Source of the DNA: Labia minor
Taxonomy: Eukaryota; Arthropoda; Insecta; Dermaptera; Spongiphoridae
Direction: 5' to 3'
Length of the DNA: 64,000 nucleotides
Assembly: GCA_963082975.1 (NCBI GenBank)
Contig: OY720346.1
Location: forward strand, 37,785,787-37,849,786
Part shown: positions 1-64,000 of the stretch, piece by piece
Layout: every line of letters starts with the position of its first letter
Position numbering within the stretch: the first letter of the stretch is position 1
Program-made: the position numbers and the translations under genes
Notes under the pieces: model-generated
Databases searched by the model: none
Seen by the model: only the letters and a program-made list of their open reading frames with translations
Told to the model about the DNA's origin: nothing

Positions 1-42
1 ATTTCATTTTGGCCCGCGCTTAAAAGTATTTGCCCACCACTG
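1..42. mobile_element. hAT-type terminus, cut by window edge
   Basis: The last bases read on the minus strand as CAGTGGTGGGCAAATAC, a form typical of hAT terminal inverted repeats. The following 8 bases (43-50, ctctaaac) would be its target duplication, and they belong to the family A Helentron-like sequence that continues to 364, so this hAT appears to have inserted into that copy. The other end lies outside the window. Confidence 0.45.
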
Positions 43-364
43 CTCTAAACTGATCGTAAAAATAAAGATATATGTTTGATAGTTTTTCACATGATTAAAA
101 ATTGTATAAAACTGCTATATATAAAATTTCAGCTTGATTGGATCGCTGAAAGTACCGATATTAATTTGGTAACACATGGACTGGCAATCAAGCGCCAGCA
201 CGAGACGCGGTGTCATCAACAAAGAGCCAAACACGAGCTGATTTAATAAATATTTTATTAATTTTGATTTATAATTTATAATTATTTAAATTTAATTTAA
301 ATATAATATATGGGTTAATTAATCCAATTAAAATTTGCGAGATAGTCGAGTGGACACACTCACG
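43..364 (+). mobile_element. Family A Helentron-like element, copy A1 (5' truncated)
   Basis: Matches the 3' half of the complete copy at 8404-9016, from the segment around the CTGCTATATATA motif to the 3' subterminal block gcgagatagtcgag and terminal hairpin (here tggacacactca, slightly decayed). The 5' half is missing because a hAT terminus abuts it at 42. Non-coding. Confidence 0.8.
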
Positions 365-769
365 ATTTTTTTGTTTTGTAGACCATAGGTTCTTAAACTT
401 ATGTACTCCACGGACCCCCACTTGAAAAAATTTTTTTTGACGGACCCCCATCACAACTTTAGGTACTTTACGTCATTTTATTAATTAATTTCTGGCTTAC
501 GATCTCATAAGGACAAGGATATATGATGAATATTTCTAACAGTGATTGGTGAATAACGATTTTTTTGCATATTGTAGAACACATTTTATTAGAAATTATA
601 ATATTGAAGAAAGAAAATACAAACATTGTCATAGCAACAAATCTCACAAATTATAATGGGTACTTACATTAAATTCATATAAATATTTTATAATTTTTTT
701 CAGAAAATATTAAATAAGAAATATTTTAAAAAATAACTGCATCTATCTCATTAAATATAACTTACATAT

Positions 770-2629
770 TTAATGAGATGTATGCAGTTGTTTTCTTGAA
801 ACAAGAATCTCAATATCTGGCTTAATATTGGAAACTTTTAATCTAAGATCCGGCTCTACATTTAATTTGTTTCTATATTTAGACTTAATATAAAATAGTA
901 CCGAAAAAGCTTGTTCGCATAAATATGTTGTGCAGAATGGAATCAAGTGTTGAAGTGCTTTATTTGCAAGCGCAGGATAATCTGACCTGAGAAGTAACCA
1001 AAAGTTGCTCAATTCAGTTTTGTTAAATTTTAGTTTATAAGTTGTATCACATGATAATTCCACGAGAATATCTTGTTCAGGTGCAGATAAATGTTTAGCA
1101 TTTGTAATTTCCATATTAAATGGATCTCTGATCCAGTTATTGCAAGGATCAGGAGTAGAAAAATACTTCCTGAAGTTGCTTTTCAAAGTAATTAAATGTT
1201 CAACAAATAATTGACGCGTTTGATTAAGCAATTTTTCACTGGAGCTTTCTATGAAATCATTGAGAGTTGGAAAAGACTCATATACACCGTTCTGGATGCG
1301 TTTCGACCACAAGTCGATTTTTTTAATCATTGCTTCTATTTTATCTTCAACTTTAAATATATTTACAACAGTACCTTGCAGGCTCAAATTAAGTTCGTTC
1401 AATTTTGTAAAAATATCAGTCAAGTAAGCCACCTTAGCTAACCAGATAAAATCATTGAAACATTCGGTCAGTTCAAAATGCGCATCTATTAAAAACAATC
1501 GTATTTCATCTCGAAGCTCAAAAAGGCGAATGAGTACTTTCCCGCGGGACAACCAACGTACATCTGTATGTAATAATAAATGTGTATGTTGACTACCCAT
1601 TTCCTCACACAAAATTTTAAAAACTCTGGAATTAAGTGGACGAGCCTTAATGAAATTGACAATTTTAACTACTTCGTCTAATGTTCTTTTCAAATCTGGT
1701 GACATATTTTTGGCTGCTAATGATTCTCTGTGAATGCAGCAATGATTCCAAACAACCTGAGGCGCAACATTTTTAATAAGAGCAATCAATCCAGTTCTTG
1801 TACCTGACATTGCACGAGCACCATCAGTGCAAATTCCAACACATTTTGGCCACTCTATTTCATTTTCGGTTATAAAATTATTCAAACTGTTAAATATGTC
1901 ATTAGCTGTCGTTCGTGAAGGTAGTGAATCACAAAACAATACATCTTCTTGTATTTGATTTTCAAACTCATATCTAATGAAAGCTAACAAATTGGCATTA
2001 TTAGTGACATCAGTACTTTCATCCAATTGTAATGAGTAATAGTGACTTTTGCGCACTCTCGATATTAATTCTTCTTTTATATTACATGACATGTCTTCAA
2101 TCCTATTCTTAACCGTATCATTTGATAATGAAATCAAATTTATATCGTTTGCTGCTTTAGTTCCTAACATTATATTTGTAATTACTTTTGTAGCAGGAAG
2201 AATTAATTGCTCTGCTATATTATGCGGCTTTCCTGCTTTAGCAATAAGTAGAGCTACTTCATATGATGCCATTACTGCTTTCTTACTCATACCACCAGAT
2301 CCCGTCTTTACCATCAATTTCTGACTTGAATTAAGTTCTTCTTTTTTCATTTTAAAAAATTCGATAGACTTACTAACATGCTCGCTGTGCTTTGTTTGTA
2401 AATGACGTCTGAGATTAGCAGGTTTCATACTTTCATTGGATAAACTTTCCTGACATAGAACGCAGACTGGTCTTTCCACATCATTGTTGCAAATATAAGT
2501 AAATCCAAATGATAAATAATCATCCGAATATTTTCTAGTTTTGCGTTTCTTGGTAGAGTTTGCTGTTGATGCCTCATCATCTGATTCTTTCCGTTTCTGT
2601 GTTGAACCAGTTTGTAGCCAACGATCCAT
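770..2629 (-). CDS. hAT transposase, ZBED5/SCAND3-like, apparently intact
   Basis: 619 residues. Near the N-terminus is a basic segment (KKRKTRK) followed by a BED-type zinc finger (about residues 45-85: CVLC, then H-x4-H in RRHLQTKH). The middle holds the hAT RNase H-like core: LQLDESTDVT (first catalytic Asp region, about residue 200) and GICTDGARAM (second Asp region, about 265), then the CCIHRESLAAKNM insertion-domain segment. The C-terminus has the dimerisation motif with the likely catalytic Glu in TYLCEQAFSVL (about 575). Length is normal for this family and there is no internal stop or frameshift. The ATG at 2629 is chosen because MDRWL is the usual start of these proteins (family knowledge). 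The protein would bind the element ends and catalyse cut-and-paste transposition in the nucleus. Domestication is possible in this family, but the TIRs and duplication here argue for a live transposon gene. Confidence 0.92.
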   Translation of the reverse strand: MDRWLQTGSTQKRKESDDEASTANSTKKRKTRKYSDDYLSFGFTYICNNDVERPVCVLCQESLSNESMKPANLRRHLQTKHSEHVSKSIEFFKMKKEELNSSQKLMVKTGSGGMSKKAVMASYEVALLIAKAGKPHNIAEQLILPATKVITNIMLGTKAANDINLISLSNDTVKNRIEDMSCNIKEELISRVRKSHYYSLQLDESTDVTNNANLLAFIRYEFENQIQEDVLFCDSLPSRTTANDIFNSLNNFITENEIEWPKCVGICTDGARAMSGTRTGLIALIKNVAPQVVWNHCCIHRESLAAKNMSPDLKRTLDEVVKIVNFIKARPLNSRVFKILCEEMGSQHTHLLLHTDVRWLSRGKVLIRLFELRDEIRLFLIDAHFELTECFNDFIWLAKVAYLTDIFTKLNELNLSLQGTVVNIFKVEDKIEAMIKKIDLWSKRIQNGVYESFPTLNDFIESSSEKLLNQTRQLFVEHLITLKSNFRKYFSTPDPCNNWIRDPFNMEITNAKHLSAPEQDILVELSCDTTYKLKFNKTELSNFWLLLRSDYPALANKALQHLIPFCTTYLCEQAFSVLFYIKSKYRNKLNVEPDLRLKVSNIKPDIEILVSRKQLHTSH

Positions 2630-2644
2630 TTTATGGAGTAATTT

Positions 2645-2830
2645 ATTAACATTGAACTACAATAATATAAATATAATATAAATATAATATAAATATAACG
2701 AATTATTATTTACTAGCTATGTTTTAATATGATTTTAAATGAATGTTTTAATATCATTTTAAATGAATGTTTTAAATCATTTTAATAAATGTTTTAAATC
2801 ATTTTAAATAAATGATTTAATATCATTTTA
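2645..2830. repeat. AT-rich short tandem arrays upstream of the hAT transposase start
   Basis: About 2660-2700 repeats the word aatataaat, and 2718-2830 repeats a roughly 25-bp unit containing atgttttaatatcatttta with slippage variants. Both lie in the transposon, upstream of its minus-strand start codon. Nothing suggests coding. Confidence 0.75.
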
Positions 2831-2860
2831 AATGAATATTAATTTATATAATAAATATAT

Positions 2861-2950
2861 TTCGTAATTTGATTCTAAAATATTATTAATTTCGTAATTT
2901 GATTCTAAAATATTATTAATTTCGTAATTTGATTCTAAAATATTATTAAA
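2861..2950. repeat. Three exact 30-bp tandem repeats
   Basis: The unit ttcgtaatttgattctaaaa followed by tattattaat occurs three times head-to-tail without a spacer. It lies in the 5' non-coding part of the hAT element, upstream of the transposase. It is not a CRISPR: there are no spacers. Confidence 0.9.
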
Positions 2951-3130
2951 ATAAATATTTTTTATTCATAAAACTAACTTATACTTACTCTCAAAAACAG
3001 CCTTTCTGGGAAATTGCAAAATGTGTTTAGTGTTTTTATAAAATAATGATCATGCAAATTACACTAAAAATTAAAAAAAATTATTAGCTATAATAAACTA
3101 TTATTAGCTATAATTTAATTTTAATTAATT

Positions 3131-3244
3131 AAATTAATAAAAATAATTTAAAGATACAACTCGTTGAGAAATGAACTTATAATTAACATTAATAAAAATA
3201 ATTTAAAGATACAACTCGTTGAGAAATGAACTTATAATTAACAT
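3131..3244. repeat. Two 55-bp tandem repeats in the hAT 5' region
   Basis: A 55-bp unit containing aagatacaactcgttgagaa occurs twice in direct tandem and appears identical. The rest of 3245-3600 inside the transposon is non-coding, with a GC-richer patch at 3265-3410 of unknown role. Confidence 0.88.
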
Positions 3245-3718
3245 TTGCTTTAAAACTGTTTAAAACCCCAGAGTGGACGCTGACAATTTGGGTTTTTCCG
3301 GGTAAGACTGTCCCCTCCCCTGGTTTTCCCCAATAACAAAGTGAAAGAAAATTCCCTTATATGCCTCCCCTTCCGAGCCCCTAAGAGGGGTTATTTTAAA
3401 GGAACAATCGAAAAATGATTTTAAATGAATGAATGGATGAAAATTCAAATTTTATATATAGTTTTTTATATATGTTTATTTATTCACAAAAAATTAATTG
3501 ACATAATTATCAATTTAATAAAATAAAATAGTATTATTAATAGTATTAAATTATAGCCGTAATTCTCTAGGAGGATATAGTTAAACAATGAACTTTAAAT
3601 ATTTATATATGTATATATTTTTACGATGATTTTTTTCCGAGGACCGCGGACCCCCAGTAAAGGCTTCGCGGACCCCCAGGGGTCCGCGGACCACAGTTTA
3701 AGAACCACTGTTGTAGAC

Positions 3719-3981
3719 CATTTGGCGCCCCTTTGTGAGTAGCGCCCCTTGACCCCTCCCCCCTTCCGTTACACCAGTGCTCCGCAACCGGTGTGACGCG
3801 GCACACTGGTTTGCCTTAAAGGAGATACAGGTGTGCCGCCGCGATCAAATGAAACTTAGAAATCCGCATATAATATAATTATAAATCAAAAAAATATAAA
3901 TTTCTTATATTTATGTATCTCCTTTAAGGCAAACCAGTGTGCCGCGTCACACCGGTTGCGGAGCACTGCGTTACACCACTG
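3719..3981. mobile_element. Right end of an older ZMYM-type hAT, split by the MITE
   Basis: Once the MITE at 3775-3968 is removed, the sequence reads inward from 3981 as CAGTGGTGTAACGG followed by GC-rich ggggcgc words, which resembles ends of ZMYM1-like hAT elements. The 3.3 kb hAT also lies in it (its target word ttgtagac is at the left edge). The left end of this older element is not visible. Confidence 0.45.
3775..3968. mobile_element. hAT MITE, 194 bp, long TIRs, perfect 8-bp TSD
   Basis: Left end cagtgctccgcaaccggtgt and its exact inverse at the right give TIRs of about 50 bp, down to the ccttaaaggagata word on each side. The flanking duplication cgttacac is perfect (3767-3774 and 3969-3976). 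The centre is AT-rich with no coding capacity. It is mobilised in trans if at all. Confidence 0.93.
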
Positions 3982-4494
3982 CCAAGAGTGCAACTGTCGA
4001 AATTCCAGACTAAGTGGACTCATAGTTTGTTATGACCGTGAGTGGCAACGGGCGTGTGCGCGAATTTTAGAAATATGGTAAATGTCGGTCGATGATTTGA
4101 TTCTTGTTTTTAGAAGAGATTTCTTTCAGAGGAATTAAAGAGCGGATGTTCTGTGACTCTCTCCTTCCACGGTGACCATCAAAAATTGAATTAACAACAT
4201 TGATGGAAGTCGGTTTTTGATTAGCCACACCCAAAAGGCTATCACGGAGGAAAACAAGACAAAAATCCACGTTCTCGTATTGGCAGACCGATGTGAAATT
4301 ACTGAGGCAATAAGCATCTCAAAAAAGAACTCGTTGATGAAAAATTTAAGTAAGTATTCCTTCTCTTTTTCATCAACCCTCACTCTACACTAATTAAATA
4401 ACAATAGGATGGATGAGACTCAAATATAATTAACATTTGACGATTATTGTAGATTTCATATCCACTAGTTATTAAAGTATGATTCAAATTTGTC

Positions 4495-4668
4495 TTTTAG
4501 GTAGTAAAGGAAGAGTAAGATGCGGGAATCAACTATCAGAAACTTTCGAAATTCGGAAAGGGTTAAAAGAAGGAGACGCATTATCACCAATTCTATTTAA
4601 TTTAGTTCTGGAATATGTAATTAGCCAAATTGGGTGAAAATTAAATGGAATAGAATTAAACAAAAACA
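4495..4668 (+). pseudogene. LINE reverse-transcriptase fragment, 5' piece of split copy L1
   Basis: Translates with interruptions to CGNQLSETFEI and EGDALSPILFNLVLEYVI, the RT palm segment before the catalytic box. It continues after the Helentron insertion at 5510. The minus-strand copy at 46945-47184 shows the same region unbroken. Confidence 0.85.
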
Positions 4669-5509
4669 AAATGTGCAGCATCGTACACGTGGCGGAAGTG
4701 AAACTTCTTACAATCTAGAGAATAAGATAAATTTTAGTTGAGAGTGTGAGTGAGAGAGAAATAGAGAAAAATAAAGGGATCATTTCGAAAGACATATAAC
4801 AGTATAAAATTTTAGGCAAGATTACGCAAAAACGGTTTGAGCTAGAATGATGAAATTTGGTACATGGACATTATTCAAAATTCATAGTTTTCTATCAAGT
4901 TTTGAGAAATGTAGGTCAACCGGAAGAGGGTCATTACCTACAACGTTTTGATTTTTTTTCCTCTAAAGTGACCGTAAAAATAAAGATATATGTTTGATAA
5001 TTTTTCACATGATTAATAATTGTATAAAACTGCTATATATAGAATTTCAGCTTGATTGATTCGCTAAAATTACCAGAATTAATTTTTTAACACTGCAAAT
5101 CTCACGCGCCAACACGTAACGTGGTGCCATCAACAAAAAGCCAAACATGCGCTGGTTTAATATTTATTATTTATTATTTATAATTTATAATTAATTAAAT
5201 TTAATTTAAATATAATATATTATGTTATTTAATCCAATTCAAATTGCGAGATAGTCGAGTGGAGACACTCCAGCTAATTATATATGACTTAACTAGCGCG
5301 CATGCGCGTCATGGACTTTGGACCTAGAGTGGGGATTAGAACGAAAGACAGCACAAAAGAGAGACGCAGATAGAGGCTATCTCATTCTCACTCGTTATAC
5401 CTATATCTTCTTTCTCTCTTGCGTTACGTTACGAAATTTCAATTTTTCAATTCACTCTCCATTCTCAACCAAATGTCAGGACGCCGCTAAAGAAGTTTCA
5501 CTTCAAAAA
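4669..5509. mobile_element. Non-autonomous family C Helentron inserted in LINE L1
   Basis: Left about 150 bp (4669-4816) matches 22521-22666 essentially base for base; the right about 220 bp (5293-5509) matches 24550-24866. These are the two ends of the endonuclease-bearing Helentron at 22.5-24.9 kb. The word gaagtgaaacttctt lies subterminally at the left and inverted at the right tip. Comparison with the uninterrupted LINE copy at 46.9-47.0 kb shows a precise insertion in an A-run with no target duplication, as expected for Helentrons. The interior is replaced by family A copy A2. Confidence 0.82.
4814..5275 (+). mobile_element. Family A Helentron-like element, copy A2 (5' truncated)
   Basis: Begins at the ggcaagattacgcaaaaacg core and runs through tgatgaaatttggtac to the 3' block gcgagatagtcgag and hairpin gagtggagacactc, ending ccagct. 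It lacks the 5' hairpin and the microsatellite. It lies inside the non-autonomous family C element, giving a three-level nest with the LINE. Confidence 0.88.
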
Positions 5510-6316
5510 TTCAAGTATTAAGTTACGCAGACGACTTAAATATAATAGGAGATTCGGCAAGTGTAATTAAAGATAGCGTAGAAAAATTAATCGAAGCAAG
5601 AAAAGAGGTGGGGCTGGAAATAAATATTGCTAAGACAAAGTATTTAGTAACATAGAGGGATAGTATTAACACACAAAGTCTTAACATACAAAATATAGAA
5701 TTTGAAAATGTAGAAAAATTTAAATACTTAGGTTATGTAATAACGAAAGATAATAATATTCGAGAAGAGTTTAAAGCGAGGTTACAATCGGGAAGCGCCT
5801 GTTATCATGCCGTCATGCTTATCGCGTCAAAATTATTATCAAAGGGGATAAAAATTAAAATATAATAAACAATTATTTTACCGGTTGTATTATATCGGTG
5901 TGAGGTATGGTCTATGTCCTTAGGAGACGGGAATAGATTTAGAGTATTTGAGAATAGGAATTTGCGAAGCATTTATGGGCCAAAGAAAGATGAGGTCACC
6001 GGGGAATGGTGGAGACTGCATAACGAGGAACTGCATGACCTCTATGCATCTCCAGATATAGTTAGAATTATAAAATCTAGAAGGCTACGGTGGGCAGGAC
6101 ATGTGGCTAGAACGGGGGAAGAAAGAATGGCGAAAAATATATTGGGGGGGGAGACCGAGTGGGAAACGCCCGCTTGGAAGACCAAGGACGCGGTGGGTGG
6201 ATAATGTAGGAAGAGACGTGAGAGAAATGGGAGAGCATAGGGATTGGAGGGTTGTGGTTGCTGTGCGGCCAAGAACTTTCGAGTTCCGTAGAGCCACAGA
6301 GATATATAGATACTAG
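5510..6316 (+). pseudogene. LINE L1, catalytic box to 3' end
   Basis: Resumes with SYADDLNIIGDS, containing the YADD reverse-transcriptase catalytic box (about 5522-5557). Stops and frameshifts follow. It then has the C-terminal tail found in every LINE copy here: FRVFENRNLRSIYGPKKDEV, then LHNEELHDLYASPDIVRIIK and RRLRWAGHVAR (5914-6204), GKRPLGRPRTRWVDN in another frame, and AKNF near the end. The tail finishes in a GATA-like run (6300-6312). Non-functional. The clade cannot be settled from this fragment. Confidence 0.85.
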
Positions 6317-8403
6317 TTAGTAAAGTAGTGATGATAAAATTACAAATATATATATATTATTAAAAAATAATAAAATAAAGTAGATGTTCATTTCTGAAAG
6401 AAATGATAAATTATGTCTTGTAAAGTTTATAGAAAAGATAGCTTAAAAAAGGTTAATTAGTCGTGGGATGAAAGAATAAAGATACAATTACCTAAAGTGG
6501 GTGGTGGTTCAAGGCCTCCCCACCAACTAACTCCCTTGTCTCAAACGAATAATTACACTTTTAGTTATTAAGTGTGTTTCTGTTTTGTTTTTATCAGTTG
6601 TCTTTATATATTTAGCTACTTAATGGAAATCTTTAAAATAAATTACAAGGCGAAAATTAATTAAAACATCATATCTAAAGACAATTCGTACTCTTTCTCT
6701 ACCACTCCTTTCATCATTTTAGGCACCTTTCTTTCTATTATTAATGAAAAAGAAACATGAATCCAGTTCTGAAAATGATTCAAGTTAATTATTTCAATTA
6801 GCTATTGTAACTTTGGATTTATCAAAAATGAAATAAAATGTAATAAAGATAATATTAAATAGGATCAAAGTTAAAGACGTATTACTCGAAGAAAAACATG
6901 AAAACAATCATAATTTATAATTATTAATATTAATTTATTCATTGAAATTCAAAGAAATATCACACACAAGAATTTTATGTATGTATATGTACTATATTTA
7001 TTCTAGACTAAAATTTCTAGTCACCTGAATTAAACTCAAAAAGTCCAGTACCTAGCATATACCTAATCTTTATAAACTTAATTTAGTGTAGTCAAAATTT
7101 TGATATAATCTGACAGATAGTTTAAAAGTTCAAAGAATATTCTATTATTTGATTAAAAATAAAGCACCTTGTAACAAGTCGATGGTCAAATTGAAGGAAT
7201 TACACTTCGAATTGACTCCCCCTCCACTGTATTACCTAGTCTCCAGTGTGTACTGGCTTTTTGTAGAAGAATGCTCCAGGAAAGAAGATTTTGCTCAAAT
7301 AAATAATTGATAGCCAATGTTGAAGTCTATTTTGAAAGTAAAGACAAATCACTTTAAGAAAAAAAGTATAATATAAAAAAGCTCTAAACAGAATGTATAC
7401 TCCTAACTCTTGAAGTAGAATATTTTGATGAATAAAGTTAACTTTTGTCCAAAAGTTTTATTAGTTAAGCCCGGGATTTATTAACTGACATACATTCAAC
7501 CATCATTTCTTGTAATACCCCATCCTCATCCATTTAATGTCTTTAATATTCATCTAACATTCACAAACTTCTTAAATGTCAATTGTAATTTATTATATAC
7601 TATTAATTTTATTTTTTAATATTTATTATATCACTATTGATTATCATAATTAAGTATGCATGCTTTATTAATTGAATCAATTATTGAAACAAATAAGAAA
7701 ATTATTTTAGCAGCTATTATAAATCAAAATATTTAATAAATTAGTTAAAAAATAATTATATTACTTGAATATTAGGAAAATTAATGTTTCGTTGACCCCT
7801 TTAAACATATAAACCATAAAAATAAAAGATTTTATGTATATATATATATATAATGTTATAATTCTTCTAATCCGATTGTACTAGTATATGTATGGAAGGC
7901 AGTATTTCATTGATGGTTAGAATTCTTTACCTCCAGTGGTGTGTAAAAAATTTTTATCTCGGCAAAGGAGAAAAAAAAATACAGCCAAAGGGAGAGTTCG
8001 CGTTTTTTTTTTTGAATGTTAAAAAAAGTGTTGATATGAAAAATGTTCTTGCATTCTTGTTTCATTTCTTTTTTCTCTGGTTTATTTTATTTTACTTTTT
8101 TTAACTTTCTTTTTCTTTCTATTCTTTTTTTTTATTTCCCTCGTATACTCAGTTCTGCTCGTTTCTTTCTCTAAGAATTTTATTATATGAGAAATGATAG
8201 AGAACTTCCGGGCATTTTAGTTTTTTTTTTTTAAATTATCACGGATTATCTTATAAAATTATTACTGAACCGGCTATGAATGGGAAGAAAATTTACCAAG
8301 TTATTGATATAAACACAATTAATATATATATTATATATTATATATTAATTTTCAAGTCATTTCTTAAAGATAAATAAATATAATCATATCTTCATTCATT
8401 TTT
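6317..8403. other. AT-rich spacer without a recognised gene
   Basis: Short open frames only. 7892-8104 is a low-complexity frame ending in T-runs. A more balanced stretch at about 7170-7300 is not repeated in the window and has no recognised motif. Confidence 0.6.
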
Positions 8404-9016
8404 ACTATCTCGCCAGAGATAGTATTGCGATCACGAACATTTTCGATGTTGAGATTTTGATGTTTTTATACGTTTTGAAGGTTCCTGAATCATTTTCACT
8501 AAGGTTGAGAAAAATGTCTGTGTGTGTGTGTGTGTATGTGTGTATGTGTGTGTGTGTGTATGTATGTAGGCAAGATTACGCAAAAACGGTTTGAGCTAGA
8601 ATGATGAAATTTGGTACATGGACATTATTCAAAATTCATAGTTTTCTATCAACTTTTGAGAAATGTAGCTCAACCGAAAGAGGGTCATTACCTACAACGT
8701 TTTGATTTTTTTTCCTCTAAAGTGAACGTAAAAATAAAGATTTGATAATTTTTCACATGATTAATAATTGTATAAAACTGCTATATATAAAATTTCAGCT
8801 TGATTGATTCGCTGAAATTACCAGAATTAATTTTTTAACACTGCAAATCTCACGCGCCAACACGTGACGTGGTGCCATCAACAAAAAGCCAAACATGCGC
8901 TGGTTTAATATTTATTATTTATTATTTATAATTAATTAAATTTAATTTAAATATAATATATTATGTTATTTAATCCAATTCAAATTGCGAGATAGTCGAG
9001 TGGAGACACTCCAGCT
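8404..9016 (+). mobile_element. Family A Helentron-like element, copy A3 (complete reference copy)
   Basis: 613 bp. The 5' tip is a perfect hairpin, actatctc-gcca-gagatagt. A TG microsatellite follows (8519-8565), then the core acggtttgagctagaatgat with gatgaaatttggtac. The 3' subterminal block gcgagatagt is the inverse of the 5' tip and is followed by the terminal hairpin gagtg-gaga-cactc and ccagct. There is no coding capacity and no flanking duplication; it sits between A/T-rich bases. This asymmetric inverted-repeat and hairpin layout is that of Helentron-associated elements (HINE/DINE-1 type). Confidence 0.88.
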
Positions 9017-10061
9017 AATTTGGTATATATTTAAAATAATATTTAATTTAACTATTGGAGAAAGAGAATATCAAGTAAAATGAAATGAGATATATTAAGA
9101 TAAATTAAATTTAAAAAATTCCTATTAAAAGTTAAAAAAGAGAGAGAATATATGTTCCACATTATAAGATTAAGATTAAGAACATGAAAATTAAGAGATA
9201 AAATTTTAAAATTTACAACAATAATCATAATAATTTTACCTAAATATAAAATCAATCAAAACTGATATATAAATATATATATATAAATTCAGAAAAAATA
9301 AAAATATGAATTGGAATTTTTATTTAATGGAAAGTAAAATTTTTCATTATATAAAGTATTAATTATATTATTTATTTTATAAAAATTTATAGGACAAAAA
9401 TGTATAAAATTTGTAAATGATCATTGATTAAAAAAAATATTTTTTTATTTCTAAATAAAAAAAATGTAAATATATAAGATGTTAATTATCCAATTAATTA
9501 ATTTGTTCTTTGAAATGGAAATGAACTGGTCTTTAAATCAATTATTTTTGTATTTGAAAAGCTCTTATTTCCAATATATTAAATAGAATAATCTCAATCC
9601 AAGAGCCCTAATAATATTGAATGGGATCACAAAGAGCATTATATATATTATATACCATTCAATTATGATTATTATTGTTATAAATCTCTAGAAAAGATAT
9701 ATAATATTCTAATAGAGAGAAAATAAGGATTACTTTCGTATAAACATAAATTTGTTGAATCTGGCTCAAAAGGAAATGAGGACTTCATTTGTTCAATTGA
9801 ATAACAACCACAGCGGTAGTTTCATTCGTGAAATCCAACTTTGAAATGAGTCATTGGTACATCAAAAGCCACCATCAAATTAGGAATATCAATCAGTTGG
9901 ATATACAAAAGTCACTATACGAAAAGCAATGTTATTAAGCCTCATTCTATGATGGAATTTTGAATATATAATATACAATATTAAATTAGTATTTGTATAA
10001 TAGAAGAAACATAAATAATGTGAATAAGAATTATTTTAAATTTAAAAAGTGTTCAAGTGTC
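9017..10061. other. AT-rich spacer
   Basis: No gene or repeat recognised apart from poly-A/T tracts. 9770-9960 is less AT-biased, unique in the window and without a significant open frame. Confidence 0.5.
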
Positions 10062-10443
10062 TATTTTATCTATCTCTGTGACTTTACGGAACTCGAAAGT
10101 TCTTGGTCGCAGTAACCACATTTCTCCAAGCGTCCCTATCCTGAGCTACAACCATCCAACTTCTAGTTTTTCCCAACTCTTTACGTCCCTTTCTACATTT
10201 TCCATCCAACACGTCCTTGTTCTTCTAACCGAACGTTTCCAAATCGATCTCCCCACCAATATATTTTACGTTATTCTTTCCTCTCCCACTCTAGCCACGT
10301 GACCTGCTCATTGCAGCCTTCTCGATTTTATAACCTTATCTAAGTCTGAAGATCCTTAGATGACGTTATGTAGTCTTCGCCATTCCCAATGACCTCATCT
10401 TTCTTTGACCCATAAATGCTGCTATTTTCAAATACTCTAAATC
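10062..10443 (-). pseudogene. LINE 3' end, copy L2
   Basis: Minus strand, beginning next to a tatctatctct tail at the left and reading the RTRWVDN, AGHVAR and LRSIYG-type region rightwards in reverse. It breaks off within the word corresponding to FRVFEN, exactly where a hAT-like terminus (cagaggttctcaaac) starts at 10444. Frameshifted. Confidence 0.8.
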
Positions 10444-10866
10444 AGAGGTTCTCAAACTTTTTTGTGTCGTAAACCCCTTGCCATGTTTTTTGGTTTAGGT
10501 AGACCTCCTACTTATCTGATATTGATTTTTTGTAAATTTCTAACTGTAGTGAAGTTTAATGTTAAAAATTTTAAGAAACAATACCTCCCTTACTATCGTC
10601 GGTCGGTAAAAATGCACATGTTAAGTTTTATACATTTATTAATTGAATTTAAATTTTAAAACTATTCAAAATAAATCTGTATGTATCTGTTATCTAAAAT
10701 ATTCGTAACATAAAATAAATAAACTAAACTAAACAATAAGTAAATGTTTTAGTGGGAAGGATGAACCTGATGCTTTAATAATAAATTATCAACATTTGGC
10801 GTCAATTTTGTAAGATTTAATCTTAAATCTCCTCGACAAATGATGTCCAGTGTTTTTTTGTCATAA
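10444..10866 (-). mobile_element. Degraded hAT element end with transposase C-terminus
   Basis: Starts with the hAT-like end cagaggttctcaaac, which abuts the broken LINE L2. The minus strand at 10749-10866 encodes CRGDLRLNLTKLTPNVDNLL followed by KHQVHPSH and a stop. This parallels the C-terminus of the intact transposase at 770-2629 (PDLRLKVSNIKPDIEILV...TSH) and lies a similar distance from the end. The right end was not found. Confidence 0.65.
10578..10612 (-). mobile_element. Family B Helentron-like 5' tip only
   Basis: A 35-bp stretch matching the inverse of the family B head (ttaccgaccgacgatagtaa, then gggaggtattg). It may be an abortive or heavily deleted insertion inside the degraded hAT. 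Confidence 0.65.
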
Positions 10867-11140
10867 ACTCTACAAGTTTATATTATTTTAAATATTTTCT
10901 TAGCACTTTCCTTTTCAAGATTTAGGAAGCAAATAATTTGTCTCATATTCGTATTTATAGAGAGGCGAATTGAACAAGTCAGTGCATGTTCGCGAAGCTT
11001 TGGGACAAAAATTGACAATAATTTTTACTGTGGGTATGATAAGATGATATTGGTATAGCATTATGTGCAGATTTTGAAGAAAATGTATTAGAACACAAAG
11101 CAAATGCCTACATCCTATAACTTACACAATTTTATAAACA

Positions 11141-11371
11141 TACTAGCTGCTCAGAGCGCCTTCGGCGCTCTTCACACCTAGACGGGGGCTCCGCCCCCTG
11201 TACCCCCGAGTGTTACATAGTATTTGGTGGTTGAAAGTAGTAAAAGGTTTTCATCCATTTTGTTTCAATCAGTATATTACATAAAACATTCATTTCTTTT
11301 TGTGTTCTTATTTAAAAAATATATTTTAATTTAATCACTATATTAATTATATATTATTATTGTATATGCTA
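11141..11371. repeat. Left arm of inverted repeat, GC-rich hairpin border
   Basis: Starts ctagctgctcagagcgcc and has two strong hairpins: gagcgcc-ttc-ggcgctc and gggggc-tcc-gccccc. An AT-rich 170-bp segment follows and runs into the 3' end of LINE L3. Its inverse, with a few substitutions, is at 13663-13890. No coding. The family is not recognised. Confidence 0.85.
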
Positions 11372-12360
11372 TATCTATCTACCTATGTGGCTCAAAGATA
11401 CTCGAAAGTTCTTAGCGGCAACAACCACATTTCTCCAAGTGTCCCTATCCTGAGCCCTTGTTCCATCTCTCTTACGTCCCTTCCTACGCGTTTTTTTCCA
11501 AGCGGACGTTTTCCAATCGGTCTTCCCACCAATATCTTTTTCCTCTCCCATTCTAGCCACGTGCCCTGCCTATCGCAGCTTTTTCCCTTTTATAACCCTA
11601 ACTATTTCTGAAGATGCAGAGAGGCCATGCAATTTCTTGTTATGTAGTCTCCCCCATACCCGGTGACCTCATCTTTCTTTGGCCAATAAATGCAGGGAAG
11701 AATCCTATTCTCAAATACTCTGAATCTACTCTCATCTCCAAGGGTCATAGACCATGCCTGCCACCCATATAATGCAACAGGCAAAATAATCTTTTTATAT
11801 ATTCCCTTTGATAATAATTTTCAAGAGATAAGCCTCTTTATTGCAGATAACAGGCGTTTCCCGATTGCAACCCCGATTTAAATTCTTCTCAAATATTATT
11901 ATCCTTCGTGTTTACATTCAATTTTTCTACATATTCAAATTCTACATTTTGTATCTTAAGATTTTGTATGTTAATACTCTTCCTCTTTGTTACTAAATAT
12001 TTTTTCTTATCACTATTAATTTCAAACCTCCATTAAATTATCTGTAATTGCAATTGCCGAATCTCCTATTATATTTAAGTCGTCTGGGTAACCTAATATT
12101 TTACAATTGATTTCCGCATCTTATTCTTTCTTTACTACCTTCAAGACAAATTTGAAGATTGAAAATTTGAAAAAGTTTATCCGGATCTATTGAGTCATGC
12201 GTATGTTTTACTAAAGTCTACAAATAATTAGTGAATAGAAATATTGAATTCGCGGTTTTTTTCCTAATATCTGTCATAATGAAAATATCTTAATTAATGT
12301 TGGTCGATTTGGCCTGAACCCGCAATGATATCTCCTAATATTTCCTCCGCCTATGGTTCT
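11372..12360 (-). pseudogene. LINE copy L3, reverse-transcriptase C-terminal half
   Basis: Minus strand. Readable pieces include SLGDESRFRVFENRILPCIY-like and PKKDEVTG (11602-11784) and the GKTDWKTSAWKK region (11375-11560). Upstream, in broken frames, it reaches the segment corresponding to AEEILGEYQCGF at about 12330-12350. It is truncated there and carries many frameshifts. Confidence 0.8.
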
Positions 12361-12507
12361 TAAGTATTGTATATGTTATAATAGTGAAATAGAGTATAAT
12401 ATTTCTTGATCATTACATTTTGGTATTTTATTTTCATTGCTAGATTATTATTGAATATTTTTAATTATAATGAAACTTGAGAAAATGCAAAAATAGAGAC
12501 TTGAGAC

Positions 12508-13169
12508 CAGGGCCGCGGCGTGCACGTGTGCAAGGTGGGCGCTGCCCACGGGCGCCTGGTGTAGGGGGCGCCAAACTGACCATTCTTTTTTATTTTATTT
12601 TAAGTGTTTTAAAAATGAATCAATATAATTGTGGACGTGAATCCTACGACACGTTTAAATATATTTTCCAAATTTGTTTGTTTTACTGCGTATCTTTCTA
12701 ACCTTGCCCGTAACTGTAGCTTCGGGTGAACGAAGCTTCTCTAAGTTAAAAATTATAAAAACGAATTTGCGTTCGACATTGTCGCAGGAGCGCTTAACAG
12801 ATCTTTCTATGATAGCAATAGAAAATGAAATCATGGATAACTTAGAAATATATGATATTATTAAAGGTTTTGTAGCTTCAAAGGCTCGAAGAATCCGAAT
12901 AGTATAGTTTTGTGATGGAATTTCATATTGTATTATGTTTTCATTTTTGAATTTTTTTTATGTTTATTGTTCTAGAAATTTAACCTTGTTTCTATTGTTA
13001 ATGAGTTAATTATTTTGTTATTTCCTATTATTATGTAGATAAATTCCTCTGTATTCATAAACACAGTTTTCAAAATTAAATGTTTTATTTGATTTTATTG
13101 TTCTATTGATAGAGGGGGCGCTTTTTAAAAATTTGCACACGGGCGCTTTGCACCCACGTCGCGGCCCTG
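12508..13169 (+). mobile_element. ZMYM1-like hAT deletion derivative, perfect 8-bp TSD
   Basis: 662 bp. Ends are cagggccgcggcgtg and, inward from the right, cagggccgcgacgtg. The 8-bp duplication cttgagac is perfect (12500-12507 and 13170-13177). It retains only the 3' coding end of its transposase and the GC-rich subterminal regions with gggggcgc words. It is inserted between the two LINE-bearing inverted arms. Confidence 0.92.
12674..12907 (+). pseudogene. hAT transposase C-terminal fragment (ZMYM1-like)
   Basis: 77 codons, of which LPVTVASGERSFSKLKIIKT, then LRSTLSQERLTDLSMIAIEN is the hAT C-terminal dimerisation motif with the conserved ASGERSFS box carrying the catalytic-type Glu. It ends KARRIRIV before a stop. 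The zinc finger and the RNase H-like core are absent, so no activity is possible. The first residues may be non-coding. Confidence 0.85.
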
Positions 13170-13310
13170 CTTGAGACAATTTATAAAAATTAACGGTATA
13201 AAACTATAGATAAATGACCAATATATACATTCATTAATAGTATTAATTTAAATTAATTGATTTATTTGTTTTTTTTATTATTAAGTTCATTTATAATTAA
13301 GTTCATTTAA

Positions 13311-13662
13311 TCACGAAGGATAATAATATTTGAGAAGAATTTAAATCGAAGTTGCAATCGGGAAACGCCTGTTATCATGCAGTAAAGAGGCTTATCTCAT
13401 CAAAATTATTATAAAAGGGAATGAAAATTAAAATATATAAAACAATTATTTTGTCTGTTGTATTATATGAGTGTGAGACATGGTCTATGATAGGAGATGA
13501 GAGTGGATTCAGAGTATTTGAGAATAGGATTCTTCCCAGCATTTATGGGCCAAAGATGAGGACACCAGGGAATGACGTAAGAAAGATGGAACAGAGGCTC
13601 AGGATAAGGACACTTGGAGAAATGTGGTTGTAGCTGCCAAGAACTTTCGAGTAGATAGTTAT
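13311..13662 (+). pseudogene. LINE 3' end, copy L4 with internal deletion
   Basis: Plus strand. Contains the NNI-EEF, LQSGNACYHA and ...IILSVVLYECETWS region (13421-13633) and FRVFENRILPSIYGPK, then skips directly to the terminal RIRTLGEMWL/AAKNFRV part, so about 200 bp of the tail are missing. It runs into the right inverted arm at 13663. Confidence 0.8.
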
Positions 13663-13890
13663 AACATATTCAATAAAAATATATATAATTAATTTACTGA
13701 TTAAATTAAAATATATTTTAAATAATCACACAATAAGAAATGAATGTTTTATGTTATACATTGATTGAAACAAAATGGATGAAAACCTTTTACTACTTTC
13801 AACCAAATACTATGTACCACTCGGGGTACAGGGGGCGGAGCCCCCGTCTAGATGTGAAGAGCGACGAAGGAGCTCTGAGCAGCTAGTTTA
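13663..13890. repeat. Right arm of inverted repeat
   Basis: Inverse of 11141-11371, including the two GC-rich hairpins (one decayed: gagcgac...ggagctc) and ending cagctag. As the LINE 3' end adjoins it in both arms, the unit that was duplicated in inverse orientation includes both. Confidence 0.85.
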
Positions 13891-15336
13891 TTTATAAAAT
13901 GAATGTATTTATGTATAATATATAATATAATTATGTAAAAATAAACAAGTATATTTTATTATTTAATATTAATAAAGGTTTAGATTAATTTCTAAAGTTC
14001 CAACATTATATCTTGTATAAATATATTTGAATTATAAAATAATATTTTAATACTAAAATCATAATTTCATTGATAGGTTATTTTCTTTGCAATAATTAAT
14101 ATTTTTAGTTTTTAGAAAGCTTTTTCATAGTAGAAGACAAATTGAAGAAGATTAATTAGTTATATTAAATGAAAAAAAGAATGATACAAAAATCATAAAA
14201 AATTAAGGTTTCTCAATATTTACCTTACTTTTAATTGTGTCATTAATGTAAAGATGTTTTCTATTATTTTATTAAAGGTCAGCTGTTTATAAAGGATTAA
14301 TATTTTATTGAAAACATAATTTAAATGAAATCATGGACACAATCAAAACAAGTCTCATTGATATTCTAATGAACTAAATTTTATTTTAAAAAATTTATTT
14401 CAAAATTAACCAAAAAAGTAAATTTTTTAAACTAGTATAAATAAAATAAAGTAAGTCTCACTAATTTTATATAATTTAATGCGTTTTATAATTAAATTGA
14501 ATAATTATTTAATAATATGAAATGTATTTAACATTTTTAAGAACAAAATTAAAATAAATTGGAATAAGACCATATATTATGTTTAATGAAAACGAAATTT
14601 ATTTAATGATAATAAAGATTTAATTGTGATTAAAACAATTCCAATAAAAACGATATAAAATAAAATATATCATTTTATGTGCTTGAAATTACATATCAAA
14701 ATTCTCCCATTTAAATACCTTAACTAAATAATAAATTGGTAATTTCTTTTTAATTTCACCAAAATATATTTTAAATTAATGCTATTTTTTAATATATAAA
14801 CGAATCCTGGAACTTATAAACAATATGATATAAAAATATTTAAGTATTTACGAATAATTTAAGCTGATAAACCAAATTAAAATAATTATTATCTGAATAT
14901 TTTTATTATTAATTATGATATTTAATTTAATATTTAATTTTTAACTAGCAATTTGTTTTCGGAATACATGAAATGGACCATGTTTATGTATGCACATTTA
15001 CTTGATGTGTTTATTTTATAAAATATAATTAAAAATTCAACCAATTTAACAAAAAATATTATATAAAATTATTTTATTAATTAATTTAATAACCACATAC
15101 CTTTTTAAATATTTTTGTATATTTAATTAATAAAAGAAGAGTAATTTTTATCATTGAGCCGATTATGATAATAAAGAATCACAAAAACGGAAAAGATGCC
15201 TACAATTTTTTTTTTAGTCAAATTATTAAAATTAATTATCAAATCGTTGCTCTATTTGCGTAGTACTTGATTGTTGCTATTGGAAACTTCGTTTGTTATC
15301 CCCACTTCTTTCCTGCTCCACCCCCACTCTCTTCCT
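13891..15336. other. AT-rich spacer
   Basis: No gene, repeat family member or open frame of interest. The sequence is dominated by A/T runs. Confidence 0.5.
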
Positions 15337-15344
15337 ATCTACAC

Positions 15345-15809
15345 CAGAGGTTCTTAAACTGTGGTCCGCGGACCCCTGGGGGTCCGCGAAGCCTTTACTG
15401 GGGGTCCGCAAAGCCATCGTACAGATGCACGAGAAAATGATGAGTCACTTAAAACTTTAATTAATATAAAAGAAGCGATGGCATGGCTTTGTGAGGAAAC
15501 AGAGATCAAATACCCAAATTCAACGAAATGTGCAAGAAAACTATTGCTACCGTTTCCATCTTCATATTTAGCAGAATTTTCTTTCTTCAATATTATAATT
15601 TCTAATAAAATGTGTTCTACAATATGCAAAAAAATCGTTATTCACCAATCACTGTTAGAAATATCCATCATATATCCTTGTTCTTATGAGATCGTAAGCC
15701 AGAAATTAACTAATAAAATGACGTAAAGTACCTAAAGTTGGGATGGGGTCCGTCAAAAATTTTTTTTTCAATTGGGGGTCCGCGGAGTACAAATGTTTAA
15801 GAACCTCTG
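15345..15809. mobile_element. hAT deletion derivative sharing ends with the 3.3 kb element, perfect 8-bp TSD
   Basis: Ends cagaggttcttaaac in inverse orientation, flanked by the perfect duplication atctacac (15337-15344 and 15810-15817). The left end shares the tggtccgcggacccctgggg block with the right end of the element at 384-3710, and the right 230 bp match that element's left end. The frame at 15430-15560 includes KYPNSTKCARKLLLPFPSSY followed by LAE, resembling the hAT C-terminal LPFxxxYLCE motif, then runs into non-coding sequence. Confidence 0.9.
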
Positions 15810-15817
15810 ATCTACAC

Positions 15818-18800
15818 CTTTCCTGGATCAAAGACGCGGGTCAGCTTGAAACAACGCCAATATTTCCTAAGCTCGTAAGATTCTCTTCGCCATTTTTGAA
15901 TTATTAATTATTATCTGTACCTTTACTTAAATTTTAATTAATACATAATTAAAATAAAATTTTTTTTTTTGCAGATAAAATAATAATCTATTAAAACATT
16001 GGTATTGCATAGTCATCAATTAAAAAAAAATGATTATTTGAAAATAAAGGTAAATTTATTTATTGAATATTTTATATGAAAGCTTCAATTTGAATGTTTA
16101 TTGAAATATAAATGAAATTTAATCTTTTTTTTAATATTAAAAATATATATTTTAATCACTATAATTAATTATCACTTTATTTTTATAATATAATTAATTT
16201 TTCAAATTTCATTCATTTGAATAAAACATTTATTTCCCACAACATTTATAATTAATAAATAAGTCATTTTATTATACCTACTATTATTTATAATGTAATT
16301 TCATTAATATCTTTCTTGGACAGCAGCGCCACTTGCTGTCATTTCTAATATTATCCGCAGAGAAAAATACATTTATATTCATTTATTAAAAACAGTATAT
16401 TTTATAATTATTATATTCTCTATGTTTATTTTCCTTATTTAGGTATGCATTCTTTATAGACATTCTTTGATACTTCCATAGATCAATACAATAATAAATA
16501 CAAATGTATGTAGAGTTAATTTGGTATTTAAATAATTTATATATTTTATTGAATTTTTTTAAGAGATTATTCATATATTACATATATTTATATACATACA
16601 TATTAATTTAAAAATACTAAATTTTATATTTGTTTTGTTTTATAGAACTTCTATTAGATTTTCGGTATTAAAGGAACTCAAAAGGAATATTGTCCAATAT
16701 ACAAGTACAGAGGCTTGTTTCCATCCCAGTCATTTATTTATATATTTTTTATATTTTAGATTGCGATGTTAACTTTGGCTTTTTGGAAAATTAATTGAAT
16801 AATTAATTATCATGAGTATAGAGACTCAAGGCTTGATTTACCACCTTCTCCCTTTAGCAATGATTTTAATTTCAGTTACAATCTAAAACAATGCATTAAT
16901 TTATATTATCAAATTTGATTTTTAGATATACAATATTTTTATTTCCCATATCATAATATTATTGTTAAGAATTTTAAATGAAATGGTAAAGAGAGTGAAA
17001 TATTTATTTTTTTATCTGGATATGGTAAATATCTATTTATAAAGATATAAATGTTATATACATCTTTTTTTTTTATTTATCTCTTTTTATTTAATAAACT
17101 TACTAAAAAAGCTTTTTATTTAAAAATATATTTCTAAAAATTGTTATATTTAATTAATTTTTATTGATTTTACTTTTTTAAATATAAAATATTTTAAACC
17201 TTTAAATAATATTTTTTTTTTATTTAATTATACTTTTATAACAGGGCAACCATTTTTTAATGAAAAATTAAAAATAAAATTTTAATTTTTATTTATTTTT
17301 AGATAAAAATTTGTAAATGGAATCAATAAAACAAAAACAAACTTAAAGCAATACTAGTTATTTTATAGAATTAAAAATAAAAAGTGAATAAGAATTTTTT
17401 CTTTTTAAGGTAAAAACATAATCCATAACTTGAATTTTTAATTTCTGATTTATTTATTTAATTGAATTTTTTCATAATTAAATATGATAATTATCTTGTT
17501 TTAAAATCGTTTCCATTGGTTATCAAAGTTCATATAATTCCGTTTTGAATAAATTTTCTTTTTTTTTCCTTTATTCTATCGATTTGTTAATTCTTTCTTT
17601 GAACAGTCTTTTTAAAAAAGAAATGAATAAATTATAATTTTTTCTGATAATCATGGTTCAGGTAGGATTTCTAGTAATAAATAAATCCATTCGTAATTGA
17701 ATTAAATGAATAGTAAACTTTTGGAAAAACCCTTAATGTTTATTAATATTAGTTCACAATTATATTCTAATTTATTTTAAATTGGTCAATTATATTAATT
17801 TTAATTTATTTTTTCTATAATTTTTTTTTTAAATCTTACACTCTATTTTGTCAAATAATTATGAGTGAATTTTTTATTATATATAATAATAATAATCATA
17901 AACAATTTCATGATAAGTTCTGTCTTAATCTCTTACTCTTCTTATTTTCCCTTTCAAGGAATTGTCATTTGACTTCAATCTCTATTGTTTATATTTACCA
18001 TTTAAATTGAATTATTATTTATGTTTTTGAATTTTTTGCATGTATTTAATCTAAACAATAGCTTTAATTTGAATCCAATTTATTTGAGATTAGAAAAATT
18101 CAAATAAAAATGATTAAGTACTAATAGAATTTTAGAAAAATATTTATTTAGTTTTTATCTAATTCTTCTTTTCCTTTTTTATATATATATTTCTATTTAA
18201 ATAGCATATTTCAAACTTTTTCTTTTAATCTCTTTTTCTGGGAATAATTATTTATATCACTCATTAAGTCTTCTCTTTCTTCACTTATCTCTTTCAGCAA
18301 ATAAAATACCATCCTCCCACATAAACTTATATCTAAATATAAAATATAATATATAATAAACATATATATATATATAAGTTATATTATATATATAAGTTTC
18401 ACTAATAATTAAAAAGAACATAAATTTACTTAAAATAAAATTGTTTATTTAGTAATAATAGTAATAATAAATATATACAATTTTAAAATTATTTTTAAAT
18501 ATTTAATTTAGATTAAAATTAATTTTTTTTTAATTTTTATCAATTAATGATTATTTCCAAGTACCACGCATGATCTACCATATTATATCATTATCAAAAT
18601 AATCTACCTATAATTAATTTTTTTTTCTTATATACCTATTATTTAAAATTACTATAACATTTAAAAGTACAAAATGAGAACTTTCGAATTATATTCACAA
18701 TTTGTTCTTACAAATGTTTACCTTACAATTATATGAATATGTTATAAAAGTGAGTGTATGTTTCTAATGATTATATATAATACATGTTTTTTGTTCGGTT

Positions 18801-19795
18801 CGTTTTAAAATTTATAATTATATACTTTCTGTTTCGATTTCTTTTTTTCTCTTATTTGATTCTGGAGCCCTCCTCAAAGAAAGCTATTAATGTTGATGGT
18901 GACTTGAAATTGCGCATTGCGTGCTGAGCATAGAGCTCACTTGTTTAAGCAAAAGTCTGTACTTGGGCGGGTTAGAAGAGTGTGAGGGAAGTTGCCAAAA
19001 TACAAAAAAAAACTTGAGATGCTTATCACTTTCGGGAACATTGAAAAGAATTTTCTATAAGAAAGAATGGAACGACAAAAAATCGGTTAGAATAGGATGC
19101 AAAAATTATATCCACCCGTCTTTTTCTTCTTCCCTATTGTACATTTTTATCTCACTTCCACCCTCCTTTACCTACCCCCAAACACCTATTGAGTGTAATG
19201 GCGCGAAGTACATCCATACGCCCCATGTCCAGCAGTTGAAATGAAATAAAATAAAATAAAAAAAGAATAAACAAAAAGAAAAATAAAGAAAGATTTTTCT
19301 TCTTCCGCCCAATAGATTCTACTTTTTTATTTCTTACTTTTTCTCTCCCCTTGACTATATTTTTGCCCAAGAGATGTTAAAAAGATAAAATAAAAAGGAG
19401 CGAGTCAAAAGGTGTCTTGGGGTTTCCAAACAAAGGGTCAGAATGAAAGAGAGAGAGAGATAATGGGTAGTAAGAAACTCATAATATTTACTAGAGAAAT
19501 TTATTAAATTTATTAAATACTTATTCCATTACTTTATTTATTCTAATAATATACACCTATTACATTTTATTTTATTTTATCATAATACTTGGTTAAGTTT
19601 ATAGTTTCGAGAACACCCGCCCTATTTCCAGTACTTTTAAAGGAGACCAAACCACAACTAAGAATAATATTTTCAGAAGAAAATTTTAATATTTTTCTTT
19701 CTAATATTTATTTTTGATTACACTCTTATAAAATTTCAAATAAGATAATATAATTGAATTTTTAAAATATCTTAAATTCACTCTCACACAATTTT
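15818..19795. other. Long AT-rich spacer with one more balanced island
   Basis: No recognisable gene. The sequence is dominated by A/T tracts. 18840-19440 is less biased, has a 107-codon frame (18921-19244) with no family resemblance, and is not repeated in the window. Confidence 0.5.
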
Positions 19796-20270
19796 TACCG
19801 AGCAATGATAGGAAGGGAAGGTATTGTTTTCACACCAAATCTCACATGTGGAGATTTTTCACCACGAATCATGCAATTTGTTAACAGAAAAAAAAGTATT
19901 TTTAGCATCATGTCTGTCCGTCCGTCCATTGTGTATCCGTATAAACGTGATTAGTTTGAACGGCTCAACGGATTTTGATAAAATTTTGTATATTTACTTA
20001 ATGCATCAGTAGCATGAATTCATCAACTTTTGGTGTATATGTAAGTGGTAATTTACAAAGTATTAATTTTATATTCATTGTCGGAAAATATTTCACTTAA
20101 AATATAGTAGTAATTAATAATTGAGGAATTAAACTAAAAATAAAAACCAAGATAATATAATTTAGTCATTTTAATTCAAGTTTTAAAAATATCTTTTTAT
20201 ACTTTATATAAGTATATATATAATGTTTGGAAATTAATTTATTTCAAATCGTGTGCTTAGCCGCAGCTCA
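19796..20270 (+). mobile_element. Family B Helentron-like element, copy B1
   Basis: Head aaggtattgttttcacaccaa, CTGTCCGTCCGTC microsatellite, and core aacggctcaacggattttga, then an AT-rich 3' half ending with a degraded form of the 3' block (aatcgtgtgcttagccgcag). The accgaccgacg tip is decayed to accgagcaatg. This is an old copy. Confidence 0.8.
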
Positions 20271-22520
20271 TTTTTTATTTTATATAATAACTTTTAGTAA
20301 GTTTAGTATTTTTCTATCAAAAATCTATTTAGGCATTATATAAATTATTTTAAAAATTAAAATATTTTTTTATGAATTTTATTCAAAAATAATTTTTTGT
20401 TTTTAATACCTTAAAGGTATATGACACAATTAAGCGAGTGGTAGAACTCCCTAAGTTATTTTTTAGTAAAAAACAGAGTTTTTTCAATATTAATGTTTAT
20501 GAAGCTCTTCGCTATTTATTATTATTTGATGAATAAAATATTAAACTTCTTTTTCATAAGCTTTTCGTAATGATCTACGTTCCCTCTAGTTTTTACTTTT
20601 AATGCATGCATATAATAAATGAATTACGATAGAGATATAAAAATAAAATAAAAAAAGGAAAACAACAAAATTAGGGTTGGAAAAAAATATTTTTAAGAAG
20701 ATTTATGTAAAACTTTTTCAAGAGAAATAAGAATATTATAAAAGTATAACAAAGTCATTTGATATATTGAGCATATTTCTATTTAGCATCCATAAGAAAG
20801 CTCTGAAAAATAATATGAATAGGGTTGGGGTAAAAATAAATAAATAAATTGAATAGATCAATTGATTTTACCTACCAAATTTATTTTTTTACGATTCTCA
20901 AATATTCTAGTTTTAATTTATTTTCCTAACCTTAATCTCAATAAAAGTTAATAAAATTATAATTTACCTTCTATTTTATTATATTTTTCTATTTTAATAT
21001 TTTCATTTTTATTTTTAATTAATATATATAACCTCAAAATATAAAGTTAATGAAAATATTATTCTCAGAAATTTATTTTTAATTAAAATATATACTTACT
21101 AACCACTTTATAATTTATAAATTAGTAAATATTAATTAATTAGTAACTTACAAAGTATATTTTTTATTTAATAGACATTAATGGTATAATTTATAATCAA
21201 AACAATTCATGTTTATTTTAATGTAGTATAAAGTATAATATAAGAAAATGATTTTTATAATAATAAATGATTACCGAGTCGTATTCGTGGTAGTTTTTAA
21301 AAGAATAGGAGGTAAATGAAGGGAAGAAAATAGCGATGTCGTTAAGAAAAAGGTGGAATGGATCGTTCCAAGCTGGCTTTAATGTTGATTGGAGTATAAA
21401 AGTACCTGAAGACAAGCAATGACAGCCAAAAGGCCAATGTAATGAACCAGGTGTCCATTATGAACTGTTTCATTATATTTTCATTATTATTACTATTGTT
21501 TTTATCTTCAATGTTTGAAATAAAAATAAAAAGTAGACAAATCGGTGTCTTGAATGTAAAAAAATAAAATTCTTATAAAATAATTATCAAAAAGAAATAC
21601 GAGGTGTGGCTATAAAATAACGAAACGATTGCTGAAAAACAATTTATTTTGAATTTATTTATTTTTAGTTGTTATCACTTTCCTTATACATCCCTCTTGT
21701 GAGAATATCGATCATAGTAACATTTTCAATGTTTTACCATTTAAAAATTAATTTAATTTTTAAGGGAGGTGCTGTAACAGTTTGGAAACCACCATTATAA
21801 AATTCATAGTAGTTCACAAACTTATTTGTGGCCTACCACACCCTTTTCACAAAAAATATTACTCAACGACCCATAAAAATTATTTTTTTTTTATATAAAT
21901 TTTAATAAAAACTAAACACAGAAAGATATAATTATTAATATAATGTATTTATATTCCTACATTTTTCATAAAACTTGTAAAGAAATCTCCTCTCCTTTTA
22001 TACTATAAAAAAAATAATAACGTAATAAATTTTAATAAAGTCTTCTGATATTTATTTATTTATTTAAGATGTTAAAAAAATAAATATCTTTATCCCCTCT
22101 CTTCTCGGTTGATAATTTCAAAAAAAAATATTTAGAATTAATTACAAGATTAATTTAAAAACAATTATAAACAAAAATATTTATAATAAATAATCTTATT
22201 CTAAGTAACCCATTATATATAGAAAAATATATTATTAATTATTTCTTGGTCATTTATTTTTAGTATTTTATCTCATTTTTACTGTGAGATAATGTTCCCT
22301 TAGATTCCGATAATAAAATATATTAATTTTTGTTAAAATAAAAATATATGTACACCCAAAAAGTCTACGATGAATCATAAAATAAATTCTAGAGATTATT
22401 AAGATAGTAAAATATTATAAATTAAATTTCCAAAATTCTACTTTTATTTACCATAATATATAATATTTAGTCCAATCGGGTATATCTCGTGAAATATTTA
22501 TAAAATATAAAAAAAAAGCA
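20271..22520. other. AT-rich spacer with two weak transposon-end candidates
   Basis: At 21599 tacgaggtgtggctataaaa resembles a mariner-type terminus and continues for under 200 bp. At about 21812 agtagttcacaaacttattt resembles a hAT non-coding end. No matching opposite ends were found. Otherwise there is nothing recognisable. Confidence 0.35.
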
Positions 22521-22698
22521 AAATGTGCAGCATCGTACACGTGGCGGAAGTGAAACTTCTTACAATCTAGAGAATAAGATAAATTTTAGTTGAGAGTGTG
22601 AGTGAGAGAGAAATAGAGAAAAATAAAGGGATCATTTCGAAAGACATATAACAGTATAAAATTTTCGTAACAAATATTCGCTTTATTATTATTATTAT

Positions 22699-23270
22699 CT
22701 ACTCTATCATCATATCTACATTGCCTGTACTATTGTCGGTTGGTGCTTCAATTGGTAATACTGATATTAATGGCTTGTGATAACTAAAATAAGATATATA
22801 TGTTCGTGATTCGATATTTTCTATATAACGTGTAAAAACAGCATCTATTGTAGTTCCAGATTTTGTTGTTGATTCCTTGGGATCGTTATTTATAAGCAGA
22901 CCAAATGTTTCTCGAAGAAAGTTGATCAACGGCAACGAATCATCTCAGATCCAAAATTTACATTAAAATCTCCCCCGAGAATTAGAGGGATTTTATCTTC
23001 GCCTCGTTCAAGTGCATTAGCACCTGTGTGGCTATAAACCAGTAGTGAACGGTGTATGAAATAAATAATATCGTCTAAATTTTGGTCGTTATTTTTTTTC
23101 GGCATAGTGAAATCTGTGGAGTAGAGAAAAGCAGTTTTAAATGCAATAATAATTTCAAATTGATTTAGTAGTGTTAAAGTAATGTTGAGATTCGGATAAA
23201 TAACGTGAATGGTCATCGACGCACATAACTGTATGTGTTGGCGTGTGAATCGCCGACCATGTTCACACAC
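22699..23270 (-). pseudogene. Helentron endonuclease-domain pseudogene (EEP nuclease fold)
   Basis: Two overlapping frames, 23270-22926 and 22935-22699, joined by one frameshift. The first contains DDIIYFIHRSLLVYSHTGAN and then IPLILGGDFNVNF, the GDFN motif of exo/endo-phosphatase nucleases. The second contains LINFLRETFGLLINNDPKES, TKSGTTIDAVFTRYIENI and SYFSYHKPLISVLP, where TTIDAVF and the S-x-HKP motif correspond to the C-terminal catalytic Asp/His region. From family knowledge this combination is the endonuclease domain at the C-terminus of Helentron Rep-helicase proteins, often annotated as PIF1-like helicase. No upstream helicase motifs are left. The frameshift means it is not expressed as one protein. 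Confidence 0.82.
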
Positions 23271-23574
23271 ACAATTACATGCGTCGGTATGCGTGCACGC
23301 TGTATATTTGACTTGAGAATTTTAATTATTTCACGATATATATCTTATCTTATTATGCTAGCTAAAATTGTATATATCTATCTATTTATCTATAACCATT
23401 GGTTCTCAAAAACCGCTCTAACGATTTTTTTCAAATTCACACTAGATATAGTATTTATAAAGAAAAATTGAGTTTTATTGATTACATCTCTTGAAACTTA
23501 CAGCTTCATTATTAATTTCTTAATTGAAAATTATATATGGGTGACGTAAATGGCATCCATTTTGAAATTTTACT

Positions 23575-24005
23575 CCCGCCTTTTTTTAATTTTGTATTAA
23601 TATTTTTTTTATATTTAAAATATTTTAAAATTTATTATTTAATTTCGAAATAAAATTAAAAATATTTATTTTTAATAAAATATATATATATATTTATTAA
23701 TCCCGCTTTTTTTTTAAATGATATTGTATTAACATTTTTTTATATTTAAAATATTTTAAAATTCATTATTTAATTTCGAAATTTTATATTTAAAATATTT
23801 TAAAATTTATTATTTAATTTCGAAATAAAATTAAAAATATTTATTTTTAATAAAATATATATATATATTTATTAATCCCGCTTTTTTTTTAAATGATATT
23901 GTATTAACATTTTTTTATATTTAAAATATTTTAAAATTCATTATTTAATTTCGAAATAAAATTAAAAATATTTATTTTTAATAAAATATATATATATTTA
24001 TTAAT
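23575..24005. repeat. AT-rich tandem repeat, unit 125-175 bp
   Basis: Units begin with cccgc followed by a T-run (about 23575, 23702, 23877) and contain attatttaatttcgaaat and taaaatatatatatatattt. Two and a half to three units are present, with one internal duplication. It lies inside the Helentron between the endonuclease relic and the 5' end. Confidence 0.85.
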
Positions 24006-24032
24006 CTCTCTCAAAAAATATGAAATACGTTT

Positions 24033-24383
24033 AATATTAAAAATAAATAAATATACATATGAAATTTGTTATTTTTTAATATTAAAAAATATTTAATTTG
24101 AGATTAATTATATAAAAAATTTTAAAAAATTCAAAAAAACTTAGCTATAATATTTGACATATGATAAGGTTAATTACAATTTTTTAATAGACATCCTTAA
24201 TAAATAGAAAAATAATAATTTTTAAATAATATAAATAATATTTAATTATAATCTAATCAAAGAAAATAAAAGTTTGAATCTATTTGATAGTTGATCTTTT
24301 TACATATAATTAATCTCAAATTAAATATTTTTTAATATTAAAAAAAAATAACAAATTTCATATGTATATTTATTTTTATAAAT
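24033..24383. repeat. Inverted repeat, about 85-bp arms
   Basis: 24033-24117 (atatacatatgaaatttgtt ...) and 24298-24383 are inverse copies, with about 180 bp between. It may be a small foldback MITE inserted in the Helentron, but no target duplication can be chosen confidently in this AT-rich context. Confidence 0.7.
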
Positions 24384-24596
24384 GATTAGGCAAATTTTGA
24401 AATTAATATATATTTAAATTCAAATTGTATTTAATTGCGATATCTACTGGACAAGGTGGAGATCTCGCCCTCTTTTGATCATAAGTCATACTAATTTTTA
24501 TTCTTTGACCCAGTAGAAGCTGAGAAATATTATTCCGGGTCAACGTACTCGCGCGCATGCGCGCCATGGACTTTGGACCTAGCGAGAGGGTATTAG

Positions 24597-24735
24597 AACG
24601 AAAGACAGCACAAAAGCAACACGCAGATAGCCTCTTTCTCAAGAACGAAAGACCGGACAAAAGAAAGACGCAGATAGCCTCTTTCTCAATAACGAAACAC
24701 CGCACAAAAGAGAGACGGAGATAGAGGCTATCTCA
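24597..24735. repeat. Three 47-bp tandem repeats near the Helentron 5' end
   Basis: The unit aacgaaagac...cacaaaag...acgcagatag occurs at 24597, 24644 and 24691. The small derivative at 5340-5385 has only one unit, so copy number varies between family members. Confidence 0.85.
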
Positions 24736-24961
24736 TTCTCACTCGTTATATCTATATCTTTTTTCTCTCTTACGTTACGAATGCGTTACGAAATTTCAAT
24801 TTTTCAATTCACTCTCCATTCTCAACCAAATGTCAGGACGCCGCTAAAGAAGTTTCACTTCAAAAACAAATTAGATATTTTTGAATAACTATTTATATTT
24901 TTAAAAATTTTAAATCGCGTTAATAATTATAATTATTTTTTTTTTTTTACAAACAAAAAAT

Positions 24962-25498
24962 AAGCTGAAGTGTTTCCACTCGACTACCTCGCAATTTGAA
25001 TTGGACTAAATTACATATATTATATTTAAATTAAATTTAATTAATTATAAATTAAAATTAATAAATAATATTTATTAAACCAGCGCATGTTTGGCTCTGT
25101 TGATGGCACCAGGTGTTGGCGCGTGATTTGCAGTGTTAAAATTTTAATACTGGTACATTCAGGTATTCAATCAAGCTGAAATTCTATATATAGCAGTTTT
25201 ATACAATTTTTAATCAAGTGAAAAATTATCAAACATATATCTTTATTTTTACGGTCAGTATAAAGAAAAAAAAAATGAAAACGTGGTAGGTAATGACCCT
25301 CTTCCGGATGAGCTACATTTCTCAAAAGTTGATAGAAAACTACGAATTTTGAATAATGCCCGAATACCAAATTTCATTATTCTAGCTCAAACCGTTTTTT
25401 TCGTAATCTTGTCTACAAACGCACACAGACACACACACCCAATAATTTTTCTCAACCTTTTGTTAGTTGAAATACTTTCAGGGACCTTCAAAACGTAA
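24962..25498 (-). mobile_element. Family A Helentron-like element, copy A4
   Basis: Minus-strand copy starting at gctgaagtgtttccactcga (a variant of the 3' hairpin region) and running to ggaccttcaaaacgtaacgt, with a short CA run. It has no 5' hairpin. It forms one arm of a large inverted duplication with 35484-36394. Confidence 0.85.
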
Positions 25499-25907
25499 CG
25501 TAGTAAAAACATAACTATTAATTTTTTTGAATAAACTTTTAAGGACTTATAAGTCTATTATTATCTTTTGTTATCTATTATTATTATCTATTTCGGCGGT
25601 TGTTGGAGACAAATATAGTCTTCAAATCAGATTTGAGCTTTGGGTAGGAAATTGTACATTGATTTAAATTATTGAAGAAAATCATTACTGAAGTGATGTG
25701 AATTTTGATATTTCAATTATTAGAATTAACTTTTTAATAATAATAATAATAATAATAAAAGATAATGAAAAAATAAAATAAACATTTCAAAATGAATTAA
25801 AATAGAAAATAACGATATACTCATATTAGAATAACTGAATTATTATCTATGATAAATCCGTGTGTATTATTAATTGTCCTAATAACATTAATTCATGAAT
25901 AAAAACC
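25499..25907. repeat. 400-bp extension shared with 35484-35888, inverted
   Basis: This segment, containing gacttataagtctattatta and aaatcagatttgagctttgg, recurs inverted next to copy A7. Together with A4/A7 the shared unit is about 0.93 kb, and the two copies lie about 9.6 kb apart. The segment has no coding features and includes an AAT microsatellite near 25735. Confidence 0.9.
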
Positions 25908-26083
25908 ATTCTAGCTCGAACCGTTTTTGCGTAATCTTGTCTACATACACACACACACACACACACAGACATTTTTCTCAACCTTAGTGAAAATGATTCA
26001 GGAACCTTCAAAACCTATAAAAATATCAAAATCTCGACATCGAAAATTTTCGTGATCGCAATACTATCTCTGGCGAGATAGTA
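25908..26083 (-). mobile_element. Family A head fragment, copy A5
   Basis: Minus-strand 5' part only: core ctagctcgaaccgtttttgc, a CA microsatellite (25954-25968), gaaccttcaaaacctataaa, and the 5' tip hairpin actatctc-tggc-gagatagt ending at 26083. It adjoins the 400-bp extension directly, so A4, the extension and A5 may be one composite element with a duplicated head. Confidence 0.85.
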
Positions 26084-26439
26084 AGAAGAAAAGAATAGAA
26101 ATTTTAGTTTTTTATAACCTTTACTAGATATTACAAAATACCTATCAGTAACAAATACCATCGTTATTACATATTTTATAGACATTTTCACGTTTTATAC
26201 AACATTTCTATTAATTCCAGTCATCTGCTTCACAAATAAAATCCCCGATATCTTTTCTATGAATAAATTTCATTTACATTTTTTAGGAATAAATAATAAA
26301 AAAAAAAATCTTTCTATTATTTGGTTCTCTTTGTAAAGATATCTAATTTTTTTTAGTTCTTTCTTCTCTTTTCGCTTTTAATATAGAAAAAGAGTGAAAA
26401 TCGATTTCATTGATTTGAGTAAAAGGAACTTGATTTAAT

Positions 26440-26900
26440 CAATCAAATTCAGAGGACATTCAGACATAAAAGAGGAGGGCTTGTAAGGGATTCAACCGCG
26501 GTCAGAAAACTTATTACAGGTCGAGGGTCGGTGAGGAATTTGAATATCCCTTTCGTATTCCTTTCCCCAAAACCAAGTAGACCCCCCCCACTCTCTCTTT
26601 CCTCACCTCCCACATCTTCTACCTACATAAACAACTTTAGAATAGCAATTGGGATTGAAAGACCATTGGGATGAATCCAATCACCTTTTTTTCTTCTCCC
26701 ACTCTACCTGCCCAAGCCACACCCTTCAAAAAAAGACTTAAGAATTGGCTACTTTGGTGGGTGTTTGTTTGTGATGAGAGGTCAAACGAAAACCAACCAC
26801 CGATTTCAATCCATACAGTCCAAAAAGCGATAATCGAGAAAGATTTTCGCACAGCAATTCTTCAAAGAATCCCTTTCATTTGATTGTAAAAAAAAGTGGA
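26440..26900. other. Non-repeated, GC-balanced island
   Basis: No similarity to other parts of the window. Open frames on both strands (26637-26852 minus, 26671-26883 plus) are mutual shadows without recognised motifs. A polypyrimidine and C-run segment lies at 26580-26620. This is a candidate conserved non-coding element, unproven. Confidence 0.3.
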
Positions 26901-27198
26901 ATAATTCGTATTCCAATATTACTAGTTGGTAAAATTCAAATAAAAAATAATATTTTATTAAAAATAAAATAAAAGTAAAATATTACACTTTATTTAACAC
27001 CATCCCTTTTACAATTTTATTTTATTAAAATAATCTGGTATATATTTGAATTTTCAATTATTTTCATTTTTATTTATTAATTTTCATTATTGATTTAATT
27101 TATTTTATTTAAATAAACAAATAACTTATAATTTATAATTTAATTGTTTAATATTATAATATAATTAGTGTTTTATTATTTTTGTTGTAGAAATAATA

Positions 27199-27813
27199 AG
27201 TTGACCTGTGGCCAGGTGCGAACCGACCGACGGTTTGAAATAAATTAATTTCCAGCTACAGAAACAATTTCAAATAATTTGCATATATCTATTAATGTAA
27301 TAAAAAACAGATATGGATACATAAATAATAAATATAAACATTTTTAATTTTATTTTATTTATAATATATATGCAAGACCAGACTGTGACGTCATGAATGG
27401 CTGGATGAGGTCATATAATTTTAAATCAAGAAAAAACTAATAAATATGATTTTTCTCGAGGATAAAACCAATACAAAGTGCATGATTCGTGGTGATATAT
27501 AAAAAAATCTCCTTTGGTGTGAAAATAACCCTTTCCTTCCTATCGTCGATCGCTAATACTACCACTTCCGGTTTCCGGAATTGCACCAAAAGTTGATCAA
27601 TTCATCCCACTGATGCATTAAGTAAATATATCAAATTTCATCAAAATCGGTTGAGCCGTTCAGGCTGTACACATCTATACGGACGGACAGACATCATGCT
27701 AAAAATACTTTTTTCTGTTTAGAAAATGCATGATTCGTGGAGATATGTAAAAATCTCCACATGTGAAATTTGGTGTGAAAACAATACCTCCCTTACTATC
27801 GTCGGTCGGTAAA
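27199..27813 (-). mobile_element. Family B Helentron-like element, copy B2 (complete)
   Basis: On the minus strand, the 5' tip ttaccgaccgacgatagtaa ends at 27813 and the 3' end at 27199 carries accgtcggtcggtt and then the hairpin cacctg-gcca-caggtc (one mismatch) and aactt. It includes a second, internal copy of the head near 27480-27545. No target duplication was seen. Confidence 0.88.
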
Positions 27814-28048
27814 AAGAAATATACTGGAAAGGATCCTCGTACTCCTTTTTTGTAGAATCACCTCTCGGATCTTTACAGTTGCTTCACAATCCAATGAGGC
27901 TCATTACATCAAGTGGTATTCAATTAGTAGAATTTTAAATTTTAAATTTGGCTATGTAACATCTTGAAGACAATAATTAATTGGATATTATTATATATAT
28001 AAAGAGGTATTAACTGATTATTAATTTGTTCATCTTAATTTTTTTAAT

Positions 28049-28565
28049 GACCGACGATAGTAAGGGAGGTATTGTTTTCACACCAAATTTCACATTTGGA
28101 GATTTTTACATATCTCCACGAATCATGCTTTTTCTTAACAGAAAAAGTATTTTAATATGATGTCTGTCCGTCCGTCCGCTGTGTGTCCATATAGATGTGT
28201 ACAGTTTGAACGGCTCAACTGATTTTGATGAAAATTGGTATATTTACTGCATCATTATAATGAATTGATCAACTTTTGGTGCAAATCCGGAAACCGGAAG
28301 TGGTAGTATTAGCGATCGAGGATTGGTTTTATCCTCGGGAAAATCATCTTCATTAGTTTTTTCTTAATTAAAATTATATGACGTCACAGCCAGCTCTTAC
28401 TTATATATTATAAATAAAATAAAATTAAAAATATGTATGTTATATCCATATCTGTTTTTTATTATATTAATAGATATATTAAAATTATTTGAAATTGTTT
28501 ATGTAGCTGGGAATTAATTTACTTCAAATCGTCGGTCAGTTCTGCGCCTGGCTACAGGTCAACTT
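28049..28565 (+). mobile_element. Family B Helentron-like element, copy B3
   Basis: Head accgacgatagtaagggagg, GTCCGTCCG microsatellite, core aacggctcaactgattttga, and 3' block gtcggtcagttctgcgcctg followed by the ctacaggtc hairpin arm. It lacks the second internal head found in B2 and B4. It faces B2 head-to-head across about 235 bp. Confidence 0.88.
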
Positions 28566-30237
28566 ATTTTAGAGAAATTTATATTATTATATGTACATCT
28601 CTAAAATATCTGATCAAATGAGTACCTTCAACTTTCATCTACCTCCCTACTTTTTCCAATTTTTTTATATTACTCATTATCTAATTAAATTATTTATATG
28701 TATCCATCTTTAACTATTATTAAGAATATATAAGAGGATTAGTTATTTAAAATAAAAAATTAAAGATACTTTAGCGGGATTTAAGCTCTCTCAGAGTAAC
28801 ACAAAGTGAATAAAATAATAAAATCCTTCTGATATCAAAGGTGATATTCTGACATTGAAGAAGAAACTTATCTTAAATACTGAATTTATATTTCAAACAC
28901 ATTTTCATTTTTGAGCTAGCTGTTCACTTTTACACATACACACACTATTTTGCAGGTTTTCTTTTATGGAATCAGGGAAACTTAAAATCTGTATTGCTAT
29001 TAAAAACTCGAATTGTAATGTTTGAACAATGTTATAATAGAGATATTCAAATTTCATAAATGAAACCAAAATCAAAAATTGATATGATCTATTCATTTAT
29101 ATCTTTTTTTATTTCTAAACAGATATTATTGAAATTTAATAAATCTTTCTAGAATAATAAAATGTTATAGAATACCTGGACTTACCATCTTGAAATATTA
29201 CAATGGTTTCTTAAATTTTTTTTTTTGTAAGGATGATACTTTTATTAATTTAAATATTTATAATATATAATATTTTAATGTATATTAATTTCAAATATAA
29301 ATGAAGATTTTAATATTTTAATTTCATTTTTCTGATTATATATTACATTTACATATAATAGTGAATAATATTCATGTTAATGCTATTTTTGATTTTGGAT
29401 AAATATAATTCAATTCTCACACAAACAAACAACTCTATATGATTTGATAAACAATAAGTATTTGGAGTAAATATAATAGTTATATATAACATACTTAAAT
29501 TATAATAATAATTCAAATAGTAATAATATTGTTAAATATACCACTTGCCATAGTTTTTAGATTTTTTCAATTGTCCTTAGAGAGATTATGACTTCAAAAT
29601 CAAGTAGAACAATTAAGTTTAAATCATTTTAAGGGAACTCTAAGAACCCTAACAAAAGCTTTTATTTATACTATTAATAAGTATAATGAGAAATATATAT
29701 ATATAAATTTAAAGGACAGAACAGAGTGATTTTATATAATATTATAATTTGTTTTATTTTATTTTACCAAAACTTGGAGTAACTTCCTTTGAAAAGAAAA
29801 TGGCTATCGTTTTTCCTTATCTATTCCAGAAACTTATAAATTATTTAAATGAGGCAATTAATGTGTCAATGAAATCAAATAAAACATAAATAGAATAAAA
29901 TCAATAATAATATTTAATCAAATGAATGTAGCTACAAAAGATATAAATAAAATAAGAGATAATTCTTAAAGATTAAATTTTTTATAAAATAATTTTTCAC
30001 TATGATTAATTAGAAATTCACTTTTTTTGTGCTTGATATAGGTTCTTCTTGGAATTAATGACCACAGTGTTGATGTGCAGTGTGATAGCCCTCCCAACTG
30101 ATATCCAGGAGGACACCATATAAACTCAAACATTTTTTATTATACATGCATAAAATCACAGATAAGAAAAATATCCAAAATCACCATCAACAATATCTAA
30201 ATTTGATCTAAAGATTAACAAAAAATAAGCTGGAGTG
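28566..30237. other. AT-rich spacer
   Basis: No recognised gene or repeat family member. 30030-30120 is slightly GC-richer and unique. Confidence 0.5.
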
Positions 30238-30692
30238 TCTCCACTCGACTATCTCGCAATTTGAATTGGATTAAATAACATAATATATTATATTTAAATT
30301 AAATTTAATTAATTATAAATTATAAATAATAAATATTAAACCAGGGCATATGTTTGTTTTTTTATTGATGGCACCATGGCACGTGTTAGCGCGTGAGATT
30401 TGCAGTGTTAAAAAATTAATTCTGGTACTTTCAACGATTCAATCAAGCTGAAATTCTATATATAGCAGTTTTATACAATTATTAATCATGTGAAAAATTA
30501 TCAAACATATATCTTTATTTTTACGGTCACTTTAGAGGAAAAAAAATCAAAACGTTGTAGGTAATGACCCTCTTCCGGTTGAGCTACATTTCTCAAAAGT
30601 TGATATAAAACTATGAATTTTGAATAATGCTCATGTACCAAATTGCATCATTCTAGCTCAAACCGTTTTTGCGTAATCTTGTCTACATACAT

Positions 30693-30729
<37 letters not shown>

Positions 30730-30841
30730 TTTTTCTCAACCTTAGTGAAAATGATTCAGGAACCTTCAAAACGTATAAAAACATCAAAATCTCAACATCG
30801 AAAATTTTCGTGATCGCAATACTATCTCTTACGAGATAGTA
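30238..30841 (-). mobile_element. Family A Helentron-like element, copy A6 (complete)
   Basis: About 604 bp on the minus strand. The 3' end agctggagtgtctccactcg is at 30238, and the 5' tip hairpin actatctc-ttac-gagatagt ends at 30840. It includes a CA microsatellite of more than 30 bp (30690-30726). Confidence 0.9.
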
Positions 30842-32108
30842 AAAAGGATGGTGAAGAAATTTACTCAGACGACTGAATAATGAAAAATCAGCACTGCTTT
30901 CTTTGTTGCACATCAAATAGAGTGAAACCACAGTACACGATTATATGCTCTTCTCTTTATCAAGATGAAAGCGTTTTAGGTCCGTGAGAGCAACAAGCGG
31001 TGTGTCAACTTGGTTTGGTCTCACTTATTTTTATCAAATTAATTAATTATTCCTCATTTTTTTTTATTTTATTATTATTTTTTTTGTTAAATGTATGTGG
31101 TGAACGGTTGGTAAAATAAATATTTACTTATGTTAAAGAAGTGTGTACGACAACGGTGAGGGAGACATTAGCTTATCAAGCACTATTTGTCTTGCATATC
31201 ATTATTCGTTGGCGTATTTCGAAACGACATTTGTTGTTTGGTATTCACCCCAACCTCTGTGAACCCACCCCCCTCCCTTCAACCCATTCTCTTTCCAATG
31301 TTCTTTGTAGTGAATAGATTTAAATATAAATAAGTTTGCCAATGTGTAGAAAACCAAGTTGTTATCATTAATCTTTAACGTTTGAAAGGATGTCGTGGTA
31401 AATAGGAAAAGAGAAACAGGATGGTTGGATTTAGATCAGAAATAGGTGATTTCTACGATACCTTCTAACACCATCTAATTACGCTATATAAATTTTTAAT
31501 ATTATAATAAAAATAACAAATGATATATAAATTTTTTTTTTACTTATCTTATTTATGTATTGATTTATTAAAGGAAAAGAAGGAAAGTATTTAGACTTCT
31601 TATTGTTTATAAATGAAATTCATATTTATTAGAATTTTACTATTATTATCTTTTATTTATAATTAATAATAGAGTAGCATATTTGTTGTTTTTCATTTAA
31701 AATTTATATAAATATTTTATCAACTTTCAATGGGATGAGGTGACAAGGATTTTGATTTAATTTAAAAAAGGGGTGTCGATGATTCAAAAGGATTCGCGAT
31801 AAAACACAACCAGAAATAATTCTTACTACAAATTTAAAAAAAACAACAAATATTAAATTATTATTATTATTGAAATATATCTTTTTAAAATTTAATTTTA
31901 TTAATTAAATTTGAAAGAAGTTTAAATATTCATTCAGATACTAACAAGAATATTAATTTCAAAATTTTGACAAAAAAAATCACAAAATTAATTTTAATCC
32001 AAAAAAATAAATTTTTCTTTCAATTGATATATTTCATTATCCTACTTTCCGATTTCCCCCCTTTATTTTCATTTCAATCTATCTTTGTTTTGAATTATTT
32101 TTCTTTTT
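30842..32108. other. Spacer with a GC-balanced island at 31130-31440
   Basis: 31130-31300 is unique, contains atgcatatcattattcgttg-like homeodomain words (31193-31212) and no open frame. The remainder is AT-rich. Confidence 0.35.
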
Positions 32109-32745
32109 TACCGACCGACGATAGTAAGGGAGGTATTGTTTTCACACCAAATTTCACATGTGGAGATTTTTACATATCTCCACGAATCATGCATTTTGTT
32201 AACAGATAAAAAGTATTTTTAGCATGATGTCTGTCCGTCCGTCTGTCTGTCCGTATAGATGTGTACAGCCTGAACGGCTCAACCGATTTTGATGAAATTT
32301 GGTATATTTACTTAATGCATCAGTGGGATGAATTGATCAACTTTTGGTGCAATTCCGGAAACCGGAAGTGGTAGTATTAGCGATCGACGATAGGAAGGAA
32401 AGGGTTATTTTCACACCAAATTTCACATGAGGAGATTTTTTTATATATCACCACGAATCATACACTTTGTATTGGTTTTATCCTCGGGAAAATTATATTT
32501 ATTAGTTTTTTCTTGATTTAAAATTATATGACGTCATCCAGCCATTCATGACGTCACAGCCTGGTCTTACATATATATTATAAATAAAATAAAATTAAAA
32601 ATGTTTATATTTATTATTTATGTATTCATATCTGTTTTTTATTACATTAATAGATATATTAAAATTATTTGAAATTGTTTCTGTAGCTAGAAATTAATTT
32701 ACTTCAAACCGTCGGTCGGTTCGGACCTGGCCACAGGTCAACTTA
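32109..32745 (+). mobile_element. Family B Helentron-like element, copy B4 (complete reference copy)
   Basis: 5' tip accgaccgacgatagtaagg; internal hairpin gtggagat...atctccac; GTCTGTCCG microsatellite (32229-32252); core acggctcaaccgattttgat; cggaaaccggaagtgg. A second head copy follows (32380-32465), then an AT-rich half, and the 3' subterminal accgtcggtcggt, the inverse of the tip, with terminal hairpin gacctg-gcca-caggtc and aactt. Non-coding, with no target duplication. Confidence 0.9.
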
Positions 32746-33205
32746 TTTTAATTTATAATAAATTTAAAAACACTTATTATATAAGATATTAACGTCCCTA
32801 TTAATAATCCAATTAATATCCATTTTCTAATTATTCTGTTTTATTTTTATTTTTTAACCGCATTATTTGTTTGAAAAAAAAATAAATTTCTAAGTTAATA
32901 TTTTATCCCCCATAAATGAATAATTTTATCTGTATTTTTACAATCAAATACAATTGAAATATTTATATTCACTAATTCTCATACCACCATTTTTGTCCTC
33001 TCTTCCTGCCTCTCACCGGATAATAAAAGCAACATTAAGTGACGAACATAAATTATTTAAGTGAAAAACACTGTCATTGTCATTTTTATCCCTTCACTAC
33101 CATAATGGATTATCAAATCCATTTTTTTTTCTCTTTTGTTGTTCTCTCTTTCTAAATTTTTATCTATATATATATATATATAAATGAGTGCCCTCGTCTC
33201 ATCTT

Positions 33206-33236
<31 letters not shown>

Positions 33237-35483
33237 ATATAATATAATGTAAGATTAATATGTATTTTTTATAGATAATATTATTCTTATTAAAGATGTT
33301 TACTTAAGAAAAGTTAATAACCTTTTTTTTATCGCTTCTTACTTTATGAAGAATTGATTGATGATTTCTATTAAGAATGATTGATAGCAGTCCCCAATCT
33401 TCTTAATTTAAGAAATTTTCATTTAGTTATTTTTTTATTTTTTTTATTTTAATCTTTGTAAAAAAAAAGATATTATGAAAAATATCTTAACTAATTTTAT
33501 TTTCAAAGGAAAATAGAATTAAAAATTGATTGTCTAATTTTCAGAGTTGTCTTTTAAGAGAGAAAGAGAAGTGTAGAGCAATGATTTTTTTTAAAAAGAT
33601 GGGCGATGATTTATATTTTCCATATGAATATTTATAAATAATATATGCATACGATTGAAGAAAAAAAACATCCTTGATAAGATTTTAAAATGAGCAATTT
33701 TTCTAAAATAATTTTTTATACATTTTTTTCAGAATTTATATTTTTTTTTATGATTTATAATATTTTTATATGAATATTATCTAATATACTATCTCTTTTC
33801 ATGTATTTATATTAAACCTTTGAAAATTGCATCAAATTTTTATTTACCTCTTTGAATATATATTTTTATATTTGTAAAGAAATTAAATTCAGATGAAGGA
33901 ACAAACTACCATCTTATTGCCTTCTGGACTTTGCTTTTAAATATTTTCATTTTATATAATAACTGATTTGACGGTAAGCTTTGGTTGAAATATTTTATTT
34001 TGTTTTTAACTTAACAATAAACATTTTAAAAAAGAGAAATCTAATGTAAATAATAGGTATCGTTTCAAATTAATTTATTTGTAAACTTTATGCGCTTTTA
34101 GATAACCAACAGAAGTTTTCTTATTATCATGATGATGGGTATAAATATCAAATTGCACATAAAACAAACAAATTAATTAATTTATACTAACCGAGTAATT
34201 ATATTTGAATTGTTTTGTTTTTTTTTTGTTAACCTTTATTGTTTAAGTTTAATTTTCATTAATATAATTCAAATAAAATGAAAAAAAAACAAAACAATTT
34301 ATATCGGACATTTAAATTAGAAAAATTTGATAAAAATTATAAAATATAAAAATTGAAAAAATATATTCCAACGAAAAATTCGTTAAAATACTCTCAAACC
34401 ACAAAATTACGATTAGATGTGATCATATACGTATGAATACATAGAAATACTTATATATTTATTTATGATTCCACCTTCTTCTTTTTGCCTTTGAAATTTA
34501 AACATTTTTATTAAAATTCTTTTTTATATTCCTTTTTTTAATTAATTATATATAGAATAATTAGATCATTACTTAGTTAAATTTAATTTTTTAGAAATTT
34601 TCAAAACCATAACTTTAAAAATTACTATACTTATATTAATAATAAGTAAATTTAGTAAATTTTGAAAATTTAATATTATATTAAAAATAAATATAATCTA
34701 AATTTGACAATTTTTTTTTATTTGCAATTTTCCCATTATATGGAATCTAACCCCGTAATTTTAAGGGTTTACACTGAAGAGTTTTAGCTTTCATATTTTT
34801 TTAATACACCCCACAGTAATTAAAATATTTATTTTTGTAGATACTAATTTTAAAATTATATTCTTATCATAATCGAAAGATACATTTAGTAGCCAAAAAA
34901 CAAAACAAAACATAACTGAAAATAATGAAGAAAAAAATTTTAAAATTTAAAAACAAAAATTATCATATATATAGGTATATATATATAATGATAAATATAA
35001 TATTATTAAGTATAATTGCTTGATATTGAATAATAGTACTCGATTTGATGTTGTTGTTATTAATAAACATAATAAAACCACGACATACGGAAAACGAATG
35101 CATAGGGTTTCTGTTGGAGTATCCGAGTATCCTTTGGCTTTTAATTGACTACAGGCTCTGTTAGTCACGGAGATAATCACATCTCACGAGAGAACGCCAA
35201 ATTAGTTTTTTTTTTTTCATTTCACCCCCCCCCCCCCTTTCATTCTCCAACACTCTTACCCACCATCCCTGTTTCACTGCAGTAGCTATTTAGTCACGAA
35301 CTAATTTCAAATAATTAAAATGCTAACTTGTGATAGAATTGAAAGCCGCTTGATTGATAACCGAGGTGAAAATGTAATTATCCATTATTTCAATCTCTTA
35401 TTAACTTTATTAGTCTAATATTTAAAATTGGGTTATTATACGTTTACAATATTGGTAGGTATATACTGAATTATTGATAAATG
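32746..35483. other. AT-rich spacer with TA microsatellite and a balanced island
   Basis: 33165-33245 holds TA dinucleotide runs split by atgagtgccctcgtctcatc. 35080-35390 is unique and less AT-biased, with cttgattgataac and ttttaattgac (homeodomain/Exd-like words) and a C-run at 35226-35238. No gene seen. Confidence 0.4.
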
Positions 35484-35888
35484 GTTTTTATTCATGAATT
35501 AATGTTATTAGGACAATTAATAATACACACGGATTTATCATAGATAATAATTCAGTTATTCTAATATGAGTATATCGTTATTTTCTATTTTAATTCATTT
35601 TGAAATGTTTATTTTATTTTTTCATTATCTTTTATTATTATTATTATTATTAAAAAGTTAATTCCAATAATTGAAATATCAAAATTCACATCACTTCAGT
35701 AATGATTTTCTTCAATAATTTAAATCAATGTACAATTTCCTACCCAAAACTCAAATCTGATTTGAAGACTATATTTGTCTCCAACCACCACCGAAATAGA
35801 TAATAATAATAGATAACAAAAGATAATAATAGACTTATAAGTCCTTAAAAGTTTATTCAAAAAAATTAATAGTTATGTTTTTACTAAG
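35484..35888. repeat. 400-bp extension, inverse of 25499-25907
   Basis: High identity to the segment beside copy A4, in opposite orientation, with the same tattattattatta microsatellite and gacttataagtccttaaaag word. It joins copy A7 in the same relative arrangement. Confidence 0.9.
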
Positions 35889-36394
35889 CTACGTTTTGAA
35901 GGTCCCTGAAAGTATTTCAACTAACAAAAGGTTGAGAAAAATTATTGGGTGTGTGTGTCTGTGTGCGTTTGTAGACAAGATTACGAAAAAAACGGTTTGA
36001 GCTAGAATAATGAAATTTGGTATACGGGCATTATTCAAAATTCGTAGTTTTTTATCAACTTTTGAGAAAGGTAGCTCATCCGGAAGAGGGTCATTACCTA
36101 CCACGTTTTCATTTTTTTTTCTTTAAACTGACCGTAAAAATAAAGATATATGTTTGATCATTTTTCACTTGATTAAAAATTGTATAAAACTGCTATATAT
36201 AGAATTTCAGCTTGATTGAATCCCTGAAAGTACCGGTATTAAATTTTTAACACTGTAAATCACGCGCCAACACGTGACGTGGTGCCAAACACGCACTGAT
36301 TTAATATATATTAATTAATTAAATTTAATTTAAATATAATATATGTTATTTAATCCAATTCAAATTGCGAGATAGTCGAGTGGAGACACTCCAG
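35889..36394 (+). mobile_element. Family A Helentron-like element, copy A7
   Basis: Plus-strand copy from cgttttgaaggtccctgaaa through a GT run and the core gtttgagctagaataatgaa to gcgagatagtcgagtggaga and ccag. It lacks the 5' hairpin tip and shares variant bases with A4, so the two are close relatives. Confidence 0.88.
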
Positions 36395-38080
36395 ATTTTT
36401 TTCTTCATTTAACATTTACTTTAACTTTGTTTAAATGTTTAATATAATCTGATAGTCAAATTTTCTCTGATGACTTCTTAAAACCTTATAAAACTAACCT
36501 GTGTATTACCATCCGAATACTATTATATTATTTTCTTTCTCTTTTTCAACTTTCTATCAATATCTTAAAATTATTAAAGAATCGTTGTATTTTAAATTAT
36601 AGAATTAAGTTTAGAGAGATTAAGTTTTTTTTATTATAAACTCCAGTGGGAATGAAAAGAAATCCACTAAGCTAAGTTAAATCCGCTTTTAGTCTTTTGG
36701 TCATTCCTATCTTATAACCATGCTGATGCCAATCCACCTTTCCCCAGTGAACCCAACCATTGATTTATAACCACTTCCGAACTCGTTATTTCCCATTGGC
36801 TTCCGCTCGAGATATTTTCTTCTGATATAGTAAAGAATTTAGCACATCTTTATTGGGTCCCCTACTTTTTAAAAGAAACTTTCATCTACTCTATGATGAT
36901 CTTAATTTTATTAAAATATATATATATATATACATATATTACTAAAGTAAAGTATTTCATTTTTTCTAGTAAATTATTGTAGAAGGGTAACTAATTTAAC
37001 CCTTATAAGATATAATAAATTAATTTTGTAATTGAAAATACATATTTATATTTTTTTGCACTATGATTTAAAAAAACTCAATGTTTCTATTTTTTGTGTT
37101 CTTTTATCAAAATGTGTTTTTGCAATAAAATATAAATATGTGGTATCATTTACAAATATTTCATTTATTAATAAACATAACCACCAAAGTTTTAATAATT
37201 AAATACAGCCCGTGGCCGACTGTCCTCGGGAGCAAAGGCGTGTCAGTGGTAGTGCTGGTGCCAAGGATTCTTCGGAGCTTCGGGGAGTCTAAAATCTCCA
37301 TCCATTCAACCAAAAGTCCTCACATCGTCTCTTGGTCACACAGAATTCCAAAATTTCCTCCTAAATAAATTTAAAATGGCGTAAAAATGGGCACCGAATA
37401 GTTGCGACTCATATCTCATATCTCACAATTTAATTTGAAGTATAATAGTCTAATATTTTCAAGTAAATATATCATAACATATATATATATATATATGTAG
37501 GTGCAGCTAAATTAATATTATTATAAAATCAATTCCATAGTGAAGTAAATAATCTAGTAAACGTTCCCGTCCAGGAATATTATGCCATCTCCTACTCCTC
37601 AATTATTAAACTTATATATATATATCGCTTTATTCTTGTTGTAGTTAATTAGGGCTCAGTGTCAAAGGGTTGTCAGAAATGCCACAACCGTTACTACTGT
37701 TATGCTTTTAGGCATTAAATATTAATCGCTTGCTCACAGCTAGAGGATTAAACCCTTTTAGAATTTTATAACTCGGGCTCGTTGTCTGGCTAGGGTTCAG
37801 GAGGGATGGGGAGGGATGATGTATGCGTGATGGAGGAATTAGGCAAAGCTCGAATAGAATTGGGTTACTAGTGGAAGTAAACGGGAGCTTGAAGGTTTCT
37901 GATAATGACAGTAATGTTCGCGACAAGCAGTGAATACTAGAAAATATATTTTTATCATCTGATTTTATTATCTTTTATTTATTTAGAAAAAAAAAAATTA
38001 AATTAAAAACTATTTTATACATAAAAACTAAAGTATTTCTATTATAATTCTATATAATCACAAAAAAACAACAACTAATA
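36395..38080. other. Spacer containing several GC-balanced unique islands
   Basis: 36650-36900, 37200-37380 and 37560-37930 are not repeated and are clearly less AT-rich. The 37138-37368 plus frame (76 codons) covers one of them but shows no family motif and no splice context that I can defend. They may be exons or conserved non-coding elements; neither is shown. Confidence 0.35.
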
Positions 38081-38373
38081 GATATATGTTTGATTGTTTT
38101 TCACATGATTAAAAATTGTATAAAACTGCTATATATAGAATTTCAGCTTGATTGAATCGCTGAAAGTACCAAAATTAATTTTTTAAGACATTGACTGGCA
38201 ATCACGTGCCAGAACGTGACGTGGTGCCATCAACAAACAGCCAATACGCACTGTTTTAATTTATATTTATTAATTTTAATTTATAATTTAATTAATTAAA
38301 TTTAATTTAGATATAATATATGTTATTTAATCCAATTCAAATTGCGAGATATTCGATTGGAAACACTCCAGCT
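38081..38373 (+). mobile_element. Family A Helentron-like element, copy A8 (5' truncated)
   Basis: 3' half only, from agatatatgtttgattgttt to the decayed block gcgagatattcgattggaaa and cactccagct. It is truncated in the same region as A1. Confidence 0.85.
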
Positions 38374-40456
38374 TATTTATTCTATTATACTATTATATTA
38401 TTTTATTATAAATTTATTTTTATTATATTATTATTAAATGATATTAGTCATGTTTTTAATTCCTATTTATTTCTGTTGATATTTTTAGAGATCCTTTCAA
38501 CACATTACAACATATTACAAGATTCTACGTCCTTCTTGAGGATCTTTAGGACATCGATTTAATTATAATAATGCTTACATAAAATAACATTCTAATTGTA
38601 AGTCTCCTCTGATAAACTTTTAATGGGATTCCTATTGAGAATAACTATTATATTTATTGCAATTATATATTATATTATATTATTATTATTGTTATTGTTA
38701 TTACTTAAATAAATGAATTTAGTTATCAAAGGAAATATATATTTAAATTATAATTAAATTGGATATAAATTGAACATTTCTTGTTTTAGATAAATTTTTA
38801 TCTTTTTTTTTATTCTACCTATTGAAAATTAGTTAGTAGAATTGTTCCTTTGTATTTTAGTTACATTGATTAAATTTTCAGGTATATAATTAAATTTCAT
38901 GATTCGCGAGTCTCTTTAATTTAATTAACTTAGCAAATTATTTATTTATAACAAAATATTCCTCTTTGAATTGATTTCTTTTTTTTTAATTTATTTATAG
39001 ATTTTATTGGTTTTAGTAAAATGGATTTTACTTTTAATTAATTTACCTACGGTAATTGGATTTTATTTGCAAAAAATAAAATAAAAAAAAAATCACTGTG
39101 GTATGTGTAATTATTTTTTATTATTTGTTTTTGTAATTTATTAACATTATTTCCTGTTAGGATAATTCGGGATCTAAAATTTAAAGTGAAAACGATTTTG
39201 ATTCGATTAAAAATAAATTGAAAAGATTGAATTATCTTTTGATTAGATTGATTAAGTGGTATTTTTATTTTATTTATTTTTTTTTTAGAAAGTATTAAAA
39301 AATAAAAAAATAAATCCATTATATATTTAAAAATGTATAATAGAAATATAATTAAATTTTAAGAGGAAATGTCTACAGTGGTTTAGTAGCTCTTGGAAAT
39401 CAAACAGTGGAATGACATTGGGTGAAAACCGCCGGACATTAAGATAAATATACCTGATGCCCACCCATCACCATGAAGCAGTTGAGGCGCTTTGCAGTAC
39501 CGCAGCAGGGCTCCATACTACATCAAGGGCCCTCAACTCAAAACCGCAAACATAATTACCTCTCACCCTTCTCTATTCTCCCTTTTTGCCATTATACACA
39601 CCTTCTTGTCTATAAATTTTAAAAAATTGGTGAAAAAAGAGTAATTCATATCAATTTTTGTGTGTGTTTATATGCACTAAATTAAAATTCAAAAGAAAAT
39701 CTAAGTTGGAAACATGAAATATCAATTTTATTTAAAAGAGACTAACTAAACTCTCAGACCACAAAATATAATGCTACATAAAATAGAAAATTTTCCATTA
39801 CCTCTAGCTGTCACTGTCAAAATTCCCCAATTTGGTAATCCCAAATCTATCCATTGCATTCATTTAGAGAAATTGTCGACAAAGTTATCTAATATTAATG
39901 TGTTAAATTCATGATAGAATGGTGAAGGAATAAATTATGATAAAATTTCCTTTGGCTTGAAAGATATTTCCTTTGAAAACAGGATTCATTTTGGCTTTGC
40001 TTGATGAAAAAGAAACTTGCTTTAATTTTATAAATAAATAATCATCAAATTTTAGATAAAAGGAGGAGAAAATCATCAGAATTTGTAAAGAGAATTGAAA
40101 GAGAGAGTGAGAAAGAGAGAAAGCATGAATGTAAGTAGAAAGGGGATTGAGAGAAAGAGAGAAAGAGAGAGTGGGCTCAACCCTTGAGATTAAATCCATA
40201 ACTTGAAAACTCTGAGATCCAAGGATCCAAGCGAAAAGTAAAACCCATTTGAATTTCATCCTTATGAAAAGAAAGCATAGAATGTTAATTTAATAAACTC
40301 AGATATTATTATATCGAAAAGAGAACATGATACATTTTTTTCTTAATTCAAAACAAAGAAACATATTTTTTTCTTTTTATTCTTAGCTCTACTAAAAATG
40401 ACAAATATTCTCTTCTAATATCATTCAATCTTCTTTAATTAAACATGTTACATATA
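38374..40456. other. AT-rich spacer with an island at 39365-39610
   Basis: Nothing coding. 39365-39560 is unique and GC-balanced, with a cagtggtttagtagctcttg start that recalls SINE heads, but no boundary or second copy can be shown. Confidence 0.35.
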
Positions 40457-40974
40457 GATGGCAGGTCAATAAGTCGATGACTTTTTAATGATTTTCCGTC
40501 TCTTAAATAAATACCAACATTGCTTCAGTCAGCAGACAACCATCAGCTGAATCCTTTCGAAATTTGAACCAGTTGGGTCTTTTAGTTTTTGTTTGACATC
40601 CATTAATAGCAGACTACCTCGTCATTTAAGAAGAAAATGGAAAAAGTGAATTTCCATGAAAATCGATGAATAGGGATACAAATTGCTCCCTCATCCGTTC
40701 TATTCTCCGTATTTAGTTCCAAATGATTATTAATTGTTTTCAAACCTGAAGAAATGGCTCGGAGGAGATTTGACTGCAACGGTGAAATCATCTCACACAC
40801 AAATACCTATTTGATGTCCTCGACAAATCTTATTTTTTGGAAGGGATAAAATAATTGGAGAAACGTTGGATGATGTGTAAGACCTCAAAGGAGACTAAGT
40901 TGAAAAATAAAATATTTTTTTATCCAATAGCCTGTGTTTCATTCAAAAAGTCACGGACTTATTGACCTGCCCTC
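40457..40974 (+). mobile_element. mariner-like relic M1 with both TIRs
   Basis: Left gatggcaggtcaataagtcg and, inward from the right, gagggcaggtcaataagtcc. The interior matches M2 and M4 and encodes fragments of the mariner transposase C-terminus with stops (AAAATGGAAAAAGTGAATTT region at 40634-40653). TA precedes the left end. Non-functional. Confidence 0.85.
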
Positions 40975-42936
40975 TTATTTATATATATATATATATATGA
41001 ATTACCATTATAGTTGAACAGAGCTTTGTAAATAACCTCCCAGTATGAACTAGTACATCTTTGAAAAGCTTTTTTTTGAACATCCAATTCTATTTAATAA
41101 AAACTCATATTGAAAATTTAAACTAAGCAAAAAATTGAATTTATTGAATTAAAGACTTTGTTTAATTTTAAAATAACAAACAAAAACATCCTATATAATA
41201 TAAGTGATCTTGCTTATAAATTATTATCCATTGTGAAAAACGTTATATTAAGTTTTTATTTATAATTCCCAAAAAAGAAGTTGCATTTTGATTTTTGTTT
41301 TTTTTTTCAAATTGTATCATTAAAACTTTTCTTCCTCTTCTTTTTTTTGTCGGATTCTTTAAAACTCTTTTTCTCTTGTTTCATTCACCAATGTATAAAC
41401 ATATTTTATTTTTTCAAGATAATGATTATAATGATTTCGTCATTAAAAACGCATTCTATTCCTTTTTGTGAAATGATTAATAGTAGTAGTACTCTTTGCC
41501 TTTGCTCTCGACATCTAATGCGAATAAGCAATTAATGGTGTCTATAAATGAAAGCTCTCAGTGCTTGGGACATATTTAGACAATCCTCTCTGTACTTCTC
41601 ATCACAAACCTCCCTCTCCCCTCCCCTCATATACCCATTTCACTCACCGAGCTATGAAAAAGGATCTATATTTTCCTTTACTCTTTGAAAATTCTCATCA
41701 TTTGTATCATTAATTTAATTTATTCATTAGATTGTTTATTAAATCACATAAAAATTATCGAAAAATTTCTCTTTTTTTTTATTATGATAATTTAAATTGA
41801 AAAAAAAAAATATAAATCTATAACAGGAGATAAATGGGGACAGGCCACAGGTGTGTTAATGCCTAAATATTAAAACCAATTAGGCTGCAAAGTGTGTGGA
41901 TATTGATTTTATTTTTATTATTAATATTAAAGGAAAACAGAAACCCTTTGAGGGTGAATGGAGGAAGGGGATATATTGTCAATATGTAATCTTTTAGGGA
42001 TTATTTACCTAAAGGACATTCTGCGGAACAACATGGGCCAAAGTAAAGTTGAACTTGAAGTAAGAGTCTAGGTGGGGGAGGAAAGTGGGATGAAAACTTG
42101 TCAGTGCAAACGAGTATTGGCCTTAGGCAATCCCTTTGCAAGAAAGGTCAAGGCAAGCAAATTACCATTCGGCATTTCCTCATTACACCTGGGGTCCAAA
42201 CCATTCGCCCAAGAAGATTTACAATCCTCTTCTATACTGTTCTCTCTTCCACAATCAACCCTCTTTCTTTTGATTCTAATGTAAAATAAATTTACAATTT
42301 TATCCGAAAAATTACATTTTTAAGACGATTTATTGAAATTTACAGAAAAATAACAAAAAATCTATATATATATATAGAGATTTATTTTCAATCTATAATA
42401 ATTTTGGATAAATTTCTGTATATGTAAAATGTTCATTTTATTATGACCTGTTTTCTGAATTTGAGGGGGGGGGGATGATAGGCAAAACAAATCGTTAGCG
42501 CCATCAATTCAACCAAGTAAGAATATGTAACTATTGCAATGTAGAAGAATTATGTTTTCTCTCTCCATCATACAGTATCGGACCTAGGATTTTGGCGCCC
42601 GGCGCAGAATAATGACACCCCTCAATTTATCATTTAAAAAGAAAATTGATTTTATAATTTTTATTTATTTATTTTACAAACAAATATAACATGATTACTA
42701 TTACAAACAACAAAATGAAATAAATATTTATTTATAACTTACTTCAATATATTGATTATGGCGTCCTTAAACGGATGTGACACATCTTTTGCTTACATGT
42801 AGAGCCGGCCTACTAAATTATTATTATTAATAACAACCTCGCAATATATGTTTTTATAAATATATATTATATTATTTATTTATAAAAGTGCTCATACTTG
42901 TGTATTTTTTAAATTTAAATTAATAAATTAAATATA

Positions 42937-42967
<31 letters not shown>

Positions 42968-43103
42968 GTTTGGAGCTTAAAAGCACTAGCAACTAAGGCC
43001 ATTTTGCCATATATATCATATATATTATTTCAAAAAAATATTTTTTTTTTTCAAATTATATTAACCATATCTCTCTCTCTCTCTACATATATATATATAT
43101 ATA
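40975..43103. other. Spacer with islands, a possible hAT relic and microsatellites
   Basis: 41560-41650 and 41940-42290 are unique and more balanced; overlapping frames at 42072-42289 have no recognised motif. A G-run lies at 42463-42474, an ATT array at 42940-42967 and a CT/TA array at 43070-43103. 42584-42824 has GC-rich ends (ggcgcccggcgc; agccggcctac) resembling a ZMYM-type hAT relic, but no target duplication is visible. Confidence 0.35.
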
Positions 43104-43567
43104 ACTCCAGACACATTAATGTGACCACCACGTACTTTCCACGTCAGAGTTAAATAACCAATCACAGTATATATATATATATATATAGCACAGTGCAGCT
43201 GAGCGTATATAAAAGGTGTGTGAAGGCTTCGGAAAACATTTCAATCGTTCGCGTAATACAGAAACGAAGCGATTTATCCGACGTTTAAAAGGGCTTCATC
43301 ATTGGTTTTTGGGTCAAGGGTGGAAGCATTTCCGAAACGGCTGAGTTTGTGAACTGTTTGCGTGCCGAGTGGTAAAAGTATACCGTGCATGGTAAAATGG
43401 GACTGTCCAAAATCAGCGAAGTGGCAACCACGGGCCATAGATGACAGAGGCGAACGACGGTTGTGGAGATGCGTTTGGGCAGATAGACGGGCTCGCAGCA
43501 GTCCGCTCTGCGAAAGGTGGTTATTCTGGCTTTTGACAGATGGTCACATTAATGTGACTGGACTGTG
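43104..43567 (+). mobile_element. Tc1-like element relic with TIRs and TA duplication
   Basis: Ends contain the shared palindromic word cacattaatgtg: left actccagacacattaatgtg, right (inward) cacagtccagtcacattaat. TA flanks both sides. The interior at 43260-43520 reads, with frameshifts, as a Tc1 N-terminal region: DLSDVKRGFIIGF, ISETAEFVNCLRAEV-type helix-turn-helix, then RGERRLWR. The catalytic domain is deleted. Confidence 0.85.
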
Positions 43568-43639
43568 TATATATTGTAATATATAAGCATAAAAATGCCC
43601 TTTAATATATAAATATAATTAAAATAAATGACATGTGGT

Positions 43640-44190
43640 TCTCTGGGGGGTGAGTTATTGGAAAGTTAGCCAGTGGAGGGGATAAAGAATTTTTCTTATA
43701 GATGTAATCATGAATATTGATTAGTCTTTGGCATAGAGCGGAGCAGAGACGCATCATCCCTTAAGTGGATTACAGTCCCAGGATCAGGCATCCCGCCACT
43801 ATTTTCTATTCATAAATTCCAGAGTGTTACCAAATTAAATTAAACATCAAATGTATTAATTGTAAAAACAATTTTTTCATAACCCATACAAAGCTTCTAA
43901 TATCCGACAATATATATATATACATATCCTATTAAAATAAATAGAAAAATAATTAATAGTTTATGTAATTTATCGTATTAGTATGTATATTTTAGATACC
44001 ATTAGCCTAAGAGCCCGACGGGATTCTATGCCATTATCCTGTATATTTCGATAATCTATCGTCTATTAATGCCCAGAGAATATGGATTGAGCCGTGAAAA
44101 GATCCGATGGCGTTTGGGAAAGGGTTTTGTAATCCCAATCGCTATCCTATAAATCTCACTTCAATTCGAATGCAATTTCTCTAAGCAATA
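43640..44190. other. Non-repeated island
   Basis: 43690-43800 and 43990-44190 are unique and balanced, with ggattacagtccc and ttttgtaatcccaatcg (TAATCC words) and gataatctatcg. No open frame of note. Candidate regulatory or conserved non-coding sequence. Confidence 0.3.
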
Positions 44191-44773
44191 TTGGAATAAA
44201 TTCCTATTTATTTATTTTGATGGTCTATATCTATACTAGTATGAAAAAAGGCGACGAAGTGGGAGAAAAATATAAATCAAATAGAAATTAAATAAATTAG
44301 TGTCATTTCATTCAATTCAATTATAAATAATTGAAATTTAGATCATAATTATTATAGTAAGGGAAAATTGAATATATTTGACATGGAAATTATTTTTAGT
44401 AGTATCTTTAAATTATGCTCAGTTAATCATTAGTTATACATTATAGATGACAAAGTATAAATTGGTTGACAAGATGGCAATTTTTTTTTATTAAAGGTTT
44501 GTGAAATTTTTGAATTTATAAAGGTTTATTTAAACAAATATAAAATTGTTATTAAATATATATTTTAGTCATTAATATAAAATTAAATATCAAATATTTA
44601 TTTAAACGTGGGATCATTCCCTTTCAAAATAAGAAAAAATAATTAATCTAAAATGCATAAAACTAATAATTTTTAAATATAATAAATTAAAAATAATATG
44701 AAATAAAATCAAATAGAAAGGTTAAAGAGAAATAAAATAAATAAAAAAAATTTCAATTGAAAAATAAAAAATT
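44191..44773. other. AT-rich spacer
   Basis: Nothing recognised. Confidence 0.5.
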
Positions 44774-45322
44774 AGCTGGAGTGTCTCCATTCGACTATCT
44801 CGCAATTTGAATTGGATTAAATAACATAATATATTAAATTAAATTTAATTAATTATAAATTATAAATAATAAATATTAAATATTAAACCAGCGCATGTTT
44901 GGTTTGTTGATGGCGCGTGAGATTTGCAGTGTTAAAAAATTAATTCTGGTACTTTCAGCGAATCAATCAAGCTGAAATTATATATATAGCAGTTTTATAC
45001 AATTATTAATCATGAGAAAAATTATCAAACATATATCTTTATCTTTACGGTCACTTTAGAGGAAAAAAAATCAAAACGTTGTAGGTAATGACCCTCTTCC
45101 GGCTGAGCTACATTTCTCAAAAGTTGATAGAAAACTACGAATTTTGAATAATGCTCATGTACCAAATTTCATCATTCTAGCTCACACACACACACACACA
45201 CAGACAGACATTTTTCTCAACCTTAGTGAAAATGATTCAGGAACCTTCAAAACGTATAAAAACATCAAAATCTCAACATCGAAAATTTTCGTGATCGCAA
45301 TACTATCTCTTACGAGATAGTA
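44774..45322 (-). mobile_element. Family A Helentron-like element, copy A9
   Basis: Minus strand: 3' end agctggagtgtctccattcg at 44774, 5' tip hairpin actatctc-ttac-gagatagt at the right. A small deletion has removed the part of the core between ctagctc and the CA run. Confidence 0.9.
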
Positions 45323-46184
45323 ATAAAGAAACCTGGATATTTTTTTTAACCTTTCTTGACTCTTGCTCCTTCACTCTTTTTAAATTAACATGAGAATCCC
45401 CAAAGTCATTTAATCCCTTTAAATGATCTTTTTTTGGATTTTTTCCGTTCTTCAATTCTATAGTTTAGGAAAGGTTAAAAATATACCATATATTACACAC
45501 AACATACACATTCAGACAACTTTCTATATATTAATTTATTATTCGATTCACTCACGATCACAAACCATATTTTATATTTGTTTTATTATTTTCAAAAATT
45601 AAATAAAAAAAATATTTTCATTACTTTTCATACAATTAATTTGTTTTTAATAAATCTATATAAAATTCAAATTCTATTCTTTTTTTTTAAAAAAATAAAA
45701 TAAATAAATTTATTAAATTATTTTAATAAACTCAAATATTTCCAGTCGTGGAAAATATTTAATATTCCATGGTATTTATATTTAATTAAATTGAAACGAG
45801 AATATATTATAATAAATCCAAAAATAAAATATAAAATAAACCTAAGAATTGTTATTTATTAGGAAATAAACATACGAATATATATATACATATAAAAGAA
45901 TTTTTATCGTTGGTATTTATTTAATATATAATAGTATCCTTGATATATTACATGTGTTGTCCAATGGATATCCTAAATATGCAAATTTTCTGACTGCCTA
46001 AGAATTCCGACATTCATATTATATATATATTTTTTTTTCTTGTATCTTACAATAAATATATAAATAATATATATTTTAATTATGTAAAATATTTAATTGA
46101 AGATTTAATTGAAAATTTGTATACCATCTTATGTTTAATTATAATAATTAAACATAATTAATTAATTATATGATATACTAGCTA
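45323..46184. other. AT-rich spacer
   Basis: Nothing recognised beyond poly-A/T and TA runs. Confidence 0.5.
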
Positions 46185-47800
46185 TTCTATCTATCTATGT
46201 GGCTCTAACTCGAAAGTTCTTGGCCGTAGCATCCACATTTCTCCAAGGGTCCCTATTCTGAGCCACAACCCTCCAATTCATACCCACTCCCATCTCTCTC
46301 ACGTCCCTCCCTACATTATCCACCCACCGCGTCCTTCTTCTTGAAAGTGAACGTTTCCCATTCGGTCTCCTCACCAATATATTTTTCGCCATTCTTTCTT
46401 CTCCCATTCTAGCCACCTGCTCTGCCCATTGCAGCCTCTTCGATTTTATAATTCAAACTATGTCTGGAGATTCATAGAGATCATGCAATTCCTAGTTATA
46501 CAGTTTTCGTCATTCTCCGGTTACCTCATCTTCTTTGGCCCATAAATATTGCGAATAATCCTATTCTCAAATACTCTCGTCTGCCAGGGTCTTAGACCAG
46601 GCCTCATACCCATATAATACAACCGGAAAAATAATTGCTCCATATATTTAATTTCGATCCTCTTTTATAATAGTTTTGATGAGATAAGCCCCTTACTTCA
46701 TGATAACAGGCGTTACTCGATTACAACCTCGATTTAAATTCTTCTCGAATATTATTATCCTTTGTGATTTCAGATCCTAAGTATTTAATATTTCTACATT
46801 TTCAAATTCTACATTTTCTATTTTAAGACTTTGTGTGTTAATACTATTATTCCCCCCTCTCTGTTACTAAATACTCTTTTCTAAGCACTATTAATTTCCT
46901 GCCCCACCTCTTTTCCTGCTTCGATTAATTTTTCAACGCTCTCTTTAATTGCAATTGCCGAATCTCCTTTTATATTCAAGTCGTCTGAGTAACCTAATAC
47001 TTGAATTTTTTTGTTTTAATTGAATTCCATTTGATTTTTCCTCAATTTGTCTAATTACATATTCCAGTATTAAATTAAATAAAATTGGTGATACTGCGTC
47101 TCCTTGTTTTAACACAATCTGAATTTCGAAAGTTTCTGACAGTTGATTCCCGCAACTTACTCTTCCTTTACTCCCGCAAGACAAATTTGAATCATACGTA
47201 CTAGTTTTTTTGGAATTCTCATTAAGATCATCTTTTGAAAAAGTTTATCCCGGTCTAGTGAGTCATATACTTCTGTAAAGTCTACAAAAAGTTAGAAACA
47301 GAAATATTGAATTCGCGTTTATTTTTCTAATATCTGTCTTAATGAAAATATCTGATCTAGAGTTGATCGATTTAGCCTGAACCCGCATTGATATTCTCCT
47401 AATATTTCCTCCGCATATGGTCGTAATTTTATTAAAACAATATTCGAGAGAATGTCGATGTCGTCAAAAGAGAAATTCCCCTGTAGTTATTGCAGTCCGT
47501 TCTATTTTCTTTCTTAAAAAGTGGGATAATAATTGCCTCTTGCCATTTCAATAGAATCTTTTTTATGCCAGAAGAACTAATTTGTGCATACACTCTACTA
47601 AAGGTTTTCCTCCATTTTTCATTAATTCTGTCAGGATCCCATCTACTTCCGCTGCTTTATTATTTTTAAATTTTCTACCTCATATAACATTGGTTCCTCG
47701 AGATTAATTTTTGCTGAATCTACCGTTAAGGTTTCTGTTCTATTACCTAGATTCGAATTTCTCTATATATTTATAATATCGTCCACGTCTGTTTTTAAAT
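46185..47800 (-). pseudogene. LINE copy L5, the longest reverse-transcriptase relic in the window
   Basis: Minus strand, 3' end at the left beside a tatctatctat tail. Reading 5' to 3' (right to left): the KAAEVDGI-like region (about 47660), NNYRGISLL (about 47490), AEEILGEYQCGFRLNRSTLD (47350-47420), SETFEIQIVLKQGDAVSPIL and FNLILEYVIRQIEEKSNGIQ (46945-47184), the SDDL catalytic-box region (about 46975, decayed from YADD), and the tail RMGEERMAKNILVRRPNGKR (46195-46416). Many frameshifts. It provides the uninterrupted comparison for the insertion site at 4669/5509. It is a non-LTR retrotransposon; the clade is not settled. Confidence 0.85.
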
Positions 47801-48790
47801 TATATATTAATTATCATCACATTGTATAATATACATTGTTTATAAATAAGATTAATATTTATAAATTAAATTTAAAAACATAGACACATAATATTTAGTA
47901 TTTTCATTTTTTAAATATTTCTCATGATTTAATTTTAAACTTATTTCATCCAAATATTTCACATTCATTTTGTGAAATTTGATAAATTATAGATATACAT
48001 TTAGAAGCTTTCTTTTCAATAGAATTGAATTTTCACCCTTACAGAGATAAAGAATTTAACATGGATATTGTTTTGTTTTGTTTTTTTTCGTTTTTGTTTT
48101 TTTTAATTCAAAACGTGCCCAAAGCTATTTGTTAATGATTGAATTTTATATGCAAAATCTAAAAAAAAGGCTAAGACAATATTTTTTTTTTTTTATTAAA
48201 TTGATAAGAGTCAATTTATGAATATTCAAAAGAAATTCAAAATAAGCCTCTTGTTTAAAAAATTAAAATAAAAAAATATAAATTTAAGGTGAAGAAGAAA
48301 ATACGTGCCAACTTTTATTCACGATGTATTATCTTGGACAAATAGAAAGCTTATGAGTCAAAAAGTTGTATATCGATATTTTATTATTTAAATTTATAGA
48401 AAACAATAATAATAAAAACAAACTTTTTTCTTTAAAAAAAAAATAAAAAATATTTTTACATCAAAATATATACGTATAAATTCGTACTATAATTGACTAT
48501 AACTATTGTTATATTATTGATTTGTCGAATTTGAAAACCCAACAACTAATAAAAAAAAATAATTAAAGTTTTGCTAAGCTTTAATTAAGGAAATGGATTT
48601 CAATTCTCTAATCTAAAATACATTTTATTTATAATTATTATTAATGTGTACCGATAATTAAACATCGATGTACACAATGAATCGAAATTGATTTCAATAT
48701 TTTATTAATAATAACTTAATCAATGAAATTATTAATAATTATTAATTTTTTCAAGGTCATTGAGACTTGACTTAAGCCCATTTCTGTTTT
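47801..48790. other. AT-rich spacer
   Basis: Nothing recognised. Confidence 0.5.
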
Positions 48791-49270
48791 GAGGGTAGAT
48801 CATTAGAATTTCCCCTCTTTTAAATGAAATGGCAATACTGCTCCTGTACCAGCTGACTCTTCTCTAAATTTGAATCAGCTGGGTCTTTTAGTTTTTGTTT
48901 GACATCCACTAATAGTAGACGTGATTTGAGAAGAAAATGGAAAAAGTGAATTTTCATGAAAATCCATCAATTGGCATACGAATTGCTCCCTTGTCCACCC
49001 TATTCTCCGTATTTAACCCCGAGTGACTATTTCTTTTTTCTAAACTTAAAGAAATGGGCTGGATGGAAAGAGATTTGACTCTGCAACTATGTAATTATCT
49101 TACAAACAAATCCCTATTTTGATGTCTTCGGCAAATCTTATTTTTTGGAAGGGATAAAAAATTGAAGAAATGTAAGAGCTCAAAGGAGACTACGTTGAAA
49201 AATAAAATAATTTTATATCCAAAAACTTGAGTTTCATTCAAAAAGTTACGGACTTATTGACCCGCCCTCG
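48791..49270 (+). mobile_element. mariner-like relic M2
   Basis: Right end, read inward, cgagggcgggtcaataagtc; left end decayed (gagggtagatcattag). The interior is collinear with M1, including gtcttttagtttttgtttga and tgaattttcatgaaaatcca, but with stops and indels. Non-functional. Confidence 0.8.
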
Positions 49271-51164
49271 AATATATTTATTCTAATATCAATTTATTTT
49301 TATTTATTAATTCTACAACTTTTAAACTAGGTGAGGTGTCAAAAATTTCCGTAGCCTAACTATAAAATTTAAGAATGAATTAGTTTGAAATATTCATTAT
49401 ATAATGGGTTATATAAAATTAATTTAAAATTTTAAAATTATAATTTATATTTTGAGTTTATAGTTTAGAATATTGTATAATTAGAGAGGGCTTTCAATTT
49501 TTCATTCAGTTTTAATTAATAGTAGAATAATTATGAGATATAAACCTAGCTTCACTATTTAATTAGCCTCTGATAGAAAATATTGACATCACGTTTGAAA
49601 ATCAAATTAGTTCAATGTCCCTTCCATTCCTCTCCCTCGAACTTTCCTCCCTTCTTCAAGCAAACCCGAATGTTACGAATTTAACTCTCAGCCACAAACA
49701 TCGATAACGTTTTAAAGGTCGAGGCCTCATCTTAAGACGGATAATTAGTTCACCCCCTGTTAGGGGAAAACGCGTGAAGGGAGACAAAAGGATGTGGGTG
49801 AGTCTTTGTCGTCGTCTTATGCAGAAGTCGACCAAATGTTCCTTAAGGAGTATACAGTCAAAATGAGATCGTCTACCATTCATAGAGGGGAAGGGTTGAA
49901 GTGGAGGATTAGTCGCTCAGTTTGCAACGCGCGTTTGCTTTTAACTAATTTAGTTAATGAATAGATGCAAGAAACTCGAGTATTGTGCCCTCAAGGAGGT
50001 TAGGATACAGAATGTGATGGAGAAAACCCGGACCTCAAATTTTTGGGCTACCTGTTTCTTTATTTACACTTGTTCAATTAAGTTCTGACAGTTAGAACAT
50101 ATCAAATATCTAAAGATATTCGAGATGAGGTGTTTTATTATAGTAAAATAAAGGGTTAAAATACGGAAATCTTATAATTGTGAAGTTTTCTAATAAATCT
50201 AATTATTTATTATAAAATATTAATAAAATAGAAATTAATATATTCATTATAAAGTATGTACCTATGTATATATAGTACATTTTGGTAATTGTTTTCAGCT
50301 CTCAACACAATGTCTATTGTTTGTTTGTTTGTTAATATTGTTGTTAATAATAATATGTTGGATGAATTCAACAATCGTGTATATGATGTATGTATAATTA
50401 ACAATAGATTCTAATTAGGAATTTTATTTAAATTCAAAAGTTATCCTAATAACACAATAAATAATTTTCATGACTGTTCTATTTCAAAGACATGTATCAT
50501 TACATTACATAAAAACATTAAACAAATACGATCATATAAATATTATAATGTAAAAGAAGCATTTCATTGTATTTTTAGAATGAAACTTTACCCGATAAAG
50601 GTTTATAGGTTGCAAGTTTTTATTTTGTTGTTGTTGTTGTTGTTGTTGATTACTTTAAAAAAAAATACCGATAAAAGCAACAAATTTGTTAAATATAGTA
50701 AGAAAAAAAGGGAAGTTTAAGAAATCTTATGGAAATTATCGTAAAAAGTTTGTATTAACATCTTTTACTAATTAAATATGGATATAAACCTATAAAACCT
50801 ATACAAGCATGTTGAGTATTTTATGTAAAATCTAACTTGCTTGTGGTATCCTAATTTGTATTCTTGTAAATTAAAATTAAAGATAATTTTGAATTTAAAT
50901 TTTTATGATTTAAAATTGATTGATATGTTTGTTTTATGCGCATTTCAGTGCTTAGATTATTATTAAGAGCTTTCATTGGGGATCATGATAATGATGTTGA
51001 CAACCAAAATAAATAAAGGTAGGTTAAATTCAAAATTATTCTTATTCATTGTTAATTTTGTTATTAAAATATCTATTGATTTCAATAAAAAAGTAATTTT
51101 TGTTGGAATTGAACTTATTGGTATACTTAAAAGTATCACCATTTGATTCTTAAATTTGTAGGTA
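49271..51164. other. Spacer with a GC-balanced island at 49600-50050
   Basis: 49620-50030 is unique in the window and one of the least AT-rich stretches. A 75-codon minus frame (49656-49883) has no recognised motif. A TTG array lies at 50627-50649. The rest is AT-rich. Confidence 0.4.
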
Positions 51165-51317
51165 CGAGGGAAGGTCAATAAGTCCGTAACCTTTTAAATT
51201 CTCCCCGTCTTTAAAAAAAAATCTGCTCCTGTTAGCAGGCAACTATCAGCTGATACCTGTCGAAATTTAGACTTAAATAAATAGCAGTAAATTTTAGGAC
51301 TTATTGACCTGCTCTCG
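51165..51317. mobile_element. mariner MITE M3, 153 bp, TA duplication
   Basis: Left cgagggaaggtcaataagtc, right inward cgagagcaggtcaataagtc, directly flanked by TA on both sides. It retains only the terminal 60-80 bp of the mariner family. Confidence 0.9.
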
Positions 51318-52852
51318 TATTATAATGTAAAATTCTCAAAAGATCTTTATTTTCTTTTTCAGTTTTAATTTTAAATCGATTTTTATCTTAATAAAAATTT
51401 AATACAATTGATAATGAAATGGCGGTGGAACGTGATTTTACCCACATCTTGTAATAAGCTATCGTTGATAATATAAATTGCCCTTTATTTACCCAAATAA
51501 TTGCTTTCGTTCATTTCATCATCTTTTTGAATTATTTGTTCCATTGGTTGATATTCCGTAATTTCTCAGAGATTATATATATATATAAGTATATTGTTAT
51601 TTATTTTATTCTCCACTCTCGAGTGCTACTTTCTTCTTAAAACCTTCAAATCCTCTTCCATTTGATTCCAAACTTTTTTTCTTCTTGTGCCCTACTCTAC
51701 CCATCATCCTGTGTTTGTATTCAATATTATTTTAACATTTATTGGAAAAGCTATTCAAAACTAAAATTGAAAGAGAAAGAAGAAATGTTAACATTGGAAG
51801 TTTAGAAGCTTAAGAAAAGTAATTTTAGAATATCAATAGATTTCAGAGAAATTATATTTCCATCTTGCAAATACTTTATATATAAACTTGAAAGAATTGA
51901 AAAACGAAAATCTATGTTTTTTTTTATTTGAATATTAAATATTCAATTTTAATTTGAACTTTTTAAATGAATTTTCTTTGAAATGTGAGTTGGTTAATAA
52001 TATAAATATAAATCAATAGATAAACATTTGTCAAAGTTTCTTGATTAACTTAACTCTCCTTTGTATCGATGTTATTGAAATGTCACAGTAGGGGTAGCTT
52101 TAATTTAAAATAAAAAATAAAATAAAGTAAATTTGTGTATAGAATTTATTTCAAATCATTCTCATATAAAATTTATTAAAATTTTCATTAATATTTCTTA
52201 TATTTTTGTTCTTTTTTTTTAAGTATAAGTTTTATTTATTTTTTTTTTTAAATATTTTTTTGATTAAAGTTAATTTAATAAAATACTTATCTCGTTTTGT
52301 TAGATAGATAGTTATTAACTAAGCACTCTAAATATACTTGCATGAAGTAAATATACTAATCAAGAGAAGAGAATATCATCCCTGCAGGCTTAAACATTTT
52401 AATAAAATCCTAAATTCTAATGAATAGATAAGAATCAGTTTTGGGGGAAAAAATATAAAGGGCAAAATGGAAAAACCTTGATGATTTATCTCATCCTTCC
52501 TTTTTTAAAAATAAATTCCCTTACATGCGGATATGATTGTAATGAAGTTTATTGAAAAGAAAATAACAGTCTCAGGAAAGTTGTTTACAGGAAGAGAATG
52601 AGAGGGTATGTTGAAGTTGAAAATACTTCAAAGCATTTTAAAACATATCCTAGATTGATATCTTCATTTTATACGTTAATACTAATAATTATGCATGATT
52701 AAAAGTTGCTTCCTTTAACAAAATATTCTCTTTAGATCAAGTATCAAATATGTAAAGAAGAAATTAATTATATTTTCATAAAATGGAGATGAATTCATCG
52801 GAGAAAAGGTCAATTAACAAAATAAAAATAGCAAAAATATTGTTTAAATTAA
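51318..52852. other. AT-rich spacer
   Basis: Nothing recognised. Confidence 0.5.
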
Positions 52853-53494
52853 TTAACACACAAAGTCAAAAAATAAAGTAGAAAAATTTAAATAAATAGG
52901 TTCTGTAATCGCAAAGAATAATAATATTCGATGAGAGAGAATTTAAAGCGAGATTGCAATCGGGAAACGCCTGTTATCATGTAGTAAAGGGGCTTATCGC
53001 GTCAAAATTATTATCAAAGGGAATAAAAATTAAAATATATAAAACAATTATTTTGCCGGTTGTATTATATGGGTGTGAGGCAAGCTCTATGAACTTAGGA
53101 GACGAGAGTAGATTTAGAGTATTTGAGAATAGGATTCTTCGCAGCAATTATGGGCCAAAGAAAGATGAGGTCTCCGGGAAATGGCGGAGACTGCATAATG
53201 AGGGATTGGTTGACCTCTAAACATCGCCAGATATAGTTAGAATTATAAAATCGAGAAGGCTACGATGGGCAGGGCACCGTGGCTAGAATTGGAGAGGAAA
53301 GAATGGCGAAAAATATAGTGTTTGGAAGACCGAATTGGAAAGGTCTGCTTGGAAGACCAAGGATGCCGTGGGTGGATAATGCACGAATGGACGTGAGAGA
53401 GATGGGAGAGGGTTGTGGCTCAGAATAGTGATAATTGGAGAAGTGTCGTTGCTGCTGCCAATAACTTTTGAGCTTTTGAGATAGATAGATAGAT
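52853..53494 (+). pseudogene. LINE 3' end, copy L6
   Basis: Plus strand. 52954-53220 reads MQSGNACYHVVKGLIASKLL, YKTIILPVVLYGCEASSMNL and FRVFENRILRSNYGPKKDEV in one frame. The tail continues frameshifted (RRLRWAG, GRPRMPWVDN) and ends in a clear GATA tetranucleotide run at 53480-53494, the best preserved 3' terminus of the family here. Confidence 0.85.
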
Positions 53495-53914
53495 TGTTTA
53501 AATTAAAAAAATATTGTTATATTTTTCAAGCAAAATTTAAGTTTGCTGTATTTAAGATCAATTTTTTTTACATAGTCATCTCTAAACTCATTTTAGAGTT
53601 GAATTCAATATAAATTTAGTCCAATGGTGATTTGCAAATGGCCAGTTAAATTTTTTAGAAAAAATTATCAAATTAGAGAAATACTTAATTTGTTATTCAA
53701 GAATAATATATATTTATTTCAGTTTCAACTTTTTTGATCTTATAAAATTTTGTAATCAATTTAAAAATCCAATATATCAATAATTTAATATTTGATATAT
53801 AATAGAATAAATTATATATTATATTAGACAATTATCTTTTTTCTCCACTCTTGATCTTCACCATCTAATTATAATAGTTACAATAAACATTCATTACTTA
53901 TATTTATTCAATAA

Positions 53915-54180
53915 ATAGGTAGTCCGAGATCAATGCGCTTGACTCTCATCTAGGTCCAAGTCCCGAGTCTGGTAAGGGAATTTCTCTATCTGGGGTCTAT
54001 GGGACAGAGTATTTCGTGATGAAAATTAGGAAACTACTTGACGAAAAGTAGTGCCTCCGATCTAGAAAATCAAGATAAAGGTTGAGAAGAGTCGTACCAC
54101 TGATCATACTTAGGCGTCTACTAACTTGAAACTAGCTATCCTATCTTAGGATATAGAAAAGTCAGTTTTTTTTTATTTTT
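53915..54180 (+). mobile_element. tRNA-derived SINE-like element S1
   Basis: The head contains agtccgagatcaatgcgctt (A-box-like) and ggtccaagtcccgagtctgg (B-box-like) with tRNA spacing. The body has tctggggtctatgggacaga, aactacttgacgaaaagtag and aaaggttgagaagagtcgta. The tail aaaagtcag ends in a T-run. The body is shared with the inverse element at 63562-63813. Not a tRNA gene: no acceptor stem or full cloverleaf. Confidence 0.72.
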
Positions 54181-54634
54181 TTAATTTCGCTAAAAAATTT
54201 TTTAAATTACCCTCAATTGCATTTTTATTTATCCTCATCGATTTTCAAAAATAAACTTTTTATCAATCTCTCTTTTTTATGGGAGTTAAATTACTTGTCT
54301 ATTTTTTCATTTATATATACGAGTACTTATTAAATTTGGGAATGCAGAGAGATAATAAAATAAATTCTTTATTATTTAATCTCTGCTATTTCCCAGTAAT
54401 ATTATCATCTTTTTACGGTCCATAAATGTTGCTAAAAAAACTCTAAATCTATTCTCATCTGCTCAAGTCATGGATCTAATTAATTATTATTTAGAGAAGA
54501 AATAATTAGATTTTCAAAATAATAAATAAATGTTAATTTTAAAATACTTATCATTAATAATTTTAATAATAGAAATCAATTACATATTTGTAACAGATTC
54601 TCTCATCTTATCTTATTCACTATAAATTCTTTTT

Positions 54635-55081
54635 TACCGACCAACCAAGTAAGGGAAGGTATTGTTTTCACACCAAATTTCACAAGTGGAGATTTTTACT
54701 TATCTCCACGAATCATGCATTTCATTAACAGAAAATAGTATTTTTAGCATGATGTCTGTCCGTCCGTCCTTCTATGTGTCCGTATAGACGGATACAGCTT
54801 GATCGGCTCAACGGATTTTGATAAAATTTGTTATATTTACTTATGGTGTATATCCGGAAACCGGAAGTGGTAGTTTACAAAATATTAATTTTATATTCAT
54901 TGTCAGAAAATATTTCACTAAAAATAAAAACTAAGATAATATAATTTAGTCATTTTATTATTATTATAATAAGATATAAAAATATTTTTTTCTATACTCT
55001 ATAGATCTATATATATATATGTAAAATTGTATATGATGTTTGGAAATTAATTTATTTTAAATCGTCGGTCGGTTCTGTGCC
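54635..55081 (+). mobile_element. Family B Helentron-like element, copy B5
   Basis: Tip accgaccaaccaagtaaggg, ctgtccgtccgtcc microsatellite, core tcggctcaacggattttgat, cggaaaccggaagtgg, AT-rich half, and 3' block atcgtcggtcggttctgtgc, after which the terminal hairpin is lost into a T-run. Confidence 0.87.
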
Positions 55082-55179
55082 TTTTTTTTAAATGCGAATT
55101 TACAGAATTGTTTTATTTTCATTAAATTCTTTGATATTGTCTCTTTTTTTAATGGTATATTTTTATGTCGTGTGTTAAT

Positions 55180-55460
55180 TACTAATGCCCGGATGCCCTT
55201 CCCTTATTCAAGAAGACTGGTGGTGAGTGAGGTTAAGAACATGAAATAGATGAAAGGTTACGATAAAAGCTTCCTGTTGGCCTGGCCAACCCTTTTCTGA
55301 CACCCAGCCACTGTCGTTTTATAAATATCACACGCGCACCACCTCCAATCGATAAACCTACCACCAATTTCCCATACCAGCTAACATTCCGAAATTAATA
55401 TGATTTATCTCTCCTAAGGGGTGGGGGCGGGGGTGGGGGTGAGAGGTTACTAGATAATAA
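55180..55460. other. GC-balanced unique island
   Basis: Contains cgttttataaatatcacacg and atcgataaacc, homeodomain- or forkhead-like words, and a GGGGGTG run at 55420-55440. No open frame. Candidate regulatory island only. Confidence 0.3.
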
Positions 55461-55756
55461 CCACTATGTGATAATAGGTAACAAATGATATTCTATACAC
55501 TCGATGAATTATTTTCATTTTTATTTTTATTTTTTTTATACTCAAACACTCTATACTCTTAAAAATATCCAATCATCTTTTCAACCAACCAATAAATAAT
55601 AAATATATATGTATTCAAAATTATTTGTGAGCTTGTCAGTAAAAAAAAAAAAAATACATAAAATTTCATTGAATTTTCAAATAGAATAGATGTTCGTTCA
55701 TAATCACTCTTCCAATTTATCGGGTTTCCCTCTCTCTTTCTATCTCTCCCAATTTC

Positions 55757-55758
<2 letters not shown>

Positions 55759-55803
<45 letters not shown>
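55759..55803. repeat. (TA)n microsatellite, about 22 units
   Basis: Uninterrupted TA dinucleotides. Confidence 0.95.
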
Positions 55804-55805
<2 letters not shown>

Positions 55806-56511
55806 CATATAATATGACACCAATAGATTTTCTTCATAAAAAGCAAAATTTTATATTGAGAAACGATTCTCATGGTCAAATGAGAAATGAATTTCCAATC
55901 GATTAGATTAATTTTATGAATACGATTTATTTTTTATTTACTATTTTATTGAATTTTTTTTTTTTTTAATAAAATTTCTAACTATACTAAATATAATAAA
56001 ATTGAAAATTTATATATTTATTTCTTCATCAGTAGATAGTAATAAAATATATAAAATAATATAGACATATTTTTGTGATTAAACTTGATTTATTATTTAA
56101 TATATTTTTTTTTCTATCAAATTGACTTTTATTTTGCTAATGAACTAATTATTATATTTATTTATTAGATAATAATAGTAGTATTAAATGTATAAGAAAT
56201 ACATAAAGGACTTAATGAACCAATTTGATAAAGACGTTTAACTCGTACCTTTAAAGATTCTATAAATGTTTTTTTTTATAGTATTATCTATTTTACTATA
56301 AATATTTTAATTATGTATATTTAAATTTATTTTGGTATAAAACATAAATAACAGACAAATCAGATGATTTTTAAATAACATATAAATAAATATAAAAAAA
56401 ACTATTTAAATTTAATCATTTACTATAAAATTAGACTATTTTTATAATAATTTAAAATAAAATGTAAAATATAATTAATACTCTCATATTTATAAATCAT
56501 ATGAGAGCAGA
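55804..56511. other. AT-rich spacer
   Basis: Nothing recognised. Confidence 0.5.
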
Positions 56512-57010
56512 TCAATAAATCCGTGACTTTTTGAATGAACCACAGGTTTTTGGATAAAAAATTATTTTATTTTTCAACGTAGTCTCTTTTGAGCTTCGCA
56601 CACTTCGTCCAACGTTTCTCCAATTTTATTATACCTTCCAAAAATTAAGATTTGTCGACGACATCAAAAGAGGTATTTGTTTGAGAGATGATTTCATCGT
56701 TGGAGCCCAGTCTCTTTCCTACAAGCCATTTCTTTAGGTATAAAAACAAGAAATAGTCACTTGGGGCTAAATGCGGAGAATAGGGCGGATGAGGGAGATT
56801 GCATAGATTTTCATGAAAATTCACTCTTCCCATTTTTTTCTCAAATCACTAGATAGTCTGCTATTATTGGATGTCAAGCAAAAACTAAAAGACACTGAGA
56901 GCTGGTTTAAATTTCTACAGGAGTCAGTTGATAGTTGCCTGCTGATTGGACTGAGTATTGACATTTCATTTAAGAGACGAGAAATTCAAAGAGTGACGGA
57001 CTTATTGAAA
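56512..57010 (-). mobile_element. mariner-like relic M4 with transposase C-terminal piece
   Basis: Left tgagagcagatcaataaatc; right, inward, tcaataagtccgtcactctt. The interior is inverse relative to M1/M2. It carries the best-preserved mariner coding remnant in the window (56645-56833). Internally deleted. Confidence 0.82.
56645..56833 (-). pseudogene. mariner transposase C-terminal fragment
   Basis: 62 codons with LPHPPYSPHLAPSDYFLFLY, then LKKWLVGKRLGSNDEII. The PHPPYSPxLAPSDY block is the third catalytic Asp region of mariner (DD34D) transposases; the usual Asp in SPDLAP is His here, while the catalytic-type Asp of PSDY is kept. The first two catalytic Asp regions and the DNA-binding domain are missing. 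A remnant, not a gene. Confidence 0.85.
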
Positions 57011-58666
57011 TGCACTGTTGAAGGATTCTCCTTCGTTGATTCGTCTTTTGATTTAATTCCTCATTTCTGTATTTAACAAGTAAGAAGATTCTTGTGGCTA
57101 TCTACATAGTACATTTATATTTCTATCTTTGTCCATAAAACTATTTTGAAACTATTTCATGTAATCATTCTCCATATTTTCTTGATTTACTATTATTTTA
57201 CTCAAAGTTCCTTTTAAATTGACATATAACTCTTTAATTATATAATAATTTGATATCTTATTGTATTCTTCCTAATATATATATAAATGAAATTATCTTT
57301 AAAACTTTTTCGAAATGATTAAAACATAATTCTTTTTTTTTTTAAGAATAGTAATAATATTTAAGATATGATTTCTTTATTAGTTTCCCCTGTAATTTTC
57401 TTAAATTTAGACACACCACATTCTTCCTTCTTTATCTTCCCTCCCCCTCACTCTCCATCCACCATCCACCATTTTCTTTCTCTTCATGTTTCTTGCTACT
57501 CTTTCCATTCGAACCACTTTAATTTGCCATTTCGTCTTGTCCTCTTTCTTACTTTATTCTTTACGACATCTAATTCATTAGCCATTATATTTTATTTAAA
57601 CGATAAGTGTCGCTCATTTCCATTTTACCTTTTTTTTCAAATTTTATCTTTGATCTTTTTTTTAACTACCCCCCACCCACCCTCTTCCTCTTTTGTATGA
57701 TCATAAAGTTTAATCCGTTTTAATAATCGTCAAATTTTCTCCATATATAGTTTACTTGTTTTGAATGGAGGGGGTAGATGGTTGGATTATGGGCGTGGAG
57801 TGTGTTGGAGGAGGGGGGAAGAAGACAATTATTGATGCACCCAGGCATATTTTATGATCGACAAATCCTAATTGTATGTACAGAAGACCTTCTCAAGTCA
57901 GGTTTTATGCTTGGAGTAGTAAAGATGCCACGATTAACTCGAGATGCCTGTGCCCCATTTGAATAGACAACGAGTCAAGGGCTCAATTCCAGAATAACAC
58001 GAATGTTTATGACAGATTAGTCTACTCGCATATAATCAGTGATGACTTAACCAGTCACAAGATAACAAGGCATGCACACCCACAAATTTATTGGAATAAT
58101 AATAAAAAAATAAAAAAAAAATGAACTTGATGGAGATGAACCTTTTCCACTTAATTAGATTGCTTGTTATCCTCTGCGATGATTTTTAGAAAAAAAAATA
58201 ATAATAATTCACAATTTATTCATTATTCACAAATTCGAATAATATTGAATAAAAATTAATTCTTTGAATTTTATTAATTTTTCAAATTTTATTGGTGCAT
58301 CCGTTTATCATCATTATCATCATCATGTATAAATTTAAGTTTGAATCTAGGCAGATTGAAACTGACTTATCGGAGAATAAATTTACAATATTGTCATTGA
58401 TCTATTTAATAAACATGTACAATAATTAAAACACACCTAACAGTTATCGATGAATTTTAATCGATTTTATTCAATTCTAGAGTTTAGGATTACTAACCAC
58501 CAGTGGAATTGGGTCGGATATTAAAATAAATGTATCCAATTGCTACCATTCTGACGCTTATTACTACATCAGATGATGTAGTAGTTTATTATCAAATGAA
58601 AAGTGATAGTGCCAATTATAATATTTGCCCAAATTCCTATAAATTTACAAAATTAAAATAAAAAAT
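57011..58666. other. Spacer with pyrimidine-rich stretch and a unique island
   Basis: 57368-57700 is a CT-rich stretch that gives a 110-codon frame of low complexity. 57760-58100 is unique and balanced. 58365-58440 shares tgacttatcggagaataaat and caatattgtcattgatctat with 60306-60372 inside M5. No gene recognised. Confidence 0.45.
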
Positions 58667-59254
58667 CTGGAGTGTCTCCACTCGACTATCTCGCAAATTT
58701 GAATTGAATTAATTAACATATATTATGTTTAAATTTAATAAATTAAATTATAAATTAAAAAATAATAATTATTAAACAGGTGCGTGTTTGGCTCTTTGTT
58801 GATGACACCACGTCACCTGCTGGCGCGTGATTTGCAGTCGTGTTAAAAAATTAATTCCGGTACTTTCAGTGATTCAATCAAGCTGAAATTCTATATATAG
58901 CAGTTTTAAACAATTTTGAATCATGTGAAAAACTATCAATCATATATCACTATTTTTACCGTCGGTTTAGATGAAAAAAAATGAAAACGTGTCAAGTAAT
59001 GACCCACTTCCGGTTGAGCTATATTTCTCAAAAGTTAATAGAAAACTACGAATTTTGAATGCCCATGTAGTACCAAATTTCATGATACTAGCTCAAACAA
59101 TTTTTGCGTAATCTTGTCTACATAGACACACACATTCAGACATATTTCTCAACCTTTGTGAAAATGACTCAGAGACCTTCAAAACGTATAAAAACATCAA
59201 AATCTCGAAATCGAAAATTTTCGTGATCGCAATACTATCTCTGACGAGATAGTA
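58667..59254 (-). mobile_element. Family A Helentron-like element, copy A10 (complete)
   Basis: Minus strand: 3' end ctggagtgtctccactcgac at 58667, 5' tip hairpin actatctc-tgac-gagatagt ending at 59254. The CA run is short (59126-59136). Confidence 0.9.
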
Positions 59255-60036
59255 AAAACATAAAAAACGAGTCAAAAAATATAACAATTTTAATTTATTT
59301 ATATTTATTTGGTTTCCTTTCCCTTCCTTCTCTTACCTTCCCTCCGCTTTTTCCACCCGGTAATAGCTATGTAATCTCGTAAGCTTTAAATCTAAAAATG
59401 AATCTCACGAATTCATTTGGAAAACATAAAATCCACACACATTCATTTCTATTATTTGAATTATAAATCGATACCGACATTTTTAAATAAACGTATTTTA
59501 ATTTTTCACTCTCCCTCTTTTTTCCGACATCCCCTTCCCCCCATCCACCCAACCTCATCCCCTTTTACATTTCTCTTTCTCTTTTCATTCCTCTCTCTAT
59601 CAGCTTTAATTGGATTTCAAAATAGACACATCTTTTCAATTTGATATTAAAAATTAAACAAATATGCATTACTATCACCAGATTTTTTTTAAGAGGATTA
59701 AACCAGTTTGCAAAGATTAATGAAATCAAAAACAGAAATAAATAAATAAATAAATAAATATATTTATATATATAGATAGATATGAAATATTTTAAAGTGA
59801 AATGTTGTTGTATTCGATTTTGATCATTTATTATACATCTGCGTTTTGCTTTAGTTATAATTTGTAAATATAATCCGGCGTATTTACTGTTATTTATTTA
59901 CCATTTACTTTCACGCCCTATTCGAACATATCACTGAATAAATATATTAATAATATTATTTTAATTTAGAGAATACTAAATAATAATAAATACTTTTAAT
60001 AGAGTATTTTAAGTGAATAAAACAACTACAATGCTA
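59255..60036. other. AT-rich spacer
   Basis: A pyrimidine-rich stretch (59500-59600) and AAAT/TA arrays at 59738-59775. Short frames on both strands of 59367-59644 are low complexity. Confidence 0.5.
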
Positions 60037-60569
60037 CGAGGGGAGGTCAATAAGTTCATGTCTTTTTGAATTTTCCGCCTCTTAAATGAAATGGCAACAC
60101 TTCTGTCAGATAGGCAGTTAATCAGCTGATTCCTCGCGAAATTTGAACCAGCTGGATATTTTAGTTTTAGTTTGACATACATTGATAGCAGCCTACCTTA
60201 TGATTTGAGATGAAAATAGGAAAAAGTGTATTTTATGCTCATTAAGTATTATTTATAAAACCATCACTGAAACCGTGTTTTGCGCCGTTTCGTAACCGTT
60301 GATAAAAACTGACTTATTGGAGAAAATTTACAATATTGTCACTGATCTATTTAATAAACCACAACACACCAGAGACCAAACAGCACTCATAACAGTAGGT
60401 TTCTAAGGGTGAATCGGCACTAAAAATGTCCTAGACAAATCTTATTTTTTAGAAGGGATAAAAAAAGTTGGAGAAATGTTGGACGAAGTTGGAGACTACG
60501 CTGAAAAATAAAATAATTTTATATCCAAAAATGGTTTCATTCAAAAAAAAACCTATTGACCTACCCTCG
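60037..60569 (+). mobile_element. mariner-like relic M5
   Basis: Left cgaggggaggtcaataagtt, preceded by TA; right, inward, cgagggtaggtcaataggtt. The flanks of the interior match M1/M2, but about 60250-60410 is foreign and includes a segment shared with 58365-58440. Non-functional. Confidence 0.83.
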
Positions 60570-61404
60570 AATACATATTTTAAATCATATTCAATTAGTT
60601 AAGATCTTTTCTAAATTTTTAATTATTTATTGTGAAAATCTTACTGATTTACTAGTACTATCTTAAGAGTGCAATTAACATGTTATGTTTAGTTCAAAAA
60701 CTTTTCATTAAATTGGATCTTCTAATTTTTATATTATTTTATTAATTTATATTGAATATTATAATTACTTTTTTTATTGAAAAGTAAAAGTAAAGTAAAG
60801 TATATAATAATATGTAGAGCTTGTTATCCTTTAATAGATAGCGATGAGAATTCCTCTCTGATTGAGAAATCCAATATTGCCTGTCATCTTTTTCATTCTC
60901 CTCCCCATTTATACTACTACCCCATCTAACTTGCCTCATTTAAAGTGTGTTAATTGTCTCCTGAGAATATAATAGGTACTGGTCTGCAATTTTCTCACAT
61001 TATTTTCGCTTAAGTGGCGGGTGGACCCCAATGAATCTGGTATCATTCCCTCTTCCCTAATCTTTGTCTATTAGAGTGGATAACTCCATCGCGCGGAATC
61101 TCTACCCTTCCAATTTCACTGTTCTAGCAATCTGCTACCCAACTGTTTAGCAGAAAATGAATGGAAGGGAAGAGGAAAGGGTTGATGAAGAAGGAGAACG
61201 GGATTCCGTTGGTTATTAATCGAACATTTCTCAGGGTCCTTAATTTATATAATTTTTCTTCTACAACTTTCTACTCTATATTTAAAATTTAATATTTATT
61301 TAATGAAATTATAAATACATGTATTTTATTTTACTGAAATTTTAAATATCATACTTATTACATCTTTTATAAGTTAATACTTTTAATTGTTAAATTGAAA
61401 TAAA
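60570..61404. other. Spacer with a GC-balanced island at 60960-61240
   Basis: 60990-61220 is unique and carries no open frame of note. The remainder is AT-rich. Confidence 0.4.
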
Positions 61405-61520
61405 ACTCTTCAATGGTTTAGTAGTTAACACGACAAACTGAAGACTCGAGTTCGGGCATAGGGAAATTCAATAATTAATCTAATTTCTCATTAAAAAGCT
61501 CTGCGTGATCCTCAGGGTCT
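61405..61520 (+). mobile_element. Possible short tRNA-derived SINE head
   Basis: aatggtttagtagttaacac (A-box-like) and actcgagttcgggcataggg (B-box-like) lie about 35 bp apart, followed by agctctgcgtgatcctcagg and gtctatccac, which faintly recall S1. Too short and diverged to be sure, and no cloverleaf. Confidence 0.4.
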
Positions 61521-61539
61521 ATCCACAAATAATAATATA

Positions 61540-61892
61540 TTTATCTCTGTGACTCTACGAAACTCGAAAGTTCTTGGCCGCAGCAACCACACCCCTCCAA
61601 GTATTCCTATTCTGATCCACAACCTTCCAATCCCTATCCTCTCCCACATTATCCACTAACCGTGTCCAAGAGGACGTTTCCCACTCGGTCTCCCTACCAA
61701 TATATTTTTTGCCATTCTATCTTCTCCCATTCTAGCTACGTGTCCTGCCCACCGTATATATATATATATATATATCCTTCTCAATTTTATAATTCTAACT
61801 ATATCTGGAGATGCATAGAGGTCATGCAATTCCTCGTTATGCAATCTTCGCCATTCCCCAGTGACCTCAACTTTCTTTGGCCCATAAATGCT
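61540..61892 (-). pseudogene. LINE 3' end, copy L7 with TA expansion in the coding tail
   Basis: Minus strand: MHNEELHDLYASPDIVRIIK, then RRWAGHVARMGEDRMAKNIL (61656-61844) with a TA run at 61757-61775 that inserts IYIYIYI between the arginines of the usual RRLRWAGH. The 3' end lies next to atttatctctgtg. It breaks off at 61892 within the IYGPKK region. Confidence 0.85.
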
Positions 61893-62389
61893 TGATGAAT
61901 AGTGATAACCATATTATAAAGTGAATTTGATCGTTAATAATATTAATTTAATAATACCAATTTTATTTTAAAAATTAATTTAATTTAATGATAAAAATAA
62001 CTAACCACCAACTTAATTGTACTCTATAGAAATAAAATAAAAATCTAATTAAAAAATTTATACGTTTTTTTTTTAAAATTTATAATTTGAAAACAAAATA
62101 GTAGTGATATAATGGAAACTTTATAGAATTATTATCAGTAGTTTATTTTAGTTGATAAGACACTAAGCATTAAGTATATAATTATTTAGTATATTTACTT
62201 TAATTAGGTTAATTTTAAATGATTTATAAATGGGAGAGCGAAAGAAAAGTGAGGAATAATATTGAAGATCAAGATTAATGGATCTGGTCAATTTATTTCT
62301 CAAAAATTTGGATTAAATAAATATTTGATCATTTATCAAACGATATGTTTGATAAAATAATCAATTAATGAAAAAAAAAATATTGAATG
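61893..62389. other. AT-rich spacer
   Basis: Nothing recognised. Confidence 0.5.
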
Positions 62390-62720
62390 TAAATATCGAA
62401 CAGCCGGTTATGGTGGAAATAAATCATTTATATTTATGTAAGAGACTAATTACCAATTGGTCGGTTGTTAACTTGGCGTAAGGCAATAGATCGTTAATCA
62501 ATGAAAATAAACCACGTATTATTAGGTCGGAAAGACAAATTGAGTATTTAAACATAAACAGGGGATTAGTAGAGACCGCATTGGGATACAACTTGCCCGT
62601 TCAAATTAATAGGAAAGTGTGAAAGAGAGACAGAGAGAAAGAGAGGGAATGGTGAGATGGGTGGATGGGTGAGTGGGTGGGGATAGGTTAGGAAAGAGAA
62701 GTCAGAGAAATGTGAAAATT
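62390..62720. other. Unique island, candidate cis-regulatory element
   Basis: Non-repeated, with gactaattaccaattggtcg, ggttgttaacttgg, gttaatcaatgaaaataaac and aaacataaacagggg: dense homeodomain-, HNF1/POU- and forkhead-like words within 150 bp. A GA-rich run follows. No open frame. Inference only. Confidence 0.35.
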
Positions 62721-63319
62721 TATTATTATTAAATTTTTGTTTGTTTTTCTTTTATTACGATAAAACAAATTCGTTAGGTTTGGAATGAAATGAAACGAGA
62801 ATTTTTGAAATAGTTGAAACATTTCAAATGTATGTACTTTCTTTCTCTCCCTCTCTCTCTTTCTCCAACTTCCTCTCCACCCCCCCCCCCCCCTTATATA
62901 TAAATATATTAATTATATAAGAGTGTTTGTTTTCATAGTTAAAAATATTATAATATGTTTAAATCATCCTTGTATAAATATTTGTAAATAAAATATTTAT
63001 ATGTTTTTGATTAAATAATCTCATTTTAATTTGATGTATGATTAAAAATTCTATTTGAAAAAAAAGAAAAGTAAGAAAACTTTAATAAAAAAAAGAATAC
63101 TAGAGATTTAGTATTAAATCAAATACTTACCTTATATTTATGCTAGATATTTTTTATTTTATTTAATTATTTTTTAATTTTTTTGAAGTATGCGAATACG
63201 GAAGTTTGCACAACTTTTTGCTTAACTCAGTTGTAGGTTACTATATTCAAAGATCATGCTGTAAATGATTTATGATTGAAAAATTTAGTACGTTAAAATT
63301 TAGTACTTTAATTTACTAC
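62721..63319. other. AT-rich spacer with C-run
   Basis: 62836-62893 is a polypyrimidine tract ending in 14 or so C residues. Otherwise nothing recognised. Confidence 0.5.
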
Positions 63320-63512
63320 TTATTAAGGGAATTTTTATTAAAAGACCACATTGTTTGTATAAAATTATTTATTAAATTAAAATAATTATCGGTTTCGTAC
63401 GGTTACCGAAAACGACTGCAGAATAAGCAGTCGAAATGTTGTACAGTTATTTTAATTTAATAAATAATTTTATACAAACAATGTGGTCTTTTAATAAAAA
63501 TTCCCTTAATAA
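63320..63512. mobile_element. Near-perfect 193-bp foldback element with nested hairpins
   Basis: Arms of about 62 bp (ttattaagggaatttttatt ...; inverse at the right end) are base-for-base complementary as far as I can read. The 60-bp loop holds a second perfect hairpin, cgactgc-agaataa-gcagtcg, and a weaker ggtttcgtacggttacc. The outer word ttattaaggg...cccttaataa makes the duplication ambiguous (TA or TTA/TAA). Non-coding MITE-like element. Confidence 0.85.
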
Positions 63513-63561
63513 TTATCAAAATAACCCCAAAAGCTTTAATAAATAATTTACGACTATTCAA

Positions 63562-63813
63562 AAAAAAATTGACTTTTGTACCTCCTACGCAAGGACGTCT
63601 ATCAAGTCTGTTATATCCATTAGGTGATCAGTAGAACGGGTCCTATCAACCTTTACCTTGATATTCTTGATCAGAGGCGCTATCAAGTAGCTTTCCAAAT
63701 TTTGATCCCGGAGGCTGGGTTGACTCCGTCCCTTAGACCCCAGCTAGAGAACCCTGGACCACACAAGAATGTGAAGCAGCTTCGCTAAACTCTCACACTA
63801 TGGCGCCTTTAGT
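63562..63813 (-). mobile_element. tRNA-derived SINE-like element S2 with 10-bp TSD
   Basis: Minus strand. The head tagcgaagctgcttcacatt and B-box-like tggtccagggttctctagct are followed by the same body as S1 (ggggtctaagggacggagtc, agctacttgatagcgcctct, aaaggttgataggacccgtt) and an aaaagtcaat tail with a T-run. It is flanked by the 10-bp direct repeat actattcaaa at 63552-63561 and 63814-63823, consistent with LINE-assisted integration. Confidence 0.8.
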
Positions 63814-64000
63814 ACTATTCAAATGAAAATATAATAATTGTATATATACATCAAAAAAATTATATGGATATTTTTAAATAATAGTTAAAAAAATTAAAGT
63901 AGTCCTATCTTTATATTAATAATAATAAAATTCAAATAATTTTTTTTTTCACCAATATGGTACAAAAATACAATAGCATTTCAATGATATTTTCAAGAGG

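Follow-up and report, generated by a model that had tools for sequence, protein, structure and literature searches.

A non-autonomous Helentron derivative in Labia minor with the ends of a Rep-helicase-endonuclease element

The window, meaning the whole 64,000-nucleotide stretch analysed (C4:37785787-37849786 of a 604 Mb host genome in 71 contigs), contains on its minus strand a 2.35 kb member of a Helentron family with its 5' tip at 24866 and its 3' tip at approximately 22518 (22518-22520), and a 0.84 kb derivative with the same ends. The 2.35 kb element is a HINE (non-autonomous Helentron), a kind of element already known, although the family is new. We are highly confident in the reading as a whole, namely that it stems from an internally deleted Helentron, shares its ends with a full-length gene and would be copied in trans. 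The class assignment is based on the palindromic subterminal repeats, the T-rich target, the Rep signature and the presence of a Rep-helicase-endonuclease gene between the same ends.

Ends, layout and insertion target

The features of both elements are listed below with their basis; those with no strand given are unstranded.

22518..24866, minus strand: whole non-autonomous Helentron derivative, 2.35 kb form (end order and span at four other C1 places, and alignments)
24847..24861: 5' subterminal palindromic inverted repeat (word search)
22547..22561: subterminal inverted repeat of the 3' end, at 27-29 nt from its tip (word search)
22518..22546, minus strand: 3' tail (hairpin unsupported by folding)
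22699..23105, minus strand: fusion ORF, frameshifted in the window copy to 59 aa (frames and copy comparison)
23124..23343, minus strand: full-gene leader, retained ahead of the start codon (220 nt aligned with the full-length copy at 98.6%)
23607..24087: AT-rich tandem array of 175-nt units (without a match in the full-length copy)
24018..24865, minus strand: 5' region (94.8% identity across 869 columns of the alignment with the full-length copy)
4667..5509, minus strand: 0.84 kb derivative with the common ends, endonuclease lost, repeat R inside (at least 4813-5205) (alignments, word search)
46851..47180, minus strand: paralogue lacking the 0.84 kb insertion (empty site), in LINE-like reverse transcriptase sequence (alignment)

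An exact 15-nt inverted word (GAAGTGAAACTTCTT/AAGAAGTTTCACTTC) was located at 22547 and 24847 and again at 4695 and 5490, and no further site was found in the window at up to one mismatch. The repeat has a self-palindromic core and is preceded by a T-run, with the T-run tip at 24862-24866 (AAAAA on the plus strand) adjoining the 5' subterminal repeat. This corresponds to the 12-15 nt palindromic subterminal inverted repeats of Helentrons and HINEs, the 5' one a few nucleotides from the tip, as described in PMC4067079. The 3' repeat lies 27-29 nt from the tip compared with approximately 38-60 nt in the HINE families of mites, a range given in the same paper that is descriptive of mite elements. 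Helentrons and HINEs have a short 3' stem-loop, whereas the stem of the derivative is weak: the 47-nt 3' end folded with a z of -0.46 relative to shuffles (63/200 shuffles folded equally well or better), and inspection by eye gave no more than a 5-bp stem that includes one G.T pair, apart from the palindromic subterminal word. Of the ends as proposed by the sequence-only reading, the 5' tip and the inverse word subterminal at the 3' end were confirmed and the 3' hairpin was not supported by folding.

The GDFN and TTIDAVF...SYFSYHKP blocks, from which a Helentron-type endonuclease had been recognized in the sequence, are indeed present on the minus strand, in overlapping frames at 22926-23321 and 22699-22944 with a frameshift between them. 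Recurrence of both flanks as the ends of the 0.84 kb element 17 kb away was likewise borne out, with 98% identity between the 3' blocks (4655-4813 against 22507-22665), 93% over 176 nt between the 5' blocks and a spacing of 17.0 kb. The 0.84 kb element is 98.1% identical over 639 nt to a further locus (L004). Alignment with its one empty site, the paralogue at 47180-46851, placed the junction of the insertion inside an A/T run with no other duplication. A run of at least five T preceded all 5/5 five-prime tips read, and further T followed the common end in 15/16 distinct three-prime tips, 1/16 being without extra T (17/18 rows, two copies having been entered twice). The T-runs and the empty site fit the T-rich target and lack of target duplication reported for Helentrons in PMC4067079.

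An interspersed repeat, R, occurs in many copies and both orientations, in the window at 4828-5107, 8582-8861, 25112-25391, 30384-30663, 35988-36267, 44908-45187 and 58819-59098; it is also found within the 3.06 kb and 0.84 kb derivatives.

The full-length copy and the deletion junction

The Rep-helicase of an intact Helentron (L043) served as a query against the genome, and the downstream flanks of seven matches were read. The family 3' end was present in 1/7 (C2:16284500-16288000), leading to a full-length element at C2:16278760-16286303 with the same 5' tip and 3' repeat as the derivative. The Rep-helicase-endonuclease gene that the sequence-only reading had expected between such ends thus exists, with its reading frame broken at two points (frames of 779, 753 and 442 aa). 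Helitron_like_N was matched at 81 bits, PIF1 at 105 bits and Exo_endo_phos at 28.9 bits (cut-off 24.5), in keeping with the Rep, PIF1 helicase and C-terminal AP-type endonuclease of a Helentron partner, and the endonuclease lies in the same reading frame as the C-terminal motifs of the helicase. The Rep bears the Helentron signature YFKRIEFQHRGSPHAH, the signature being given in PMC4067079 as aromatic-x-R and RGSPH.

Comparison of a 3.06 kb derivative (L050) with this copy gave 92% identity in the 5' region, 99% in the leader, 100% over a 40-nt stretch spanning the start codon and 8 codons, and 98.4% over the last 573 nt, containing the endonuclease tail and 3' end. Element positions 2470-2509 and 2507-3079 map to 5343-5382 and 10732-11304, revealing an internal deletion of 5352 nt (1784 codons), which is in frame and has 3 nt of microhomology at its junction. 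The resulting fusion ORF of 134 aa consists of the first 8 codons of the full gene and the last 126, the endonuclease tail. Deletion from the full-length copy cannot by itself account for the derivative, since neither repeat R nor the AT-rich tandem array has a counterpart there. Family membership is assigned on at least 11 nt of identical subterminal repeat and subfamily membership on at least 80% identity over the last 60 nt; derivative and full-length copy share 15/15 nt of the repeat and the 98.4% identical terminal stretch, placing them in one family and subfamily.

The endonuclease of the derivative is 96% identical over 128 aa to that downstream of Rep and helicase in the full-length copy and colinear with it up to the 3' end, and so belongs with the Helentron, as the sequence-only reading had held. 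That a LINE fragment truncated at its 5' end was captured between unrelated inverted repeats is, given this identity and colinearity, extremely improbable, despite the Exo_endo_phos_2 type of the domain, which non-LTR elements carry too and to which the endonuclease match is weak (E 0.0072, under cut-off). Pfam searches with two window frames and a phmmer search of PDB with one window frame gave no match, while a profile of the full endonuclease and three relatives gave 8 PDB matches at E up to 0.1, the best an exodeoxyribonuclease (9.5e-4).

Copies across the genome and the state of the endonuclease piece

The 146-nt 3' block (22521-22666) matched at 100% in 40/40 scored places (best 40 of 1060 candidates) and the 317-nt 5' block at 98-100% in 40/40, window included (best 40 of 1235 candidates). 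As these are the best-scored candidates, copy numbers are lower bounds. Recurrence on this scale is not a matter of chance. Paired ends in the same order were found at four other C1 places with spans of 2346, 2427, 2346 and 2343 nt, so the 2.35 kb form of the window recurs. Other forms, containing repeat R, measure approximately 3.06 kb (L050, and the two copies of L052) and about 2.9 kb (L051); L046 and L050 are one copy, as are L047 and L051. At L049 (C4:84345800-84351600) two endonuclease-bearing copies lie tail to tail, the first without a recognizable 3' end at the junction.

The endonuclease piece was present in all 40 copies sampled by their perfect 146-nt 3' end, and 39 of these, L075 being left out, could be aligned with a mean pairwise divergence of 0.37%; this sample lies entirely on C1:1.03-28.36 Mb, and its selection by a perfect 3' block favours young copies. 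Eight copies read individually have differing flanks. The endonuclease-bearing copies are therefore a form that has multiplied, and recently. The sequence-only reading had regarded the window copy as a relic in an unusual state of decay, a description that has to give way to that of an ordinary internal-deletion product, since the endonuclease, of which the C-terminal part alone is kept, adjoins the 3' end in the gene. That a single autonomous Helentron is decaying here and kept its endonuclease by chance, as the frameshift and the missing Rep and helicase of the window copy might suggest, is very improbable in view of the 40/40 copies with the same structure, the differing flanks and the 134-aa ORF kept in 27/40.

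When an unshifted copy's 206-aa frame, taken from stop to stop, was the query, 150/150 scored matches were open, 129 of them at the top score (best 150 of 1475); because the query was unshifted these matches cannot yield a ratio of intact to frameshifted copies. Among these 150 places, and thus for the scored subset, 22 neighbouring pairs lie within 25 kb compared with 0.95 expected and a maximum of 5 in 2000 uniform random draws, and their orientations are 8 convergent, 7 divergent and 7 tandem.

The 134-aa ORF is whole in 27/40 sampled copies, and 10/40 have, as the window copy does, a 2-nt insertion that shifts the frame and leaves 59 aa. As for the rest, L077 has a frame without a start codon, one copy stops at 99, and L075 has the start motif, extra sequence before the 3' repeat and a frame ending at 114. 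In a set of 17 distinct copies the ORF was of 134 aa in 12 and 59 aa in 5. The frameshift marks a subfamily, and this subfamily has multiplied too.

Alignment with three other Helentron-type endonucleases of the host genome indicated that GDxN, TxID and YHKP are retained in the endonuclease piece, while an invariant Asn and an invariant Glu precede the junction and are lost. These two residues we take to represent catalytic motifs I and II. Derivative copies differ from the full-length copy by 3-4 replacement and 1-2 silent codon changes. Among 29 unshifted copies, with L075 set aside, the distinct codon variants comprised 1 silent and 14 other, the latter including one stop and one at the start codon. 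Approximately 25% silent variants are expected in the absence of selection, under which one or fewer of 15 has a probability of 0.08, and the codon changes reveal no constraint on the piece.

Three features could be taken to indicate that the 134-aa protein works in trans, for example by competing with or repressing the complete transposase, and so helped the family to spread: the leader and start codon are retained from the full gene, the fusion is in frame, and 27/40 copies have the whole ORF. We regard this as very unlikely, because both the Asn of motif I and the Glu of motif II are gone, frameshifted copies (10/40) were amplified nonetheless, the 1 synonymous to 14 other variants indicate no codon constraint, and a deletion is expected to fall in frame one time in three. 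The endonuclease piece is most likely a passenger kept as a neighbour of the 3' end, an interpretation suggested by the loss of motifs I and II together with the unconstrained codon changes.

Mobilization and relation to other rolling-circle elements

In the history that best explains the data, an internal deletion took Rep, the helicase and the beginning of the endonuclease out of a Helentron of approximately 7.5 kb; what stayed were the 5' end, the leader, the start codon and 8 codons, and the endonuclease tail together with the 3' end. Such a derivative would be copied in trans by a rolling-circle mechanism, through a Rep-helicase-endonuclease recognizing the common ends; it inserts in T-runs, the leftover endonuclease piece most likely riding along. 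The full-length copy is broken and, depending on the stretch, 92-99% identical to the derivatives, and hence did not give rise to them directly in recent times. When the Rep half of this copy was the query, the only same-family match among the 58 scored of 101 candidates was the copy itself and the next best was 71% identical; at 17 places within the same 58 the alignment covers no more than the first 29-110 residues of that gene (71-97% identity), and these may, judging from the alignments, be other deletion derivatives. Two neighbouring stretches at C5:6421524-6422336 match only its first 110 residues (95-96%) and may be a deletion derivative of another kind. An active source might be absent from the assembly, have been lost or be polymorphic; alternatively, a different Helentron may work on the ends. 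It is conceivable, though we think it rather improbable, that the family has survived the loss of its own transposase and that a different Helentron, recognizing the ends in trans, mobilized the near-identical derivatives very recently.

Several candidate partners were rejected. L039-L041 are canonical Helitrons with RGLPH and no significant endonuclease match in the fetched stretches, and L042 and L044 have an RGSPH-type Rep without an endonuclease match. The elements at C2:71.58 Mb and C1:72.86 Mb, with approximately 71% DNA identity, represent another subfamily. L043 (C1:47861000-47870900, minus strand), likewise rejected, resembles the gene of this family in encoding Rep, PIF1 and endonuclease, here in one intact 2181-aa frame, but identity is 34% in the Rep half and 37% over 76 aa of the endonuclease, and its C-terminus bears a Ulp1-like stretch (PF02902, 19.4 bits against a cut-off of 20.7). 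The sequence fetched for L043, extending just 465 nt beyond the upstream end of the frame, shows no occurrence of the family end word at up to two mismatches. A scan of viral contigs with the L043 Rep-helicase found no relative.

Other rolling-circle genes were observed in the genome. Eight copies of a canonical Helitron with RGLPH (L015-L021 and L023, e.g. C9:43365333 and C10:14925745) have open frames of 1537-1655 aa, seven with equal profile scores, and from these frames the element may be active. L042 and L044 encode Rep-helicase proteins of 1785 and 1754 aa with no C-terminal endonuclease match, and in L044 a retroelement-like open frame adjoins that of the Rep-helicase.

The family resembles the HINEs and DINE-1-like elements treated by Thomas, Vadnagara and Pritham (2014; PMC4067079) in its palindromic 12-15 nt repeats, T-rich target without duplication, deletion derivatives that outnumber their partner, and internal tandem repeats. 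It differs from HINE-Mo-1-7, described there as without coding capacity, in the in-frame ORF of start codon and endonuclease tail kept in 27/40 sampled copies; no HINE with an in-frame endonuclease-tail ORF was found in the literature searched. The non-autonomous FoHeli1 elements of Fusarium oxysporum (PMC5148889) similarly form very similar copies in genomes in which a putative autonomous copy was not found, but are of the Helitron2 type, and that study found fungal elements to have no endonuclease, whereas one broken full-length copy is present here.

One Helentron family has in this way been read nearly fully in one genome, with its ends, target, empty site, full-length gene, deletion junction and derivative lineages. 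The contrast between a single broken full-length copy and a young population of derivatives makes it a usable case for the question of cross-family action by Helentron transposases.
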